Positions 1 through 64,000 of a stretch of 64,000 nucleotides of DNA are shown here, in pieces. Below the pieces are notes generated by a model, which did not search any database, was not told the DNA's origin, and saw only the letters and a list, made by a program, of their open reading frames with translations. Position 1 is the first letter of the stretch. Each line of letters opens with the position of its first letter. Origin of the DNA: an uncultured Prevotellaceae bacterium (GTDB taxonomy: Bacteria; Bacteroidota; Bacteroidia; Bacteroidales; Bacteroidaceae); contig CASGAM010000017.1 of NCBI GenBank assembly GCA_949299545.1, forward strand, positions 27,611 through 91,610. The letters are read 5' to 3'. Position numbers and translations under genes: made by a program.

Positions 1-5
1 CAGAA

Positions 6-39
6 GCGAGCGCTTGCAAATTTTCTTGGAAGCGCTCGC
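6..39. terminator. Inverted repeat, probable terminator of a gene left of the window
   Basis: Two 10-base arms (GCGAGCGCTT at 6-15 and AAGCGCTCGC at 30-39) can form a hairpin with a 14-base loop, followed on the plus strand by ATTTTCTT. It may end a plus-strand gene outside the window. The right arm also resembles the flank of the dispersed repeat at 33.4 kb. I see no gene in 40-203. Confidence 0.45.
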
Positions 40-203
40 ATTTTCTTAGCCTAAATATCGCATAGAAAATCACAACGCACCATTAAAATTTTCACATCTG
101 ACTTATAGACTTCAGGTAGAAAAGACAAAAATATACTATAGTAGAAACTATATGTTATAATCCCGGGAATCCTTTCCAGAACACAAAATAATGCAACAAA
201 AAA

Positions 204-237
204 CCATATCATAGTCTCATTACAAGACTTGATATGG
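204..237 (-). terminator. Terminator of the ribosomal protein / tsf operon
   Basis: A long interrupted stem (CCATATC at 204-210 with GATATGG at 231-237, inner arms AGTCT and AGACT) is followed on the minus strand by a run of U from 198-203. It lies about 80 bases past the tsf stop. The plus-strand side also ends in TTTTT, so it could work both ways. Confidence 0.8.
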
Positions 238-317
238 TTTTTGAACTTTTTATAGTCAACCGCACATCCGTCATACTCTTATTGACTGAAAGGCGGAACT
301 ATATCGCGGATAATTTA

Positions 318-1142
318 TTACTCAGCGCGCAATGTGAAACGTTTGAAAGCTGTTACTGTGCAATCCTTGTCTGCCTCTTTCAAATAATCGGCAACAGACA
401 TTTTGTCATTTTGAATGAAAGCCTGCTTCAACAGACATTCTTCCTTAAACAATTTGGAAACACGTCCCATGGCAATACGCTCTATCATATTTTCAGGTTT
501 GCCTTCTTCGCGAGCCTTGTCTGCTGCGATTTCCTTCTCTTTTTCAAGAACATCTGCCGGATAGTCGTTTTCATCGATTGAACGAGGGTTCATTGCTGCC
601 ACCTGCATTGCAACTGAATGACCATACTGAGGATCTACTGTTTTGCTCAGAGCTACCATTGTGCAAAGTTGGTTCTTGTTTTGGTGGTTGTAAACAGAGA
701 TGCTTTCTCCCTCTACAGTCATATAACCATCAAGTTCCATCTTTTCACCAGTGATACCACTGCGATCGGTTACTGCATCTGCAACAGTTCCACTGCCCAT
801 AGGCAAAGCCTTCACCTCGTCAAGGGTAGCACACTTGTTGGCTACAGCCAAATCAAGGATTTCATTCGCCAACTTCACGAAATCTTCATTCTTGGCAACG
901 AAGTCTGTCTCGCATTTCAGGGCAATGATGGCACCAAAGCCATTAACAGCCTTTGCCACTACACAACCTTCAGCAGCCTCACGGTCTGAACGTTTCGCAG
1001 CTACGGCCTGTCCCTTCTTACGGATAATCTCCATTGCTGCCTCGATATCGTTGTTGGCCTCTTCCAAAGCCTTCTTGCAATCCATCATACCAGCTCCTGA
1101 CATTTTGCGGAGTTTGGTAATGTCTGCCATTGTAACTGCCAT
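318..1142 (-). CDS. tsf: Elongation factor Ts
   Basis: EF-Ts, the cytoplasmic guanine-nucleotide exchange factor that recycles EF-Tu from GDP to GTP form. The N-terminal UBA-like helix region (LRKMSGAGMMDCKKAL, about residues 11-26) and the EF-Tu contact motif TDFVAKNEDF (about 79-88) are clear. The 274-aa length fits the shorter Bacteroidales form. An in-frame ATG four codons downstream is an alternative start. It is the last gene of the rplM-rpsI-rpsB-tsf run, 38 bases after rpsB, and is followed by a strong terminator. Confidence 0.98.
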   Translation of the reverse strand: MAVTMADITKLRKMSGAGMMDCKKALEEANNDIEAAMEIIRKKGQAVAAKRSDREAAEGCVVAKAVNGFGAIIALKCETDFVAKNEDFVKLANEILDLAVANKCATLDEVKALPMGSGTVADAVTDRSGITGEKMELDGYMTVEGESISVYNHQNKNQLCTMVALSKTVDPQYGHSVAMQVAAMNPRSIDENDYPADVLEKEKEIAADKAREEGKPENMIERIAMGRVSKLFKEECLLKQAFIQNDKMSVADYLKEADKDCTVTAFKRFTLRAE

Positions 1143-1180
1143 ATTCTTATGATTAAGTTATAATGTTATATAAATTCTGA

Positions 1181-2014
1181 TTATGCTTCTTCTGCCGGTG
1201 TTTCAGCAGTTTCTTCAACTGTTTCTTCTTCAGCTGTTTCCTCTGATTTCTCTACACGGGCTTTTGCAGCACGCTTGCGGTTCTTTCCTTCGTTCTCGCC
1301 GGCAGCTTCCATGTCTACTTTTTCGGCCTTGCGTTCTTCCAAACCTTCAGCAATAGCAGCGCAACATGCTTCGAGAATCACTTCAATGCTCTTGTTAGCG
1401 TCATCGTTTGCAGGAATTACATAATCGATGTTATCAGGATTTGAGTTTGTATCCACGATAGCAAAGACAGGAATACCCAGACGGTTTGCCTCATTCACTG
1501 CAATGTGTTCCTTCATAACATCGATAACGAACAATGCTGAAGGCAAACGGGTCAGGTCTGCGATTGAGCCAAGGTTCTTCTCCAACTTAGCACGCTGACG
1601 TGATATTTGGAGGATTTCGCGCTTTGAGAGATTTGAGAAAGTACCGTCGGCAGTCATCTTATCGATGTTTGCCATCTTTTTAACAGCCTTACGGATAGTC
1701 GGGAAGTTTGTCAACATTCCACCCGGCCAACGCTCAATAACATAAGGCATGTTTACAGAGGCAGCCTTGTCAGCAACCACTTGTTTGGCCTGTTTTTTAG
1801 TAGCAACGAACAAAATCTTCTTTCCTGATTTTGCGATTTGTTTCAAAGCCTCGGCTGCGTCGTCGATCTTTGCAACGGTCTTATGAAGGTCAATGATATG
1901 AATACCATTACGCTCCATAAATATATAAGGAGCCATTGCCGGGTTCCATTTTCTTTTAAGGTGACCGAAGTGGCAACCTGCTTCTAATAATGTATCAAAA
2001 TTAGTTCTTGACAT
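1181..2014 (-). CDS. rpsB: 30S ribosomal protein S2
   Basis: Small-subunit protein S2, needed late in 30S assembly and for S1 binding. The signature EAGCHFGHLKRKWNP (about residues 11-25) and the VIDVMKEHIAVNEANRLGIP region are typical. The last 50 or so residues form a charged Glu/Lys/Ala/Thr-rich tail beyond the conserved fold, which makes the 277-aa protein longer than E. coli S2 (about 240). It is followed by tsf, the partner found next to rpsB in most bacteria. A 125-base gap separates it from rpsI, so it may have its own leader or promoter. Confidence 0.98.
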   Translation of the reverse strand: MSRTNFDTLLEAGCHFGHLKRKWNPAMAPYIFMERNGIHIIDLHKTVAKIDDAAEALKQIAKSGKKILFVATKKQAKQVVADKAASVNMPYVIERWPGGMLTNFPTIRKAVKKMANIDKMTADGTFSNLSKREILQISRQRAKLEKNLGSIADLTRLPSALFVIDVMKEHIAVNEANRLGIPVFAIVDTNSNPDNIDYVIPANDDANKSIEVILEACCAAIAEGLEERKAEKVDMEAAGENEGKNRKRAAKARVEKSEETAEEETVEETAETPAEEA

Positions 2015-2139
2015 TGTTTTTGTATTTTAATCGTTTACTTTCTTTTTTGTTTTCTCAACCAACCATCAGGTAGTCATAAAAGAATCCCGACGGTTTAGAT
2101 ACTAAACGTATATTATGCAGCTCGATAAACGGCCGAATA
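2015..2139 (-). promoter_or_regulatory. rpsI-rpsB intergenic leader with a small stem-loop
   Basis: The 125-base gap is much longer than other gaps in this operon. On the minus strand it contains a hairpin with arms GTTTA and TAAAC (2093-2107), and AACCRTC/GATGGTT-like segments that could pair. S2 is known to repress its own leader in other bacteria, so an autogenous site is possible. I found no convincing TAnnTTTG promoter element here. Confidence 0.25.
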
Positions 2140-2526
2140 TTAACGTTTACTGAACTGGAATTTACGGCGTGCTTTTGGACGACCCGGTTTCTTACGTTCA
2201 ACTTCACGTGAATCACGCGTCATGAAGCCTTCAGCACGGAGCGCTTTCTTGTCTTCAGCGTTTATTTTTACCAAAGCGCGGGCAATGGCCAAACGCAGTG
2301 CCTGAGACTGGCCGGTAAAACCACCACCGTATACATTAACTTTGATGTCATATTTTTCTTCTACGTTCAAAGTAGCCAAAGGCTGCTTCACAACATACTG
2401 TAGAATTGTTGATGGAAAGTACTGAGCAAGTTCTCTCTTGTTAATAGTAATCTTTCCTGTACCTTCGCTCACATAAACACGGGCTACGGCGCTCTTGCGA
2501 CGGCCTATTGCATTAATTACTTCCAT
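2140..2526 (-). CDS. rpsI: 30S ribosomal protein S9
   Basis: Small-subunit protein S9, whose C-terminal tail reaches the P-site tRNA. The family start (NAIGRRKSAVARVYV, from about residue 5) and the canonical ending KKPGRPKARRKFQFSKR with terminal SKR are present. The 128-aa length is normal. It begins 5 bases after the rplM stop; this L13-S9 pair is conserved across bacteria and the two genes are surely cotranscribed. Confidence 0.99.
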   Translation of the reverse strand: MEVINAIGRRKSAVARVYVSEGTGKITINKRELAQYFPSTILQYVVKQPLATLNVEEKYDIKVNVYGGGFTGQSQALRLAIARALVKINAEDKKALRAEGFMTRDSREVERKKPGRPKARRKFQFSKR

Positions 2527-2531
2527 ACTAA

Positions 2532-2993
2532 TTATTTATACAGGTTAATATCTATCATTTTAGGGTTCTGAGCTTCATGTTTGTGCTCGCTACCGGCATA
2601 AACATAAAGATTGCCCATCAAGTGTGAAGCCAAACGATTTTTCGGCAACATACCCTTTACAACTTTTCTCATCAGCTTGTCTGCACCGTTCGGACGAGCC
2701 ATCAACTTTGCAGGAGTCATTTCACGCTGGCCACCGGGATAACCTGTATATCTCAAATAAACACGGTCTGTCCATTTTTTACCGGTTAATTTCACCTTGT
2801 CGGCATTGATGATGATCACATTATCACCACAATCTACATGCGGGGTAAAGTTTGGTTTATACTTGCCTCTCAACAGTTTTGCCACTTTTGAACCAAGACG
2901 ACCCAATACCTGGTCTGTCGCGTCAACTACCACCCATTCCTTCTTGACAGTAGCTTTGTTGGCCGAAATGGTCTTGTAACTTAAAGTATCCAT
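2532..2993 (-). CDS. rplM: 50S ribosomal protein L13
   Basis: Large-subunit protein L13, an early assembly protein that binds 23S rRNA. Landmarks are DATDQVLGRLGSKVAKLLRGK (from about residue 21), the DNVIIINADK segment and VVKGMLPKNRL (about 104-114). The reading frame stays open for 32 codons upstream, but that part would encode an unrelated stretch within the leader. The ATG at 2993 gives the standard 153-residue protein beginning MDTLSYKT. First gene of the operon. Confidence 0.98.
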   Translation of the reverse strand: MDTLSYKTISANKATVKKEWVVVDATDQVLGRLGSKVAKLLRGKYKPNFTPHVDCGDNVIIINADKVKLTGKKWTDRVYLRYTGYPGGQREMTPAKLMARPNGADKLMRKVVKGMLPKNRLASHLMGNLYVYAGSEHKHEAQNPKMIDINLYK

Positions 2994-3127
2994 TCTTTTA
3001 ATTAAAATAATTATTACTACTAAAAAACTTAAATTTCCCTTCTGCGATTCACTAACCGTATTCCAGGCCAAAGGAGATACTATTAACACGCAGATTCAAA
3101 GACTTTTATCGTCTTTTGATAATAATC
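2994..3127 (-). promoter_or_regulatory. Structured 5' leader of the L13-S9 operon
   Basis: The transcript leader is about 130 bases. On the minus strand it can form a hairpin AAAGAC-7-GTCTTT (3098-3116) and a longer-range pair TCTGCG with CGCAGA (plus-strand 3089-3094 with 3041-3046) enclosing a 42-base interior. Leaders of ribosomal operons often bind one encoded protein to repress the operon; L13 or S9 would be the ligand here. That is an inference from position and structure. Confidence 0.45.
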
Positions 3128-3133
3128 GGCTTG

Positions 3134-3164
3134 CAAAATTACGACTTTTCTTTTAAACCGGCAA
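3134..3164 (-). promoter_or_regulatory. Promoter of the rplM operon
   Basis: On the minus strand, TTG (3162-3164), a spacer of exactly 20 bases, then TAATTTTG (3134-3141). This matches the Bacteroides housekeeping consensus TTTG-N19/20-TAnnTTTG. Confidence 0.75.
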
Positions 3165-3311
3165 CAAAAACATTTATTTTTTCATGCTAATTCTTTATAT
3201 TGTTCCTGCCAGTCAAGCACGTGATTATGGTTTAGCCGGTATAAATCACAAAACCCTTGGCTGGTTTTGCTTAAACTCACTTATCATGGTAGTTGACTGA
3301 GACGCATATTC

Positions 3312-3809
3312 TCAGATATCAAGCTGCATAATGTAGTCATTCATATAATAACCGTTACCTATCGGAAAATCTCCCTGCCGCGCCACTCTCATCCCCAAAT
3401 GGCGATAGAAACCAAGAGCAGGATTTTGGCGGTTCACATTAAGTTCTATGGAACAAGGTTCAGCACAAACACTTCTCACATACTCTTTCACCTTATTAAA
3501 TAGTTTACCACCCCACTGCATTTTTTGGAAACGCGGCAACACATAAATCTTTTCCAGATGGAAAAGCCCTTTACCTTCAGGACGGACAGAAACATAACCT
3601 GCCGGCTCATCATCCTGAAAAGCGATGAAATAAACATGCCCCTCTTCTTCCATCTGCTTACGGACGGCTTCGACATCATACATCCAATGCATCATGTAAT
3701 CTATCTGTTTCTCTGACAAGATATTCTGATAAGTACACGGAAACACCTCAGCCGCTAAATTATGAATCAACTCACAATCGTTTACGGTCGCTTGCCTGAT
3801 AAGCTGCAT
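3312..3809 (-). CDS. GNAT family N-acetyltransferase
   Basis: A 165-aa acetyltransferase of the Gcn5-related fold, which moves an acetyl group from acetyl-CoA to an amine. Motif A is visible as FHLEKIYVLPRFQKMQWGGKL (about residues 82-102), the acetyl-CoA pyrophosphate loop being QKMQWGG, and motif B as NPALGFYRHLGM (about 129-140). The substrate cannot be read from the sequence. It stands alone between the ilv terminator and the rplM promoter. Beginning with MQLIRQAT, it resembles small-molecule or peptide acetyltransferases more than the ribosomal RimI type. Confidence 0.85.
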   Translation of the reverse strand: MQLIRQATVNDCELIHNLAAEVFPCTYQNILSEKQIDYMMHWMYDVEAVRKQMEEEGHVYFIAFQDDEPAGYVSVRPEGKGLFHLEKIYVLPRFQKMQWGGKLFNKVKEYVRSVCAEPCSIELNVNRQNPALGFYRHLGMRVARQGDFPIGNGYYMNDYIMQLDI

Positions 3810-3836
3810 ATATTATAGGTTTAAAAGATTTAAAAA

Positions 3837-3858
3837 GGGGTATCAAAATTGATACCCC
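3837..3858 (-). terminator. Terminator of the ilv operon
   Basis: A perfect 9-bp stem (GGGGTATCA and TGATACCCC, 4-base loop) followed on the minus strand by five U. It lies about 20 bases beyond the ilvC stop. Confidence 0.9.
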
Positions 3859-3877
3859 TCGATATTTTAACATGAAA

Positions 3878-4921
3878 TCAGTTGTTCTCCGGACGCAATT
3901 TACGGACAGTCTCTGCGGTACGCCACATTTCACTGTCATGCAATGCCTGCAATTCCTTCTCCAACTTCACACGGTAATCCGGCTGTGAGTTTGAATCGAT
4001 GGAGATCTGCGCTTCATTACCGGTCTTTACAGATTCGTACAATTTCTGCATAACCGGTTTGATAGCATCGTGGAACGGACCCATCCAGTCCAAAGCACCA
4101 CGCTGTGCCGTTGTTGAACAGTTAGCATACATCCAGTCCATACCCTTCTGTGCGAAAAGCGGCATCAAAGACTGTGTCAATTCCTCTACAGTCTCATTGA
4201 AAGCCTCAGACGGAGTATGTCCGTTTTCACGCAACACTTCATACTGAGCCAGCAACAAGCCTTGGATAGCTCCCATCAAAGAACCACGCTCGCCAGTCAG
4301 GTCAGAATAAACCTCACGTTTGAAAGTGGTCTCAAACAAGTAACCAGAACCGATACCGATACCGAATGCCAGCGTACGGTTCAATGCATTGCCAGTTGCA
4401 TCCTGATAAACAGCGTATGAACTGTTCAAGCCACGACCTTCGAGGAACATGGTACGCAAAGAAGTACCTGATCCCTTAGGAGCGACCATGATGACGTCGA
4501 TGTCGGCAGGAGGAATAATGTTTGTTCTTTCCTTATAAGTGATACCGAAGCCATGTGAGAAATACAAGGCTTTACCCGGTGTCAGATATTCTTTGATTTG
4601 CGGCCATACGGCAATCTGTGCGGCGTCAGACAGCAACATACAAACGATTGTACCTTTTTGGGCTGCCTCTTCTATTGAGAACAAAGTCTCACCCGGCACC
4701 CATCCGTCAGCTACCGCCTTGTCGTAAGTCTTGCCCGGACGCTGGCCAACAATCACGTTGAAACCGTTGTCGCGCAAATTACATGCCTGACCGGGGCCCT
4801 GAACACCATAACCCAATACTGCAATCGTCTCGTTTTTCAAAATCTCACGAGCTTTCTCCAATGGAAATTCTTCGCGGGTCATCACCTTTTCGATCACACC
4901 GCCAAAATTCATTTCTGCCAT
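3878..4921 (-). CDS. ilvC: Ketol-acid reductoisomerase
   Basis: Converts 2-acetolactate or acetohydroxybutyrate to the dihydroxy acid using NADPH and Mg2+, the second shared step of valine, isoleucine and leucine synthesis. The nucleotide-binding loop VLGYGVQGPGQACNLRDNG lies at about residues 34-52. The C-terminal knotted domain carries the metal-binding acids in the DLTGERGSLMGAIQG and ETVEELTQ regions. 347 aa is the short class I size. Last gene of the five-gene operon, directly before the terminator. Confidence 0.97.
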   Translation of the reverse strand: MAEMNFGGVIEKVMTREEFPLEKAREILKNETIAVLGYGVQGPGQACNLRDNGFNVIVGQRPGKTYDKAVADGWVPGETLFSIEEAAQKGTIVCMLLSDAAQIAVWPQIKEYLTPGKALYFSHGFGITYKERTNIIPPADIDVIMVAPKGSGTSLRTMFLEGRGLNSSYAVYQDATGNALNRTLAFGIGIGSGYLFETTFKREVYSDLTGERGSLMGAIQGLLLAQYEVLRENGHTPSEAFNETVEELTQSLMPLFAQKGMDWMYANCSTTAQRGALDWMGPFHDAIKPVMQKLYESVKTGNEAQISIDSNSQPDYRVKLEKELQALHDSEMWRTAETVRKLRPENN

Positions 4922-5036
4922 GTTCTATATTCTTTATTATGCAGCTTACCTGCTGCGTTTTTAATTAAAACTTCTATTTAACATCAAATTCGACCGCAAA
5001 TTTACAAAATTATCCGGAACAACCTAAAATAAATTG

Positions 5037-5804
5037 CTATTTGTTATCAAATTTAATCTTACTCCGGCATACGACTTCTCCTTCCGGTAAATCGCCGCCT
5101 ACATTCTTTCGTACTTCCACATCAAAAACACCGTCTTCCACTTCATCACGGAAGAAACTCAACGTATCGCCATAGTAACTCTCTGCCACGTAAGCCAACT
5201 CAAAACGAGAAATGCGTTTTGTGGCATACCAATCCTTCGGGAACAAATCCAGCACATGTTCTATGTACTTGATACTGTTCACGTGCCCGTTGATGTCTAT
5301 ATCACCATAATAAACTTCTATCGTCCGCACCGGCATCATCTGTGCCACTTTGATACGTCCCGGCTTCTCTATCGGGCAAGGCTTTTCTGCGTCAATATAG
5401 TCTATCAGTTCCTGACCATGAAGCGTAAGCAAATCGGCCGGTTTCCGGCTGTCCAAGTCTATCATCGCCCAAACAGAACGGGCATATCCGTATTCCCTCC
5501 CGTCCTCACCGTAAATTGCAAAATTCCGGTCGGTAAAAAGACGATATACATTTTCAATCCACGTGTCTACAGAAAAATGCTCATATTCAGCCGGCATATC
5601 CTTGAGTTCGATAGCCAAACGTGAAAGCACCCACGTATAATTACTTTCATTCATTTTAGCAATACCGAATCCACGCTCAGTAGCATGGAAACCGGCACTG
5701 TTCAACAAATGGTTACCCAAAACACCCATAAAGAGTTTTCCGGTAAAATCCACATGGAACGGTTCCGCCACAAAATGATAAGTACCTACTTTGCTTTGTT
5801 TCAT
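5037..5804 (-). CDS. Acyl-ACP thioesterase (FatA/FatB type, double hot-dog)
   Basis: Predicted to release fatty acids from acyl carrier protein. The 255-aa protein reads as two tandem hot-dog halves. The second half contains DIDINGHVNSIKYIEHVLD, where the N..H and following N residues match the catalytic Asn/His segment of plant and bacterial acyl-ACP thioesterases. The frame continues 40 codons upstream into ilvN, but the ATG at 5804 starts the conserved protein and sits 16 bases after ilvN. Its place inside the ilv operon recurs in Bacteroides genomes as I remember them, which suggests a link between branched-chain precursors and fatty acids. Confidence 0.88.
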   Translation of the reverse strand: MKQSKVGTYHFVAEPFHVDFTGKLFMGVLGNHLLNSAGFHATERGFGIAKMNESNYTWVLSRLAIELKDMPAEYEHFSVDTWIENVYRLFTDRNFAIYGEDGREYGYARSVWAMIDLDSRKPADLLTLHGQELIDYIDAEKPCPIEKPGRIKVAQMMPVRTIEVYYGDIDINGHVNSIKYIEHVLDLFPKDWYATKRISRFELAYVAESYYGDTLSFFRDEVEDGVFDVEVRKNVGGDLPEGEVVCRSKIKFDNK

Positions 5805-5820
5805 TATAAAATTGTTAATT

Positions 5821-6381
5821 CTACTTCTTCTGCTGCGCCTCGTATGACTTGCGACGTTCCTCAAGAAACTCGTCAAGATACTCCGTGCAACTCTTCGTAA
5901 TCGCGATGCGTCCGGAACGGACATACTGCAAAACGCAGTTGTAATCGTTCAAAGCATAATAAAGCGACATAATGTCGTCTGTCAGGCCCTTTTTACTTAC
6001 AACCGTGTAAGTCGGATTCACCTCTACGATTTGTGCGTCATGATGACGAACAGCCGAAGAGATATTCGGATTGTCAAGCACTGCCGGTGTAGACAGTTTA
6101 TACAATGCCACTTCCTGGATGAAAATCTCATCATCAGTAAAGTAATTGGCTTGCAATACATCGATTTTCTTTTCTATCTGCTTGGTTATTTTCTGAATCT
6201 GTTCTTCCGTACTCCAACACGTTATGGTATACTTATGCACACCTTTGATACTGGAAGCTGACACGTTAAGGCTTTCAATGTTTACCTGACGACGTGTAAA
6301 AACAGCCGTTACCTGATTTAAAAGTCCTGCAAAGTTCTCAGAAAAAACAATCAGGGTATAAAAATTCTTTTCTTGTTCCAT
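5821..6381 (-). CDS. ilvN: Acetolactate synthase small (regulatory) subunit
   Basis: Regulatory partner of IlvB. An N-terminal ACT domain (LIVFSENFAGLLNQVTAVF, about residues 8-26, then the RRQVNIESLNV strand) binds valine for feedback control in this family, and a second alpha/beta domain follows. At 186 aa it is the usual long small-subunit form. An upstream GTG two codons earlier is possible, but the ATG at 6381 leaves a clean 12-base gap after ilvB and gives the standard N terminus. Confidence 0.95.
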   Translation of the reverse strand: MEQEKNFYTLIVFSENFAGLLNQVTAVFTRRQVNIESLNVSASSIKGVHKYTITCWSTEEQIQKITKQIEKKIDVLQANYFTDDEIFIQEVALYKLSTPAVLDNPNISSAVRHHDAQIVEVNPTYTVVSKKGLTDDIMSLYYALNDYNCVLQYVRSGRIAITKSCTEYLDEFLEERRKSYEAQQKK

Positions 6382-6393
6382 TTGCACGTCTCT

Positions 6394-8091
6394 TTAATAG
6401 TCCAACACCATATCATCAACATCACTGCCGGGACAACACATCGGCAATACCTTACCTTCCTCTATGACAGCTACCTGCAAAAGATACGGGCCGTCGGTCG
6501 TTATCATATCACGGATTGCCGCTTCGAGGTCTTCGCGGTTCACGACTGTCTGGTTAGGGATATTGTAAGCCGACGCAATCATATTATAATCCGGATTCAT
6601 CATCGGCGTAAATGAATAACGTTTGCCGAAAAACATTTCCTGCCATTGACGGACATTACCCAGATAATTATTGTTCATCAAAATGATTTTCACCGGACTA
6701 CGTTGCTCCATGATTGTGCCTAGCTCCTGAATTGTCATTTGCATACCGCCGTCACCGAGAAACAGGCATACCATACGGTCGGGAGCGCCAAAAGTAGCAC
6801 CGATGGCAGCCGGTAGGCCGAACCCCATCGTACCCATACCGCCCGAAGTGACAATACTGCGCTTCTCACTAAACTTGAAATAACGTGCGGACATCATCTG
6901 ATTCTGGCCTACATCCGTAACCAGAATGGCTTTATTGTCGGTCATCTCAGTCACTTTACGCACGACCTCACCCATCTTGATGGGTCCGTCAGCGGGATGT
7001 ATTTCCGGTTGGATTACCAGCTCATCTTCTTTTTCAAGGTGTTCCTTAAAACTGTTTTTCCATTCGGCATGTTCATTTTTGTTCACCAAAGCAAGTACCG
7101 CCGCCACTGTTTCCTTGCAATTTCCCAAAACCGGAACATCTACCGGTACATTCTTGTTAATCTCGCTCGGATCAATCTCGAAATGGATTTTCTTGGCCTG
7201 CGTGGCATAAGTACTCAACTTGCCGGTAATACGGTCGTCAAAACGCATACCAACGGCTATCAGCACATCACACTCCTGCGTCTTGACGCTGTTGGCCAAA
7301 CTGCCGTGCATACCGAGCATGCCCATATTGAGCGGATGGTCAGACGGCAAGGCGGACAATCCTAACAATGTACAACCTGCCGGAATATCTGCTTTTTCAA
7401 TCAGTTCACGCACTTCAGCCTGCGCACCGCCCAGTTCCACACCTTGTCCAATAAGGATGAACGGACGTTTGGCACCATTAATAAGTTCGGCTGCCTGACG
7501 CACACTGTCCGGATTCGTTTTCGGAACTGGCACATAGCTGCGAATAAAATCTATCTTCTCCGGCTCGTAATCCACCATGCCGACCTGCGCGTTCTTGGCG
7601 AAGTCCAACACCACGGGTCCCGGACGACCGCTTTTGGCGATATAAAACGCCCGGCTGACAGCCCAAGCCACATCTTCCGGCCGGCGAATCTGGTATGACC
7701 ATTTGCTTATCGGCTGGGTCACCCCCACCAGGTCGCATTCCTGGAAAGCGTCAGAACCTAACATGGACGCACCGACCTGTCCGGCAATGACGACAACCGG
7801 CGTACTGTCCATCATGGCATCGGCTATACCGGTTACGGTATTCGTTGCGCCGGGACCGCTCGTAACCAAACACACGCCAACTTTTCCCGAAACTCGGGCA
7901 TAACCTTGAGCTGCATGCGCAGCCGCTTGCTCATGGCGAACCAAAATATGATTCAACTGGTCTCTATATCCGTACAAGGCATCGTAAACCGGCATGATAG
8001 CACCGCCCGGATAACCGAAGAGCGTGGTCACGCCTTCATGTACCAACGATCGCATCAATGCCTCCGCGCCTGTTATTTTTTCTGTTGCCAT
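6394..8091 (-). CDS. ilvB: Acetolactate synthase large (catalytic) subunit
   Basis: TPP- and FAD-dependent enzyme that condenses pyruvate with pyruvate or 2-oxobutyrate, the first committed step of branched-chain amino acid synthesis. The PYR domain holds the catalytic Glu in LVRHEQAAAHAAQGYARV (about residues 50-67). The PP domain holds the TPP motif GDGGMQMTIQELGT ... NNNYLGNVRQW. The 565-aa length is standard. Followed at 12 bases by its regulatory subunit. Confidence 0.97.
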   Translation of the reverse strand: MATEKITGAEALMRSLVHEGVTTLFGYPGGAIMPVYDALYGYRDQLNHILVRHEQAAAHAAQGYARVSGKVGVCLVTSGPGATNTVTGIADAMMDSTPVVVIAGQVGASMLGSDAFQECDLVGVTQPISKWSYQIRRPEDVAWAVSRAFYIAKSGRPGPVVLDFAKNAQVGMVDYEPEKIDFIRSYVPVPKTNPDSVRQAAELINGAKRPFILIGQGVELGGAQAEVRELIEKADIPAGCTLLGLSALPSDHPLNMGMLGMHGSLANSVKTQECDVLIAVGMRFDDRITGKLSTYATQAKKIHFEIDPSEINKNVPVDVPVLGNCKETVAAVLALVNKNEHAEWKNSFKEHLEKEDELVIQPEIHPADGPIKMGEVVRKVTEMTDNKAILVTDVGQNQMMSARYFKFSEKRSIVTSGGMGTMGFGLPAAIGATFGAPDRMVCLFLGDGGMQMTIQELGTIMEQRSPVKIILMNNNYLGNVRQWQEMFFGKRYSFTPMMNPDYNMIASAYNIPNQTVVNREDLEAAIRDMITTDGPYLLQVAVIEEGKVLPMCCPGSDVDDMVLDY

Positions 8092-8111
8092 ATTTGTTTT
8101 TTCCTTTCTTT

Positions 8112-9914
8112 TTAATCTATAATACGAACACCGCCCTTATCGGCCGAGCTAACCATCGAAGCATAAGCCTTCAATGATTTCGGCACCACGCGGGTACGGG
8201 TCATCGGGCGCTGCGGACGGGCAGCCAGCTCCTCATCGCTCAGTTTCACGTTGATACTGCGGTTCGGTATATCAATTTCGATGATGTCCCCGTCGACAAT
8301 CTTGCCGATATTACCGCCGGCAGCCGCCTCAGGAGAAACATGGCCGATACTCAATCCGGAGGTACCGCCTGAAAAACGTCCGTCGGTAATCAACGCGCAT
8401 TCCTTACCCAGATGGCGGCTCTTCAAGTAGGACGTGGGATAAAGCATTTCCTGCATGCCCGGCCCGCCTTTAGGACCTTCGTGCGTAATTACCACTACAT
8501 CACCGCTCACAACTTTTCCGCCAAGGATTCCCTCGCAGGCATCTTCCTGTGAGTCGAACACTTTCGCCGGACCGCTGAAATGCCAGATGCTTTCATCCAC
8601 ACCGGCTGTCTTTACCACACAACCGTCCTGTGCGATGTTGCCAAAAAGAATAGCCAGACCGCCATCCTTGCTGTAAGCATGCTCCACATCACGGATGCAG
8701 CCCGTTGCACGATCGGTATCCAATGTTTCATAAGCCTTATTCTGAGACCCCATCCGGGTGCTGAAGACGCCTCCCGGCGCACTGGTATAAATACGTTTGG
8801 CCTCAGCATCCACATCAGCCTTCATAATGCTATATTTCTCTATGTCTTCACCAAGCGTGCTGCCATTAACCCGCTTGCAGGTCGTATCCAACAAACCGGC
8901 TTTGTTCAGTTCTCCTAAGATATTAAGGATACCGCCCGCACGATTACACTCCTGGATGGAATATTTCTGCGTGTTCGGCGCAAGTTTGCACAAACACGGC
9001 ACGCGGCGACTCAGGGCGTCTATATCAGCCATTTTGAAGTCTACACCGGCTTCATTGGCTACAGCCAGCAGATGGAGTACGGTATTTGAAGAACCGCCCA
9101 TCGCAATATCCAGCGTCATGGCGTTCAGGAAAGCCTGACGCGTGGCAATACTCTTCGGCAACACGCTCTCGTCGCCCTCTTCATAATACTTATAGGCATT
9201 CTTGACAACCAATGCCGCCGCATCCTTGAACAGCTGCAAACGGTTGGCATGCGTAGCCAATATCGTCCCGTTTCCCGGCAATGACAAGCCGATAGCCTCT
9301 GTCAGACAGTTCATGCTGTTGGCCGTAAACATGCCCGAACAGCTGCCGCAACCCGGACAGGCACAAGCCTCTATCTTGGCAATTTCCTCATCGCTTACCG
9401 TCGTATCGGCCGATTTTATCATGGCCGTAATCAAATCGGCATTCTCCCCGTTGATTTTATGCGCTTCCATTGGTCCGCCGGAAACAAACACCGTCGGAAT
9501 ATTCAAACGCATGCTGGCCATCAGCATGCCCGGCGTAATCTTGTCGCAGTTGGAAATGCAAATCATGGCATCTGCCTTGTGTGCATTCACCATATACTCC
9601 ACGCTGTCGGCAATGATGTCACGAGAAGGCAATGAATACAGCATGCCGTCATGCCCCATTGCGATACCGTCGTCAATGGCAATGGTATTGAACTCGGCCG
9701 CATAACAGCCTAATTTTTCGATTTCCGCCTTTACCATCTGCCCCACTTCATGCAAATGGGTATGTCCCGGTACGAATTGGGTAAAAGAGTTGACGATTGC
9801 AATAATTGGTTTTCCGAATTGTTCGTGTTTCATTCCATTGGCCACCCACAAGGCGCGGGCTCCCGCCATACGTCTTCCTTCTGTGCTTTGCGCACTGCGT
9901 AGTTTGTTCTTCAT
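8112..9914 (-). CDS. ilvD: Dihydroxy-acid dehydratase
   Basis: Iron-sulfur enzyme that dehydrates dihydroxy acids to the 2-keto acids of valine and isoleucine. Cluster-ligand cysteines are in [12 protein letters not shown] and [18 protein letters not shown]; the C terminus has the typical [22 protein letters not shown] motif. The frame stays open for 74 codons upstream, but [18 protein letters not shown] (ATG at 9914) is the family start and agrees with the promoter at 9954-9984. 600 aa is normal. First gene of the ilv operon. The short leader has no visible attenuator peptide. Confidence 0.96.
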
Positions 9915-9953
9915 TATATCTTTTTTATATATACTATAATCCATTTTAGCCCA

Positions 9954-9984
9954 CAAATTTAAGGTTTTTTCCATACTCGGCAAA
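9954..9984 (-). promoter_or_regulatory. Promoter of the ilv operon
   Basis: Minus strand: TTTG (9981-9984), 19-base spacer, TAAATTTG (9954-9961), ending about 40 bases before the ilvD ATG. It matches the Bacteroides consensus and supports the shorter ilvD start. Confidence 0.75.
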
Positions 9985-10175
9985 AGTTTGTTCCATAAAA
10001 ATGGCATTTTGCTAAAAAACAGAAGCAAAGCACATGAAAATCCGATAAAATATAATAAATACAGACTGGTTTGCGACAAAATATAAGCAACCGCTCGATT
10101 CGGAACAAGACAAAAGCATACCGGTTTTGACATCACAGTTTCTTGTCAAAACTGCAAGCGGTTGCAGTAAAATTT

Positions 10176-10229
10176 GCGACCTGTCGCTTCTGCAAGGCGA
10201 CAGGTCGTGTTGTAGAAGCGACAGGTCGC
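10176..10229. repeat. Dispersed repeat copy A: three GCGACCTGTCGC units at 21-bp spacing
   Basis: Units start at 10176 (GCGACCTGTCGC), 10197 (GCGACAGGTCGT) and 10218 (GCGACAGGTCGC), exactly 21 bp apart. Each unit is itself a near palindrome. Bases 10197-10229, read on the minus strand, are identical over 33 bases to 33423-33455. The left flank (GCAGTAAAATTT) also matches copy B with one change. The element starts 9 bases past the kinase stop and could end that transcript. Confidence 0.85.
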
Positions 10230-10238
10230 TTTTTACAA

Positions 10239-11546
10239 TCAAGCAAATTCCAGCACAAACGTAGTATTCCATCCGCCTGTTCCCGCGGGCAACAAAGTAA
10301 TGGTGCCATTGGACAAAGCCATAATCTGCCGGCTGACGGAAAGACCGATACCGCTGCCGTTGGATTTGGTGGTGAAGAATGGAACAAAGATGTGCTGCCG
10401 CACCTCATCCGAAATCGGTGCCCCGTCATTGCAGACCTTAATGACAACATGTTCATCTTTGCGAACATAGGCCACTACGGCTATTCGTCCCACATTCTCT
10501 CCAATAGCCTGAACTGCGTTGCGTACGATATTGATCAGTACCTGCCGCACCAGATGCTTGTCGGCATATAACATAATATCCACGGGTTCCACCTTATTTT
10601 CAAGTTGGATGGTTTCCGGAACGATTTTCAGCGCCGTTATCTCATCGGTCAGCTCATGCACATAAAACAATGATGGAACGGGCGTCGGCAATGAAGAGAA
10701 GCGCCGATAGTTTTCCACCCATGCCAATAAGCCCTGCGACGTGTTGTAAATAACGGAAAGCCCTTCCTGGAACTGAGCCGGCGTGCGGTCTTTCTTTTCA
10801 AGCAGAGACGCGCTCAACGAAACCACCGGCGTGATGGCATTCATAATTTCATGGGTCAGTACGTGCGACATTTTAATCCAGGCATCAAGTTCGCGCTCAT
10901 CCACCGCTGCCCGCAAATCATTCAGCGTAAAAATACGCAAACATCCCTGCTGCGTTTTCAGAACAGCTGTCCCTAACAACATCTCCCGCGTTCCGTGAGG
11001 CGTGTCATAGGAAAGACGACGCTGGCCGTCAGGCACCAAAAGCCTGAAAGCGTCAGCCACATGGTCACCCACTTTGTTCAACTGTCCCAAACGGACCAGG
11101 GCAGACAGTCCCAACATATTCAATGCTTTCTCGTTACATTGCACTACCCGATCGGCTTCATCCGCCACCACGATACCCGTATTGACATGTTCCAGAATGA
11201 GTTTATAGAAAGTCTCCCGTTCTACCAACTTTTTTTGATTGTTGCCCAGCGTACGGCTGTATGAATCCATCAAAGCATTCAGATGGCGCGTCGTATAGTC
11301 CCAACGTCCCTTGACCGGGAAACGAAAGTTGTAATCCTCGTTGGCAAACGCCTTCAGCATCAGTTCAAACTTCTCATTGAGGTTGCGTTGCGAACGGACT
11401 ATCAGACAAAGCACATACAAGAGCGCCAAAGTAGTCAGTACAGCCCAGACAACATAACCAGCCCACCACAACAGAGCCGACAAAACGGCAAGCAGCACGA
11501 CGCCCAACGTCTGCCGCAATGCAAATAACTGATACCTATAATCCAT
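10239..11546 (-). CDS. Sensor histidine kinase (NtrB/AtoS-like)
   Basis: Membrane sensor kinase of 435 aa. A hydrophobic hairpin (about residues 14-50) anchors the N terminus with almost no periplasmic loop, so the signal is probably sensed in the membrane or cytoplasm. A PAS-like segment (about 110-210, GIVVADEADRVVQCNEKAL) follows, then the phospho-acceptor His232 in SHVLTHEIMNAITP, the N box NIVRNAVQAI (339-348), the G1 box CNDGAPIS and the G2 box GSGIGLS (397-403). Its start overlaps the response regulator stop by 11 bases, so the two are coupled. It should phosphorylate the sigma-54 activator next door. Confidence 0.93.
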   Translation of the reverse strand: MDYRYQLFALRQTLGVVLLAVLSALLWWAGYVVWAVLTTLALLYVLCLIVRSQRNLNEKFELMLKAFANEDYNFRFPVKGRWDYTTRHLNALMDSYSRTLGNNQKKLVERETFYKLILEHVNTGIVVADEADRVVQCNEKALNMLGLSALVRLGQLNKVGDHVADAFRLLVPDGQRRLSYDTPHGTREMLLGTAVLKTQQGCLRIFTLNDLRAAVDERELDAWIKMSHVLTHEIMNAITPVVSLSASLLEKKDRTPAQFQEGLSVIYNTSQGLLAWVENYRRFSSLPTPVPSLFYVHELTDEITALKIVPETIQLENKVEPVDIMLYADKHLVRQVLINIVRNAVQAIGENVGRIAVVAYVRKDEHVVIKVCNDGAPISDEVRQHIFVPFFTTKSNGSGIGLSVSRQIMALSNGTITLLPAGTGGWNTTFVLEFA

Positions 11547-12891
11547 AGCGCTTTATCTTATTGTACAATGTCTGTCGTGTTATTCCCAAGCGTGAAGCCG
11601 CCAGCGAATAATTGCCGCCGCACTGTTCAATCGCCCGCCGTATGGCCGCCGATTCCATCTCCTCCAACGTCTGCGCATTGTCAATGACGCCGACAGACAA
11701 GGGTCCGGTTTTATCCTCGATGTTCAAACACTCTGCCGGCAACAGATGCGACCGACTGTCATCAAACATAATGACGGCACGTTCCACCACATGCTGCAAC
11801 TCACGGATATTGCCGGCCCATACGCCGGCCGTCAGTTTTCCTTCCGCCTCGGCAGTAAACCCTTCCGCCTGCCGGCCGTAAGCCTGCGCGTAGCGTTTCA
11901 AAAAACGCTGTGCCAGCGGCAGGATGTCTTCACGCCGCTCTCTCAAAGGTGGCAGATGCAAATGAATGGTATTGATACGGTATAGCAAATCTTCCCTGAA
12001 CTCCCCACGCGTCACCATCTCTTCAAGACGGCGGTTGGTAGCGCATATCAAACGGATATCCACATCCATAGGCTTATTGCTGCCCACTCTCACAATCTGC
12101 CGGCGCTGCAGTACCGTCAGCAATTTAGCTTGCGAATGCAGAGGCAGGTTACCGATTTCATCCAAAAAAAGCGTTCCCCCATGGGCCGCCTCGAAACGTC
12201 CTGTCCGGTCTGCATGTGCGTCGGTAAAAGCGCCTTTCACATGCCCGAAAAGCTCGCTTTCAAACAAGGTATCTGTAACAGCGCCCATGTCGACCGTTAC
12301 CATCGGAGCATCCCGCCGTTGCGACAGCATGTGGATTTCCTGGGCAAGCACTTCCTTTCCGGTTCCGTTCTCGCCCGTTATCAGGACATTGGCGTCCGTA
12401 CGACTGCACCGTTCCACTTGTTCCCGCAACTGTTTCATGGCCGCCGACGTTCCCCAGTACATGTCTTGCTGCGGCCGGTTATCCTTCTCCCCCTTTGAAA
12501 CTGCGGGCTTACGGCCGGCTGCCTGTATCAGCGTATGTACCAATTTGGCGTTATCCCACGGTTTGACGATAAAATCGGCCGCGCCGCGCTTGATGCCTTC
12601 AACAGCCAGTTCTATATCCGCATAGGCAGTAAACAGCACTACCGGCAGCCGTGGATAACGCGCCTTGATTTCCTGCAACCAATAAAGCCCCTCATTGCCA
12701 CTGTTGATACCTGCCGAGAAATTCATATCGAGCAACACCACATCCACCTTTTCGCGGTCGAGCAGTCCCATGACACCTTGCGGCGAGGAAAGACTGAGAA
12801 TATGTTCAAAATAATCCGCCAACAAGAACTGCAAGGTCGTCAGGATACTTTTATTATCATCCACAATCAATATGGAACGGGCTGTTTTCAT
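11536..12891 (-). CDS. NtrC-family sigma-54-dependent response regulator
   Basis: A 451-aa enhancer-binding protein. Receiver domain (1-120) with acidic pocket Asp11/Asp12, phospho-acceptor Asp55 (VVLLDMNF) and Lys110. AAA+ domain with Walker A GENGTGKE (173-180), the sigma-54 contact loop GAFTDA (220-225; classic form GAFTGA) and Walker B GGTLFLDEIG (238-247). A Fis-type helix-turn-helix ends the protein (AASRLGITRQTLYNKIKRYGL region). Divergent from the export operon, whose promoter is sigma-54 type with two upstream palindromes, so that operon is the obvious target. Confidence 0.95.
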   Translation of the reverse strand: MKTARSILIVDDNKSILTTLQFLLADYFEHILSLSSPQGVMGLLDREKVDVVLLDMNFSAGINSGNEGLYWLQEIKARYPRLPVVLFTAYADIELAVEGIKRGAADFIVKPWDNAKLVHTLIQAAGRKPAVSKGEKDNRPQQDMYWGTSAAMKQLREQVERCSRTDANVLITGENGTGKEVLAQEIHMLSQRRDAPMVTVDMGAVTDTLFESELFGHVKGAFTDAHADRTGRFEAAHGGTLFLDEIGNLPLHSQAKLLTVLQRRQIVRVGSNKPMDVDIRLICATNRRLEEMVTRGEFREDLLYRINTIHLHLPPLRERREDILPLAQRFLKRYAQAYGRQAEGFTAEAEGKLTAGVWAGNIRELQHVVERAVIMFDDSRSHLLPAECLNIEDKTGPLSVGVIDNAQTLEEMESAAIRRAIEQCGGNYSLAASRLGITRQTLYNKIKRYGL

Positions 12892-12993
12892 AGAAGCTTT
12901 TTTTATTCTTGCGGCAAATATAGCAAGAAATAAGCTTGCTGACCGACATTTTGTTCAGACTTTTTCCATTCCGAAGCCGCGGCCTGTATACCG

Positions 12994-13033
12994 TGTCTAA
13001 TAATTAGACATGGCGGTGTCTATTTTTTAGACA
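12994..13033 (+). promoter_or_regulatory. Two tandem activator sites TGTCTA-N5-TAGACA
   Basis: Two perfect 6-bp-arm palindromes with the same 17-bp layout: TGTCTA-ATAAT-TAGACA (12994-13010) and TGTCTA-TTTTT-TAGACA (13017-13033). Their centres are 23 bp apart, about two helical turns. They lie roughly 75-100 bp upstream of the sigma-54 core promoter, the usual distance for enhancer-binding proteins. The likely binder is the response regulator encoded at 11536-12891. Confidence 0.85.
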
Positions 13034-13088
13034 CCCCGTTCCGCCTCGATTTTCACTAAATTCATGAGATACAACAACTTAATATTTC

Positions 13089-13104
13089 TGGCACGGCATT
13101 TGCT
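13089..13104 (+). promoter_or_regulatory. Sigma-54 (RpoN) -24/-12 promoter of the export operon
   Basis: TGGCACG (13089-13095), four bases, then TTGCT (13100-13104) matches the sigma-54 consensus TGGCACG-N4-TTGCW with no mismatch. The TolC-like gene starts 36 bases downstream. Confidence 0.92.
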
Positions 13105-13139
13105 ATTATTAAGGCAGGAACAATTTGCATTTAATCGAC

Positions 13140-14480
13140 ATGAAAATAAAGCATCTCATCCTTCTTCTGGCATGGCCGGCATCACAGGTAACGGGACAGA
13201 CTGCGGCCTGGACAATGCAAGACTGCATCCGTCACGCCATAACGCACAGCCACAACCTGAAGAGTTACGAATGGAACGTGAAAAGCCAGAAAACCCAGCT
13301 CACCGAAGCCTACACGGCCTTCCTGCCATCGCTCTCGGCCGGCAGCGGACTGAGCTACAGTTTCGGACGCTCCATCGACCCCGGCACCAACAGCTACAGC
13401 ACGGTGGCCAACCTGAACAACAACTATTCAGCCAGCCTGTCCATCCCGCTTTTCAGAGGCGGCATATTGGTCAACCAACTCAAGATTTCACAAACGCAAC
13501 TGGCCGCCGGCCGAAGCCAGTTAGAAGCGCAAAAAGACCAGACAGCCCTGAACGTGATGAATGCTTTCACCGAAGCCGTCTATTACGACCTGATGACGGA
13601 ATATGCACGCGAAAAACTTGAAGAAAGCCGCCTGCAGACGCATAAGACCCGCCGCATGGCGGAACTCGGCATGAAAGGCAAGTCCGACATGGCACTTATC
13701 GAGGCACAGCTGGCTCAGGACGAATACGACTACACGCACAGCCTCTACCTGAAAGAAAATGCCCTGTTAGCGCTCAAGAATCTTATGAACTTTCCGGCCG
13801 AAGATTCGCTTGCTCTCAACACCACTCTTTTGCCTATTGCCGACACGGCGACAACCGACGGCATTGCCATGGCGGAAGAGACGGCACAGTCATACCGTTG
13901 GTCGGAAACCCACAATCCCGGCATGCGGCAAAGCCGCCTCAACTTGCAGCAGCAACTATACTACCGCCGGCAAGCCCTGGGCAATTTTTTCCCGAACATC
14001 TCTTTTTCAGCCGGCATTTCCACCTCCTATTTCCGGACATTGGGCGAACCGGGCTTCGACCATTTCGGACGACAGTTCAAAAACAACCTTGGCGAATACG
14101 TCAGTTTCAATGTCAGCCTGCCTATTTTCAGCCGGCTCGGCAACATCATGAACTACCGCCGCCGCGAATTTCAATATCAAATAGCCCGTGAAAGCCACGA
14201 GCAACAGCAGACTTCTTTATGGACAACCATCCGTCAGACCATCCTTGAGCGCGAATCTCTCCGCAAGGAATATATCCGGATGCTAAAGAAAGTGGAAGCC
14301 GACTCCATTGCGTACACGGTCGTGGCCCGCAAGTTCGATGAAGGGTTGGCAGCCCCGCTCGACCTGAAAACGGCAGCGGCGACCTTGCTCTCCGGACGGG
14401 CTACCCTGTTGCAATGCCGTCTGAACTATGCACTCAAACAACGGTTGGCCGCCTACTATTCAGGACAACCGCTTTATTAA
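13140..14480 (+). CDS. TolC-family outer membrane efflux protein
   Basis: Outer-membrane channel subunit of a tripartite exporter, 446 aa. An N-terminal signal peptide (MKIKHLILLLAWPASQVTGQ) is followed by the two-fold repeated TolC fold: long helices rich in Gln/Glu/Ala and beta segments such as SLSAGSGLSYSFGRSIDP and YVSFNVSLPIFSRLGN. An upstream TTG at 13125 is in frame, but the ATG at 13140 begins the signal peptide directly and follows the sigma-54 promoter. First gene of the operon; the adaptor gene follows at 30 bases. Confidence 0.93.
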   Translation: MKIKHLILLLAWPASQVTGQTAAWTMQDCIRHAITHSHNLKSYEWNVKSQKTQLTEAYTAFLPSLSAGSGLSYSFGRSIDPGTNSYSTVANLNNNYSASLSIPLFRGGILVNQLKISQTQLAAGRSQLEAQKDQTALNVMNAFTEAVYYDLMTEYAREKLEESRLQTHKTRRMAELGMKGKSDMALIEAQLAQDEYDYTHSLYLKENALLALKNLMNFPAEDSLALNTTLLPIADTATTDGIAMAEETAQSYRWSETHNPGMRQSRLNLQQQLYYRRQALGNFFPNISFSAGISTSYFRTLGEPGFDHFGRQFKNNLGEYVSFNVSLPIFSRLGNIMNYRRREFQYQIARESHEQQQTSLWTTIRQTILERESLRKEYIRMLKKVEADSIAYTVVARKFDEGLAAPLDLKTAAATLLSGRATLLQCRLNYALKQRLAAYYSGQPLY

Positions 14481-14510
14481 AAACGCTCACCAAAAAAACA
14501 TCAGCAATAT

Positions 14511-15761
14511 ATGGACATACCTATCAAACAGACCAAAGGCATCAAACGCAGACATCTGCCATGGATTGGCGGCGGCATTATGCTGCTGGCACTCATCGGC
14601 TGGATTATATTCGGGACACATACCAGCGTTTACAAAGTAGACCGGCGCATTGTGAACATCGCCAAAGCCGAAAAAAGCCAATTTGACGATTATGTACGCA
14701 TCAGCGGTCAGGTCACCCCCATTTCCATCGTCCAGGTCGCTCCTGAGGAAGCCGGCATCGTGGAAGAAAAATTAGTGGAAGAAGGCGCGAAAGTGAAAGC
14801 CGGCGACATCCTGCTCAGGCTGAGCAACAGCAATCTCGACATGCAGATCCTCAACGCCGAAGCCGAACTGGCAGAAAAACAAAACCTGTTGCGCAACACC
14901 CAGGTCACCATGCAACAGGACAAGCTCAACAACGAGATGGAGAAACTTCAGCTGGCGCAGGAACTCACACGCAAGGAACGTACCTTCCGCCAGTATGAAC
15001 GTCTGTACCGCGAAGACCTCGTCAGCCGCGAAGAATATCTGCAAACCAAAGAAGACTATGAACTTACCGCCGGCAAGCACCGCCTCATTGTGGAGCGCCT
15101 TCAACAAGACTCCATCTACCGCAGCATCCAGATGCAGCAAATGGAAGACAACCTGGAGAACATGCAGCGCAACCTGACACTCATCCGCGACAGGAAGAAC
15201 AAGCTGGCCGTCCGTTCAAAAATCGACGGCGAACTGGGACAACTCGATGTGGAACTCGGCCAAAGCATCGGCGCCGGCCAGAAAGTGGGACAGGTCAACG
15301 ATCTTTCCGACTTCAAGATTGAAGCCTACATCGACGAGCATTACATTGACCGCGTCCGTACCGGATTGGACGGCGCCTTCACCCGACAGGAACAGAGTTT
15401 TCCCGTACGCATAAGGAAAGTCATGCCCGAAGTCCGTGACGGCAGGTTCTGCACCGAGCTGGTCTTCACCGGCAAACGCCCCGACCGAATCCGTAGCGGA
15501 CAGAACTACGACATCAACCTTCAGCTGGGCCAGTCAACAGAAAGCATTATCATCCCCAAAGGCTCATTTTACCAGATGACCGGCGGAAAATGGATTTTCG
15601 TACTCAGCCCTGACGGCACACATGCCTACCGGCGCAACATCCGCATCGGACGGCAAAACCCGCGCTATTACGAAATACTCGAGGGACTCATGCCCGGCGA
15701 ACAGGTCATCATATCGGGTTATGAAAGCTATAAAACGAGTGACGAATTGGAATTTTTTTAA
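14511..15761 (+). CDS. HlyD/MacA-type periplasmic adaptor (membrane fusion) subunit
   Basis: Links the inner-membrane ABC transporter to the TolC-like channel. One transmembrane helix at about residues 19-40 (WIGGGIMLLALIGWIIFG) anchors it. A barrel-sandwich half (VQVAPEEAGIVEEKLVEEGAKV, about 74-95) precedes a long Gln/Glu/Leu-rich coiled-coil hairpin (about 110-235); the second sandwich half, a beta-barrel and a membrane-proximal domain follow. 416 aa is usual. The C-terminal TKDGTVYRR-like segment appears as LSPDGTHAYRRNIRIG. Confidence 0.93.
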   Translation: MDIPIKQTKGIKRRHLPWIGGGIMLLALIGWIIFGTHTSVYKVDRRIVNIAKAEKSQFDDYVRISGQVTPISIVQVAPEEAGIVEEKLVEEGAKVKAGDILLRLSNSNLDMQILNAEAELAEKQNLLRNTQVTMQQDKLNNEMEKLQLAQELTRKERTFRQYERLYREDLVSREEYLQTKEDYELTAGKHRLIVERLQQDSIYRSIQMQQMEDNLENMQRNLTLIRDRKNKLAVRSKIDGELGQLDVELGQSIGAGQKVGQVNDLSDFKIEAYIDEHYIDRVRTGLDGAFTRQEQSFPVRIRKVMPEVRDGRFCTELVFTGKRPDRIRSGQNYDINLQLGQSTESIIIPKGSFYQMTGGKWIFVLSPDGTHAYRRNIRIGRQNPRYYEILEGLMPGEQVIISGYESYKTSDELEFF

Positions 15762-15797
15762 AAAAGACAAATTTATAGAACCTAATTTATTCAATCA

Positions 15798-18125
15798 ATG
15801 AAAACACTGTACCGCAACTTTCGCAGCATCTTCCGCCGCTTCCCGGCTTCCATCGTCATGAACGTGGTCGGGCTGACGCTGGCACTGGCCGCTTTCATCA
15901 TCATCATGATGGAGACCCGTTATGAACAGACCTACAACAGCAGCCTGAAAAACATCGACCGGATTTTCTTTCTCAACGAGCAGATAAAAGGAAGTCTGCC
16001 ATCTTCTGTTTTCACCCGTCCGAATATAGAATACATAAAAAACCTTTCACCCGACATCGTCCACAGCGTATATTATGAGCCGGCTTGGTGGCTGGCAGCC
16101 ACAACCCCCGATAATGAAGTTCACATTGAAACGTTGTCATCCGGAGTGGAGCCCGGTTTTTTTTCCATGTTCGGTTTCGACTGGATTGACTGCGACACGA
16201 CGACTTTCGACGACTTCCTTTACATATACATCCCCGAAAGCATGGCGCTTAAATATTTCAACAGAACCGACCTGGTGGGAACCTTCCTGAAGTTAGACCA
16301 TAACGACTATGGCTGGACCATCGGCGGTGTTTACCGTGATTTTCCTGAAAACTGCTCCATAAAGAACATCGTATACAACCTCATGGGCAATGCCTATAAG
16401 GATGAGAGGATAAATTTCTCTCTCAACGGTTTGCTGGAACTGAGACATCCGGAGGACAAAGACAAAGTGGAAAAATTATTGAATGAAGAAGCTACGCCCG
16501 AAGATTCCTTAGTCCTGACGCCCTTCTCGGAAGTGGTCTATCAGAAGGACTTGGACCTACATAACGAAACCGTAAAACTCAATCATCAACAACGCTATGT
16601 CTACTCGGCCATCGCGCTGCTCATCATCCTGATTGCTGCCATCAACTTCACCAACTTCTATACGGCGCTCGCACCGCTGCGCATCAGAAGCCTCAACACA
16701 CAACGCGTGCTGGGTGCCAAACGCCGACAGCTCATAAGGACGCTGATGACCGAAAGCGTCGCGCTGGGACTCGTCTCTTTCCTACTGGCCTTGCTTATCG
16801 TCAAAGCGGCTGAAGACAGTCTCGTCAACGATTTGCTGAAAGTGGACATTTCCATCACGGCCTTCCCCGGCATTATCATCGCAACGGCAGCCATAACCAT
16901 TCTCATCACGCTGGTGGCCAGCCTCTTCCCCGCCCTTTATTCCACCTCTTTCGCCCCGGCCATCGTCCTCAAAGGCAACTTCGGACTGTCGCCGCGCGGA
17001 AAACGGCTGCGCAACCTGCTCATGGGCGCACAGCTCACAGTTGCCATCGAACTGCTTATCGGCGTGGGCGGCATCGTCTCACAGAACTATTACATGCAGC
17101 ATTCCGACTTAGGCTACGACCAGGACCGTATCATCACCATCAATCTCAAAGCCGCCAAAATCTATAACGACAAGGCCGATGCGTTGGCTGAAGAACTGCG
17201 CAAAGTGGCCTGCGTGGAGGATGTGGCATTCTCAAGGTTTCTGTTATCTGCACAGGAAAAAACGGATATCATGCATTGGGGGCGGTCGTCAGAGGACGGA
17301 TCTTATCTGTTTTTTATATGCCTTCCGGTCTCACCCAATTATCTCAAGGTCATGGGCATAAAGCTCATCGAAGGCGAAGACTTCAATCCGAATGACAATA
17401 ACGCACCCATGATTTTCAACAAAGCGGCCCACGATTATAACCCCACTTCCATCCGCATAGGAAAAACGATAGAAGGCAATCACATCGTCGGCATCTGCGA
17501 GGACTTCAAGGTCTCCTCGCTACGCGATGAAGTCACGCCCCTTTGCCTGAAAGTCATGAACGGTGCCTACGCCGACTGGTCATTCAAAGAATTTGCCAAC
17601 ATCCGTGTCAAGGATGGTGTTCCGCTCGAAGAAGCCTTCGGCCCAATCAGGGAGGCCTGCACGGCATTCGCTCCGGAAAGCACGTTCGAGCTGAAAACCC
17701 AGTTCCAGCTCATGGAGAACATCTACACGAACGAGAAACACGTCCAGCAGAACATCATCATCTACTGCTTACTTGCGGTCATCATCTCGATAAGCGGCGT
17801 GTTCAGCATGACACTCTTCGAGTGCAACTACCGGCGCAAGGAAATAGGACTGCGCAAAATCATGGGAGCCACAACGGGCAACATCATACGGATGTTCTTC
17901 AGACAATATGCAGCCATCCTGCTGCTCAGCTTCGTCGTGGCAGCACCGGTCGGATGGTACGGCATCAGCCGCTATCTGGAAGGCTTTGCCTACAAAACGC
18001 CGCAGCACTGGTGGATTTACGCGCTCGCATTCCTCGCCATCGGCACCGTCACGCTCGTCACCGTTTACACACAATGCCGGAAAACGGCACAAGACGACCC
18101 CATCAACGCCATCAGGACGGAATGA
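15798..18125 (+). CDS. ABC transporter permease, FtsX/MacB-like
   Basis: Inner-membrane permease of 775 aa. A first transmembrane helix near residues 15-36 is followed by a large periplasmic domain (about 40-260), helices near 265, 320 and 365, then a second copy of the same plan (helix near 425, periplasmic domain, three C-terminal helices near 655, 705 and 745). This duplicated MacB_PCD plus FtsX layout is the common Bacteroidales form, in which one chain carries both halves. It has no ATPase domain; that is supplied by the next gene. Such systems export peptides, antibiotics or lipids; the substrate is not known. Confidence 0.92.
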   Translation: MKTLYRNFRSIFRRFPASIVMNVVGLTLALAAFIIIMMETRYEQTYNSSLKNIDRIFFLNEQIKGSLPSSVFTRPNIEYIKNLSPDIVHSVYYEPAWWLAATTPDNEVHIETLSSGVEPGFFSMFGFDWIDCDTTTFDDFLYIYIPESMALKYFNRTDLVGTFLKLDHNDYGWTIGGVYRDFPENCSIKNIVYNLMGNAYKDERINFSLNGLLELRHPEDKDKVEKLLNEEATPEDSLVLTPFSEVVYQKDLDLHNETVKLNHQQRYVYSAIALLIILIAAINFTNFYTALAPLRIRSLNTQRVLGAKRRQLIRTLMTESVALGLVSFLLALLIVKAAEDSLVNDLLKVDISITAFPGIIIATAAITILITLVASLFPALYSTSFAPAIVLKGNFGLSPRGKRLRNLLMGAQLTVAIELLIGVGGIVSQNYYMQHSDLGYDQDRIITINLKAAKIYNDKADALAEELRKVACVEDVAFSRFLLSAQEKTDIMHWGRSSEDGSYLFFICLPVSPNYLKVMGIKLIEGEDFNPNDNNAPMIFNKAAHDYNPTSIRIGKTIEGNHIVGICEDFKVSSLRDEVTPLCLKVMNGAYADWSFKEFANIRVKDGVPLEEAFGPIREACTAFAPESTFELKTQFQLMENIYTNEKHVQQNIIIYCLLAVIISISGVFSMTLFECNYRRKEIGLRKIMGATTGNIIRMFFRQYAAILLLSFVVAAPVGWYGISRYLEGFAYKTPQHWWIYALAFLAIGTVTLVTVYTQCRKTAQDDPINAIRTE

Positions 18126-18185
18126 CGCTCCGCCGGCCATCATCATCAATCAGCAAAGACTATTATAAACTCAAAAAACAAACAA

Positions 18186-18860
18186 ATGATACAACTTGAA
18201 AATTTAGGAAAAACTTTCCGCACGGAAGAAGTGGAAACCATCGCATTGCAGGATATCTGCCTGCACGTAAACAAAGGAGAATTTGTAGCCATCATGGGAC
18301 CGTCGGGTTGCGGAAAATCCACCCTGCTCAACATCATCGGGCTGCTTGACAACCCGTCCGAAGGACATTACCTGCTCAACGGGAAAGAAGTAAGCACCTT
18401 GCATGAAAACGAACGGACCGACCTGCGAAAAGGCGTCATCGGCTTCGTGTTCCAAAGTTTTAACCTCATTGACGAACTGACCGTCAGCGAGAATGTCGAA
18501 CTGCCGCTCACTTACATGAACGTTCCCAAAAAAGAGCGCAAGCAAAGGGTTGAGGCCATGCTCGAACGGATGAAAATGAGCCATCGGGCCAACCACTTCC
18601 CCCAACAGCTCTCCGGCGGACAGCAACAACGTGTGGCCATTGCGCGAGCCGTCATCACCCGTCCGCAACTGATTCTGGCGGACGAACCAACCGGTAACCT
18701 CGATTCAAAAAACGGCAGCGAGGTCATGAACCTGCTCACCGAACTGCACCGTGAAGGCACCACCATCGTCATGGTGACCCACAGCGAACACGACGCCGGC
18801 TTCGCAGGACGTGTCGTCAAGCTCTTTGACGGAAAAATCATTGCCGACATAACGGACTAA
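18186..18860 (+). CDS. ABC transporter ATP-binding protein (LolD/MacB-type)
   Basis: A 224-aa ATPase that powers the permease encoded just upstream. Walker A is [12 protein letters not shown] (about residues 38-49), the signature [14 protein letters not shown] (about 139-152) and Walker [14 protein letters not shown] (about 158-170), with the switch His in VMVTHSEHD. It belongs to the lipoprotein/macrolide exporter class. Last intact gene of the sigma-54 operon. Part of its 5' coding region is duplicated as a relic just downstream, at 18918-18960. Confidence 0.95.
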
Positions 18861-18872
18861 CACCCTAAACGA

Positions 18873-18960
18873 ATGAAAACACTGTACCGACAGTACGTTA
18901 ACGTCCAAAAGGAACAAAACCATCGCATGGCAGGATATAAACCTGCATGCAGACGGAGGA
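18873..18960 (+). pseudogene. Relic of a second permease-ATPase unit
   Basis: Bases 18873-18889 repeat the first 17 bases of the permease gene (ATG for MKTLYR). Thirty bases later, 18918-18950 resembles the ATPase gene around 18235-18267 and encodes TIAWQDINLH where the intact gene has [10 protein letters not shown], but in another frame. The open frame from 18873 runs on only as an unrelated 45-codon tail. This looks like the scar of a duplicated transporter module lost by deletion. Confidence 0.6.
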
Positions 18961-19133
18961 AAATCCTCAGCTGCCATGAAATTCTTTATAACAAGGTTAT
19001 TTTTATATAAAACAAAGCTTGTTATAAATATAAAAAACTTTCTTTTATATAAATAAAGGCTTAATATAAAGTTTTATAACGGCAGAACTTATATTTGGTA
19101 ACTAAGAAACAAAAAAAGGCTTTAAAGACAATT

Positions 19134-19244
19134 ATGAAACAAACCATTTCAACGGCCATTCTCATGTTGGCCTGCACCTTATTCCGGGAAGGCAATCGGG
19201 AGATAAGAACAAAGCATAAATTCACATTTTTTTCTTTGTTTTGA
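19134..19244 (+). pseudogene. Possible truncated lipoprotein gene
   Basis: A 36-codon frame begins MKQTISTAILMLACTLF, which reads like the start of a lipoprotein signal peptide with a lipobox LMLAC. It then turns into low-complexity sequence and stops. It may be the remnant of a surface lipoprotein gene displaced when the locus was rearranged. A chance frame is possible. The surrounding 18961-19240 is very AT-rich and otherwise empty. Confidence 0.3.
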
Positions 19245-19271
19245 TTTTTAAACAGAAAAGATTTATATTTG
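19240..19271 (+). promoter_or_regulatory. Promoter of the peptide / LRR lipoprotein locus 1
   Basis: TTTG (19240-19243), a 20-base spacer and TATATTTG (19264-19271) match the Bacteroides consensus exactly. The peptide ATG follows at 19306, leaving a short leader. Confidence 0.85.
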
Positions 19272-19305
19272 CCCTTGATGTCTAATTTTTTTAATAACAC
19301 TGAGT

Positions 19306-19479
19306 ATGAAAACTATCAGAACCATGACTACCGGAACCGTTCGCGAAGCCTACGAGGCTCCCAAGTGCGAAATCATTGAGTTGCGGCAGGAAAGCGCGCT
19401 GTGTGGCAGCGCCGCACACGATTCTTACGAAGAAGACTATTTTGACTGGAGCGCCTCATCCTCCGTATGGGAAGTGTAA
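19306..19479 (+). CDS. Short YxAP-motif peptide, locus 1
   Basis: A 57-codon gene beginning MKTIRTMTTG. It has no signal peptide or membrane segment. A core YEAPKCEIIELRQESALCGS (residues 16-35) is followed by an acidic, aromatic and Ser-rich tail ending DWSASSSVWEV. The same core spacing (Y-x-A-P, then L-x-x-S 16 residues after the Tyr-Ala-Pro) occurs in the peptide at 36577-36765, which also lies directly before a fimbrillin-like LRR lipoprotein. It has its own excellent promoter and is 18 bases before the lipoprotein gene, so the two are cotranscribed. I do not know its function; small peptides of this look are common but poorly described in Bacteroidales. Confidence 0.7.
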   Translation: MKTIRTMTTGTVREAYEAPKCEIIELRQESALCGSAAHDSYEEDYFDWSASSSVWEV

Positions 19480-19497
19480 CTTTAAATGTAATGCCTT

Positions 19498-20922
19498 ATG
19501 AAAACAGTACGTATTTTAACCATGGCCGTTGCGGCGCTCATGTGGGCCGCCTGCGGCAACGAAGAGTTTTTGGAGCATCATGAGGAGAATGTGGCCGGAA
19601 AGCCCGTGCCCATGACCTTTACGGCCGACGGACCGCAGACACGCACACAGCTGGCGACCAGTAACAAAGTATATTGGACGGAGTACGACGAGATAGCCCT
19701 GTGGGACGGAAGCGGAGAATATCAGAAGTTCATGGTCGATGCCGCATCCATCGACGGCAGCAAGGCCACCTTCTCGGGCTTTGCCACCCCGGGAGCCGAC
19801 TACACCGCCTTCTACCCTCTGATAGCCGTAGATAGAATGGACGACTCAAATATCTACTTCAACCTGCCCGCCGAGCAGACCGCCGTGGCCGGCACCTTTG
19901 CCAACCAGCTGGCGCCCTCGCTGGCCCGGGCCACAGGCGGCAGCACCAGACTGCAGTTCGAGAACCTCTGCGCCCTGGTGAAGTTCACCGCGGGAGCCGA
20001 CATGGCCGGTGAAGGCACCCTTACCCTTGTGGGAGGCAACGCCACCGAGGCGCTGGCCGGCACGCTGACCTGCAACACCGCCGACGGCACGCTGACCGCC
20101 ACCGAGGCCGCCACCCGCATCACCCTCACGGGCAACTTCGAGGCCGGACAGAACTACTACTTCGTCGTGCTTCCCGGCACGCTGGCAGACGGCTTCAGCC
20201 TGCTCTACGATGACGGCAAGGGCAAGCTCTACCGCAAGGCCACCGGCAACTCTGTGACCCTTCAGGCAGGACGCATCCTCAACCTGGGCGAGCTGGCGCT
20301 GACAGGCTTTGATAAGGCAGTTGTCAAAGAAATATACCCTGCCGGAACCCCAAATGCCGACGGCACAGTCACGCTGAACGATGCCGATTTGTCGGCTTTG
20401 GCTGCGATGGGCACGCTGGATGTTTCGCAGAAAAGTTTGACCTCTTTAGGCGGCATCGGTTACTGCACTGGATTGACCTCATTGACTTGCTGGGGAAACA
20501 AGTTGACAGAACTGAACCTTGACGGACTGACCGAGTTGACAGAGTTATATTGCGATAACAACAAGCTTACTTCGTTGGATGTCAGCAAGCAGACCAAGCT
20601 GACCACGTTGGAATGTTACTATAACGACCTGACTGTGCTGAACCTCGGCGAGTTGTCTCAGCTTACAGACTTGCGATGCCACGTCAACCAACTGACTTCA
20701 CTGGATGTCAGTCAGCTAACGCGGCTTAATTTATTGATGTGTTATCAAAACAAACTGACTGCGCTGGACATCACCCGGCTGCCAAACCTGAAAACCCTTT
20801 ATTGCGGCAATCAGAGAGACGGCCGGCAGCTGACGCTGACCCTGACGGAGGCACAGGAAGGAGTGTGGAACAGTTGGAGTTACGACTCTGATAATACGAA
20901 TGTCACCCTCGACGTGAAATAA
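19498..20922 (+). CDS. Fimbrillin-like lipoprotein with internalin-type leucine-rich repeats
   Basis: Surface lipoprotein of 474 aa. A lipobox (MWAAC) puts the lipidated Cys at about residue 19. Residues 35-265 form a fimbrillin/Mfa-like beta domain (VPMTFTADGPQTRTQL ... ILNLGELAL). From about 290 come LRRs of 21 residues with the pattern LT-x-L-x-C-x-x-N-x-LT-x-LD: five full copies and one partial. A short tail ends DNTNVTLDVK. LRR domains of this kind bind proteins or glycans, so adhesion is likely. Preceded by the YxAP peptide gene. The N-terminal module is related to the protein at 33643-36486, but the LRR class differs. Confidence 0.85.
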   Translation: MKTVRILTMAVAALMWAACGNEEFLEHHEENVAGKPVPMTFTADGPQTRTQLATSNKVYWTEYDEIALWDGSGEYQKFMVDAASIDGSKATFSGFATPGADYTAFYPLIAVDRMDDSNIYFNLPAEQTAVAGTFANQLAPSLARATGGSTRLQFENLCALVKFTAGADMAGEGTLTLVGGNATEALAGTLTCNTADGTLTATEAATRITLTGNFEAGQNYYFVVLPGTLADGFSLLYDDGKGKLYRKATGNSVTLQAGRILNLGELALTGFDKAVVKEIYPAGTPNADGTVTLNDADLSALAAMGTLDVSQKSLTSLGGIGYCTGLTSLTCWGNKLTELNLDGLTELTELYCDNNKLTSLDVSKQTKLTTLECYYNDLTVLNLGELSQLTDLRCHVNQLTSLDVSQLTRLNLLMCYQNKLTALDITRLPNLKTLYCGNQRDGRQLTLTLTEAQEGVWNSWSYDSDNTNVTLDVK

Positions 20923-21003
20923 CTGCCCGCTCCCTCTTCTCCGATAGCCCCACAGACGTTAAGGAGCGTAGGAGGTGCGTGTGCAGAATGAATTGTAAAA
21001 CCG

Positions 21004-21046
21004 AAAAAGGTCGGATCATTGCGTGCGTCATGATACGACCTTTTTT
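21004..21046 (+). terminator. Terminator after the locus-1 lipoprotein gene
   Basis: Stem AAAAGGTCG/CGACCTTTT plus an inner ATCAT/ATGAT pair, ending in six T on the plus strand. It lies about 85 bases past the lipoprotein stop. Confidence 0.85.
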
Positions 21047-21173
21047 CTTGTGCGCTTTTCCGGGTGCCCTTAGGAAAGCAAATCATCAGTTCCGGTTTTC
21101 AGAAAATAGAGGCTGAGCCGTTTTTCATGATTTCAGAACGCCATTCCCGGCTCAGGCTGCGGAGCATGCGGAC

Positions 21174-21288
21174 TCACTCCAACTCAATGGTTTTCAGTGT
21201 GGCACCGTCGCAATCCATGATGGCCGGCTGACGCCGGCCATCTGCTTTCTTGAGCAGGGCTGTTATGTCTTCCTTTGTTTCATAGCCC
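21174..21288 (-). pseudogene. Possible C-terminal gene fragment
   Basis: On the minus strand a 37-codon frame without an ATG (residues starting GYETKEDITALLKK and ending CDGATLKTIELE) runs from just after an in-frame TAG to a stop at 21174. It has protein-like composition and may be the 3' end of a lost gene. I do not recognise the family. The rest of 21047-21345 shows nothing else. Confidence 0.25.
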
Positions 21289-21349
21289 TATAAGCAGCCA
21301 TTTCATCAAAACAAACGGACAAAAGCCGCCGTATTCCAGGAAAATATGC

Positions 21350-21357
21350 TATCTTTG
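21350..21357 (+). promoter_or_regulatory. -7 element of the slyD promoter
   Basis: TATCTTTG, 40 bases before the chosen slyD start, fits TAnnTTTG. I see no good TTTG at the right distance upstream. Confidence 0.5.
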
Positions 21358-21396
21358 CACCGCAAAAACGTAACTTATAATCAAATAACATATTTT

Positions 21397-21999
21397 ATGG
21401 ATACGACACCAAACAAGTACATCACCGTAGCTTATGAGCTGTACACCGATTACGACGGCCAAAGAGAGTTAGTGGAAAAAGCCCCGGCAGAACATCCGTT
21501 CCAGTTCATCTCAGACATGGGGACGACATTGGACGCTTTCGAGGCGCAAATCAAACCGCTGCAAAAAGGCGACAAGTTCAATTTCACGCTATCGGTAGAA
21601 GAGGCTTACGGGGAATACGAACAGGAACGTGTGCTGGAACTGAGCAAAGACATGTTCAAAATCAACGGCCACTTTGACAAAGAGCATATCTACCCCGGCA
21701 GCATAGTTCCATTGATGAATGCCGAAGGCGCCCGCTTCAACGGCACGATTGTCGACGTACAGGAGAACACCGTGACCGTAGACCTCAACCACCCGTTAGC
21801 CGGCAAGGCGCTGAACTTCATCGGCGAAGTGACGGAAAGCCGCGAAGCGACCAAAGACGAGATACAGGGCATGCTGAACATGCTCAGCGGTGAAGGCGGA
21901 TGCGGATGCGGCAGCTGTGGCGGATGCGGATGCGACGACGATGACGACTGTTGCGGCGGTCACCACGAGGGCGGATGCGGATGCGGCCACTGCCATTGA
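21397..21999 (+). CDS. slyD: FKBP-type peptidyl-prolyl isomerase, SlyD-like
   Basis: Cytoplasmic prolyl isomerase and chaperone with a metal-binding tail. An FKBP core (YELYTDYDGQRELVEKAP; LQKGDKFNFTLSVEEAYGEY, residues about 50-69) holds the inserted IF/flap domain. The last 35 residues are an extreme Cys/His/Asp/Gly tail (GCGCGSCGG, DDDDDCC, GGHHEGG, CGHCH), as in SlyD, which delivers nickel to hydrogenases in E. coli. The ATG at 21397 is chosen because it follows the -7 element. An upstream TTG extension (21346) would encode an unconserved stretch. 200 aa. Confidence 0.9.
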   Translation: MDTTPNKYITVAYELYTDYDGQRELVEKAPAEHPFQFISDMGTTLDAFEAQIKPLQKGDKFNFTLSVEEAYGEYEQERVLELSKDMFKINGHFDKEHIYPGSIVPLMNAEGARFNGTIVDVQENTVTVDLNHPLAGKALNFIGEVTESREATKDEIQGMLNMLSGEGGCGCGSCGGCGCDDDDDCCGGHHEGGCGCGHCH

Positions 22000-22037
22000 T
22001 GCGCAACCGGAAATAAACTTTTTAACGCTTTAATTCC

Positions 22038-23114
22038 ATGAGTAATACATTCGGCCACATTTTCCGCCTGACAACCTTCGGCGAAAGCCACGGCCCGGGT
22101 GTCGGCGGCGTGATAGACGGTTTTCCGGCCGGCATCGACATTGATATGGACTTCGTCCAAGCGGAACTGAACCGCCGGCGTCCCGGCCAAAGCAGCATCA
22201 CAACACCGCGCAAGGAAGCCGACGAAGTGGAATTCCTTTCGGGCATCTTTGAGGGCCGGTCGACGGGCTGCCCCATCGGTTTTCTGGTACGAAACACCAA
22301 CCAGCATTCCAACGACTACGACAATATCCGCAACCTGTTCCGGCCATCGCACGCCGACTTCACTTACACCCGGAAATATGGCCTGCGCGACCATCGCGGC
22401 GGCGGGCGCTCATCGGCACGCGAAACCATCGCACGTTGCGTGGGGGGAGCATTGGCCAAAATAGCGCTCCGCCAATTGGGCATCGAAGTCTATGCCTATA
22501 CCTCGCAGGTGGGCGCCATTGCGCTTGACCGCGACTACACGGCCTACGACCCGGCGCAGATTGAAAGCAACCCCGTGCGTTGCCCCGACCTCGAAAAAGC
22601 CGCTGAGATGCAAGCACTCATCGAAGAAGTGAAAGCGGTTGGCGACACCATCGGCGGCATCATTACCGGCGTCGTCAAGGGTTGCCCGGTGGGATTGGGC
22701 GAACCGGCCTTTGACAAGCTGCACGCTTCATTGGGACAAGCCATGCTGAGCATCAATGCCGTGAAAGGATTTGAATACGGACAAGGGTTTGCCGGCGTCA
22801 GCCAACGCGGCAGCGAACAGAACGACGTATTTGTTGCGCACGACGGCCGCATCTCCACACGTACCAACCGGAGCGGTGGCATACAAGGGGGCATCAGCAA
22901 CGGACAGGACATTTACTTCAGAGTCGCGTTCAAACCCGTGGCTACCATCCTGATGGAACAAAAAACCGTCACCCTCGATGGCACTCCCACAACGCTCAAA
23001 GCGCGCGGACGCCACGATGCCTGCGTATTGCCACGAGCCGTACCGGTCGTGGAAGCCATGGCGGCCATGACCATACTCGACCACTACCTGATGAACAAAA
23101 CGGTGCATCTATGA
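22038..23114 (+). CDS. aroC: Chorismate synthase
   Basis: Last enzyme of the shikimate pathway; makes chorismate from EPSP and needs reduced FMN. Signatures: [19 protein letters not shown] (about residues 15-33), the flavin-binding [14 protein letters not shown] (about 117-130) and [19 protein letters not shown] near the C terminus. The 358-aa length is normal. It starts 38 bases after slyD, so the two are probably cotranscribed although unrelated in function. Confidence 0.97.
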
Positions 23115-23207
23115 TGCAACGATGCTGTCAAAGAAGAACAACAGTTTCCGTTTCAGCAAACAATATTCTGAATTGGTAGGCAAAATATGCCATTCTGTAG
23201 ATTTAAG

Positions 23208-23238
23208 TTTTATGGTATAATAATGAATATTACCTTTG
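23208..23238 (+). promoter_or_regulatory. Promoter of a possible intergenic small RNA
   Basis: TTT (23208-23210), a 20-base spacer and TACCTTTG (23231-23238) on the plus strand. No protein gene follows in this orientation, since hslR is convergent. Confidence 0.55.
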
Positions 23239-23243
23239 CAATA

Positions 23244-23362
23244 CAGAAATGACAATTTTTCATGCCAAATTAAAGTTGTGAAACTTAAAATGCTTAGTTA
23301 AAGTCTAGTTTAGTTTTGTTTATAATGCTCCGCCAATAGCGATTGGACGGAGCATTATATTT
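23244..23362 (+). ncRNA. Candidate small RNA between aroC and hslR
   Basis: About 120 bases lie between the promoter at 23208-23238 and a terminator hairpin at 23323-23357. The only frame inside is 10 codons (MTIFHAKLKL), so a noncoding product is more likely. Expression cannot be shown from sequence. The unit could also be a decayed gene. Confidence 0.4.
23323..23357 (+). terminator. Terminator of aroC and the candidate small RNA
   Basis: Stem TAATGCTCCG/CGGAGCATTA with an inner CAAT/ATTG pair, followed by ATATTTTT. It also separates the convergent hslR transcript. Confidence 0.85.
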
Positions 23363-23419
23363 TTCAGCTATGACATTCTTACAAAAGACATCGGAAAGAC
23401 ATCTTTGACATAACCTTTC

Positions 23420-23860
23420 TCAGTCGTCTCCGGCGTCTTCCCCGCCGTCGTCCATGTCAAAATCGAAAAGCAAATCGTCGAGATACTCCTGGGTGGTAAA
23501 CTCATCCAGGCTGCGGCGGTCTTTCTTGGTGGGACGTCCGGTTCCGCGCGCCCGGTTAACAAATCCGCTGATGCGGTTCATCTCCAGCAGTTCGTACTGT
23601 TCCGGTGGCGTAACGTTTTCCAGAATCTCCGGAATCAGCTTCGCCCCCACCCGTTTCTCAATACATTGCTTGACTTTGAACGAATAGGTAATGGGCGGTT
23701 TCCTTACACTGACAACATCACCTTCCTTAACCGTGCGTGAAGGTTTCATCTGCGCGCCGTTCATGCTGACTTGTCCTTTCTTGCACGCGGCTGCAGCCAT
23801 GGAACGCGTTTTGAATATGCGGGCTGCCCAGAGCCATTTGTCAATTCTGGCTTCGCTCAT
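23420..23860 (-). CDS. hslR: S4-domain RNA-binding protein, Hsp15-like
   Basis: Small RNA-binding protein. The S4 domain is at the N terminus (RIDKWLWAARIFKTRSMAAAACKKGQV region, with KPSRTVKEGDVVSVR). In E. coli Hsp15 returns stalled 50S subunits carrying nascent chains to use. The 146-aa protein has a basic middle (RARGTGRPTKKDRRSLDEF) and a very acidic end (FDFDMDDGGEDAGDD). Followed at minus-strand level by nothing else; it lies downstream of pth at 11 bases and is probably cotranscribed with pth and rplY. Confidence 0.9.
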   Translation of the reverse strand: MSEARIDKWLWAARIFKTRSMAAAACKKGQVSMNGAQMKPSRTVKEGDVVSVRKPPITYSFKVKQCIEKRVGAKLIPEILENVTPPEQYELLEMNRISGFVNRARGTGRPTKKDRRSLDEFTTQEYLDDLLFDFDMDDGGEDAGDD

Positions 23861-23871
23861 GATAAGGAATT

Positions 23872-24435
23872 TTACTTCTTGTTAAACTGGTTCATGGTGA
23901 TCTGGATACCGGCCAGGCAGAAACTTTTTATCATTTCCATAGCCATTGCGACCCGTTCGTCCATGGTCTTGAGATTCTCTTCCGTAAATTGGCCGAGGAC
24001 ATAATCAACCTGTCCGCCTCTCGGGAAATCCGAACCGATGCCAAAGCGCAAGCGGGCATAGTTCTGCGTACCCAATACCGAAGCAATATTTTTCAAGCCG
24101 TTATGTCCGGCATCACTCCCGCCGGGCTTCATGCGGAGCGCCCCAAAAGGCAATGCCAGGTCGTCCACCACGATGAGAAGCCTTTCCACCGGAATGTTCT
24201 CCTTGTTCATCCAGTACCTCACGGCATTACCGCTGAGGTTCATGTATGTGGAAGGCTTCAGCAGGACCAGCTGCTGCCCCTTAATGGAAAGCGTTGTGAC
24301 GGCGCCGTAACGTTTGTCCTCAAAAACAAGATTGGACGCCTTTGCCAAGGCGTCCAACACTCTGAATCCTATGTTGTGGCGGGTTCCTTCGTACTCACTT
24401 CCGATATTACCCAAACCTACAATCAAATACTTCAT
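23872..24435 (-). CDS. pth: Peptidyl-tRNA hydrolase
   Basis: Releases tRNA from peptidyl-tRNAs that drop off ribosomes. The family start [22 protein letters not shown] (residues 3-24) includes the catalytic His, and [12 protein letters not shown] and the [25 protein letters not shown] segment are intact. 187 aa is standard. It lies 14 bases after rplY. The L25/Ctc-pth-Hsp15 order is widespread and marks a translation-quality operon. Confidence 0.97.
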
Positions 24436-24449
24436 CTAAATTGACTGAT

Positions 24450-25046
24450 TTATTTCTCAGCAGAAGCGGCTGCGGCTCTTGCACCACGTGTCATCTTAAC
24501 CTGGCAAACCACAACATCCTTGCTTGTAACCAATTCCAAACCTTCAAAGCTCAATTCACCCACCTTGATGGTCTTACCCAATCCCAGGTTGGTAACATCG
24601 ATATTAAGACGTTCAGGTATCTCTGTGTAAACAGCCTTAACTTTCAGTTTGCGAACAGAAGCAGCCAAACGTCCACCGGCTTTCACACCTTCAGCCAAAC
24701 CATTCAGTTTGATAGGCACTTCCATCACGATAGGCTTCTGATCATTAACTTCATAGAAGTCAACATGCAGCACCTTGTCAGTTACAGGATGGAACTGGAT
24801 TTCTTTCAATACAGCTTTGTGAAGCTTGCCGTCAATATCCAGGTTTACACAATAAATGTCCGGTGAATAAATCAGATTGCGCAATTCGTCGTTAGTGGTA
24901 AGGAATGACACTGCAACAGGCAGACCATTCTCGCCTTTGGCTTCGCCATACAAGTTACAAGGAACACCATTGGCTTTGCGAATCTCGCGGGTTGCCTTCT
25001 TACCCGTTTCGGTTCTTACTGAACCTTTTACATTAATTTCTTTCAT
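24450..25046 (-). CDS. rplY: 50S ribosomal protein L25/general stress protein Ctc
   Basis: 5S rRNA-binding ribosomal protein of the longer Ctc type. The N-terminal L25 domain (residues 1-95; NVKGSVRTETGKKATREIRKANGVPCNLYG) is followed by the beta-rich C-terminal Ctc domain (about 96-185). The 198-aa length fits. Heads the rplY-pth-hslR operon and has a clear promoter at 25140-25171. It ends with an Ala-rich tail. Confidence 0.96.
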   Translation of the reverse strand: MKEINVKGSVRTETGKKATREIRKANGVPCNLYGEAKGENGLPVAVSFLTTNDELRNLIYSPDIYCVNLDIDGKLHKAVLKEIQFHPVTDKVLHVDFYEVNDQKPIVMEVPIKLNGLAEGVKAGGRLAASVRKLKVKAVYTEIPERLNIDVTNLGLGKTIKVGELSFEGLELVTSKDVVVCQVKMTRGARAAAASAEK

Positions 25047-25139
25047 GATTTGTTATTTTTGTGTTACTCTAAATTAAGTATCTGCTTAATTCGCCATCAC
25101 ACGATGCGAGCATCAAGTGCATGCCTTCAAAAAGCGGTG

Positions 25140-25171
25140 CAAAGGTACACACTTTTGCCTTAAAATGCAAA
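25140..25171 (-). promoter_or_regulatory. Promoter of the rplY-pth-hslR operon
   Basis: Minus strand: TTTG (25168-25171), a 20-base spacer, TACCTTTG (25140-25147). A near-consensus match, located in the gap after the PUR gene. Confidence 0.8.
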
Positions 25172-25184
25172 TATTGTCTTGGCT

Positions 25185-25526
25185 TTATTCAAAATCGAGA
25201 TCAATTTTAATTTCTTCGCTGTCTTCCGACGATTTCCTTGAAGGCAGCTCTCCCTGTTCATTTTGTATATAGCTGACTGCTTCCTGCATGCCGTTCATAA
25301 AATTCTCAAAATCCTCCCGGTACAAAAAGATTTTATGTTTTTCAAAATTTACAGAAGCCGTTTCCCCCTCTCCATTAAACACTTTCTTACTTTCCGTAAT
25401 CGCTAAAAACATTTCATCTTTACGGTTTTTCTTGACATCGATGTAATAAATGCGTTTTCCCGCTTTGATGGTTTTTGAGAAAACGATGTCTTTGTCTCCT
25501 TCGTTGTTTTTCTTCAACTCTTCCAT
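25185..25526 (-). CDS. PUR-family nucleic-acid-binding protein (DUF3276)
   Basis: Single PUR repeat protein of 113 aa, as in Bacteroidetes DUF3276 and Borrelia BpuR, which bind RNA and DNA. The beta-rich half (IVFSKTIKAGKRIYYIDVKKNRKDEMFLAITESKK, about residues 14-48) is followed by a helix-rich part (YREDFENFMNGMQEAVSYI) and an acidic end. Such proteins act as dimers. It stands alone, divergent from nusB. Its role here is unknown. Confidence 0.88.
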   Translation of the reverse strand: MEELKKNNEGDKDIVFSKTIKAGKRIYYIDVKKNRKDEMFLAITESKKVFNGEGETASVNFEKHKIFLYREDFENFMNGMQEAVSYIQNEQGELPSRKSSEDSEEIKIDLDFE

Positions 25527-25630
25527 TATGGCTTTGTTTTGTTAATATGAAAACTTCGCCAAAATTGATGATATTTTTTAAAACTTCCAAAAAAAAAGAT
25601 GAAAAGATTCTGTTTTCTACATAAATTGTG

Positions 25631-25638
25631 TATTTTTG
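25631..25638 (+). promoter_or_regulatory. -7 element upstream of nusB
   Basis: TATTTTTG, 30 bases before the nusB ATG, fits TAnnTTTG. The -33 half is weak. Confidence 0.5.
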
Positions 25639-25667
25639 TACCTTGAATAACGTATGTCCACAGAGTT

Positions 25668-26600
25668 ATGATTAATAGAGAAATCATCCGTTTAAAGATT
25701 GTTCAGATAACATACGCCTATTATCAGAATGAAGGCAAAAACATAGATACGGCAGAAAAAGAATTGTTTTTCAGTTTGGGTAAATCATACGACCTTTATA
25801 ATTACTTGTTGTTATTAATGGTAGAAATCAACCGAATAGCAACGCGAAGCGTAGAAACTGCAGAAAGCAGATATAAAAGAATTCATGAAGGTGAGCCCCC
25901 TAGCAGGAAGTTTATAGAAAACCGTTTTATTTTACAGTTAGAGTCCAACAAACAGTTATTGGAGTTTCAGGAAAACCAGAAAAAAGGCTGGGTCGACGAG
26001 GAAAGTTTCATACGCAGCCTCTATAAAGAGATAGAAGAAACAGACTATTATAAAGCATACATGCAGTCCGAAGAGTCTTCATACGCGCAAGACAGGGAAT
26101 TGTGGCGGAAAATTTATAAGAACATCATCTGCAACAACGAACGTATCGACAATATGTTGGAAGATATGAGCTTGTATTGGAATGACGATAAGGAAATCGT
26201 TGACACCTTCGTACTGAAAACCATCAAACGTTTTGAAGAAACTAACGGCGCAAACCAATCACTGTTGCCGGAGTTCAAGGACGAAGAAGATCGTGAGTTC
26301 GCACACCGCCTGTTCAGGAATGCGTTGCTGAACGCCGAATATTACCGCCGTCTCATCAGCAACCACACAAAAAACTGGGAATTCAACCGTATTGCAATGA
26401 TGGATCTGGTCATCATGCAAATTGCATTGGCCGAGATGCTGACGTTTCCGGACATTCCGGTCAACGTATCCTTGAACGAGTATGTAGAAATAGCCAAGCT
26501 TTACAGTACGCCCAAAAGCGGCGCTTATGTCAACGGCCTCTTAGACACCATTGCGAAAAAGCTGATGGAAGAAAAGAAAATCATTAAAAACCAAATCTAA
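25668..26600 (+). CDS. nusB: Transcription antitermination factor NusB (long form)
   Basis: NusB binds boxA RNA together with S10 and helps rRNA transcription resist termination. The family domain occupies the last 150 residues (EFAHRLFRNALLNAEYYRRLI ... RIAMMDLVIMQIALAEMLTFPDIPVNVSLNEYVEIAKLYSTPKSGAYVNGLLD). Residues 1-160 form a Bacteroidetes-type helical extension rather than the bare 140-aa E. coli form. First of a nusB-yajC-ybbR-coaE cluster that is typical for the order. Confidence 0.95.
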   Translation: MINREIIRLKIVQITYAYYQNEGKNIDTAEKELFFSLGKSYDLYNYLLLLMVEINRIATRSVETAESRYKRIHEGEPPSRKFIENRFILQLESNKQLLEFQENQKKGWVDEESFIRSLYKEIEETDYYKAYMQSEESSYAQDRELWRKIYKNIICNNERIDNMLEDMSLYWNDDKEIVDTFVLKTIKRFEETNGANQSLLPEFKDEEDREFAHRLFRNALLNAEYYRRLISNHTKNWEFNRIAMMDLVIMQIALAEMLTFPDIPVNVSLNEYVEIAKLYSTPKSGAYVNGLLDTIAKKLMEEKKIIKNQI

Positions 26601-26622
26601 AACATAACAAAAAGAATCTATT

Positions 26623-26943
26623 ATGAATGTACTGACAATTTTATTGCAAGCACAACAAGGCGGCAGCGGTATGTCAATGATTATCATGATGGTCGCTATT
26701 TTTGCGATTATGTATTTTTTCATGATTCGCCCGCAAAACAAAAAACAGAAAGAAATCCAAAACTTCAGGAACAGCATACAGCCCGGACAGGATGTTGTGA
26801 CAGCAGGTGGCATCTACGGCAAGGTCAAAGAAGTCAACGACGTGGATAACACACTGATGCTTGAAATCGCTTCCGGAGTGAAAATCAAAATTTCAAAGAA
26901 CTCTGTTTATGCCGGAGCGCCGACCGAAACGTCCGGAAAGTAA
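26623..26943 (+). CDS. yajC: Preprotein translocase subunit YajC
   Basis: Small membrane partner of SecDF. One transmembrane helix (MIIMMVAIFAIMYFFMIRPQNK, about residues 20-41) ends in the diagnostic IRPQNKKQKE motif; a soluble domain with DVVTAGGIYGKVKEV follows. 106 aa is standard. It lies 22 bases after nusB and is followed at 10 bases by the ybbR-like gene. Confidence 0.97.
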   Translation: MNVLTILLQAQQGGSGMSMIIMMVAIFAIMYFFMIRPQNKKQKEIQNFRNSIQPGQDVVTAGGIYGKVKEVNDVDNTLMLEIASGVKIKISKNSVYAGAPTETSGK

Positions 26944-26953
26944 ACGTTTCTGA

Positions 26954-27955
26954 ATGGATACGCTTAAATACCAGAAATATTTATTGAAGATCAGAAGTTT
27001 CCTTTTGAGCCAGAAGGCAAGGGAATTTCTGTTCTTTTTGTTTTTTATGCTCGTTTCTGCATCCTTCTGGCTTTTACAATCATTAAACGAAACATTCGAC
27101 ATCAATTTGAAAATGCCGGTGAGACTCACAGAGGTCCCCTCGTCCATTGTCATCACGTCGGATCTGCCGAAAACATTAGACATCACGGTACGCGACAAAG
27201 GCATCCTTTTGGTAAGATACCTCTATGGTTATGAGTTCACCCCGTTAACCGTAGATTACAGCAAGCTGGAAAATACCGATGTATCCGGCAGAGTCGTGGT
27301 CCCCATGGAAGACATCCAAAAGCGCATACAAGCACAATTATTGTCTTCAACGAAGCTGGTATCAGTACACCCTGATACCCTTGAGTTTTATTTTAACCGC
27401 GGTATAAAGAAGAAAGTACCTGTACATTTAGCCGGCGAAATAGAAACATCGCCCGAATACTATCTTGAGACGGTCCGATGTGAACCTGACTCGGTAATTG
27501 TCTATGCCCCGCTGAACATACTCGACACCATCACCTCGGTGCGGGTCATGCCATTGCATATTGAGGGACTTGAAGCCGACACAAAAATCAGAAAAGTGCT
27601 TCAACCTGTAAGAGGCGCGAAATTAGTACCCTCACAGGTAGAGATCGGATTAGGCGTAGACCTTTACACGGAAAAGTCATTAGAGGTTCCTATTGTAGGC
27701 ATTAATTTCCCGGCCAGCAAGAAGCTCCGCACTTTCCCGTCAAAGGTACAAGTACGTTTCCGCGTCGGCATGACACGTTTCAAAGAAATCGAAGCCGACG
27801 ATTTCATCATAGCAGTCTCATACGAGGAACTGATAGAAAACAAGCAGCCGCGCATAAAACTGCATTTGAAGTCCATGCCCGACGGTGTTTCGAATGTCCG
27901 CCTGCAACCGGAAGAAGTAGATTACCTGATAGAACAAATCTCTGATGAAGAATAA
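26954..27955 (+). CDS. YbbR-like domain protein
   Basis: Membrane-anchored protein of 333 aa. One N-terminal helix (EFLFFLFFMLVSASFWLLQSL, about residues 25-45) precedes at least three YbbR-type beta domains facing outward (VRLTEVPSSIVI; KVPVHLAGEIETSPEYYL; LEVPIVGINFPASKKLRTFP). In Firmicutes the homologue CdaR regulates a cyclic-di-AMP synthase. No such gene is adjacent here, so that role cannot be assumed. It overlaps coaE by 11 bases. Confidence 0.88.
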   Translation: MDTLKYQKYLLKIRSFLLSQKAREFLFFLFFMLVSASFWLLQSLNETFDINLKMPVRLTEVPSSIVITSDLPKTLDITVRDKGILLVRYLYGYEFTPLTVDYSKLENTDVSGRVVVPMEDIQKRIQAQLLSSTKLVSVHPDTLEFYFNRGIKKKVPVHLAGEIETSPEYYLETVRCEPDSVIVYAPLNILDTITSVRVMPLHIEGLEADTKIRKVLQPVRGAKLVPSQVEIGLGVDLYTEKSLEVPIVGINFPASKKLRTFPSKVQVRFRVGMTRFKEIEADDFIIAVSYEELIENKQPRIKLHLKSMPDGVSNVRLQPEEVDYLIEQISDEE

Positions 27956-28541
27956 CCAAATAGCCGTTGGACTAACGGGCGGCATCGGAAGCGGCAAGTC
28001 GTTTGTCGCCAACCTGCTGGAGCAAGAGGGCTATCCCGTGTACTACACCGACAAGGAAGCACGACGGTTGATGAACGAGTCGCGCGAGATACATGACAGC
28101 CTGTCCGCCTTAGTCGGAAAAGACGCTTATCTGCCGGACGGCCATCTCAACAAAAACAGAATGTCTGCATTTGTCTTTGCCGACAAATCCAATGCGGAAC
28201 GCGTTAACAGAATCGTACATCCCGTTGTCCGCGACGATTTCAAGCATTGGGTTTCCTCCCACGCCGAGCCGCTGCTGTTCATGGAATGTGCAATCCTTTA
28301 CGAATCCGGCTTCAATGACCTCGTACAGCGTGTAGTAGCCGTGACCGCTCCCGATGCCGTCAGACTCAAACGGGTAACGGACAGAGACCAATGTACAGAA
28401 GAACAAGCCGCCGCAAGGATGCGATTGCAAATGTCAACCGAAGAATTGTGCCGACGGGCGGATTTTGTCATCGTCAACGACGGGCAACAAGACGTAGCGG
28501 CCGCCATAAACGGAATTATAAAGGCACTGTCTTTACCATAG
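27945..28541 (+). CDS. coaE: Dephospho-CoA kinase
   Basis: Last enzyme of coenzyme A synthesis; phosphorylates the ribose 3' position of dephospho-CoA. P-loop GLTGGIGSGKSFVANLL (residues 9-25), a DKEARRLMNE segment and the lid-domain RMRLQMSTEELCRRADFVIVNDG near the C terminus. 198 aa is standard. The start codon lies within the 3' end of the ybbR-like gene, which suggests translational coupling. Confidence 0.96.
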   Translation: MKNNQIAVGLTGGIGSGKSFVANLLEQEGYPVYYTDKEARRLMNESREIHDSLSALVGKDAYLPDGHLNKNRMSAFVFADKSNAERVNRIVHPVVRDDFKHWVSSHAEPLLFMECAILYESGFNDLVQRVVAVTAPDAVRLKRVTDRDQCTEEQAAARMRLQMSTEELCRRADFVIVNDGQQDVAAAINGIIKALSLP

Positions 28542-28669
28542 TCCGGCCGGCAGGACCTGACAAAAAACAGACGTCCTCTGCCGGCATAACCAAACCGGTC
28601 ATCCTCCCGTTTTACCATACAGAATCCATTTACCCCCATCCCAGCTTAAGTTTTTTTTAGACAAATGTA

Positions 28670-28700
28670 TTGGCGGAACGCCCTCGATGGTTTATCTTTG
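28670..28700 (+). promoter_or_regulatory. Promoter of the DUF5606 gene
   Basis: TTG (28670-28672), a 20-base spacer, TATCTTTG (28693-28700), 31 bases before the ATG. A good match to the Bacteroides consensus. Confidence 0.75.
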
Positions 28701-28731
28701 TAACTCGTTTTAATCAAATGTAGAAAATAAA

Positions 28732-29178
28732 ATGTTAGAGACAATTTTGGCTATTCCCGGCAAGCCCGGCCTATACAAATTAGTGTCACGCGGTAACAGA
28801 ATGTTAATAGTAGAACCCATAGAAGGCCCTAAAAGAAAAATGCCGGTATTTGAAAGCGACAAAGTAATCTCACTGGCTGACATCGCCATGTACACCGACG
28901 ATGAAGAAGTGCCTTTGCGACAAGTATTGGAATCACTCAAGGAAGTTGCCGGCGGAAAAGAAGTCGACTTCGACTTCAAAAAGGCTTCACGCGAAGAGTT
29001 GGGCGACTTTTTTGCAAAAGTGTTGCCTAATTACGACCGGGAACGAGTGTACCCAACGGATATAAAGAAACTGCTCTCATGGTACAACATACTGGTGAAA
29101 GCCGGCCTTGACGACTTTAAGGAAACGCTTGCACCGACCAAAGGGGACAACATCGACGACCGTACTACCACGGCTTAA
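28732..29178 (+). CDS. DUF5606 family protein
   Basis: A 148-aa conserved Bacteroidetes protein of unknown function. The N-terminal half (ETILAIPGKPGLYKLVSRGNRMLIVEPI ...) is SH3-like and strand-rich. The C-terminal half contains KKASREELGDFFAKVLPNYDRERVYPTDIKKLLSWYNILV (about 83-122), a helical part with a DNA/RNA-binding look. It has its own promoter and terminator, so it is monocistronic. No enzyme motif is seen. Confidence 0.85.
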   Translation: MLETILAIPGKPGLYKLVSRGNRMLIVEPIEGPKRKMPVFESDKVISLADIAMYTDDEEVPLRQVLESLKEVAGGKEVDFDFKKASREELGDFFAKVLPNYDRERVYPTDIKKLLSWYNILVKAGLDDFKETLAPTKGDNIDDRTTTA

Positions 29179-29262
29179 ACAAGCAGGACATCTTTCAGCC
29201 GCCATCATTTAAACCGGCTGCTGCGATAAAACCCAAACAGATTTTCAAACAAGCAAAAGCAT

Positions 29263-29297
29263 ATCCGGCATGTTCGCAAGAAGTGCCGGATTTTTTA
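29263..29297 (+). terminator. Terminator of the DUF5606 gene
   Basis: Stem ATCCGGCA/TGCCGGAT with a 13-base loop, followed by six T. Confidence 0.9.
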
Positions 29298-29333
29298 TGC
29301 CTTACTGTCATCTGTTATCCCCTACACCTTCAT

Positions 29334-29480
29334 TCAACAAACAACCCGCTCTCTCTGATGACCTCCACATAAATTGTACCATGAAATGTTTTCTTGAAGA
29401 ATCCACATCTCACAGGTCAGACCATATTCGCTGAATTCCTTCCCGTTATCGTTAAACTTCTTAAAAATCTCGGTATTCAT
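29334..29480 (-). CDS. Possible 48-aa protein of unknown function
   Basis: An ATG-initiated frame on the minus strand (start MNTEIFKKFNDNGKEF, end GGHQRERVVC) in the gap before the DUF1593 gene. Its composition (EYGLTCEMWILQENISWYNL) looks protein-like and it may be a fragment of a larger lost gene. No matching promoter or relative is apparent, so it may be chance. Confidence 0.25.
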   Translation of the reverse strand: MNTEIFKKFNDNGKEFSEYGLTCEMWILQENISWYNLCGGHQRERVVC

Positions 29481-29561
29481 TATATTTACGCCAGAAAACA
29501 GAAAGTATATAAAGATTATCGGCCATAAATTTGCATCATTCATTTTAAATATCCAAGTATT

Positions 29562-30977
29562 ATGAAAAAACAAATCATCTCTCTGTTCATGTCGGCCCTT
29601 ATACCACTATCGGCACAGACGGCATCAGCAGAAAACAACTGCCTGAAACCGCGACTCGTCGTAATAACCGACATTGCACCGGCCAACGTCGAACCTGACG
29701 ACATGGAGTCGATGGTCAGACTGCTTTCCCATGCCGACCTGTTTGAAATAGAAGCCATCATTACCAGCAGCGGCTGGAACAGCAGCGGCCGGAAATACCC
29801 CGAAGAATGGACAAAATACCTGAAGAAAGCCATAGACGCGTATGAAAAAGACCTGCCCAACCTCATGCGGCGCTCCGGACAGGTTTCATTCATGAATATA
29901 AAAAAAGAATCCGCCAAACAGAAGACAGGCTATTGGCCAAGCGCCGACTATCTGCGCAGCAGATGCATGATGGGGAGTTTAGACTTCGGACACCGGCAAC
30001 TGAGCGCTTCCAACAACTCTCCGGGCAGCGACTTCATCATCAGCCTCGCCGACGAGAAAGACAAACGTCCGCTGTTCGTTGCCATCTGGGGCGGAGGGAA
30101 CACCCTGGCACAAGCCATCTGGAAAGTGCGGGAAGAAAGAGGCGAAGAAGGCGTCGAGAAGTTTCTTGCGAAAATATACGCCTATGCCATAACCGATCAG
30201 GATGTGCCATGGGGAGAACGGAAACAATACAAGAAAAGCTCACATTACTGGATGCGTAAGGAATTCGGGGAGAAGCTGCATTTCATCTGGGACGAAAGTG
30301 CATGGCTGTCACAAAACAGTCTCGGCGCAAGCAACTGGAGTGAATACGCCAAACATATTCAGGGACACGGCCATCTCGGAGCCATCTACCCCAAAAACAA
30401 ATATGGCGTGGAAGGTGATACACCTTCATTTCTCCATATCTTTCCCAACGGTCTGAACGACCCGACGGAACCCGGACAAATCGGCTGGGGCGGCTATTTC
30501 GTTTGGAGCAAGACACTTGACGGCGAAACCTCATGCTACACGAACACCGACAAACCCATCAAAAAGATTTCACAACAATACGAAAAATACTTCTACGATG
30601 CCGCTTTCAACAACTTTGCCGCTCGCATGGACTGGGCTGCAAACGGCCAAGGCAACCGCAATCCCATAGCCATCGTCAACGGCAAGAAAGGACGCGACGC
30701 CATACATATCAAGGCCAAATCCGGCAAAACGGTCCGCCTCGATGCCGGAAAATCGTACGACCCTGACAACGACAGTCTGTCATTCAAATGGTGGTACCTG
30801 CCCGAAGCCGGTTCTTTTAAGGGAACCATCGACATTCCCAATGCCGGAAATCCGGTAACGGACATCACCATACCCGACTCGGCAAAAGGCTGCACCATCC
30901 ATATCATCTGCGAAGTGACCGACAACGGCGCCCACAACCTGAAAAGCTACAGAAGAGTCATTATCGACATCCAATAA
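29562..30977 (+). CDS. Secreted DUF1593 protein (nucleoside hydrolase-like, Sde182 type)
   Basis: Exported 471-aa protein with a signal peptide (MKKQIISLFMSALIPLSAQTASA). The main domain (about residues 28-350) has a nucleoside-hydrolase-like fold; the start RLVVITDIAPANVEPDDMESMVRLL holds the Asp cluster expected to bind metal. A C-terminal beta-sandwich (about 375-471; KAKSGKTVRLDAGKSYDPDNDSLSFKWWYLPEAG) matches the Sde182 tail, once described as cellulose-binding. A sugar or glycan substrate is likely but unproven. A -7 element TAAATTTG lies at 29526-29533. Flanked by terminators; no Sus-type transport genes adjoin it. Confidence 0.85.
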   Translation: MKKQIISLFMSALIPLSAQTASAENNCLKPRLVVITDIAPANVEPDDMESMVRLLSHADLFEIEAIITSSGWNSSGRKYPEEWTKYLKKAIDAYEKDLPNLMRRSGQVSFMNIKKESAKQKTGYWPSADYLRSRCMMGSLDFGHRQLSASNNSPGSDFIISLADEKDKRPLFVAIWGGGNTLAQAIWKVREERGEEGVEKFLAKIYAYAITDQDVPWGERKQYKKSSHYWMRKEFGEKLHFIWDESAWLSQNSLGASNWSEYAKHIQGHGHLGAIYPKNKYGVEGDTPSFLHIFPNGLNDPTEPGQIGWGGYFVWSKTLDGETSCYTNTDKPIKKISQQYEKYFYDAAFNNFAARMDWAANGQGNRNPIAIVNGKKGRDAIHIKAKSGKTVRLDAGKSYDPDNDSLSFKWWYLPEAGSFKGTIDIPNAGNPVTDITIPDSAKGCTIHIICEVTDNGAHNLKSYRRVIIDIQ

Positions 30978-31018
30978 CGGCCAACCGTTCCGTTAGTTTT
31001 TAGTTTCACTATAAAAAC

Positions 31019-31052
31019 TCAGGGAGATGCATCCTCAGATACATCTCCCTGA
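31019..31052. terminator. Bidirectional terminator between the DUF1593 and outer-membrane genes
   Basis: An 11-bp perfect stem (TCAGGGAGATG/CATCTCCCTGA, 12-base loop) between two converging genes. T-rich on both sides. Confidence 0.85.
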
Positions 31053-31103
31053 TTGTCTTTCATGCGGCCCAAAGCCATTAACCGACTTCGTCAGCAGGGG
31101 GCA

Positions 31104-31580
31104 TCAGAAGTAGAAGCCCAAACCTAATTTCAAGCCCACCTTGCTCCCGTCGGCGAAGTCATTCAGGCTGATGTTGTAATACAACGCCGGCTCTATCGTG
31201 ATGAATCGGTTGATGAAAAAGGCGTAACCCACCTCAGGACAGAAGTGCAGGTTATTGATGCTCTTCGTGATGTGTTCATACTGCAGACCCACGCCGACAT
31301 ATACACCGTTCTGCGTAAAGTAATAGCGTCCGCCAAGGCCTACCGCCACGTTGTCGCTGTAGCGTGTATGGTCGAAACCGAACTTACCATAAAACATCCA
31401 GCTTTGCTCCACAAAATAACCGCCCGTGATGCCCAGGCCCAACGTAAACTTCTCACCGGCGCCGTAAGACAGTCCCAGACCGGTCGCGGAAGCTGACACA
31501 TAAGACGTTCCACGCTCAAACTGGGCATGCGCCCCCAGCGTCATGACACACAACAACAAAGAAACAATGATCTTTTTCAT
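31104..31580 (-). CDS. Small outer-membrane beta-barrel protein
   Basis: 158-aa protein with a signal peptide (MKKIIVSLLLCVMTLGAHAQ). It is followed by about eight alternating amphipathic strands with Gly and aromatics (LGLSYGAGEKFTLGLGITGGYFV, MFYGKFGFDHTRY, VGLGGRYYFTQNGVYVGVGLQYEH) and ends in Phe (LKLGLGFYF), as outer-membrane barrels do. The upstream 35 codons of open frame are ignored, since the ATG at 31580 begins the signal peptide. Downstream of cstA in the same direction. Confidence 0.85.
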   Translation of the reverse strand: MKKIIVSLLLCVMTLGAHAQFERGTSYVSASATGLGLSYGAGEKFTLGLGITGGYFVEQSWMFYGKFGFDHTRYSDNVAVGLGGRYYFTQNGVYVGVGLQYEHITKSINNLHFCPEVGYAFFINRFITIEPALYYNISLNDFADGSKVGLKLGLGFYF

Positions 31581-31602
31581 AAAAACAATACTATTTTTAA
31601 TG

Positions 31603-31827
31603 TTATACTTTCCCCTCAGGCCCCGGCCCTTTGCCGGAACTTTCCCTTTTCTCCTTATACCAATATACCCACCACAAGGCGGCAATTATCAGCACGTTCA
31701 CCACGATGGTCCAGAAAATGCGCGTCGGACTCGCGTCCGTCTGCGGGATGAGCCACACATACATGATGGCCGAGTAAGCCGCCAGAACCGACGGCATCAT
31801 GACCGATTTGCGTATCTTTCTTCTCAT
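31603..31827 (-). CDS. Small membrane protein downstream of CstA
   Basis: 74-aa protein with two transmembrane helices (SVLAAYSAIMYVWLI, about residues 13-27, and RIFWTIVVNVLIIAALWWVYWY, about 36-57), a basic N terminus and a charged C-terminal tail. Its ATG overlaps the cstA TGA as ATGA, so it is translationally coupled. Enterobacteria also encode a small protein (YbdD/YjiX) after cstA-type genes. I see no clear sequence match, but a helper of the transporter is likely. Confidence 0.65.
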   Translation of the reverse strand: MRRKIRKSVMMPSVLAAYSAIMYVWLIPQTDASPTRIFWTIVVNVLIIAALWWVYWYKEKRESSGKGPGPEGKV

Positions 31828-33266
31828 AATCCCTTATTGGCTTTTGACTTGCGGAGCCACACGACAAACATCACAAGCAGCGCCAGCGCAACCACCACAC
31901 CGATGGAGCAGCCCCACGCCTCGGGCAACCTGAAGCCCTCGGGCGCCACCAGAATATAAGTGGTGCAGACACTGGTCATGAACATGGCCGGCACCAAGGT
32001 CAGGTAGAAGTTCTTCTGCTGCCGCGCCAGCCATACCGTCACAGCCCACAGCGTAAAGATAGACAAAGTTTGGTTAAACCAGGCAAAGTAACGCCATAAA
32101 ATATCAAAATTCACATTCATCAACACGGCCGCAATCACGAAAAGCGGCAATGAAATGGACAAACGGCGCCAGAGTTTGTCCTGCTTGTAGTGCAAGAAGT
32201 CCGAAGCAATCAGGCGTGCACTACGGAAAGCCGTGTCACCCGACGTGATGGGAGCTGCCACCACTCCGAGAATGGCCAGCACGGCGCCGACCGTTCCCAA
32301 CCAGTCATTGCAGATGGCGTTGACGATAACGGCCGGGTTACTGTTGCCCGTCGGTGACATCAGTTCCACAAGGCGCTCATAGCTGCCGGCATACTTGATG
32401 GCCGCAGCCGCCCATATCATGGCCACAACGCCCTCCGTAATCATGGCGCCATAGAACACCCGGCGACCCAACTTCTCATTCTTCATGCAACGGGCCATCA
32501 TCGGGCTCTGCGTGGCATGGAAACCGCTGATGGCACCACACGCGATGGTGATGAACATCATCGGGAAGATGGACAGCGACTTGTTCGGATGATGGTTCGT
32601 GAAAGCCGAGGTAATCTCAGGCATCCAGCCGTCATTGGCAAAGATGCCATACAGCACGCCGACGGCCATGAACAGCAACGCCACGCCGAAAACGGGATAG
32701 ATACGCCCTATCAGCGCATCGATGGGCAACAGAGTAGCCAGGATGTAATAAACAAAGATGATGATGCTCCAGAACAACGGCGAACCCAGCAGGCCCACAC
32801 CGTCACCCATCGTTGCCAACAAACCGGCCGGCGTCGTCACAAACACCGTTCCGACCAGAATCATCAGCACCAACGAAAAAATACGCATCACCAAACGGAC
32901 GCCCGACCCCAGCTCGTCGCCCACCAGCTCCGGCAGGCTCGCCCCGTTCTTGCGCAGGGAAATCATGCCCGACAGATAGTCATGCACGGCGCCCCCGAAG
33001 ATGCAGCCAAAGACAATCCACAGATAAGCCGCCGGCCCATAGAGGATACCCAGTATGGCACCGAAGATTGGTCCCGTCCCGGCAATATTGAGGAACTGAA
33101 TCAAATAAACTTTCCACGTCGGCATCGGGATATAGTCCACCCCGTCCTGCATCGTGTAACACGGCGTCTTGCGCGAAGCATCCACGCCGAAAACCTTTTC
33201 TACAATGGCCCCGTAAACGACATAACCCAACACGAGCAATATCAGGGCTCCACAAAATGTGATCAT
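31824..33266 (-). CDS. cstA: Carbon starvation protein CstA (peptide/pyruvate transporter)
   Basis: Inner-membrane transporter of 480 aa with about 13 helices. CstA imports pyruvate or peptides in enterobacteria during carbon limitation. Signatures: VYLIQFLNIAGTGPIFGAILGILYGPAA (about residues 52-79) and GAISGFHATQSPMMARCMKNE (about 236-256). It is the short form without the long C-terminal part of E. coli CstA (about 700 aa), usual for Bacteroidetes. Followed by coupled small membrane and outer-membrane genes. Confidence 0.95.
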   Translation of the reverse strand: MITFCGALILLVLGYVVYGAIVEKVFGVDASRKTPCYTMQDGVDYIPMPTWKVYLIQFLNIAGTGPIFGAILGILYGPAAYLWIVFGCIFGGAVHDYLSGMISLRKNGASLPELVGDELGSGVRLVMRIFSLVLMILVGTVFVTTPAGLLATMGDGVGLLGSPLFWSIIIFVYYILATLLPIDALIGRIYPVFGVALLFMAVGVLYGIFANDGWMPEITSAFTNHHPNKSLSIFPMMFITIACGAISGFHATQSPMMARCMKNEKLGRRVFYGAMITEGVVAMIWAAAAIKYAGSYERLVELMSPTGNSNPAVIVNAICNDWLGTVGAVLAILGVVAAPITSGDTAFRSARLIASDFLHYKQDKLWRRLSISLPLFVIAAVLMNVNFDILWRYFAWFNQTLSIFTLWAVTVWLARQQKNFYLTLVPAMFMTSVCTTYILVAPEGFRLPEAWGCSIGVVVALALLVMFVVWLRKSKANKGL

Positions 33267-33295
33267 TTTACCATATATTTATTTAAAATATCGTG

Positions 33296-33326
33296 CAAAA
33301 TTAACGATTTATCATCAGACTGCCAA
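33296..33326 (-). promoter_or_regulatory. Promoter of cstA
   Basis: Minus strand: TTG (33324-33326), a 20-base spacer, TAATTTTG (33296-33303), 30 bases before the cstA ATG. Confidence 0.75.
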
Positions 33327-33422
33327 TTATCTGTGGTAAAAGTAAAAATTTTCGAGCTGCTTGCTTTCATTTTTTACCATCAACAGTCCGGCCGGAATTT
33401 TGAAGCGCTCGCAGCAAAATTT

Positions 33423-33477
33423 GCGACCTGTCGCTTCTACAACACGACCTGTCGCTGTCCGGATAGCGACAGGTCGC
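33423..33477. repeat. Dispersed repeat copy B: three GCGACCTGTCGC units
   Basis: Units start at 33423, 33444 and 33466 (spacing 21 and 22 bp): GCGACCTGTCGC, ACGACCTGTCGC and GCGACAGGTCGC. The left 33 bases are identical to the reverse complement of 10197-10229. The third unit differs in spacing from copy A. Located between the cstA promoter and the LRR lipoprotein gene. Confidence 0.85.
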
Positions 33478-33566
33478 AATTTCAGGGCAATCCGTCAATT
33501 TGTTAACACACTGATTTAAAACAAGATAAGAAAATCCATCCAAACGTTTTTTTAACCAAAACACAA

Positions 33567-33605
33567 ACGTCTCCCGGTTTCGCACAAGAGGAAACCGGGA
33601 GACGT
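33567..33605 (-). terminator. Terminator of the locus-2 lipoprotein gene
   Basis: A perfect 15-bp stem (ACGTCTCCCGGTTTC/GAAACCGGGAGACGT, 9-base loop) followed on the minus strand by TTTGTGTTTT, about 40 bases past the gene stop. Confidence 0.9.
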
Positions 33606-33642
33606 CTGTCATATATTTTCTTCAAGGCCGCATCACCGCCCA

Positions 33643-36486
33643 TTACTGAGCCTGGGACAATGGCAGGACATTGCCGTCTTTCCAGACTTCGGCCGCCTTG
33701 TAGAGGTCTACCGAGGCGTCGGGCACGTAAACGGTGCAGGTCGGCGAGATGGTGTTACCGGAATAGACTGACGGCGGATAAGTAGCCTGACAGTATATGG
33801 TCTGCAACTGGTCGGTCAAATTATTCTCCCTCACCTGCGTGAGCGTACTCGGCAATATCACCTTGGTCACGCCCGAACTTTTGAACACACCTTGCCACAG
33901 CGTGTAACATCCCTCAGGAAGAGAAAATTCTGTAAGGCCGCTACAGTTCTGGAATGCGAAATCCGAAAGGGTGGTCAGGCCGGACGGCAGGGACAGAGCG
34001 GTCAAACCGGTGCAGCCGTAAAAGGCATAACTGCCTATTGATGACAAACCGTCGGGGAAAGAGATGCTTTTCAATCCGGTGCAGTTATAAAAAGCTGAAC
34101 TTTCCAACGTGGTCAGGCCGGATGGCAGGGAGAGAGACGTTAAACCGGTACAGCCGTAAAAAGCAGAACTGCCTATCGATGCCAGATTGTCGGGGAACGT
34201 CACTGATGTCAGACCGGTGCAGCCATTAAAAGCTGAACTTTCCAATGTTGTCAAACCGTCAGGGAGTGTTAAAGACGTCAAGCCGGTACAGTCGAAAAAA
34301 GCACAGCTGCCTATTGTTGCCAGACCATCGGGTAAGCTGATACTGCGCAGACCGGAACAGTAGGAAAAAGCAGAACTGCTTATCGTTATCAAACCATCCG
34401 GAAAAGAAACATGCGACAAACGGGTGCAATCTTCAAAAGCACGAATCCCTATTTCTTTCAGTTTCCTAGGTATATAAATCTCCGTAATACCGGTACATCC
34501 TGAAAAAGCACTTTCACCAAGCATTGTTAACCCTTCGGGAAGAATTAAACGTGTCAAACCCGTACATTCATGAAAGGCATAACGGTCTATTGTCATTAGA
34601 TCATCAGGAAAAGATATATTAGCCAATGAATAACAACCATCAAAGACACCATATCCTATAGTTTTCAAGCTGTTCGGCAATAAGACTCTTGTTAAAGCAG
34701 TACAACCAGAAAATGCCTTTGAATCAATCGTTGTCAGTCCTTCAGAAAAAGAGATATTCATCAGATTATAACAATATGCGAAGGATTCCTGCCCTATTAT
34801 CTCCAAGGAGGATGGTAAAGAGATATTCGTCAGATTACTACAATGTCCAAAAGCCAATTCACCTAATAATGTCAAACCTTCCGGAAGAGATACATTTCTT
34901 AAGCCATAACAACCATTAAAAGCTTTTTCGCCAATTGTTTCCAATCCTTCAGGAAATGACACTTCTGTCAGACCGTCACAACCACCAAAAGCTGAATAAT
35001 CTATTGTTTTAAGCCCTGCAGGTAAAGATATAGATGTTAAACCAGTACACCTATAAAAAGACATATTACCTATTGTTGTCAGTCCTTCCGGAAAAGAAAT
35101 AGATGTTAAACCAGTACAGCCTGCAAAAGCAGAATTGCCTATTGTTGCAAGCCCTACAGGCAAAGATATAGATGTTAAACCGATACAATTATCAAAGGCC
35201 GAATAATCTATTGTTATAAGCCCTTCCGGAAAAGATATGCTTTTTAGACCTTCACAAAAGTAGAATGCATATTTATTAATAGAGCTTATATTCTCCGGCA
35301 ATCTGACATCTACCAAATTACAATAATAGAACACATAATCTCCGATAGTCATATCTGAGGTATAATATTTTACACTACCACTTTGATAATAATAATCTCC
35401 ACCTTCCACAATCTCCGCTTCTCGAAGGTCTAATTTTGTCAGTACACCGGCTGTTTCTTTGTTCGTGACATCACGTCCGGCCATCTCCCGGATAAAGCGG
35501 ATATCCGTCCCGTTCAAGGGGCCGGTGACTTTCATCTCGGAGATGAAGAATTTGTTTTCTTCGCCAATCAGTTCGGGCAAGGTACCGGCCTGCTCCACAT
35601 GATAGACATTGGCCAAAGTCTCGTCCTGCATCGCAGACGACAGACGGTAAGCGACACCGGCCTCGAAGTTCTTGCCGGCAAACGTCTGTTCGTAAGTCAC
35701 ACCGGCGGCATCGGTGACACGCGCCGTGAGCGTCTTGCCGGAAAGGTTGGCGGGCGCCATCATGAAATAGACGGTGGCCGTAAGGTTTTCCTCGTCTACG
35801 GCCACGTCAGTCAGTGAGACGGGCAGGTTGTTGGCCGTGGTCTTAGGCGTGATGCATATCTCCGCTGCGGTCAGGTCGATGGTGCCCTCGGTCACAAACA
35901 GTTTGCCGGGTGCGACCAGCGTGAGCGAACGCAGGTTACAGGCGTGGGGCATCGTGATGTCTATGCGTACCAGGCTGCCCAAATGCTTGAAGTCGAAGTT
36001 GACACTGCCTTCAGCGGGCGCGGAAGCCACGGCGCCCATATAATCGTAGCGGCCGAGATGGGCGGTAGAGGCATTGCCCTCCTGGCACTGGCCGAGGTAA
36101 GACACTTCGAGCGCCTGCTGGTCTAAATGGTAATTGCTGATAAACGGATAGTAGGCCGCATACGTGGATGCCGGCTTGAGCGCCCAGCCACCGCCGGTGA
36201 AAGTGGCCGTCTGCGTGCCGGCACCCGACACCATCGGGAAGTACACCTGCGCACCTTCGCTCGGGAAGATGCCCACCGTGTCGTTGTCGGCCCATGTGAA
36301 ACGGACGGCCTCTTCCGTATCTTCCAGCGTGGTGCGCGTCGCACCGGTGTATTTGAAGTCGGTGGCCGTGAACGTAATCTTTTCGGCCTTGCTCAAATCA
36401 ATGTCATAGACCTCTATCTCCGACGTACAGGAGCCGAAGAAAGACAGCGAGGCCAACAGAGGAAATAAAATCTTTTTGTTTTTCAT
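33643..36486 (-). CDS. Fimbrillin-like lipoprotein with BspA-type LRR array
   Basis: Giant surface lipoprotein of 947 aa. A lipobox (FFGSC) puts the lipidated Cys at about residue 20. Residues 35-290 form a fimbrillin-like domain (ITFTATDFKYTGATRTTL ... NFEAGVAYRLSSA). From about 375 to 885 there are 22 BspA-type LRRs of 23 residues (L-x-x-I-x-x-x-AF-x-x-C-x-x-L-x-x-I-x-LP-x-GL). A cap with YCQATYPPSVYSGN and VYVPDASVDLYKAAEVWK closes it. BspA-like LRRs bind host matrix proteins in oral Bacteroidetes, so adhesion is likely. It shares its N-terminal plan with 19498-20922. An upstream terminator lies between it and the peptide gene. Confidence 0.9.
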   Translation of the reverse strand: MKNKKILFPLLASLSFFGSCTSEIEVYDIDLSKAEKITFTATDFKYTGATRTTLEDTEEAVRFTWADNDTVGIFPSEGAQVYFPMVSGAGTQTATFTGGGWALKPASTYAAYYPFISNYHLDQQALEVSYLGQCQEGNASTAHLGRYDYMGAVASAPAEGSVNFDFKHLGSLVRIDITMPHACNLRSLTLVAPGKLFVTEGTIDLTAAEICITPKTTANNLPVSLTDVAVDEENLTATVYFMMAPANLSGKTLTARVTDAAGVTYEQTFAGKNFEAGVAYRLSSAMQDETLANVYHVEQAGTLPELIGEENKFFISEMKVTGPLNGTDIRFIREMAGRDVTNKETAGVLTKLDLREAEIVEGGDYYYQSGSVKYYTSDMTIGDYVFYYCNLVDVRLPENISSINKYAFYFCEGLKSISFPEGLITIDYSAFDNCIGLTSISLPVGLATIGNSAFAGCTGLTSISFPEGLTTIGNMSFYRCTGLTSISLPAGLKTIDYSAFGGCDGLTEVSFPEGLETIGEKAFNGCYGLRNVSLPEGLTLLGELAFGHCSNLTNISLPSSLEIIGQESFAYCYNLMNISFSEGLTTIDSKAFSGCTALTRVLLPNSLKTIGYGVFDGCYSLANISFPDDLMTIDRYAFHECTGLTRLILPEGLTMLGESAFSGCTGITEIYIPRKLKEIGIRAFEDCTRLSHVSFPDGLITISSSAFSYCSGLRSISLPDGLATIGSCAFFDCTGLTSLTLPDGLTTLESSAFNGCTGLTSVTFPDNLASIGSSAFYGCTGLTSLSLPSGLTTLESSAFYNCTGLKSISFPDGLSSIGSYAFYGCTGLTALSLPSGLTTLSDFAFQNCSGLTEFSLPEGCYTLWQGVFKSSGVTKVILPSTLTQVRENNLTDQLQTIYCQATYPPSVYSGNTISPTCTVYVPDASVDLYKAAEVWKDGNVLPLSQAQ
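33826..35352 (-). repeat. Tandem 69-bp coding repeats (22 LRR units)
   Basis: DNA array behind the LRR domain, one 69-base unit per 23-residue repeat. Outer units (about 33.83-34.43 kb) are GC-rich and close to each other, for instance those ending GCTGL-T-S-L. The inner part (about 34.43-35.40 kb) is clearly AT-richer and more varied. Similar units make recombination within the array likely. Confidence 0.8.
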
Positions 36487-36528
36487 AACTTCTACTTTAA
36501 AATGTTTTTTACTTTAGGGGGTTAGAAT

Positions 36529-36558
36529 AAAAAAAAACGGTCGGACATGCAGCGACCG
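36529..36558 (-). terminator. Terminator between the peptide gene and the LRR lipoprotein gene
   Basis: Minus strand: CGGTCG, 9-base loop, CGACCG, then nine U (36529-36537). It lies 18 bases past the peptide stop and 42 bases before the lipoprotein ATG. No promoter of the TAnnTTTG type is visible in between, so lipoprotein expression probably depends on read-through. Confidence 0.8.
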
Positions 36559-36576
36559 CCCTGCTGACGGAGCGCG

Positions 36577-36765
36577 TCACTCATAAAGGTCGAACAGTCC
36601 CGAAACGGAACTTTCCCACGGGATGTCCTCTCCGGTGCCCGTCGGATCGTTCGCATCCGTGAAACTATTTGCCAAAAGCATCTGCGCATCTATCCGGGCG
36701 ACTTGCACGACAGGCGCCACATACACATGCTTCCGGGAGCATACGTCATTCACAAAATCACTCAT
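36577..36765 (-). CDS. Short YxAP-motif peptide, locus 2
   Basis: A 62-codon gene starting MSDFVNDVCS (ATG at 36765; a TTG two codons upstream is less likely). No signal peptide or membrane helix. The core YVAPVVQVARIDAQMLLANS (residues 15-34) has the same Y-x-A-P ... L-x-x-S spacing as the peptide at 19306-19479. The tail is again acidic with Trp and Ser (IPWESSVSGLFDLYE). It sits between a long regulated leader and an intrinsic terminator, upstream of a fimbrillin/LRR lipoprotein. Function unknown. Confidence 0.7.
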   Translation of the reverse strand: MSDFVNDVCSRKHVYVAPVVQVARIDAQMLLANSFTDANDPTGTGEDIPWESSVSGLFDLYE

Positions 36766-36840
36766 TTTCAAAACGTTTTAGTTAAACATATAGTTATTGC
36801 AATATTGCCAAACATCAGGCTATGCCATACGTTTAACCAT

Positions 36841-36955
36841 AAGAAAAGCGCAGACAATCGCCATACGCCTTCTTGGCTCACCACAAGCCACAATACATTA
36901 TGGAGAAGTCTGCGCCCTATAAAAAGGCCAGTCTTCTCAATATGTATTGGTCCAT
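36841..36955 (-). promoter_or_regulatory. Attenuator-like leader: mini-ORF abutting a terminator-like hairpin
   Basis: On the minus strand a 12-codon frame (MDQYILRRLAFL, ATG at 36955, TAG at 36919-36917) ends one base before an inverted repeat GCGCAGAC/GTCTGCGC (36915-36908 with 36855-36848) that encloses a smaller GGCT/AGCC hairpin. TTTTCTT follows the outer arm. This is the geometry of translation-coupled attenuation, about 75 bases upstream of the locus-2 peptide gene. The mini-ORF has two Arg and two Leu but no obvious amino acid bias, so the signal is unknown. Confidence 0.45.
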
Positions 36956-37044
36956 AGCTCGTTTCAGTCTTTCGAGGTGGTGATTCAGAAGGCGATTGAG
37001 CTACTATTTTTCAATTAATCGTACCGGACGACTCCGGAACGCTA

Positions 37045-37076
37045 CAAATGTACTAAAAAATATTTTCACATACAAA
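37045..37076 (-). promoter_or_regulatory. Promoter of the peptide / LRR lipoprotein locus 2
   Basis: Minus strand: TTTG (37073-37076), a 20-base spacer, TACATTTG (37045-37052). A full consensus match. It gives a leader of about 270 bases before the peptide ATG. The early leader carries a CCGGA/TCCGG hairpin at about 37023-37036. Confidence 0.8.
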
Positions 37077-37112
37077 GGAATAACGGCATTAATCTTTCCT
37101 GACACCATTATA

Positions 37113-37298
37113 TTATGGTAAGACCGGTTCTCCTCCATGCCGTTTTCGCCACCGCGACAGATAACAGAAACAGATGACGACCGAAACAAACGTGGCTATC
37201 GGCGGCGCATACCCCATCAGGAACAGGGAACTCGGAGAGATGTGACTGAACAACCACGACAGGGGGATGCGGCCTTGCGTCAAATCAAGTTTTCCCAT
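37113..37298 (-). CDS. Possible small membrane protein
   Basis: 61-aa frame (MGKLDLTQGRIPLSWL...) with one transmembrane helix (MGYAPPIATFVSVVICFCYL, about residues 28-47) and a basic tail (SRWRKRHGGE). Its ATG overlaps the end of another minus-strand frame without a clear start that ends MKQNKINELWENLI. The pair may be two coupled small genes or pieces of one frameshifted gene. I do not recognise it. It would be served by the promoter at 37516-37547. Confidence 0.4.
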   Translation of the reverse strand: MGKLDLTQGRIPLSWLFSHISPSSLFLMGYAPPIATFVSVVICFCYLSRWRKRHGGEPVLP

Positions 37299-37409
37299 AG
37301 TTCGTTTATCTTATTCTGTTTCATTTTATCTGCACGTCTCGCACAGATGCGGGTCGGCGTCTGCATTCGGAACTGGGAAGTAAAGGAACCGCCTCCCGGC
37401 TCATAAACG

Positions 37410-37508
37410 GAAAGAATGCCAGACAAGTTGATTGGTTTTACCCAGTCATCTTATCCGGCATTCTTTCTGCCCTCCGATGAGGATTACAAAACGCTTTTCC
37501 CGTCATTT
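37410..37508 (-). ncRNA. Structured leader or small RNA with a long hairpin
   Basis: About 100 bases transcribed from the minus-strand promoter at 37516-37547. The 3' half is one long stem: arms GAAAGAATGCCAGACAAG (37410-37427) and CTTATCCGGCATTCTTTC (37450-37467), paired with two mismatches around a 22-base loop. The U tract after it is weak. It could be a small RNA or the leader of the small ORFs at 37.1-37.4 kb. A 22-codon frame (start MTGKAFCNPHRRAERM) is also present. Confidence 0.4.
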
Positions 37509-37515
37509 CGGTTTG

Positions 37516-37547
37516 CAAAGATAAAAAGAATCATCGGGGAAGACAAA
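37516..37547 (-). promoter_or_regulatory. Promoter downstream of folE, reading away from it
   Basis: Minus strand: TTTG (37544-37547), a 20-base spacer, TATCTTTG (37516-37523). A full consensus match with no large gene behind it, only the structured element and small ORFs. Confidence 0.8.
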
Positions 37548-37602
37548 TTTTCGGGAATGTTTGTTATCACGGCGGTATTCCACATGCCGCCCGGCGACCG
37601 CA

Positions 37603-38190
37603 TCAAATGGTCTGGCGGTGAATCAGGTCGAGAAACTCTTCGCGGGTCTTGGCCTGGTTGAACGCTCCGGTGAAGTCGCTGGTGGTTGTAATGGAGTTCT
37701 GTTTCTCGACGCCCCGCATCTGCATGCACATGTGACGTGCCTCGACCACCACCATGACACCGAGGGGATTGAGCGCGTTCTGTATGCACTCTTTTATTTG
37801 GAGTGTCATGCGCTCCTGCACCTGCAAGCGGTGGGAAAAAGAATCTACCACACGCGCTATCTTGCTCAGTCCGGTAATATAGCCGTTGGGTATATAGGCA
37901 ACATGCACCTTGCCGTAGAAAGGCAACATGTGGTGTTCGCAGAGCGAGAAGAAATCAATGTCCTTCACGATGACCATGTGCCTGTAGTCTTCCTTGAATT
38001 TGGCCGAATTGAGGATGGCCTGCGGGTCTTCATTGTAACCGCGTGTCAGCGTCAGCATTGCTTTTGCCACCCTGTAGGGAGTTTTCAACAGACCTTCACG
38101 TTGCGGGTCTTCACCCAAAAGCCTGAGGATATGCTCATAATTGCTCTGGAGACTGGCCAAAGTCTCCGGATTGAATGTTTTCTCTTCCAT
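37603..38190 (-). CDS. folE: GTP cyclohydrolase I
   Basis: Opens GTP to dihydroneopterin triphosphate, the entry to folate (and queuosine) synthesis. The zinc and catalytic motif [18 protein letters not shown] (about residues 107-124), [23 protein letters not shown] (about 132-154) and [14 protein letters not shown] (about 172-185) are intact. 195 aa from the ATG at 38190; that A is shared with the upstream TGA, so the gene is coupled to the SPOR gene. Confidence 0.96.
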
Positions 38191-38663
38191 CAATAAGGAA
38201 CTTGTATGACTGTTTTTACTATTAATGCTTCGTTAAACTCGTTCGTTTCACGCAAATCGCTCAACGCACTCTGCGCTTCTTCGTAAGTAAGGAAATCGCC
38301 TACACGACAAATCCAGCGGGGACTCTGAAAATGGGTATAAACCGTCCAATCGGGAAAGGCGTTTTTCACTTTTGCAGCTATATTTTGAGCTTCCACCTTG
38401 GACGCCCGAGAATTGCCACCGGCATATACCTGTATACGATAACCGTTTGCTTTCATCATCCGTACGGATGAACCTGCACTACCGGTTTTGCCTGACTGCG
38501 CGGGTTTATTGCCATTGACAAGGGCGCTGATTTCAGCATCCTGAAACACGCGCACTACCCCCTCACCGCTTTTCGCCTCGGCCAGTTTATCCGTAAACTT
38601 CTCTTGTGCGCAAACATTAGCCGCAGCAAAAACAAACAACCATAAAAAGATTCGTCTCCTCAT
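38190..38663 (-). CDS. Exported SPOR-domain protein
   Basis: 157-aa secreted protein. An N-terminal signal peptide ([20 protein letters not shown]) is followed by a Ser/Gly-rich linker and a C-terminal SPOR domain ([30 protein letters not shown] ... [15 protein letters not shown], about residues 77-140). SPOR domains bind septal, denuded peptidoglycan. Between tpiA and folE; the order tpiA-SPOR-folE is one I recall from other Bacteroides, but this is unchecked. Confidence 0.9.
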
Positions 38664-38685
38664 TGTTCGTGTTTATGTGTATAAA

Positions 38686-38715
38686 GGCGCCATCCTGCCG
38701 AGACGGGATGGCACC
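38686..38715 (-). terminator. Hairpin after the tpiA reading frame
   Basis: A 10-bp stem (GGCGCCATCC with GGATGGCACC, one G-T pair, 10-base loop) followed by TTTAT on the minus strand. The T tract is short, so some read-through into the SPOR and folE genes is likely. Confidence 0.6.
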
Positions 38716-38731
38716 ACTATGTTAATGCTTA

Positions 38732-39490
38732 TTATTTCCACGCATCGATGATGCCCTTGAAATCAGCGCACTTCAAAGCAGCACCGCCAATCAAGCCACC
38801 GTCAACATCGGGCTTTGCAAAAATTTCCTTCGCATTTGAAGGCTTGCAGCTGCCACCATAAAGGATAGACACGTTCTCAGCAGCCTCAGCGCCGAACTTG
38901 TCTGCAATGGTTGAACGGATGAATGCGTGCATCTCTTCTGCCTGTTCAGCCGTAGCGGTCTTACCTGTACCGATAGCCCATACCGGCTCATAAGCGAGAA
39001 TAATGTTTGAGAACTGTTCTGCAGTGAGGTCGAAAAGTGAACCTTCAAGCTGTGCCTTTACTACCTCGTTCTGCTTTCCTGACTCACGCTCTTCCAACAC
39101 TTCACCAATGCAGAAGATCACTTTAAGGCCGTTAGCCAAAGCCAGATTGACTTTCTCTTTCAAAATCTCGGCAGTTTCGCCATAATAGGCACGACGCTCA
39201 GAATGTCCTAAAATAACATACTGTGCACCGGTTGACTTAACCATGGCTGCAGACACCTCACCGGTATAAGCACCGCTCACCTTGTCTGCACAGTTTTCAG
39301 CGCCAAGACCGATAACGTCGGAATTGATGACACCGGCAACAGAAGCCAAGTGAATAAACGGCGTGCAGATTACAACATCGCAATTCGGCTTGTCAGCAGC
39401 CAAAGCGTTGTTCAACTCAGTAGCCAAAGCCACACCTTCTTGCAGGTTCAGGTTCATTTTCCAGTTTCCTGCTACGATTTTCTTTCTCAT
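38732..39490 (-). CDS. tpiA: Triosephosphate isomerase (C-terminal half of a longer frame)
   Basis: Glycolytic enzyme interconverting dihydroxyacetone phosphate and glyceraldehyde 3-phosphate. NWKMN with the catalytic Lys, ILGHSERR with the catalytic His, and the [12 protein letters not shown] loop with the catalytic Glu are all present, and [10 protein letters not shown] near the end. The conserved protein begins [13 protein letters not shown] at ATG 39490 (252 aa). No stop codon separates it from the DoxX-like frame upstream, so it can be made as a fusion; the A-rich stretch before ATG 39490 could also allow internal initiation. Confidence 0.95.
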
Positions 39491-40810
39491 TTTTCTTGTT
39501 TTTAAAAGGTTTGTTAGACGTTTCTTATGTTTCAGTCGTTTATACATTTTACTACCAATCCATATCCGGTCGGCCGTTGTCAGCAACAGCAGCGGTATGA
39601 TGAACCAAAGCAGGATTTTCACGGCCGCCACCATTCTGGATTCCACCTGCATGGCACCCAAGGGGCTGACGTCAAGCGGTTGCTTCAACTCGTCCTCTGC
39701 TGGTATACTGTTACAACTCCATTTATTGTAAACTACACCGCCCTTGATCAAGACCAACCCGGGATTGGAACGTACAATAGTCTTTAACGTAATCTCATCG
39801 GTCATACAAAACGGATATTCGGCCCCGGTAAGATCCTGCCAACGCTGAATTGCATCGGCAGCTGAGGATGTTAGGCAGTAAAAGCCGTATCCGTATTCGG
39901 CACAATAATCATATAACTCGTTTATCAGATCGATATTACTGTCGTCTGCCGCCTCCAGCTTTGGAGAGACTAACAGGAAGGTATAAGACGTGTCGCGCAA
40001 TACATCCTGCGTTATATCAACATTATCAGGCCAAAGGAGCATCGAGAAGTCATGAATAGGAGGCACAAATCCCTCGCTGATTACGACGGTCTTGCTGTCA
40101 ACAAAATGCCAGGTGCTGTCGGGATAGTTTTCCAACGTAAATTCCTTCGTAACGCCGTCTTTTTCCAGAATAAATGTAGTCTCATACTCAGGTGGAAGGG
40201 CGTCTGCCGGTATCTCCATTCCCTTGAGCAGGTCTGCCCCGATATAGTATGGACGGAAATCCAGAACGGGCAATCGGTAAAGGCATAAACCAGCCAACAC
40301 AACTGCGAAAACGATGGAATAAAGGGAGATTGTCCACTGATTGCGCTCTGAAATGAAACGATTCATCAGCTGCGGGAAGAAAAGCAACATGGTCGCAGCA
40401 AGGAAAAGCAGAACGTTTTTTGCAAAAGTCTCCCAGTTGGAGAGTGTCACAGCGTCGCCAAAGCAACCACAATCAGATACAGGATTGGTAATGGCAAGAT
40501 AAAGCGTGAAAGGCGTCACGAACAACATAAACAGCCACAACATGACGGTCGTAGACTTGCGCCGGATACCAAAAAAGAGATAAATACCCAAAATAAACTC
40601 AAAGACAGCCAACAAAATGGCAAATACCAACGGATAAAAGGAAGGTATCCAATCATTCCAACCAAACGCCGTGATATAATCCTCAAACTTATACTGCGAA
40701 CCACGTGGATCCACGATTTTGACGACCCCCGAGAAAATGAAAACGACAGACACGAACAGCCTGCACAAATTCACAATCCCCCAAACTAATTTACGCGTCC
40801 TCTTTCTCAC
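38732..40810 (-). CDS. DoxX/MauE-like membrane protein fused in frame to triosephosphate isomerase
   Basis: One open frame of 692 codons. Residues 1-440 are a membrane protein: four helices (about 15-35, 50-80, 90-110, 130-150) of DoxX/MauE type with the redox-like SDCGCFGDA motif (about 112-120), another helix near 165, a soluble thioredoxin-like part ([38 protein letters not shown]) and a last helix near 405. A basic linker ([18 protein letters not shown]) leads without a stop into TpiA. The start is GTG at 40810 and overlaps the DUF1599 stop by 20 bases. Whether the fusion protein, two proteins, or both are made is open. Confidence 0.7.
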
Positions 40811-41342
40811 CGAATTTCAACTTTATCAAACCAAAAACGGCATAATTAATCATATCCTTGTAATTCGCGTCGACACCTTCGGAAACCAAGGTCGCGCCAC
40901 TCAAGCATTCAATCTGTTTGGTGCGGTAGATCTTCATCAGTATAAGATCGGTGTACGAACTCACACGCATGCCACGCCACGCTTCATCGTAATCATGGTT
41001 TTTTTTCTTCATCAGTTCCATGGTCTCTTTCGCATACTTGTCATAAACAGCCAAAGCTTCCTCGGCCGACAAGTCTTCACGCTCGGCATAGCCTAGTTCT
41101 AACTGTATCAGTGCTACAATACCATAATTTACAATGCCGACAAATTCAGGATAAATACCTTCACCTACTAAAGAAACACCTTTCGTTTCAAGACTTCTTA
41201 TCCGATTTGCCTTGATATAGATCTGGTCCGTCACCGACGAAGGACGCATAATGCGCCATGCCGCACCATAATCGTGCAATTTCTTCGAGAACAGCTCACG
41301 GCATTCAGCCATCACCTGCTCAAACTGCTGATTAGTTTCCAT
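40791..41342 (-). CDS. DUF1599 protein with two internal repeats
   Basis: 183-aa protein of the nucleotide-modification-associated DUF1599 family. The unit is duplicated: [39 protein letters not shown] (from about residue 15) and [39 protein letters not shown] (from about 108), with the same K-x-HDY-x-x-AWR-x-MR-x-SS-x-TD core. The His and Asp residues may bind metal. Overlaps the DoxX-TpiA gene by 20 bases. Function unknown. Confidence 0.85.
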
Positions 41343-41376
41343 TCTACAAGTATCTGTCGTTTGACTTACTAAAGTG

Positions 41377-41408
41377 CAAAGTTAATACTTTTCGCTGATA
41401 AATGCAAA
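41377..41408 (-). promoter_or_regulatory. Promoter of the DUF1599-DoxX-TpiA operon
   Basis: Minus strand: TTTG (41405-41408), a 20-base spacer, TAACTTTG (41377-41384), 35 bases before the DUF1599 ATG. Its -33 end touches the U tract of the M23 gene's terminator. Confidence 0.8.
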
Positions 41409-41438
41409 AAGAGCTTACCTCAGAAAAGCAAGCTCTTT
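41408..41438 (-). terminator. Terminator of the M23 peptidase gene
   Basis: A 9-bp stem (AAAGAGCTT/AAGCTCTTT) plus U run on the minus strand, about 85 bases past the peptidase stop. Confidence 0.85.
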
Positions 41439-41523
41439 ATATTAATTATATGTCTTTTTATAACTGACAATTATAGTCATAGAATACTATCTTCGCTTAT
41501 TGTCAGTCAATATTAGATTATAA

Positions 41524-42489
41524 TCAGGAATAGCGAAGAATCTGTCCCGGGCGAAGAATAGTTCGACGGGAAATACCATTCAACTTACACAACTTTTCAA
41601 TAGTCGTATTATGCTTTTTGGCAATAGTATACAGACTCTCACCAGAACGCACCTTGTGAATGTGCGAATTGTTTTTATTGGAAGTAACGGTTGCCTTTTT
41701 TTTCGTAGTTTCTGCTTCGGCCTTCTCAGCCGTTGTGCCAATAGAGGCAATCATTGAATTTTGATATTTTGCAGCTTCATCTGCTTTCAATGCCAGTCCT
41801 TTACCATTTTTACGGAATAGATAATAATCACCCAATACGTCTTGCGCCACAAAGTCGAACATCTCAGCAGGATTAATAGCTATACCCATAAAACGAAGCT
41901 CAAAATGCAAATGTGAGCCCGTTGAAAGTCCTGTATTACCCCCCAATCCAATCGGCTCACCAGCCCTGACCGTCTGATTCTCTTTAACCAACTGTTTTGA
42001 CAAATGGCCATATATAGTTTCCAAACCATTTGGATGACGAATCACCACATAGTAACCATACCCCCCACGCTGATATGCCACCCTACGGATTTTGCCATTA
42101 AAAGCAGAATAAATCGTATCACCAGTGTAAACTTTCACATCAATACCATAGTGCATTCTTCTGAAAGAACGACGATAACCGTAGTTTGAAGTCACACGCT
42201 GACTAGGTGTAGGCATAGCAAAATGCCTCAAGTCAATTTTATAGACTTCAGGCACATTGGTATAGCTTCGGTGTGCATAATCATTACTCCAGTCTTGATA
42301 TAATGCAAAAGCCGGATTTTCAAGATTCTCAGCATCAATCAATCGATGCAAAGCGACGGAGTCCACCGCACGCATCTTTTTATCAATAGGCGCCTGACGT
42401 GCCAACAGATCCTGCCCCTGAACGGACATATTGAATGCTGCAAGAATCAGCGTCAGCCCTATTTTCGTTACCTTTTTACTTAAAAACAT
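41524..42489 (-). CDS. M23 (LytM) peptidase with C-terminal LysM
   Basis: Cell-wall endopeptidase or its regulator, 321 aa. A signal peptide (about residues 1-25, LTLILAAFNMSVQGQ), the LytM domain with HYGIDVKVYTGD and HLHFELRF (about 113-205), and a C-terminal LysM repeat (HKVRSGESLYTIAKKHNTTIEKLCKLNGI, about 276-304) that binds peptidoglycan. The metal-binding His/Asp of H-x-G-x-D and H-x-H are present, so it is probably active. Separated by 25 bases from ndk upstream. Confidence 0.93.
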   Translation of the reverse strand: MFLSKKVTKIGLTLILAAFNMSVQGQDLLARQAPIDKKMRAVDSVALHRLIDAENLENPAFALYQDWSNDYAHRSYTNVPEVYKIDLRHFAMPTPSQRVTSNYGYRRSFRRMHYGIDVKVYTGDTIYSAFNGKIRRVAYQRGGYGYYVVIRHPNGLETIYGHLSKQLVKENQTVRAGEPIGLGGNTGLSTGSHLHFELRFMGIAINPAEMFDFVAQDVLGDYYLFRKNGKGLALKADEAAKYQNSMIASIGTTAEKAEAETTKKKATVTSNKNNSHIHKVRSGESLYTIAKKHNTTIEKLCKLNGISRRTILRPGQILRYS

Positions 42490-42514
42490 TCCTATCGTCG
42501 TTTTCCAATTTTTA

Positions 42515-42985
42515 TTAATCGTTTCCTAATTCATCTGTTGAATACTGAAATGGCCATGACATCGGTGAGTATTTGAACAACTCTTCCTTCTTGAAGAAAC
42601 GGTTGACTTCCACTGCCGCATTTTCAACTGAGTCCGATGTATGTACCACATTCTGCTGATTACTCATGCAATAATCACCCCTTATAGTACCAGGGGCAGC
42701 CTGCCGTCCATTTGTCGCACCTGCCATCGCACGGACAACCGCCACAGCCTCTACACCTTCAAAGCAGCAAGCTATCACCGGAGCCGCCATCATGGAATCT
42801 TTCAACTTCCCGAAAAAAGGTTTATCGGCCAAATGGGCATAGTGTTCATTCAGTATTTCATCTGTCAACTGCATCATCTTGATTCCAATCAAACTTAGTC
42901 CTCTTTTCTCAAAACGTGAAATAACCTCACCAACAAGCCCGCGCTGCAATGCACCCGGTTTTAACAGAACCAATGTTTTTTCCAT
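42515..42985 (-). CDS. ndk: Nucleoside diphosphate kinase
   Basis: Balances NTP pools by transferring phosphate through a His. KTLVLLKPGALQRGLVGEVI (from residue 3) is the family start. The active-site segment is VVHTSDSVENA, where most family members have a Gly after the His; the His itself is present. 156 aa from ATG 42985. The upstream codons of the frame (to 42997) are ignored. Confidence 0.95.
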   Translation of the reverse strand: MEKTLVLLKPGALQRGLVGEVISRFEKRGLSLIGIKMMQLTDEILNEHYAHLADKPFFGKLKDSMMAAPVIACCFEGVEAVAVVRAMAGATNGRQAAPGTIRGDYCMSNQQNVVHTSDSVENAAVEVNRFFKKEELFKYSPMSWPFQYSTDELGND

Positions 42986-43041
42986 ATCAGAAATCAAGAT
43001 TTAAAGTTTAACAAATGACAGATTATAACCATCATCGGTTG

Positions 43042-43071
43042 CAAAGATAACATTTTACCCTTAAAATCCAA
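43042..43071 (-). promoter_or_regulatory. Promoter of ndk
   Basis: Minus strand: TTG (43069-43071), a 19-base spacer, TATCTTTG (43042-43049), lying between recG and ndk. Confidence 0.7.
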
Positions 43072-43110
43072 AAGTTTTTAACACTGTTTCCTCTAATTAT
43101 GCCGTTTTAG

Positions 43111-45207
43111 CTATGAAATAGACGACCAATTAACATTCTTTTGCTGTATTTGACGTAACCTTTTCCATAATATCTCATTATCTATTTTCGCACAATGTGG
43201 GTCGTCTTCTAAAATTCTTTCAGCTATGATTCGCGCCATTTGAAGAATTTGCCCGTCCCGTACAATATCTGCAATTTTCAGATCAAAAGCCACCCCACTC
43301 TGCTGAGTTCCTTCCAGATCACCCGGTCCGCGAAGTTTCATATCAGCCTCAGCAATTTCAAATCCGTCGTTGGTTTCTGTCATAATCTGCATCCTTTTGC
43401 GGGTGTCAGCTGCCAGTTGATATTTTGTCACCAAAATACAATAAGACTGATCACCGCCACGCCCGACGCGCCCTCTCAACTGATGCAACTGCGCCAACCC
43501 GAAGCGCTCGGCGTTCTCAATGACCATGACCGTGGCATTGGGTACATTCACACCCACTTCAATAACAGTAGTCGCAACAAGAATCTGCGTCTCGCCAGAA
43601 ACAAAACGCTGCATTTCCTCATCTTTTTCAATCGATTTCATCTTACCATGTACACGGCTGATACGCAAATGAGGAAAATCTCGGCATAATTGCTCATAAC
43701 CTTTCTCGAGATTCTGAATATCTATTTTCTCACTTTCCTTGATAAGCGGATAAACCACATATACCTGTCGGCCGGCATTAATTTCATGCTGCATCAACTG
43801 ATACAGCTCAGCCGGTTTATTCTCAAAACGATGTATTGTCCGGACCGGCTTCCGTCCCGGTGGCAGTTCATCGATAACAGAAACATCAAGATCGCCATAA
43901 ACAGTCATGGCAAGCGTCCGTGGAATCGGTGTTGCAGTCATCACCAGAACATGAGGCGGTTGGATGCTCTTACGCCACATTTTTGCCCGCTGCGCAACTC
44001 CGAAACGGTGCTGCTCATCAATAACAACCATCCCCAATCTCCTGAAGACGACGTTATCTTCCAGTACTGCATGTGTCCCGACTAAAATTTGGACCGTACC
44101 GTTCTCCAAACCTTCAAGGACCTCACGCCTGCGCCGTCCCTTGACGGTTCCAGTCAGCAATTCGGTACGAACAGGCATATCGCCCAACATTTTTAGGAAT
44201 GTCGCATAGTGTTGCTCTGCAAGTATCTCTGTCGGTGCAACAATACAAGCCTGGAAACCATTATCCAATGCTATCAACATCGACATCAGTGCTACCAACG
44301 TCTTTCCACTCCCCACATCACCTTGCAGCAAACGGTTCATTTGACGCCCCGATCCCATATCATGCCGAATCTCGCGAATGACACGCTTTTGTGCTGCAGT
44401 CAGTTCAAAAGGCAAACGACTTGCATAAAAAGTCCTAAACAAGTCTCCTACCACCGAAAACACATAACCACGATATTTCTTCAACCGTTCTTTTGCATAT
44501 CGGAGGATTCCCAACTGCACATACAGTAACTCTTCAAACTTCAACCGATATTGTGCGCGTTTGAGTTCTTCCGCCTTTTGGGGATAATGCACCGTGCGAA
44601 GTGCAGTATCCAAGGACATCAGGCACAACTCCCCAACGAGATACTCAGGCAAAGTTTCCGGTATGGGGAAATCTATTTTTTGCAACAAAGCAGTTGTCAG
44701 ATTCTCCAACGTACGGGAATTAACCCCCTTACGTTTCATTTTCTCCGTAGTCGTATAATACGGCCGGAGTCCAAGCGTATTAAGCCGAAGCCCATCAGCC
44801 GGCTCAATATCCGGATGAACGATATTGATTCGCCCATTAAAAGCGGACGGACGGCCGAAAACAATATATTCCGTTTGTACCTTATAAGCAGATATGATAT
44901 ATTTCAGCCCGTTAAACCAAACAAGATCCACCACACCATACCCATCTGTAAAATGGGCTACAATTCGTCGTTTCCGTCCCTCTCCCTCCGTTTCAAAGCT
45001 CAATATCCTACCTTTCAACTGCACATAAGGCATATCCGTCGTCAATTCACGGACTGCATACAAACGACTCCGGTCGATATGTTTATAAGGAAAGGTATAC
45101 AGAAGATCCTGATATGTAAAAATCTGCAGTTCGTCGTTTAACAGCTTCGCCCGTTGCGGCCCTACACCAGGCAAATATTTAATATCCTGTTTTGCCAAGT
45201 CAAACAT
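43111..45207 (-). CDS. recG: ATP-dependent DNA helicase RecG
   Basis: Rescues stalled replication forks by fork reversal. An N-terminal wedge/OB domain (about residues 30-170) is followed by the helicase core: Walker A QGDVGSGKTLVALM (about 290-303), VIDEQHRFGVAQR (about 393-405), TATPIPRT (about 424-431), and the C-terminal TRG region HQLRGRVGRG (about 575-584). 698 aa from ATG 45207, two codons inside the longest frame, where an upstream TTG is less likely. It starts 2 bases after the ispD stop. Confidence 0.97.
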   Translation of the reverse strand: MFDLAKQDIKYLPGVGPQRAKLLNDELQIFTYQDLLYTFPYKHIDRSRLYAVRELTTDMPYVQLKGRILSFETEGEGRKRRIVAHFTDGYGVVDLVWFNGLKYIISAYKVQTEYIVFGRPSAFNGRINIVHPDIEPADGLRLNTLGLRPYYTTTEKMKRKGVNSRTLENLTTALLQKIDFPIPETLPEYLVGELCLMSLDTALRTVHYPQKAEELKRAQYRLKFEELLYVQLGILRYAKERLKKYRGYVFSVVGDLFRTFYASRLPFELTAAQKRVIREIRHDMGSGRQMNRLLQGDVGSGKTLVALMSMLIALDNGFQACIVAPTEILAEQHYATFLKMLGDMPVRTELLTGTVKGRRRREVLEGLENGTVQILVGTHAVLEDNVVFRRLGMVVIDEQHRFGVAQRAKMWRKSIQPPHVLVMTATPIPRTLAMTVYGDLDVSVIDELPPGRKPVRTIHRFENKPAELYQLMQHEINAGRQVYVVYPLIKESEKIDIQNLEKGYEQLCRDFPHLRISRVHGKMKSIEKDEEMQRFVSGETQILVATTVIEVGVNVPNATVMVIENAERFGLAQLHQLRGRVGRGGDQSYCILVTKYQLAADTRKRMQIMTETNDGFEIAEADMKLRGPGDLEGTQQSGVAFDLKIADIVRDGQILQMARIIAERILEDDPHCAKIDNEILWKRLRQIQQKNVNWSSIS

Positions 45208-45209
45208 GC

Positions 45210-45887
45210 TCAATCAGATAATATGGCTTCCGCAACCTTCAAATCAAAAGGTGTAGTTATCTTAATGTTCTCACGACTGCCATCAACAAGGTCAACCTTG
45301 TGACCGTACGCTTCCACCACTGATGCATCATCAGTAAAACCATCCTGATAAGGCATGGCATACGCAGCTTTCAACAAACGCCCGCTGAAAGTCTGTGGCG
45401 TCTGGACAAGACGGAAAGCGTTCCTGTTCTCCGTTATGCTTGCCCCACCATCATCTGCCACACGGCGTACCGTATCTACCACCGGCACCACCGGCACGAC
45501 GGCACCCTTAGAAACAGCATCTGAAAAACAGCGCTCTATCACATCACTGTCGACAAACGGACGGACCCCGTCATGAACCGCAATGATACATTCTTCATTA
45601 TCCGGAACAAAACTGAGCCCGTTTCTTACAGAATGGAAACGCGTCTCACCACCGGTTGCCATGCTATATGGCACCTCAAACGCGTGTTGCGCACAGAGTT
45701 CATGCCAATAGTCTTGTTGGTCGGCAGGCAAAACAAGAATCAATTCCACCGACTTGTCATAACGATAAAAAGCATCCAACGTACGCATCAGTACCGGTCG
45801 CCCCTTAATCGGCAAGAACTGTTTGGGAATCTCACCTCCCATACGCAGTCCCTTGCCGCCGGCAACAATGATGGCGTACCGTTTCAT
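45210..45887 (-). CDS. ispD: 2-C-methyl-D-erythritol 4-phosphate cytidylyltransferase
   Basis: Third step of MEP isoprenoid synthesis; attaches CMP to methylerythritol phosphate. The nucleotidyltransferase loop [19 protein letters not shown] (residues 9-27), [10 protein letters not shown] (about 103-112) and [12 protein letters not shown] (about 181-192) are clear. 225 aa from ATG 45887, whose A is shared with the TGA of the upstream DJ-1-like gene, so the two are coupled. Confidence 0.95.
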
Positions 45888-46447
45888 CACTGCCCTACCT
45901 CCGAATACAACATACCTTTTCTCAAGGCTTCTGCCTTTTCAGTTCCCGCAAGCCGGGCCACAATAGCAAAACCAAATGCAAAGACAGCTGCGGGACCTTT
46001 TCCGGTAATAAACTGACCGTCTTCTTCCACCAGAGCCCCTGTGTAATTGGCACCTTCGAGGTTATCTTCAAATCCCGGATAACAAGTGGCATTCAAACCG
46101 TTCAACAGCCCCATACGGCCATACACCAACGGTGCCGCACAAATGGCAGCCAACAAACCACCACGGTCATATTGCGAACGGATTGTGCAGGCTAACTCTT
46201 TATGCTCTGCCAAATTATATGAACCGGGCAGTCCACCGGGTAGAATCAACATGTCTGCTTCTGAAAAATCTTCGTCTTCAAACAACACATCAGCTTCTAT
46301 CTTTATACCGTGCGAACCGGTTACCATCTTGCTTCCGGTAACGGAAACAATCTTCACATTCAGTTCTGCACGTCGCAGAATATCCACCACAGCCAAGGCT
46401 TCCAATTCTTCACTGCCTTCAGCAAAAAACAAATATACAGGTTTCAT
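45887..46447 (-). CDS. DJ-1/PfpI/ThiJ-family protein
   Basis: 186-aa protein of the DJ-1 family (YajL/ThiJ clade). The nucleophilic elbow [13 protein letters not shown] (about residues 96-108) contains the conserved Cys, and the acid partner lies in the [12 protein letters not shown] segment. Relatives act as deglycases, redox sensors or chaperones; the substrate is not certain. Between pdxJ and ispD, cotranscribed with ispD-recG. Confidence 0.9.
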
Positions 46448-46470
46448 AATTATATTTTTAAATCATGTTA

Positions 46471-47184
46471 TTATTTCAAACACGCCAAATAGCTTGCGAT
46501 TGTTTTCTCAAGCCCCAAATACAAAGCATCACAAATCAGGGCATGCCCGATACTGACCTCGTCTAACCACGGAATATTCTGACGGATAAAAGCCAAATTC
46601 TCAAGGCTCAGGTCATGCCCGGCATTGACACCTAATCCCAAACTGCGGGCGATTTTCGCAGCTTCCACAAAAGGCGCTACTGCCAAAGAAGCATCCTTAG
46701 GATACACAGCGGCATAAGGTTCCGTGTAAAGTTCCACCCTGTCGGCACCGGCCTTAGCTGCATATTCAATCATTTCAGGCTCTGTCCCCACAAAAACGGA
46801 AGTCCGGATGCCTTTTTCCTTGAATTCTCCGATAATGTCTGTCAAAAAAACGAGATTGGTCTTTGTATCCCAACCTGCATTCGATGTAATCTGGTCGGGC
46901 GCATCCGGCACCAACGTCACCTGCGTTGGCTTGACCTTCAAGACCAAATCCGTAAATTTGTCGCACGGATTTCCTTCTATATTAAACTCCGTATGAAGTG
47001 CAGGTTTCAAATCATAAACATCCTGATAGCGTATATGCCGTTCATCAGGCCGGGGATGCACGGTAATACCCTGCGCCCCGAACTTTTCGCAATCTAAAGC
47101 CACCTGCAACACATCAGGGTTGTTACCGCCACGTGCATTCCTGATAGTAGCAACCTTATTGATATTTACGCTTAACTTTGTCAT
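46471..47184 (-). CDS. pdxJ: Pyridoxine 5'-phosphate synthase
   Basis: Condenses 3-amino-2-oxopropyl phosphate and deoxyxylulose phosphate to pyridoxine phosphate. Family landmarks: [17 protein letters not shown] (from residue 3), [12 protein letters not shown] (about 43-54), [18 protein letters not shown] (about 92-109) and [13 protein letters not shown] (about 184-196). 237 aa from the ATG at 47184; the extra upstream codons (to 47217) are not conserved. Divergent from nadK. Confidence 0.96.
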
Positions 47185-47214
47185 TCTTGCAGTATAATTA
47201 ATCATTGAATGGGA

Positions 47215-47241
47215 CAAAGTTAGAAAAAAATCGTAAATTTG
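47215..47241. promoter_or_regulatory. Back-to-back -7 elements of pdxJ and nadK
   Basis: TAACTTTG on the minus strand (47215-47222) reads toward pdxJ and TAAATTTG on the plus strand (47234-47241) toward nadK. They are only 11 bases apart, so the two promoters overlap and may compete. The -33 halves are weak. Confidence 0.55.
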
Positions 47242-47289
47242 CGGAATACTTTATAAAATAAAAGTACAAAACAGCACACCCGAAACAAA

Positions 47290-48174
47290 ATGACAAAGAA
47301 ACTAACTTTTGCCTTGTTCGGCAATGTCTATCAGGCCAAAAAGTCCGCATCCGTGGAACTGCTGTTGCATCAGCTTAAAACCCATGGAGCAGACATTTGC
47401 ATAGACAAAGCATTTTATACATACCTTACAGAGCAGTTGCACATAGACATTTCTCCCACTTCTTTAATTGAAAGCAACGAATTCAACGCAGATTTTGCTA
47501 TCAGCATGGGTGGCGACGGCACGTTTCTGGAAGCTGCCAGCCGGGTAAGGGATAAAAAGATACCAATATTGGGAGTCAACATGGGGCGCCTCGGTTTCCT
47601 GGCAGATGTCTCACCGAACGAAATAACGGAAGCGATAGAAGATATATATGCAGAAACATATAAGATTGACGAACGCAGCGTCATCCAGGTAGAGTACGAA
47701 GGAAAACCGCTTGAAGGTTATCCCTTTGCCCTTAACGAGGTCGCCGTCTTGAAACGGGACAATTCATCCATGATTTGCATCCGTGTGGAAGTTGACGGAG
47801 AATCTTTAGCCACTTACCAGGCAGACGGTCTTATTGTCAATACGCCTACAGGGTCTACAGGTTACGCACTCAGCGTCGGCGGCCCCGTTGTCGTGCCGCA
47901 ATCAGGCACATTCGGCATCACGCCGGTAGCTTCACACAGTTTGAACGCCCGCCCCATCATGCTACGCGACAACGTAACGCTCTCGTTAGCGGTAGAATCA
48001 CGCAACCATAATTTTTTAGTGGCTATTGACGGGCGCAGCGAAGCCTGTACCGAGGGCACGCGACTCATCCTGCACCGGGCTGATTACGACATCCTTGTAT
48101 TACAAAGAAAAAATCACTCTTTTTACTCCACGCTGCGCGAAAAGCTCATGTGGGGTACTGATCCACGCGACTGA
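47290..48174 (+). CDS. nadK: NAD kinase
   Basis: Phosphorylates NAD to NADP. The ATP-binding motif MGGDGTFLEAASRV (about residues 71-84), the NEVAVLK segment and GSTGYALSVGGPVV (about 193-206) are diagnostic. 294 aa is standard. Followed 2 bases later by an ABC exporter gene. Confidence 0.96.
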   Translation: MTKKLTFALFGNVYQAKKSASVELLLHQLKTHGADICIDKAFYTYLTEQLHIDISPTSLIESNEFNADFAISMGGDGTFLEAASRVRDKKIPILGVNMGRLGFLADVSPNEITEAIEDIYAETYKIDERSVIQVEYEGKPLEGYPFALNEVAVLKRDNSSMICIRVEVDGESLATYQADGLIVNTPTGSTGYALSVGGPVVVPQSGTFGITPVASHSLNARPIMLRDNVTLSLAVESRNHNFLVAIDGRSEACTEGTRLILHRADYDILVLQRKNHSFYSTLREKLMWGTDPRD

Positions 48175-48176
48175 AC

Positions 48177-49865
48177 ATGGCACTGTTCTTACAAAGAGAC
48201 TCATCACGCTATTCCAACCGCGACATATGCCACTGGCTTTGGCGCCTTTTGCAGCGTCACCGTCTGCAGGCAAGTCTCAACACCTTGTTGGGCTGTCTTT
48301 CGGTCGGCCTTGACTTTGCATTTATCGCCGCCACAAAAGAAACCATCGACATTGCCACACATCGTACGGAAGGTTCGCTCCTGTACGCTTGTTCCCTGCT
48401 GATTGCCATTCTCTTGTGCCAGCTCTGCATCGGTTTTTCCTCCAAGTGGATTCGTTCCACATTAGGCATCAAAGCCCAAAACCTCATGCAACAGAACTAT
48501 TTCGGTCGTCTGCTGCACAGCGAATGGCAGGTCATGAACAACCGGCATAGTGGCGACATCATCAACCGGCTCGAACGTGACGTGCAAGACATCGGGACTA
48601 CCGTCACTGAAACCATTCCAAGCACATTCGCTGTCGGTGTCCGTCTCGTCGGTGCTTTCATATTTCTGTTCACCATGGATATCACGCTCGCTTGCACGGC
48701 CATCCTCATCATACCGCTTTTTACCATTCTGAGCCGGCTTTACATGCAGAAGATGCGCCGTCTGACACGCGATATCAGAACAACCGACAGCAAAGTCCAA
48801 AGCATCTTACAGGAAACCATACAACACAGGATGGTCATCCAGACCCTGGAACAGCAATCTACCATGTCCAACCGGCTTGCAAACCTGCACTGTCACCTGC
48901 AGCAACAAGTCAGGAAACGGACAAAGTTTTCAGCTACGTCGGCAACCGTCCTGAACAGCGGATTCGCCGCCTGCTACCTTTTTACATTCATCTGGAGCGT
49001 CTACCGCCTCGAAGCCGGTACGATCAGCTATGGCATGATGATTGCCTTCATCCAGTTAGTGGGACAGATACAGGGACCGTTCCGGGAACTTAGCCGTTTC
49101 ATCCCCATCCTTATCAATGCGTTTACAGCCGGTGAAAGGCTGATGGAACTGGAAGAGATACCACTTGAAAAGAACATGGAACGGCTCTGTTTCAACCAAG
49201 CGCCCGGCATACGTTTTTCAGAAGTCACCTACAGTTACACACCCGAAAGCCGTAAGATACTGAATAATTTTAGTTTTGACTTCTCACCGGGAAGCCGGAC
49301 TGCCATCGTGGGCGAAACCGGTGCGGGGAAAACCACACTGGTAAGACTGATGCTCGCACTAATCCGTCCCCAATCAGGTACCATCACGCTGTATGACAAT
49401 AGCCGACAAGCGGACTGCAACGCAGGAACGCGCACAAACTTCATTTACGTGCCGCAAGGCAACACGCTCTTTAGCGGCAGCATACGCGACAACCTTTTAC
49501 TGGGCAATCCGATGGCAACTGACGAAGAAATGCAGAAAGTTCTGAAAACGGCCTGCGCTGATTTTGTCTTCGACCTGCCTGGCGGGCTCGATACGCCCTG
49601 TAACGAACAAGGCGGCGGACTCAGCGAAGGCCAGGCTCAACGCATCGCCATCGCACGTGCCCTGCTAAGGAAAGGCGGCATTCTGCTGTTGGACGAAGCC
49701 AGCTCGGCTTTGGACAAAGATACGGAACAACAACTATGGGCAAACCTTGCGCAATGTGGCAAAGACAAGACACTAATCTTTATCACTCACCGTACAGACA
49801 TTATCGGCGACAACACACATATATTAAGAGTCAATAAATTAAAACAAAACATAACGACAACATGA
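48177..49865 (+). CDS. ABC exporter, fused membrane and ATPase domains
   Basis: 562-aa half transporter, acting as a dimer. Residues about 20-320 form a six-helix membrane domain (with [19 protein letters not shown] in the coupling region). The ATPase half has Walker [15 protein letters not shown] (about 378-391), signature [14 protein letters not shown] (about 481-494) and Walker [13 protein letters not shown] (about 501-512). Substrate unknown; the subfamily includes lipid A and drug exporters. It overlaps xth by 4 bases (ATGA). Confidence 0.9.
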
Positions 49866-50617
49866 AATTCATATCCTGGAATGTCAACGGCCTCAGAGCC
49901 TGCTGTGACAAAGGGTTCCGCGAAACCTTCGCACGGCTTGACGCAGACTTTTTCTGCCTGCAAGAAACCAAAATGCAGGAAGGACAGCTGGACATCGCAT
50001 TTGAAGGCTACACCAGCTATTGGAACTATGCTGAGAAAAAAGGCTATTCCGGCACGGCCATTTTCAGCCGCCACCAACCGCTGAACGTTACCTACGGAAT
50101 GGGTATCGAACAACACGATCACGAAGGACGCATCATCACACTCGAGATGCAGGACTTCTACCTCGTAACCGTCTACACCCCCAATTCGCAAGACGAACTG
50201 AAACGTTTGGATTACCGGATGCAGTGGGAAGAAGATTTCAGACGCTATCTCTCAGGTCTCGACGCCCAAAAGCCGGTCATCGTATGCGGCGACCTCAACG
50301 TGGCACATCGTGAAATAGACTTGAAAAATCCGAAGACCAACCGGCGTAACGCCGGTTTCACGGACGAAGAAAGGGAAAAGTTCTCCACATTGCTTGACGT
50401 GGGATTCACCGACACGTTCCGTTACTTCTACCCCGACATGCCGGAACAATACTCATGGTGGTCATACCGGTTCAAGGCGCGCGAAAAAAACGCCGGGTGG
50501 CGCATCGACTATTTTCTCGTTTCACAACGGCTGAACGACCGGTTGACGGGCGCACATATCCACAACGATATTTTCGGTTCTGACCATTGCCCGGTGGAAG
50601 TGACCATTAACCTGTAA
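49862..50617 (+). CDS. xth: Exodeoxyribonuclease III
   Basis: DNA repair nuclease that cuts at abasic sites and trims 3' ends. Metal and catalytic motifs: SWNVNGLRA (residues 4-12), CLQETKMQE (about 38-46), [18 protein letters not shown] (about 141-149), and the final [11 protein letters not shown] with the catalytic Asp/His. 251 aa is typical. Start codon overlaps the ABC exporter stop. Confidence 0.96.
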
Positions 50618-50633
50618 CATCCCGACAACACAC

Positions 50634-51011
50634 ATGGACAACAAAGGCTTTTCACTGCACAAACGGCTGCGCAGCTTCAAATTTGCGTTCAACGGCATAA
50701 GACTGCTGATAGCAAACGAACACAACGCATGGATTCATTGTTTTGCCGCTGTCTGCGTCCTTATAGTCGGCGCGGTGTTCGGGTTATCCCGAGGTGAATG
50801 GATTGCAGTGAGCTTCGCCATCGGCAGCGTATTGGCCGCCGAGGCCGTCAACTCGTCCATAGAAGCATTGGCCGATGTCGTCTCACCGCAGTATAATGAA
50901 AAAATCAAGCGCTGCAAAGACCTGGCAGCCGGCGCGGTGCTGCTCACAGCCATGGCGGCAGCTGCCGTCGGCCTCATCATCTTCATCCCAAAGCTAACGG
51001 CTTTATTCTAA
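50634..51011 (+). CDS. dgkA: Diacylglycerol/undecaprenol kinase
   Basis: Small three-helix membrane kinase of 125 aa. The family signature AEAVNSSIEALADVVSPQYNEKIKRCKDLAAGAVLL (about residues 69-104) includes the catalytic Glu and the metal-binding NSS-x-E. It phosphorylates diacylglycerol or undecaprenol. A PAP2 phosphatase, which could work on the same lipid carrier in the opposite sense, lies 34 bases downstream. Confidence 0.93.
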   Translation: MDNKGFSLHKRLRSFKFAFNGIRLLIANEHNAWIHCFAAVCVLIVGAVFGLSRGEWIAVSFAIGSVLAAEAVNSSIEALADVVSPQYNEKIKRCKDLAAGAVLLTAMAAAAVGLIIFIPKLTALF

Positions 51012-51045
51012 CGTTCCACAATATTGTTCTAACCACACTCCCGCA

Positions 51046-51609
51046 ATGAAAGCCCAAACAGTCATTCTGTTCTTCGTTTGCCTCTGTACGGCCATACGCC
51101 TGCCGGCACAACAAATCGAGATTTCGTCACAAAGGAAAGCCGTCCGCACCAGCGGCGATGTTGCGGCCGTGTTGCTGCCCGCCGCCGGACTAACAGGCAT
51201 CCTTATATGTAAGGACTGGCAAGGGCTGAAACAAGGTGCCCTGGCAGGCATCACGACTTTGGGCGTTACAACTGCGCTAAAATACATCGTCGACAAGGAA
51301 AGACCGGACAAAAGCAACCACCGCTCTTTCCCTTCGATGCACACCTCTGTCGCATTCACTGCTGCCACGTTCATCGGGCAACGCTACGGTTGGAAATGGG
51401 GACTGCCGGCTTGCGCATTGGTCGGATATGTAGGATGGACGCGTGTTTACGGCAAAAAGCACGATTGGTGGGACGTTGCAGCCGGTGCGGCCATCGGTAT
51501 CGGCAGCACATTTATCTATACGCGCCCCTTCGCACAGAAGCACCAACTGACGGTCACGCCCGTTGCCGGCGACGGTTTCGGCGGTTTCTATGCGGCCATG
51601 ACATTCTGA
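51046..51609 (+). CDS. PAP2-family membrane phosphatase
   Basis: 187-aa phosphatase with a signal-like first helix. The three PAP2 motifs are present: KYIVDKERPD (about residues 79-88), FPSMHTSVAF (about 96-105; PSGH in most members, PSMH here) and the TRVYGKKHDWWDVAAG segment (about 131-146) with the catalytic His. Relatives remove phosphate from undecaprenyl pyrophosphate or phosphatidate. Probably cotranscribed with dgkA. Confidence 0.88.
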   Translation: MKAQTVILFFVCLCTAIRLPAQQIEISSQRKAVRTSGDVAAVLLPAAGLTGILICKDWQGLKQGALAGITTLGVTTALKYIVDKERPDKSNHRSFPSMHTSVAFTAATFIGQRYGWKWGLPACALVGYVGWTRVYGKKHDWWDVAAGAAIGIGSTFIYTRPFAQKHQLTVTPVAGDGFGGFYAAMTF

Positions 51610-51668
51610 ACTGAAAGCGGCAGACTTTCGCCTGCCGCCCGATACAATATCTGCAATGAACATGAACG

Positions 51669-52760
51669 TCAACGGATGGTCACCATCGTTGCTCCGAAAC
51701 CGTACTCGCGGAACGAGGCATCCTGATAAACGCAAGTCTTATATTTATATTTCAGCTCTTTGATAAGAGCGTTGCGCAAAACGCCTTCGCCCTTGCCATG
51801 AATAAACACAATCTTGCGGCCCTTACTGGACAGATTTTCATCCATCACTTTTCTGAAAGTTTTCAGTTGACATTCCAATATTTCACCGTTGCTCATCCCC
51901 TGGGTTGAATCCAGCAATTCGCCGATATGCAAGTCTACCTCGAGAATCTCGTTCCCCTTTTTCTCATGGCGACGCTCCTGCACGGGCTTCTGTTCATCCG
52001 TCTTCTTTTTCAGCAAAGCCTCCTTGACCTGTTCGGCGTTGACGAAAACCTGCCGGGCCGGAACGTCATCGCGCACGATGTCATACATCAGCGAAGGCTC
52101 CTCGAAAAAGTCCGAAGGCTGGAACGTATGGAGTTTATAAAACTTCACGGTGTCCAACCGCAGCTCAACACTGACGGCCGGCTTCATCATGAAACTCTTA
52201 TCCACCTTATAAGCAAAACACTGCACGGCAACACGTTCCATGCCGTTCAGCTCGCTGCGGTCAAATTCCTCCATGAACAATTTCATGTTAGGTTCCAGCA
52301 TGCCTTGGAAACGCACACGCCAATTATTGCCTTCCGCACACATGTAAATGAAGTTGACGTAGTAGTTACTGTCATTCACCATATACGCCTCGAAAGCTGT
52401 TGTACTCAGCTCCTTCGGCTGAACAGGCAGGAATGCCAAATAAAGGTTCAACCGCTCACCTTCACGGCGTTCCAAAGGTTTTGCAACGAACGTTACCGGA
52501 CGGTCGTCATCATCGTCATCGTCCTTCGGCCTGCGTTTTTCCACGGCGCCTTTCCCGCCGTTTTGCACGTTTTCCTTACGAATGGTATTTACTTTGGCGA
52601 TGTTATAGTCATCGGTATCTATCACGACACATTCACGCACCAGCATCGGGATGTCAAAACCGTCCTCATCTTGCACCAAAACAATATCTTTACCCTGAAA
52701 GCCGGTGACGATGCCTCCGCCGACCTCGCTTAAAAAACGTACTTTATCACCTATTTTCAT
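51669..52760 (-). CDS. DUF2027-Smr domain protein
   Basis: 363-aa Bacteroidetes protein. An N-terminal SH3-like piece ([25 protein letters not shown]) leads to a DUF2027 region (about 80-240) and a C-terminal Smr domain ([12 protein letters not shown] ... [22 protein letters not shown]). The DLHIG and HGKGEGVLR motifs are those of MutS2-type Smr nucleases. The ATG at 52760 is chosen; the frame upstream is noncoding. It faces the PAP2 gene (convergent, 59-base gap). Confidence 0.9.
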
Positions 52761-53245
52761 CGTGTCTCTGTTTTTATTTGTTATTTCCGTTTCAAACCGT
52801 ATTTCTTTTTTAGGCTCTATCCTAAAGCCCTGCAAATGTACTGAAAAAGATTGAAATCTTAAACGTATCAACAGAATATCCATCCCCAACAACCTGCTAA
52901 TGCCAAACAAGGCAAAGGTCTAAAACACGGCCATGAGAAGGACAAAATACAAGGGCATCTGAAAAAAACATAGAACAATTGCATCGTTGGAAGCAAAAGG
53001 CCAAAGTGCATTTTGACACTTTGAATTCCGAACGTCGTGAGAACCGGCAAATTGCGGCCACAATACGGAACGATTGAAAAAACAAACGCCACAACGAGTC
53101 ATTTATACCATATTACGTTAGCATACAATACATTACATAGAAAAAAGCCTGCAAGACAACTCAACAAAACAGGAAAAAAACATCTCGTTCAAGCATAAAA
53201 CCGATGAAGCGACAAGTAAAAAAACTGATTTTGCAGGCCGCAACA
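52761..53245. other. Non-coding stretch upstream of the Smr gene
   Basis: Roughly 480 bases without a convincing gene. Three overlapping minus-strand frames of 60-75 codons (52868-53102) are Cys/Phe/Leu-rich and lack a promoter. I found no promoter matching TAnnTTTG for the Smr gene. AT-rich and otherwise featureless. Confidence 0.5.
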
Positions 53246-53268
53246 AAATTGCGACAGGTCGCAATTTT
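53245..53268. repeat. Dispersed repeat copy C: single palindromic unit
   Basis: A 24-bp palindrome with 11-base arms (AAAATTGCGAC and GTCGCAATTTT) around AG. Its core GCGACAGGTCGC is the same unit found three times each at 10.2 and 33.4 kb. Its left flank (GCAGGCCGCAACAAAATT) also resembles theirs. Confidence 0.8.
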
Positions 53269-53345
53269 AATTTCCGGCTTTACTTTTTTATTTTCTAAGC
53301 CAGAAAATTTTATTTCAAGCGTTCAAAACTGCATATTTTCTGTAT

Positions 53346-53370
53346 AAAACCTGCATATATACAGGTTTTA
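53346..53370. repeat. Palindrome AAAACCTG...CAGGTTTT
   Basis: Two 8-base arms around CATATATA in an AT-rich region upstream of the Crp/Fnr-type gene. May be a regulator site or hairpin; no partner known. Confidence 0.5.
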
Positions 53371-53473
53371 ATGAAGTTTATATGCATAAATATACGTCAT
53401 CTCTCCTATTTACCGTTTTTTCAGCAAAACGGTCGTAAGCAAAAATGCGGTTTCCATATCACGAGAGAGTGCA

Positions 53474-53507
53474 AACCTTTATTTTTGATAACATTGTGTC
53501 AAAGGTT
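53474..53507. promoter_or_regulatory. Inverted repeat upstream of the Crp/Fnr gene
   Basis: Arms AACCTTT and AAAGGTT with a 20-base spacer that itself contains TTGAT and a matching TCAA. It lies about 30-60 bases upstream of the promoter at 53536-53566, a plausible place for autoregulation by the Crp/Fnr-like protein. Confidence 0.3.
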
Positions 53508-53535
53508 CCAATAAACCGTAAAAGAGGCTGTCACC

Positions 53536-53566
53536 TTGCATTTCCACTGTTTTTTACCTAACTTTG
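53536..53566 (+). promoter_or_regulatory. Promoter of the Crp/Fnr-type regulator gene
   Basis: TTG (53536-53538), a 20-base spacer, TAACTTTG (53559-53566), 22 bases before the ATG. Confidence 0.75.
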
Positions 53567-53588
53567 CGCCACTTTCATTTATCAAGAC

Positions 53589-54170
53589 ATGAGCCACATC
53601 AATGAATATGACATCACTGCCCTGGACTTGTCCCTTCTGAAAAACCTTTTTCAAGCAGAGGGTACAGAAAAACAATTCAAGAAGCATGAATATCTGTTGC
53701 GGCAGGACGAACCATGCCGCTGGGTTGGCTATGTTGTGAAGGGCATTTGCCGCCTGACACACATCAATGCAGCCGGCAATGAACGGGTTGTGGGCTACAG
53801 TCCGGCCGGCCATTTCGTAACCGACTATACCGCCTGTCTTTGCAAACACCCCTCGACAGTAAACATCCGGGCCGTGACGGAGTGCAACATTCAATTTCTA
53901 CCCTATACAACAATAGAAACGTTCTGGAACGCGTCAGCCGAAAACCAACAGTTGGGCAGGCATGTGGCGGAGCAGCTTTTTGCCATGACCTACCGACGGC
54001 TCGTTGAAAGTTACTGCAACACCCCCGAAGAACGTTATTTGAATTTTATCCGGCACTACCCCGACCTCAAGGAACAGATTCCGCTGAAAGAAATCGCCTC
54101 TTTCATAGGTGTCACGCCGGAAACCGTCAGCAAAATACGCAAAAAGATACTGCAACAGTCAAAATCTTGA
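53589..54170 (+). CDS. Crp/Fnr-family transcriptional regulator
   Basis: 193-aa one-component regulator. An N-terminal cyclic-nucleotide-binding-like beta roll (about residues 25-110, KKHEYLLRQDEPCRWVGYVVKGICRL) has no Fnr-type Cys cluster. A C-terminal winged helix (about 160-190, PLKEIASFIGVTPETVSKIRKKIL) binds DNA. The ligand is unknown. Its neighbours share no obvious theme. The MutS-like gene starts 64 bases downstream with its own -7 element. Confidence 0.9.
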   Translation: MSHINEYDITALDLSLLKNLFQAEGTEKQFKKHEYLLRQDEPCRWVGYVVKGICRLTHINAAGNERVVGYSPAGHFVTDYTACLCKHPSTVNIRAVTECNIQFLPYTTIETFWNASAENQQLGRHVAEQLFAMTYRRLVESYCNTPEERYLNFIRHYPDLKEQIPLKEIASFIGVTPETVSKIRKKILQQSKS

Positions 54171-54202
54171 ATCAATTCAAGGCTTTTTCCCTTCCGGCCT
54201 GC

Positions 54203-54210
54203 TATTTTTG
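54203..54210 (+). promoter_or_regulatory. -7 element of the MutS-like gene
   Basis: TATTTTTG, 25 bases before the chosen ATG at 54235. Supports that start over the longer frame beginning inside the Crp gene. Confidence 0.5.
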
Positions 54211-54234
54211 CAGCCAAACCAAAAACCGACAAGA

Positions 54235-56019
54235 ATGACCCGAACTGACTTTCAAGAAAAGGTTGCCGGCTATACCGCCAAAGCTACCGCACTGAAACGG
54301 AAAAGCACCATATCGCTTTACGGAAAACTTTTCTTTTTCATACTGACCGTCCTTTTCGCATGGCTCTGTTTCAAGAGTCCCGGCATCATCCATCTCACAG
54401 CGGCCATCGCCTCGGCTGTCGCCTACCTGGCAACCGTGGCCATCGACAATATATGGCAAACGGAGATAGAAAAGCTCGACCGCCTGAAAAACGTATGCCA
54501 AAGGGAACTTGCTGCCCTCGATGGAGATTTTTCCGCTTTCAACGACGGAACCGACTACAACGATGCCACGCACGCATTTTCGTATGACCTTGATCTGTTT
54601 GGGCGGAACTCTTTGTTTCAAAGACTTGACAGGACCGTCACCCGAAAAGGAAGTGACCGACTGGCATACCGGCTGACCAACCTGCCGCTGACGGCAGAAG
54701 AAATCACAAGAAACCGGGAAGCTGTAGCAGAGCTATGCGCCGATGACGACTGGCGCCTCAATTTCTTATCCAATCCCGGCACCGATGACGACACCGGCTT
54801 CAGCATCAGCCGCCCCGAAGGCCGGCTCCGGACATTCATCATGCACCCGGCGTTCACCACGGTCTCTGTGATGCTGACCCTGGCATGCCTGCTGCTTGCC
54901 TTATGCGCCCTCTGCCCGTGGCGATACTTCGTCGCCATATTCCTTTTCCAGTTGTCTGTTGCCATCCTTGCATCCCGGAAAACGGTAAAAGCGAGTTTCA
55001 ACGCTACAAAATCCTATCAGAAATACAAAAGCTACTTTGGTATTTTAGAAACCATCCGACAAACAGCGTTCAAAAGTCCCATCCTGGCTGAAGCCCAAAG
55101 AGACCTGTTTGGCAAAGAGACCAGTTGCCTGAAGGCTTTCCGCCGGCTGGCAACCCTTTTAAACTTACTCGACCAACGCATTAACGGACTGATGTACATC
55201 CTGCTCAACGGGCTTTTCCTTTACGACGTCCAACTCATACGCGCTTTTCTCAACTGGGAAAAGACCTATTTGCCCTACTTCGGACACTGGATGGACTGCA
55301 TTGCGGAAATAGACGCATTAACCAGTTTCGCCAACTACGCCGCCACCCATCCCCATAACGCCTTTGGCGAAATCATAAAGGACGGAAGCGACCATGTGAT
55401 ACAGGCAGCCGGCATGTATCACCCGTTCTTGAACGAAAGTGCAGCTGTCCCCAATGACTTCACACTCAAAAAAGGCAACATCGCCATCGTTACGGGAGCG
55501 AACATGGCGGGGAAAAGCACCTTTCTCCGGACTGTCGGCGTAAACTATATCTTAGCCTGCAACGGCATGCCGGTGTGTGCCGGACAGTTCCGGTTCGCCA
55601 TCATGTCACTGTTCTCCAGCATGCGCACGACAGACAATTTGTCCCAAAACGTTTCATACTTCAATGCCGAACTGCTACGACTGAAACAGCTGCTGCATTA
55701 CATAAAGAACAACCGCCTGACCCTTGTCATACTGGACGAGATCTTAAAAGGAACAAACTCGAAAGACAAACTGGAAGGCTCAAAACTGTTTCTAAAAGAA
55801 ATGACCAAATATCCTGTTTCAGGCATTATTGCCACGCACGACCTCGAACTGGCGGAATTGGGCATTAAAAAACCGGAAACCTACAGAAACTATTGCTTTG
55901 AAATAGCACTGGCGAAAGAAATCCATTATACCTACAAAATACAAGACGGCATAGCCAAAAACATGAATGCCTCCTATCTGCTGTCGAACATGCTGGAAGA
56001 AAACATGAAAGACGAGTGA
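54235..56019 (+). CDS. Membrane-anchored MutS-like ATPase
   Basis: 594-aa protein with the MutS ATPase domain but no mismatch-binding domain. N-terminal hydrophobic segments (about residues 31-48, 51-70 and 205-240, LTLACLLLALCALCPWRYF) suggest it sits in the membrane. A lever-like helical part follows, then Walker A GANMAGKST (421-429) and the Walker B and ABC-type signature region (ILDEILKGTNSKDKLEGS, about 501-518; IIATHDLELAELG). Similar short MutS homologues exist across Bacteroidetes, of unknown role. It need not act in mismatch repair. Confidence 0.85.
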   Translation: MTRTDFQEKVAGYTAKATALKRKSTISLYGKLFFFILTVLFAWLCFKSPGIIHLTAAIASAVAYLATVAIDNIWQTEIEKLDRLKNVCQRELAALDGDFSAFNDGTDYNDATHAFSYDLDLFGRNSLFQRLDRTVTRKGSDRLAYRLTNLPLTAEEITRNREAVAELCADDDWRLNFLSNPGTDDDTGFSISRPEGRLRTFIMHPAFTTVSVMLTLACLLLALCALCPWRYFVAIFLFQLSVAILASRKTVKASFNATKSYQKYKSYFGILETIRQTAFKSPILAEAQRDLFGKETSCLKAFRRLATLLNLLDQRINGLMYILLNGLFLYDVQLIRAFLNWEKTYLPYFGHWMDCIAEIDALTSFANYAATHPHNAFGEIIKDGSDHVIQAAGMYHPFLNESAAVPNDFTLKKGNIAIVTGANMAGKSTFLRTVGVNYILACNGMPVCAGQFRFAIMSLFSSMRTTDNLSQNVSYFNAELLRLKQLLHYIKNNRLTLVILDEILKGTNSKDKLEGSKLFLKEMTKYPVSGIIATHDLELAELGIKKPETYRNYCFEIALAKEIHYTYKIQDGIAKNMNASYLLSNMLEENMKDE

Positions 56020-56102
56020 CTTTCCATACGAAGCGACCGGGAAAAGACATGCTGACGCCTTTTTATATCTTGCCAGGATATTCATTATCCGGTAATTTAT
56101 AT

Positions 56103-56110
56103 TAATTTTG
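56103..56110 (+). promoter_or_regulatory. -7 element of queA
   Basis: TAATTTTG, 37 bases before the ATG. No matching -33 at 19-21 bases. Confidence 0.4.
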
Positions 56111-56146
56111 CAAACGAATTGCATCTCAAGCCACAAGCATCGCACA

Positions 56147-57406
56147 ATGGAAGATACCAAACATATACAAATCAAAGACTTTAATTATAACCTCCCGGAT
56201 GAACGCATCGCCAAATTCCCTCTGGCCGAGCGTGACCATTCCAAACTCCTGGTTTACCGTGAAGGCAAAGTCTCAGAAGACATATTTACGTCGCTCCCGG
56301 ACTATCTGCCCAAAGGCGCCCTGATGGTACTCAACAATACGAAAGTCATTCAAGCCCGTCTGCATTTCAAAAAAGAAACGGGGGCGCTCATAGAGGTCTT
56401 TTGCTTGGAACCGTTCCTGCCACATGACTATGTACTGATGTTCCAACAAAAGAAACAGTGCAGCTGGCTGTGCATGATCGGTAACCTGAAGAAATGGAAA
56501 AACGGGCCACTTACCCGCGAGATTGAAGCCAACGGACGCCGCATCATACTGAAAGCCACACGCGGCGAAACGCATGGCAGCAGCCACCGTATCGACTTTG
56601 AATGGAATGATGATGACTTGACATGGGCAGACATCCTTGATGCCGTTGGCGAGCTGCCGATACCGCCATACCTGAACCGTAAAACGGAAGAAAGCGACAA
56701 GACAACCTACCAAACGGTTTATTCAAAAATAAAAGGCAGCGTGGCCGCGCCTACAGCCGGCCTGCATTTTACGCAACGCGTACTCAATGCTCTTGACGCA
56801 CACGGCATCGAACGCGAGGAAGTCACCCTGCATGTAGGAGCCGGTACGTTCAAACCCGTGAAAAGCACAGAAATTGAAGGGCACGAAATGCACACCGAGT
56901 ATATCTGCGTGCATCGGCAAACGATTGAAAAACTGATTGCCCACGGCGGACAGTGCATTGCTGTTGGCACAACATCCGTACGTACGCTTGAAAGCCTGTA
57001 TTACATAGGCGTTCTGCTGAGCCGTAATCCCGACGCATCCGAAGAAGAGCTTCACGTGCCACAATGGAAGCCATACGAATATGCGGAAAGCACCAGGCCG
57101 CACGGAACGCCGGATGACGGGCGACCGGAGGCACTCGATACAATAGAAGCCTTACAACTTATACTGGATTATCTGAAACGTCACGGGTTGCCGTCTTTAC
57201 ATACCAGCACCCAAATCATCATCGCGCCGGGCTATAAGTACCACATCGTGCGCATCATGATAACAAACTTCCACCAGCCGCAAAGCACTTTGCTGTTACT
57301 CGTCTCAGCCTTTGTAAACGGTGACTGGCGCAAGATCTATGATTATGCCCTTGCCAATGATTTCCGCTTCCTGAGCTACGGTGACAGTTCCTTGCTCATG
57401 CCCTGA
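56147..57406 (+). CDS. queA: tRNA preQ1 ribosyltransferase-isomerase QueA
   Basis: Adds the ribosyl part of S-adenosylmethionine to preQ1 in tRNA wobble position 34, a queuosine step. FNYNLPDERIAKFPLAERDHSKLLV (from about residue 11), VLNNTKVIQARL, AAPTAGLHFT (about 202-211), LHVGAGTFKPV and IVRIMITNFHQPQSTLLLLVSAF (about 366-388) are present. At 419 aa it is longer than the 350-aa E. coli form, with an insert around residues 290-330. The start is ATG 56147, not the upstream TTG. Confidence 0.9.
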   Translation: MEDTKHIQIKDFNYNLPDERIAKFPLAERDHSKLLVYREGKVSEDIFTSLPDYLPKGALMVLNNTKVIQARLHFKKETGALIEVFCLEPFLPHDYVLMFQQKKQCSWLCMIGNLKKWKNGPLTREIEANGRRIILKATRGETHGSSHRIDFEWNDDDLTWADILDAVGELPIPPYLNRKTEESDKTTYQTVYSKIKGSVAAPTAGLHFTQRVLNALDAHGIEREEVTLHVGAGTFKPVKSTEIEGHEMHTEYICVHRQTIEKLIAHGGQCIAVGTTSVRTLESLYYIGVLLSRNPDASEEELHVPQWKPYEYAESTRPHGTPDDGRPEALDTIEALQLILDYLKRHGLPSLHTSTQIIIAPGYKYHIVRIMITNFHQPQSTLLLLVSAFVNGDWRKIYDYALANDFRFLSYGDSSLLMP

Positions 57407-57461
57407 CAATAATACAAAGTACAAGTCATAAGACAGAATAATAAACATAGAAACTCCAGGA

Positions 57462-57989
57462 ATGATTGCAACAACTCACGACAACGAACAGGAAATGTTC
57501 CCGCTTGTAGATGAAAACGGACAAATCATAGGGGCTGCGACACGAGGCGAATGTCACGATGGCAGCAAAAAGCTCCATCCCGTGGTCCACCTGCATGTTT
57601 TTAACAGCCGCGGTGAGCTTTTCCTGCAAAAGCGGCCGGAATGGAAAGATATCCAACCCGGGAAATGGGATACGGCAGTAGGCGGACACATAGACCTCGG
57701 TGAAAGCGTGGAAATGGCATTAACACGTGAAGCGAAAGAAGAGTTGGGCCTGACAGGCTTTACACCGGAACGGCTGGAACACTATGTCTTTGAGTCTGAA
57801 CGTGAAAAAGAATTAGTCTTCCCTCACCGTTGCACATACGACGGAACCGTCTCGCCCAGTGCCGAAACCGATGGCGGACGTTTCTGGAGCATGGAGGAAA
57901 TCCGGTCCAATATCGGTAAAGGCATTTTCACACCTAATTTCGAGAATGAATTCAGCCGACTCTTCGGAACGCATAATAAAAACCAATAA
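57462..57989 (+). CDS. Nudix hydrolase
   Basis: 175-aa Nudix protein. The Nudix box GGHIDLGESVEMALTREAKEELGL fits G-x5-E-x7-REUxEExGU (about residues 70-92). The start FPLVDENGQIIGAATRGECHDG and the LHPVVHLHVFNSRGELFLQKR strand resemble the YfcD/IPP-isomerase-like subgroup. The likely substrate is a nucleotide diphosphate, but this cannot be read from the sequence. Between queA and the GH43 gene. Confidence 0.9.
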   Translation: MIATTHDNEQEMFPLVDENGQIIGAATRGECHDGSKKLHPVVHLHVFNSRGELFLQKRPEWKDIQPGKWDTAVGGHIDLGESVEMALTREAKEELGLTGFTPERLEHYVFESEREKELVFPHRCTYDGTVSPSAETDGGRFWSMEEIRSNIGKGIFTPNFENEFSRLFGTHNKNQ

Positions 57990-58036
57990 AAGTCACTCGA
58001 AGAAAAACTACTTTATAACAAACAAACATTACTATC

Positions 58037-59263
58037 ATGAAAAAAAGACAATGGATGAAAGCCGGCCTGATGGCACTGGCTTTAGGGCTTCCGCAACTCG
58101 TAAATGCCCAAAAGGAAGAAACGAGCCCATACTCAAGCTATCTTTTCGCATTTTTCTCCAACAATTCCCCTTACGGTGAGCAAATCCGTTATGCCATCAG
58201 CGATGACGGATTCAATTACACGTCGCTAAACCAGGGCCGACCGGTTGTCGCTTCGGACACGATCGCGCTGAAGAAAAGTATCCGCGACCCGTATATCACG
58301 CGTTCACAAGACGGCAAGACATTTTATATGGTCATGACAGACATGCGTTCCGACGAGGGTTGGCAAAGTAATGACGGGCTGATCCTGATGAAAAGTTCAG
58401 ACCTCATTCACTGGCAACACACTGCGATAGACTTCCCCACACGTTTTCCAAACCTGAAAGGCTTTGACAGGAAGAACCTGCATGCCGTTTGGGCGCCTCA
58501 AATCATTTGGGACGAAGAAGCCGGCAAATACATGATTTATTATTCCATCGGTCGGCACGATTGGGAATATCCGACGGAAGACCCGAACTTCAACCAACCT
58601 TATTTCAAGATTTTCTATTCCTATATCAACGGGGATTTCACGGACATCACCGAACCACAGCTGCTCTTTGATTTTGGCACGGCAGCCATTGACGGGGACA
58701 TCGTCTATAACCCCCAAGACAAGGAATATGTTCTGTTCTTTAAAGACGAGGGGCGCTCTGTCATGAACAAAGGTTTCCGCACACGTCAAGGAGTCATGCG
58801 TGCCACAAGCAAAAAGCTGACCGGCCCGTACGCCATCGAATGGCGACACATACAAAAGGAGGGTCAGTTCCCTGTAGAAGGTTCCAGCGTCTTCCCGCTT
58901 ATCGGTTCGGATGAATATATCCTGATGTATGACTGCTACGCTCAAGGTTTCTACCAGTTCTGCAAAAGTAAAGACTTGAAGAACTTTACATTTGTACAGA
59001 ACACCAAGACTTATGGAGACTTCACGCCCCGACACGGTTCGGTGATGCACATTACGGCAGACGAACGCAAACGGCTGGAAGCATGGTCGGAACTCCAGAT
59101 TGCAATGCAGGAAGTACGTGACTATCCGGTACCGACACTGACGCTCAAACAGATCGAACAGCGACGGATACTGCTGAAGGAGGCGGAAGAGGTATCAAGC
59201 AAGAGTTCTGATTCCAAAGCATTTAAAAAGATGACCAACAAGCTGAAAGGATTACGCAAATAA
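58037..59263 (+). CDS. Secreted glycoside hydrolase, family GH43-like
   Basis: 408-aa exported enzyme with a signal peptide (LMALALGLPQLVNAQ). The five-bladed propeller residues of clan GH-F fit: Asp84 in SIRDPYITRS, Asp219/Asp221 in AAIDGDIVY and Glu281 in FPVEGSSVF. Family members act on arabinan, xylan or galactan. The last 65 residues are a Lys/Glu-rich helical tail not needed for the propeller. No SusC/SusD pair or regulator adjoins it, so this is an orphan CAZyme gene. Confidence 0.85.
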   Translation: MKKRQWMKAGLMALALGLPQLVNAQKEETSPYSSYLFAFFSNNSPYGEQIRYAISDDGFNYTSLNQGRPVVASDTIALKKSIRDPYITRSQDGKTFYMVMTDMRSDEGWQSNDGLILMKSSDLIHWQHTAIDFPTRFPNLKGFDRKNLHAVWAPQIIWDEEAGKYMIYYSIGRHDWEYPTEDPNFNQPYFKIFYSYINGDFTDITEPQLLFDFGTAAIDGDIVYNPQDKEYVLFFKDEGRSVMNKGFRTRQGVMRATSKKLTGPYAIEWRHIQKEGQFPVEGSSVFPLIGSDEYILMYDCYAQGFYQFCKSKDLKNFTFVQNTKTYGDFTPRHGSVMHITADERKRLEAWSELQIAMQEVRDYPVPTLTLKQIEQRRILLKEAEEVSSKSSDSKAFKKMTNKLKGLRK

Positions 59264-59329
59264 AGCCTAAACTTTTCAGCAGAAAATAATGCAGTCTCAG
59301 AAACAAATCTCCTTTTACATTATACAAGA

Positions 59330-59367
59330 AGGGCGACCCTTTAAAGTCATTGACTTCGGGTCGCCTT
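59330..59367. terminator. Bidirectional terminator between GH43 and fbaA
   Basis: GGCGACCC (59332-59339) with GGGTCGCC (59358-59365), 18-base interior, followed by TTTCTTTT on the plus strand. Ends both converging genes. Confidence 0.85.
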
Positions 59368-59393
59368 TCTTTTAACTGTTATACTTTATAAGA

Positions 59394-60392
59394 TTATAAC
59401 TTATTGTCAGAACCCAATACGTTAATAATCTTGTGCATGTACATCTTCTTCATGTTGTCACGAGCAGGGCCGAGATATTTACGTGGGTCAAATTCTCCCG
59501 GTTTTTCAGTAAGTACCTGACGTACGGCAGCTGTCATAGCCAAACGAGAGTCTGAGTCGATATTGATCTTACATACAGCAGACTTAGCGGCTTTACGCAA
59601 CTGATCTTCAGGAATACCGATGGCTGCATCCAACTTACCACCAAACTTGTTGATAGTGTCAACTTCTTCCTGAGGAACTGAAGAAGAACCGTGAAGAACG
59701 ATTGGGAATCCCGGAAGTTCCTTCATAACGCCATCCAAAACATCAAATGCCAATGGAGGAGGAACCAAACGACCTGTTGCAGGATCAACATGGCACTGTT
59801 CCGGTTTGAACTTGTAAGCACCGTGAGAGGTACCAATAGAAATAGCCAAAGAATCGCAACCTGTCTTTGTAACGAAGTCAACGACTTCTTCAGGACGAGT
59901 ATAAGTGTGATGTTCAGCTACGACATCATCTTCAACGCCGGCCAAAACGCCCAATTCACCTTCAACAGTTACATCAAACTGATGTGCGTAATCAACCACT
60001 TTCTTCGTCAAAGCTACATTCTCGTCATAAGGAAGATGTGAACCGTCAATCATCACAGATGAGAAACCGTAATCGATACAGCTCTTGCAAGTTTCAAAAG
60101 AATCTCCGTGATCGAGGTGTAATACAATCTGAGGCTTTTCACAACCCAATTCTTTTGCATATTCAACAGCTCCCTCTGCCATATAACGCAGCAAAGTTGC
60201 GTTAGCATATTGACGGGCACCTTTTGATACCTGAAGGATAACTGGAGACTTCGTTTCTACAGCTGCCATAATGATAGCCTGAAGCTGCTCCATGTTGTTG
60301 AAATTAAATGCAGGAATTGCATAACCACCATTGATTGCCTTGGCAAACATCTCCCGAGTATTGACCAAACCTAAATCTTTGTAATTTACCAT
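59394..60392 (-). CDS. fbaA: Class II fructose-bisphosphate aldolase
   Basis: Zinc-dependent aldolase of glycolysis, 332 aa. LHLDHGDSFETCKSCIDYGFSSVMIDGS (about residues 91-118) has the zinc His and catalytic Asp, YTRPEEVVDFV and SIGTSHGAYKF (about 187-197) follow, and the C-terminal VLHGSSSVPQEEVDTINKFGGKL region holds another zinc His. The ATG at 60392 gives the family start. A -7 element precedes it at 60440-60447. Confidence 0.96.
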   Translation of the reverse strand: MVNYKDLGLVNTREMFAKAINGGYAIPAFNFNNMEQLQAIIMAAVETKSPVILQVSKGARQYANATLLRYMAEGAVEYAKELGCEKPQIVLHLDHGDSFETCKSCIDYGFSSVMIDGSHLPYDENVALTKKVVDYAHQFDVTVEGELGVLAGVEDDVVAEHHTYTRPEEVVDFVTKTGCDSLAISIGTSHGAYKFKPEQCHVDPATGRLVPPPLAFDVLDGVMKELPGFPIVLHGSSSVPQEEVDTINKFGGKLDAAIGIPEDQLRKAAKSAVCKINIDSDSRLAMTAAVRQVLTEKPGEFDPRKYLGPARDNMKKMYMHKIINVLGSDNKL

Positions 60393-60439
60393 GTCGTTAT
60401 AAATTTTAATAAACGAAATAAATATCTTTTTCTGCCTGA

Positions 60440-60447
60440 CAAAGATA
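60440..60447 (-). promoter_or_regulatory. -7 element of fbaA
   Basis: TATCTTTG on the minus strand, 47 bases before the fbaA ATG; weak -33. The rest of 60393-60640 shows no gene. Confidence 0.55.
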
Positions 60448-60642
60448 GGTATTTTTCTTCAATAATCTATTCGGCCCTGCACTTTTTCTTGAAAAAAACT
60501 TTAAGACTGCATTTTATTCATAAGAGCCATTAATATCCAGAGACAACGATAAAGACCAAAGTTCCGTTACCAGGAAACCAATAAATAAATTTCCTTCAGA
60601 CTGTTTACTCTCTTGTACCTATCTAAAAAATTCACCTTTTTG

Positions 60643-60674
60643 TTTGGCTGAATTAAATAAAAGGCTTAACTTTG
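60643..60674 (+). promoter_or_regulatory. Promoter of rpmE2
   Basis: TTTG (60643-60646), a 20-base spacer, TAACTTTG (60667-60674); a full consensus match, 74 bases before the ATG. Confidence 0.85.
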
Positions 60675-60748
60675 CACCTCGTAAACGACCATTACACATC
60701 TAAAATACCACTTAATATAAACTGAAAAGCTAAAATACACAATAAATT

Positions 60749-61000
60749 ATGAAGAAAGATATTCATCCAGACAATTACCGTCCTGTTGTCTTTAAAGATA
60801 TGAGCAACGGCGACATGTTCCTGTCACGTTCTACTTGCAAGACAAATGATACAGTAGAATTTGAAGGTGAGACTTACCCTGTAGTTAAGCTTGAAATTTC
60901 AAGCAGTTCACATCCTTTCTATACAGGAAAGAAGAAGTTAGTGGACTCAGCTGGCCGTGTAGACAAGTTCATGAGCCGTTACGCAAAAACACGCAAATAA
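60749..61000 (+). CDS. rpmE2: 50S ribosomal protein L31, type B
   Basis: 83-aa ribosomal protein of the zinc-independent type [30 protein letters not shown] at the start, [35 protein letters not shown] toward the end. It has no CxxC zinc ribbon (only Cys30 is seen). Type B is the form used when zinc is scarce in other bacteria, but here it seems to be the standard copy. Confidence 0.96.
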
Positions 61001-61016
61001 AATCAACATTTCATAT

Positions 61017-61060
61017 AAAAGAGGCGGATTTGTCTATAAGACTTATCCGCCTCTTTTTTT
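61017..61060 (+). terminator. Terminator of rpmE2
   Basis: Stem AGAGGCGGA/TCCGCCTCT with an inner GTC/GAC pair, followed by eight T. Confidence 0.9.
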
Positions 61061-61158
61061 TATCATAGGAGCTATTCTTTTCTTATCGAAGAAAGACTGC
61101 GCTTACATCCGGATTAACACATTAGAGAATGTACGCCTCACTTAACATTTACATCCAC

Positions 61159-61788
61159 TCATTGAGTGACTTTTTCAAACTTTCTGCCATTCCAGCGATA
61201 GGTCAACTCTTGAAAAACGCGCTTGCTTGTTTCGTTACGGGTTCCCTCCGTACAAAGTTGGAATGTAATCTGATGATTCTCTTGAAACAACTGAGCTGTT
61301 ATAAAAAACATGTCAAATAAAGCCTTTGATGGATTTTCACCCTCTGACACGGCATTGGTTTTAACTATAAAATCATCAATAGTCGGCATTTCCATTAATT
61401 TAGAAGTCGCGATCTGCTCCCAACCCGGTTTGTAAAATGCAATATGACTTTCTTTCATGGGACCAGTGACCGTTTTTATCATACAAACATAATTGGAAGA
61501 ATCACCATCATCAATCGGTAATAGTTTCATTTGCACGTCGCAATTTGCTGTAAGTTGCAAATCCAAATAATCGTTTGACAAGGTTTTCAATTCACTAAAA
61601 GTATCAAAACGATTACGAACACGCGCCTGCATATCATTTTCTATAAAATCTATACAATCCAAACGATTGTTACGTGTCATAACATACAACAAGCTATCCG
61701 GCATTTCTGCAAACCAATCACGCATTTTCTGTGCATCGGCTGCACCAATCCACATAATCAAAACAAATAACAGCAGCAATCTTTTCAT
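61159..61788 (-). CDS. Exported DUF3256 protein
   Basis: 209-aa protein of Bacteroidetes family DUF3256. A signal peptide (MKRLLLLFVLIMWIGAADA) precedes a beta-rich domain starting KMRDWFAEMPDSLLYVMTRNNRLDCIDFIENDM and ending WNGRKFEKVTQ. Two Cys in the mature part may pair. Function unknown. Downstream of the DMT transporter and truA in the same direction. Confidence 0.8.
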   Translation of the reverse strand: MKRLLLLFVLIMWIGAADAQKMRDWFAEMPDSLLYVMTRNNRLDCIDFIENDMQARVRNRFDTFSELKTLSNDYLDLQLTANCDVQMKLLPIDDGDSSNYVCMIKTVTGPMKESHIAFYKPGWEQIATSKLMEMPTIDDFIVKTNAVSEGENPSKALFDMFFITAQLFQENHQITFQLCTEGTRNETSKRVFQELTYRWNGRKFEKVTQ

Positions 61789-61875
61789 CTCTAATACAAT
61801 AATAAAGACAACAGTTACAAACTTACAATTTTTTTATCTAAAACGTAGCATAAACATTACCAATATAACATCTGT

Positions 61876-62796
61876 TCACGATTTCGAGCCAATATACAGG
61901 AAAATCATACCTATTAACACTAATAATAAATCTACCCCTTTTTGTTTAAGGTTCTTCTCATGAAAAGCTAACGCCCCAAATATAAACGACACTATAACAC
62001 TTCCACGCCGTATCATTGATACTATGGAAATCATGGCTCCATCAAGACTTAAAGCGTAAAAATATACAAAATCTGCGGCAGAGAGGAATATGGAAATTAA
62101 TATAATAGCCCAATGCCAATGGAAAGGAGTTGTATCTTGCCGTTTAGGGAACCAAAGTAGAAGAAGCATTGCTCCCATCATGAAAAACTGATAAATATTG
62201 TAATAACTTTGTACAGCCATCCTGTCAAGTCCCACTCCTCCATTCTCCGGCGAAGCCATCAAATATTTGTCATATAAGCCACTCACTGCTCCCAGCATGC
62301 TGGCAGCAACAATAAAATATATCCACTTATCATGCTTAAAGTCTATACCCTCTTTTTTGCCACTCCTGCTAAGCATAAAAAAAGAAAGGATAGCCAATAT
62401 CACACCTATCCACTGATAAATATTTAACTGTTCCCCAAATACGAGCATAGCGCCTATTAACACCATAACAGGACGAGTTGCATTAATAGGACCCACTATG
62501 GTTATCGGCAAGTGCTTCATACCGAAATAACCGAATATCCATGAAGAAAGTACAATACACGATTTCAGAAGAATATACTTCTGATCGGACCAACCGACAA
62601 TAGGGATATAAAACATATCTGATTTCGGAATTAGCCCGGAAGCCGATGCGATTATCAAAGGTATGAAAATCAAGCTACAAAACAGCGTATTTAGAAACAA
62701 AACAGGGATTACAGCGTTATCACGTAAGGACTGTTTTTTAAATACATCATAAAATCCCAAAAGAGCGGCCGAAACAAAAGCCCAAATTAACCACAT
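61876..62796 (-). CDS. DMT/EamA-family transporter
   Basis: 306-aa membrane protein with ten predicted helices in two EamA halves (N-terminal half to about residue 145; second half WIYFIVAASMLGAVSGLYDKYL onward). The signature GPINATRPVMVLIGAMLVFGEQLNIYQWIGVILA (about 107-140) closes the first half. Family members export metabolites, amino acids or sugars; substrate not predictable. Starts 28 bases after truA. Confidence 0.88.
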   Translation of the reverse strand: MWLIWAFVSAALLGFYDVFKKQSLRDNAVIPVLFLNTLFCSLIFIPLIIASASGLIPKSDMFYIPIVGWSDQKYILLKSCIVLSSWIFGYFGMKHLPITIVGPINATRPVMVLIGAMLVFGEQLNIYQWIGVILAILSFFMLSRSGKKEGIDFKHDKWIYFIVAASMLGAVSGLYDKYLMASPENGGVGLDRMAVQSYYNIYQFFMMGAMLLLLWFPKRQDTTPFHWHWAIILISIFLSAADFVYFYALSLDGAMISIVSMIRRGSVIVSFIFGALAFHEKNLKQKGVDLLLVLIGMIFLYIGSKS

Positions 62797-62823
62797 ACTT
62801 TTTACCTTAAAATTCTATCTATA

Positions 62824-63594
62824 TCACATTTCAAAACAATTCAACGGATAAGTCACATCCACCAAAAACAACGCATTACCAGGCATAGATTCACCAGCCT
62901 TACAACGATTCATACCTTCAATCACGCTTCTGAAACCCTCTATACTCAACTTACCGCGCCCGACTTCCACCAACGTACCCACAATGGCGCGTACCATATT
63001 ACGCAGGAAACGGTCAGCCTGAATCTCAAAACGCCATTCATCAACCGAAAGAGGAACCCACTCCGCTTTCATAATCTGACAGTTATTGGTCTTTGTATCA
63101 GTATGTAGCTTGCTGAAACTCGTAAAATCCTTATACTCAAACAACAGATTAGCAGCTTCATTCATCTTATCAAAGTCAAGCATTCCATACAGACGGCACG
63201 AATAAGCGCGCAAAAAAGGTGACTTACCTATATGTACATAATAATGATAAGTCCGTGATGTTGCATCAAATCGGGCATGCGCCGTATTCGATACAGGCAC
63301 GACCTTGTAAACAGACATATCTGGAGGTAATAATCTGTTAAGCTTATCCGTCAACCAATAACCGTCTATCAACCTATCTACGTCATCTACATATTCATAA
63401 TCAAAATGTGCAACCATTAAACGGGCATGCACTCCTGCATCCGTCCGCCCTGCTCCTGTCACTGAAATTTGACATCTCAATAAGGTTTGCAGTGCCTCTT
63501 GCAATACCTGCTGCACAGAGATACCATTTGGCTGTATCTGCCATCCATGGTAACGCGTACCGTCATAGGCCAAATAAATGAAATACCTTTGCAT
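62824..63594 (-). CDS. truA: tRNA pseudouridine synthase A
   Basis: Makes pseudouridine at tRNA positions 38-40. [32 protein letters not shown] (from residue 4), the catalytic GRTDAGVHA (about 49-57), [15 protein letters not shown] and [20 protein letters not shown] (about 199-218) are present. 256 aa from ATG 63594. Heads the truA-DMT-DUF3256 run. Confidence 0.96.
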
Positions 63595-63943
63595 ATATCG
63601 TTTTTTCCACATGCAAAGATACGCATTTTTTATGTAAACCTACTATTAATCTATTTCTCTTACAATATCTGCATATAAGCAAATTAACAAGCCGGAAAAA
63701 CCATTTCTTCCTTTTCATAAATATTTTATCTGAGGAAGAGATCTCACCCATATTCAGATTACCTATAAGCCATGTACGTTTACGCTTTATTTGTAAACTT
63801 CGTCTTTCAATTATATCCTTCTCCCTGCCAGTAAGGAAGTAAAAACAAGATAAAAGACGGCATCGTCTTCAACCATTGAAACCGTATCGGAAAACAATAA
63901 AAAAGAAAGTTGGCGGAATTGCGGCAAGCGGAAATAATAAAAA
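63595..63943. other. Non-coding right-end stretch with the truA -7 element
   Basis: A TATCTTTG element on the minus strand (63614-63621) lies 20 bases before the truA ATG. The other 320 bases show short frames only (such as 62 codons at 63563-63751) with no promoter or recognisable product. Confidence 0.5.
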
Positions 63944-63977
63944 AAGTCCCCTGCGAACATCAGCTCACAGGGGACTT
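63944..63977 (-). terminator. Terminator of a minus-strand gene beyond the window
   Basis: A 10-bp perfect stem (AAGTCCCCTG/CAGGGGACTT) followed on the minus strand by TTTTTTTATTATT. It implies a transcript coming from the right of the window. Confidence 0.85.
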
Positions 63978-64000
63978 AACTTACAACTTTTCTTAAAAAA

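Follow-up and report, generated by a model that had tools for sequence, protein, structure and literature searches.

The window, meaning the whole stretch of 64,000 nucleotides analysed here, comes from a source assembly of 2.32 Mb that is 79% complete, and it holds two divergent gene groups separated by a 248-bp intergenic region. On the reverse strand lie a membrane histidine kinase (10239-11546; PAS and HATPase_c domains by Pfam, with a hydrophobic N-terminus at about residues 7-53 by hydropathy) and an NtrC-type response regulator of 451 aa (11536-12891). All three Pfam domains of the regulator, namely the receiver (PF00072), the Sigma54_activat AAA+ domain (PF00158) and the Fis-type HTH (PF02954), score above cut-off, and its PDB sequence relatives include NtrC-family regulators, ZraR and FleQ. 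On the forward strand, Pfam identifies an exporter operon that begins with a TolC-like outer-membrane efflux protein (OEP; 13140-14480), followed by a HlyD/MacA-like periplasmic adaptor (14511-15761; HlyD_3/HlyD_D23), a permease of 775 aa with two FtsX and two MacB_PCD stretches (15798-18125) and an ABC transporter ATPase of 224 aa (18186-18860); PDB sequence relatives support the assignments of adaptor and permease. The neighbourhood named in the original prediction was therefore confirmed gene by gene. Also seen nearby were an ordinary branched-chain amino acid biosynthesis cluster, recognised from translations (3878-10136, reverse strand), and, downstream of the exporter operon, a leucine-rich-repeat protein with weak fimbrillin-like similarity (19498-20922).

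The exporter resembles the MacAB-TolC kind in having both a periplasmic adaptor and a TolC-like channel (HlyD_3/HlyD_D23 and OEP). MacB is an ATPase fused to an FtsX-type permease, whereas here the ATPase (224 aa) and the permease are separate and the permease carries two FtsX stretches. Adaptor and permease are distant sequence relatives of MacA-MacB-TolC (PDB 5nik), sharing the MacB_PCD and FtsX domains.

A -24/-12 (sigma-54) promoter element, TGGCACGGCATTTGCT, was located by pattern match at 13089-13104 on the forward strand, with TGGCACG and TTGCT flanking the spacer GCAT. It agrees with TGGCACG-N4-TTGCW without a mismatch, as had been predicted, and has GG at -24 and GC at -12 at the correct spacing. 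The predicted distance of 36 bases to the TolC-like gene is also accurate, with the last base of the motif 36 positions before the ATG at 13140 and 35 bases in between. By convention, sigma-54 transcription begins 12 bases downstream of the C in the -12 element, and the transcription start is thereby predicted near 13115.

The original prediction had laid weight on the perfect match to the consensus. The match is present but its perfection is not what counts, as 19 of the 63 related sites match fully and 49% retain the C of the -12 'GC'. TGGCACG and TTTG do not vary between the intergenic region of the window and those of five same-genus relatives (three of which are nearly identical), and the -12 element of the five relatives is TTTGA, not TTTGC. 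The element is the sole perfect match to TGGCAYR-N4-TTGCW in the window, where four matches with at most one mismatch compare with 3.26 expected. Among 20,000 first-order Markov simulations of the 248-bp intergenic region, scanned on both strands, a 12/12 match (Y and R relaxed) arose 6 times and a match of at least 11/12 arose 204 times. The source genome holds four perfect sites, against none for the reversed control; two precede exporter operons (the one in the window and one on contig 23) and two lie within ORFs. Exact matches to TGGCAYG-N4-TTGCW in 41 genomes number 76, against 32 for the reversed control. Chance would thus account for about two in five perfect matches, and the case for sigma-54 has to be made from context. 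Counts of the perfect 16-mer were accordingly set aside as weak evidence for sigma-54 control, and motif perfection alone is suggestive, not decisive.

Part of this context is provided by two 17-bp palindromes in the same intergenic region, absent from the original prediction, whose centres are 23 bp apart. The distal one, TGTCTAATAATTAGACA (12994-13010), starts 95 bp before the -24 element and the proximal one, TGTCTATTTTTTAGACA (13017-13033), starts 72 bp before it. In the 2.32-Mb, incomplete source assembly, the form TGTCYA-N5-TRGACA occurs at these two places only (12994 and 13017), and none of the 20,000 simulated intergenic regions contained at least two such palindromes. Most of each palindrome is kept across the intergenic region of the window and the five same-genus ones (three nearly identical). 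The palindromes are likely enhancer sites of the divergent NtrC-type activator, and, since they were found nowhere else in the incomplete assembly, the circuit is probably dedicated to one exporter and one promoter.

The source genome has one match to rpoN (G000:C41:119417-119893, E 9.5e-53), together with five high-scoring and two weak matches to sigma-54 activators. Exporters adjoin three of the five high-scoring activators, and the two further activator-linked exporter operons also carry the element, at 12/12 on contig 23 and 11/12 on contig 30. The contig 23 operon comprises HlyD, FtsX permeases, an ABC ATPase and TolC/OEP (Pfam) with activator and kinase; its perfect -24/-12 element stands before HlyD (L084:14798-14813), accompanied by the palindrome GTGTCCGTTTTCGGACAC of the form GTGTCCG-N4-CGGACAC. 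On contig 30, the activator-exporter pair (L088:5578-5803) has GTGCG-type repeats upstream, and OEP, HlyD and FtsX were identified by Pfam; no ATPase gene was seen in this operon, whose contig ends beyond the permease. The recognition helices of both activators differ from that of the window activator.

A wider comparison was based on 40 same-family loci and 80 named loci, the latter being the best 80 of 552 confirmed relatives and including Phocaeicola, Bacteroides, Parabacteroides, Tannerella, Prevotella and Muribaculaceae. From 121 loci, one without HlyD (L036) was dropped, followed by 18 of the remaining 120 (7 duplicates, 7 without TolC directly before HlyD and 4 with a short upstream), which left 102 non-redundant loci, window included, among which close relatives such as L032, L034 and L035 remain. 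A regulator within 1.5 kb was taken as adjacent. Several loci were reclassified by hand: L167 as full (frameshifted), L053 and L058 as short, and L056, L064 and L068 as full-far, that is, with a full activator distant or downstream. The regulators beside the operon are of two kinds, either full (receiver-AAA+-Fis) or short (receiver and Fis without AAA+). Short regulators measure about 170-176 aa in most of 13 family examples, and the 30 members placed in the tree described below are ORFs of 150-220 aa. Their length had led to the guess of a LytTR-type output domain, which was discarded, as Pfam found a receiver and a Fis HTH (HTH_8) and no AAA+ in all 8 scanned.

The two kinds of regulator are accompanied by different promoters. 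Where a full activator is adjacent, the -24/-12 element stands before TolC in 35 of 36 loci; none of the 26 loci that adjoin a short regulator has it. Match thresholds were fixed after the first loci had been seen, which makes the Fisher value of 1.3e-16 descriptive, and the loci are related. The element is also present in 7 of 10 full-far loci, in neither of 2 loci with a distant short regulator and in 21 of the 28 loci whose fetched flanks showed no regulator, while reversed and reverse-complemented upstreams each gave 1 in 102. The motif is accordingly conserved at orthologous loci with a linked full activator, the kind of comparison that the original prediction had suggested. The housekeeping pattern, defined as TT[TG]-N18-23-TAnnTTTG, shows the reverse distribution: it is missing from all 36 loci where a full activator is adjacent and present in 18 of the 26 that adjoin a short regulator (8 lack it), and it also occurs in 1 of the 10 full-far loci and in 4 of the 28 for which no regulator was found. 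Both patterns occur together in three loci (L116, L131 and L136). The palindrome is less sharply divided, being present in 30 of 36 adjacent full-activator loci and in 15 of 26 adjacent short-regulator loci (absent from 11).

The arrangement of palindrome and promoter is narrow in both classes. Across the 63 motif-bearing loci, 41 palindromes are centred 62-65 bp upstream of the motif and 27 are centred 84-87 bp upstream, with 5 more at 130-137 bp. At least one palindrome at 60-66 or 82-88 bp is found in 46 of these loci, both positions are occupied in 22, and 14 have no palindrome. In three loci (L139, L144 and L154), the detected palindrome is farther from the -24 element, at 143-145 bp and not at 70-95 bp. 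For the short class, 11 loci allowed placement of both a palindrome and TAnnTTTG, and the centre is exactly 58 bp before TA in 10; one of these ten has a second palindrome at 81 bp, and the eleventh locus has one at 80 bp only. By convention, the 62-65/84-87-bp arrangement is that of a remote enhancer and the 58-bp arrangement that of a class-I activator site.

These distributions bear on the possibility that the motif at 13089-13104 is a chance match and that this intergenic region contains a housekeeping (sigma-ABfr) promoter from which the operon is transcribed. Perfect sites are common, as the counts in 41 genomes illustrate, and the -12 element includes a TTTG similar to the -7 element TAnnTTTG, which is the housekeeping consensus in the available parts of PMC7366714 and PMC12632263. 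However, the two bases four before the TTTG of 13089-13104 are not TA, the motif-palindrome spacing is narrow, and loci with an adjacent full activator have the motif almost without exception and the housekeeping pattern never. A chance match is consequently regarded as highly improbable.

A few loci depart from the general scheme. L158 is the only locus with an adjacent activator that lacks the motif, TGGCTCG replacing TGGCACG; TGGCTCGATATTTGG stands before TolC in both L153 and L158, which were counted as misses, and a TGGCA scan found no promoter upstream of their co-directional regulator genes. In L041 and L130, which are one locus from two collections, the -24/-12 spacing upstream of TolC is one base short (TGGCACG-TTT-TTGCA) and both palindromes are present. 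The Parabacteroides activator gene at L167:1159-2494 is split by a frameshift, either real or an assembly error, beside a motif and palindromes.

The comparison also addresses whether the promoter is a genuine sigma-54 promoter whose acting activator is encoded elsewhere, the divergent pair regulating something else. In many Parabacteroides and Tannerella loci, the motif and palindromes are present and the fetched flanks contain no activator, from which it follows that an activator can probably act in trans; in six Parabacteroides loci of this type (L135, L136, L145, L152, L162 and L165), it may be encoded elsewhere in the genome. For the window, this explanation is given very little credence. 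In the incomplete source assembly, the palindrome was found at this locus only, and the other two exporter-linked activators differ in both recognition helices and palindromes. Moreover, the same palindrome is often found next to short regulators, most of which have a similar helix (RQTLYNK). The description of the circuit as self-contained accordingly holds here and is not general, given the 21 of 28 loci that carry the motif with no regulator in their flanks.

Expression of the regulatory genes themselves appears to follow another route. Of 32 divergent full-activator loci, 29 have TAnnTTTG within the 160 bp before the regulator gene, and reversed sequence gives 2 of 32, so the activator and kinase genes are probably read by the housekeeping polymerase.

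Taken together, 13089-13104 is very probably the sigma-54 promoter of the exporter operon under control of the divergent activator, and the clade without AAA+ probably uses class-I activation. That the motif drives the operon, as originally proposed, is strongly supported by the motif itself, the palindromes, their fixed spacing, the co-occurrence with AAA+ and the presence of rpoN, the evidence being comparative throughout. In the circuit envisaged, the housekeeping promoter TATATTTG, about 31 bp before the regulator start, would supply a basal level of the divergent kinase and regulator. The membrane kinase would phosphorylate the regulator, which would then assemble on the two palindromes, whose centres are near -90 and -113. 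From there, it would loop to a waiting sigma-54 polymerase at 13089-13104, and its AAA+ motor would open the promoter for transcription of the TolC-HlyD-permease-ATPase operon. In the related clade without AAA+, the palindrome, where kept, is usually exactly 58 bp upstream of the housekeeping TAnnTTTG, and the short regulator probably functions like any class-I activator; the direction of evolutionary change is our inference.

No periplasmic sensor domain was recognised in the kinase (10239-11546) by Pfam or hydropathy. The short-class kinases scanned are of 284-309 aa, most with one hydrophobic segment, and kinases of this size also occur in two full-activator loci (L065 and L066). In BceAB-type modules, the transporter relays the signal, and by analogy our guess is that the transporter itself might do so here.

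The activator shares with NtrC and ZraR, both NtrC-type regulators with sigma-54 promoters, the domain order, palindromic upstream sites, a -24/-12 promoter and a divergent target. It differs in that its target is an ABC exporter, in that its palindromes were found at one promoter only in the source genome, and in its loop. The loop is GAFTDA instead of GAFTGA in the window protein and its five same-genus orthologues, and GAFTDA or GSFTDA replaces GAFTGA in 39 of 43 full activators. In the available parts of a Desulfovibrio survey, GAFTDA is among the variants that would keep activity (PMC4641369).

The origin of the short regulators was considered from trees of HlyD and of the receiver plus Fis segments. 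On the HlyD tree, the regulator class changes only 2 times, and although both independent pairs agree with the model, two pairs are too few for significance (sign test p 0.5). In the receiver-plus-Fis tree, the 30 short regulators form one clade (support 96) among the full activators. The simplest history, not a proven one, is loss of the AAA+ domain. Loss of rpoN was rejected as the cause of the promoter switch: rpoN was found in 149 of 151 family genomes (the misses being G050 and G131) and in all 14 short-regulator family genomes tested (G006, G010, G012, G017, G023, G044, G049, G060, G086, G100, G102, G115, G122 and G138). With rpoN kept where tested, the change would be a rewiring of one circuit and not a by-product of sigma-54 loss.

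We lean, with some reserve, towards a scenario in which a Bacteroidales activator lost its AAA+ motor and became a class-I activator of the housekeeping polymerase at an orthologous promoter. It would have retained its receiver and Fis helix and, in many lineages, its operator, while the promoter changed from -24/-12 to TAnnTTTG with the operator at exactly 58 bp. It is a less probable but serious alternative that the short regulator does not descend from a sigma-54 activator by loss of AAA+, and that the two classes have separate histories and share the operator for another reason. The backbone support of the receiver-plus-Fis tree (87, 88 and 87, below the starred level) leaves room for such separate histories, as does L062, whose different placement in the two trees hints at gene exchange. 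Against them, the receiver and Fis segments of the short forms align with those of full activators, both trees place the short forms among the full ones, and the two classes share one form of palindrome. Short response regulators with a receiver and a Fis HTH without AAA+ are known as the RegA/PrrA/ActR kind; what differs here is that orthologous operons are adjoined by forms with and without AAA+, which often have one operator in common. At the short-regulator loci, the AAA+ domain and the -24/-12 element are missing together and the operator often persists; this combination looks new, being unreported in the open-licence literature searched (subscription papers lie mostly outside it).

Sigma-54 control of Bacteroidia ABC permeases is prior art as a prediction. 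In its available parts, the survey of sigma-54 regulons by Carrera-Reyna 2025 (PMC12316311) describes COG0577 ABC permeases of Bacteroidia as enriched for sigma-54 regulation, which makes it an independent prediction for the same phylum and the same type of target. The view of the phylum as little studied for sigma-54 targets thus needs correction, sigma-54 control of such permeases having been predicted in bulk. The same parts of the survey describe no operators, spacing or regulator swap. It kept only activators containing GAFTGA and would therefore miss most of the activators described here, with their GAFTDA/GSFTDA loop, as would any survey with this demand.

Loci with and without the AAA+ domain make it testable how a looping ATPase switch turns into simple recruitment while regulator and operator stay unchanged. 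A sigma-54 promoter stays almost silent unless a dedicated ATPase opens it. For this reason, a circuit of one pump and one activator, if true, would mean very tight control of an exporter in host-associated bacteria.
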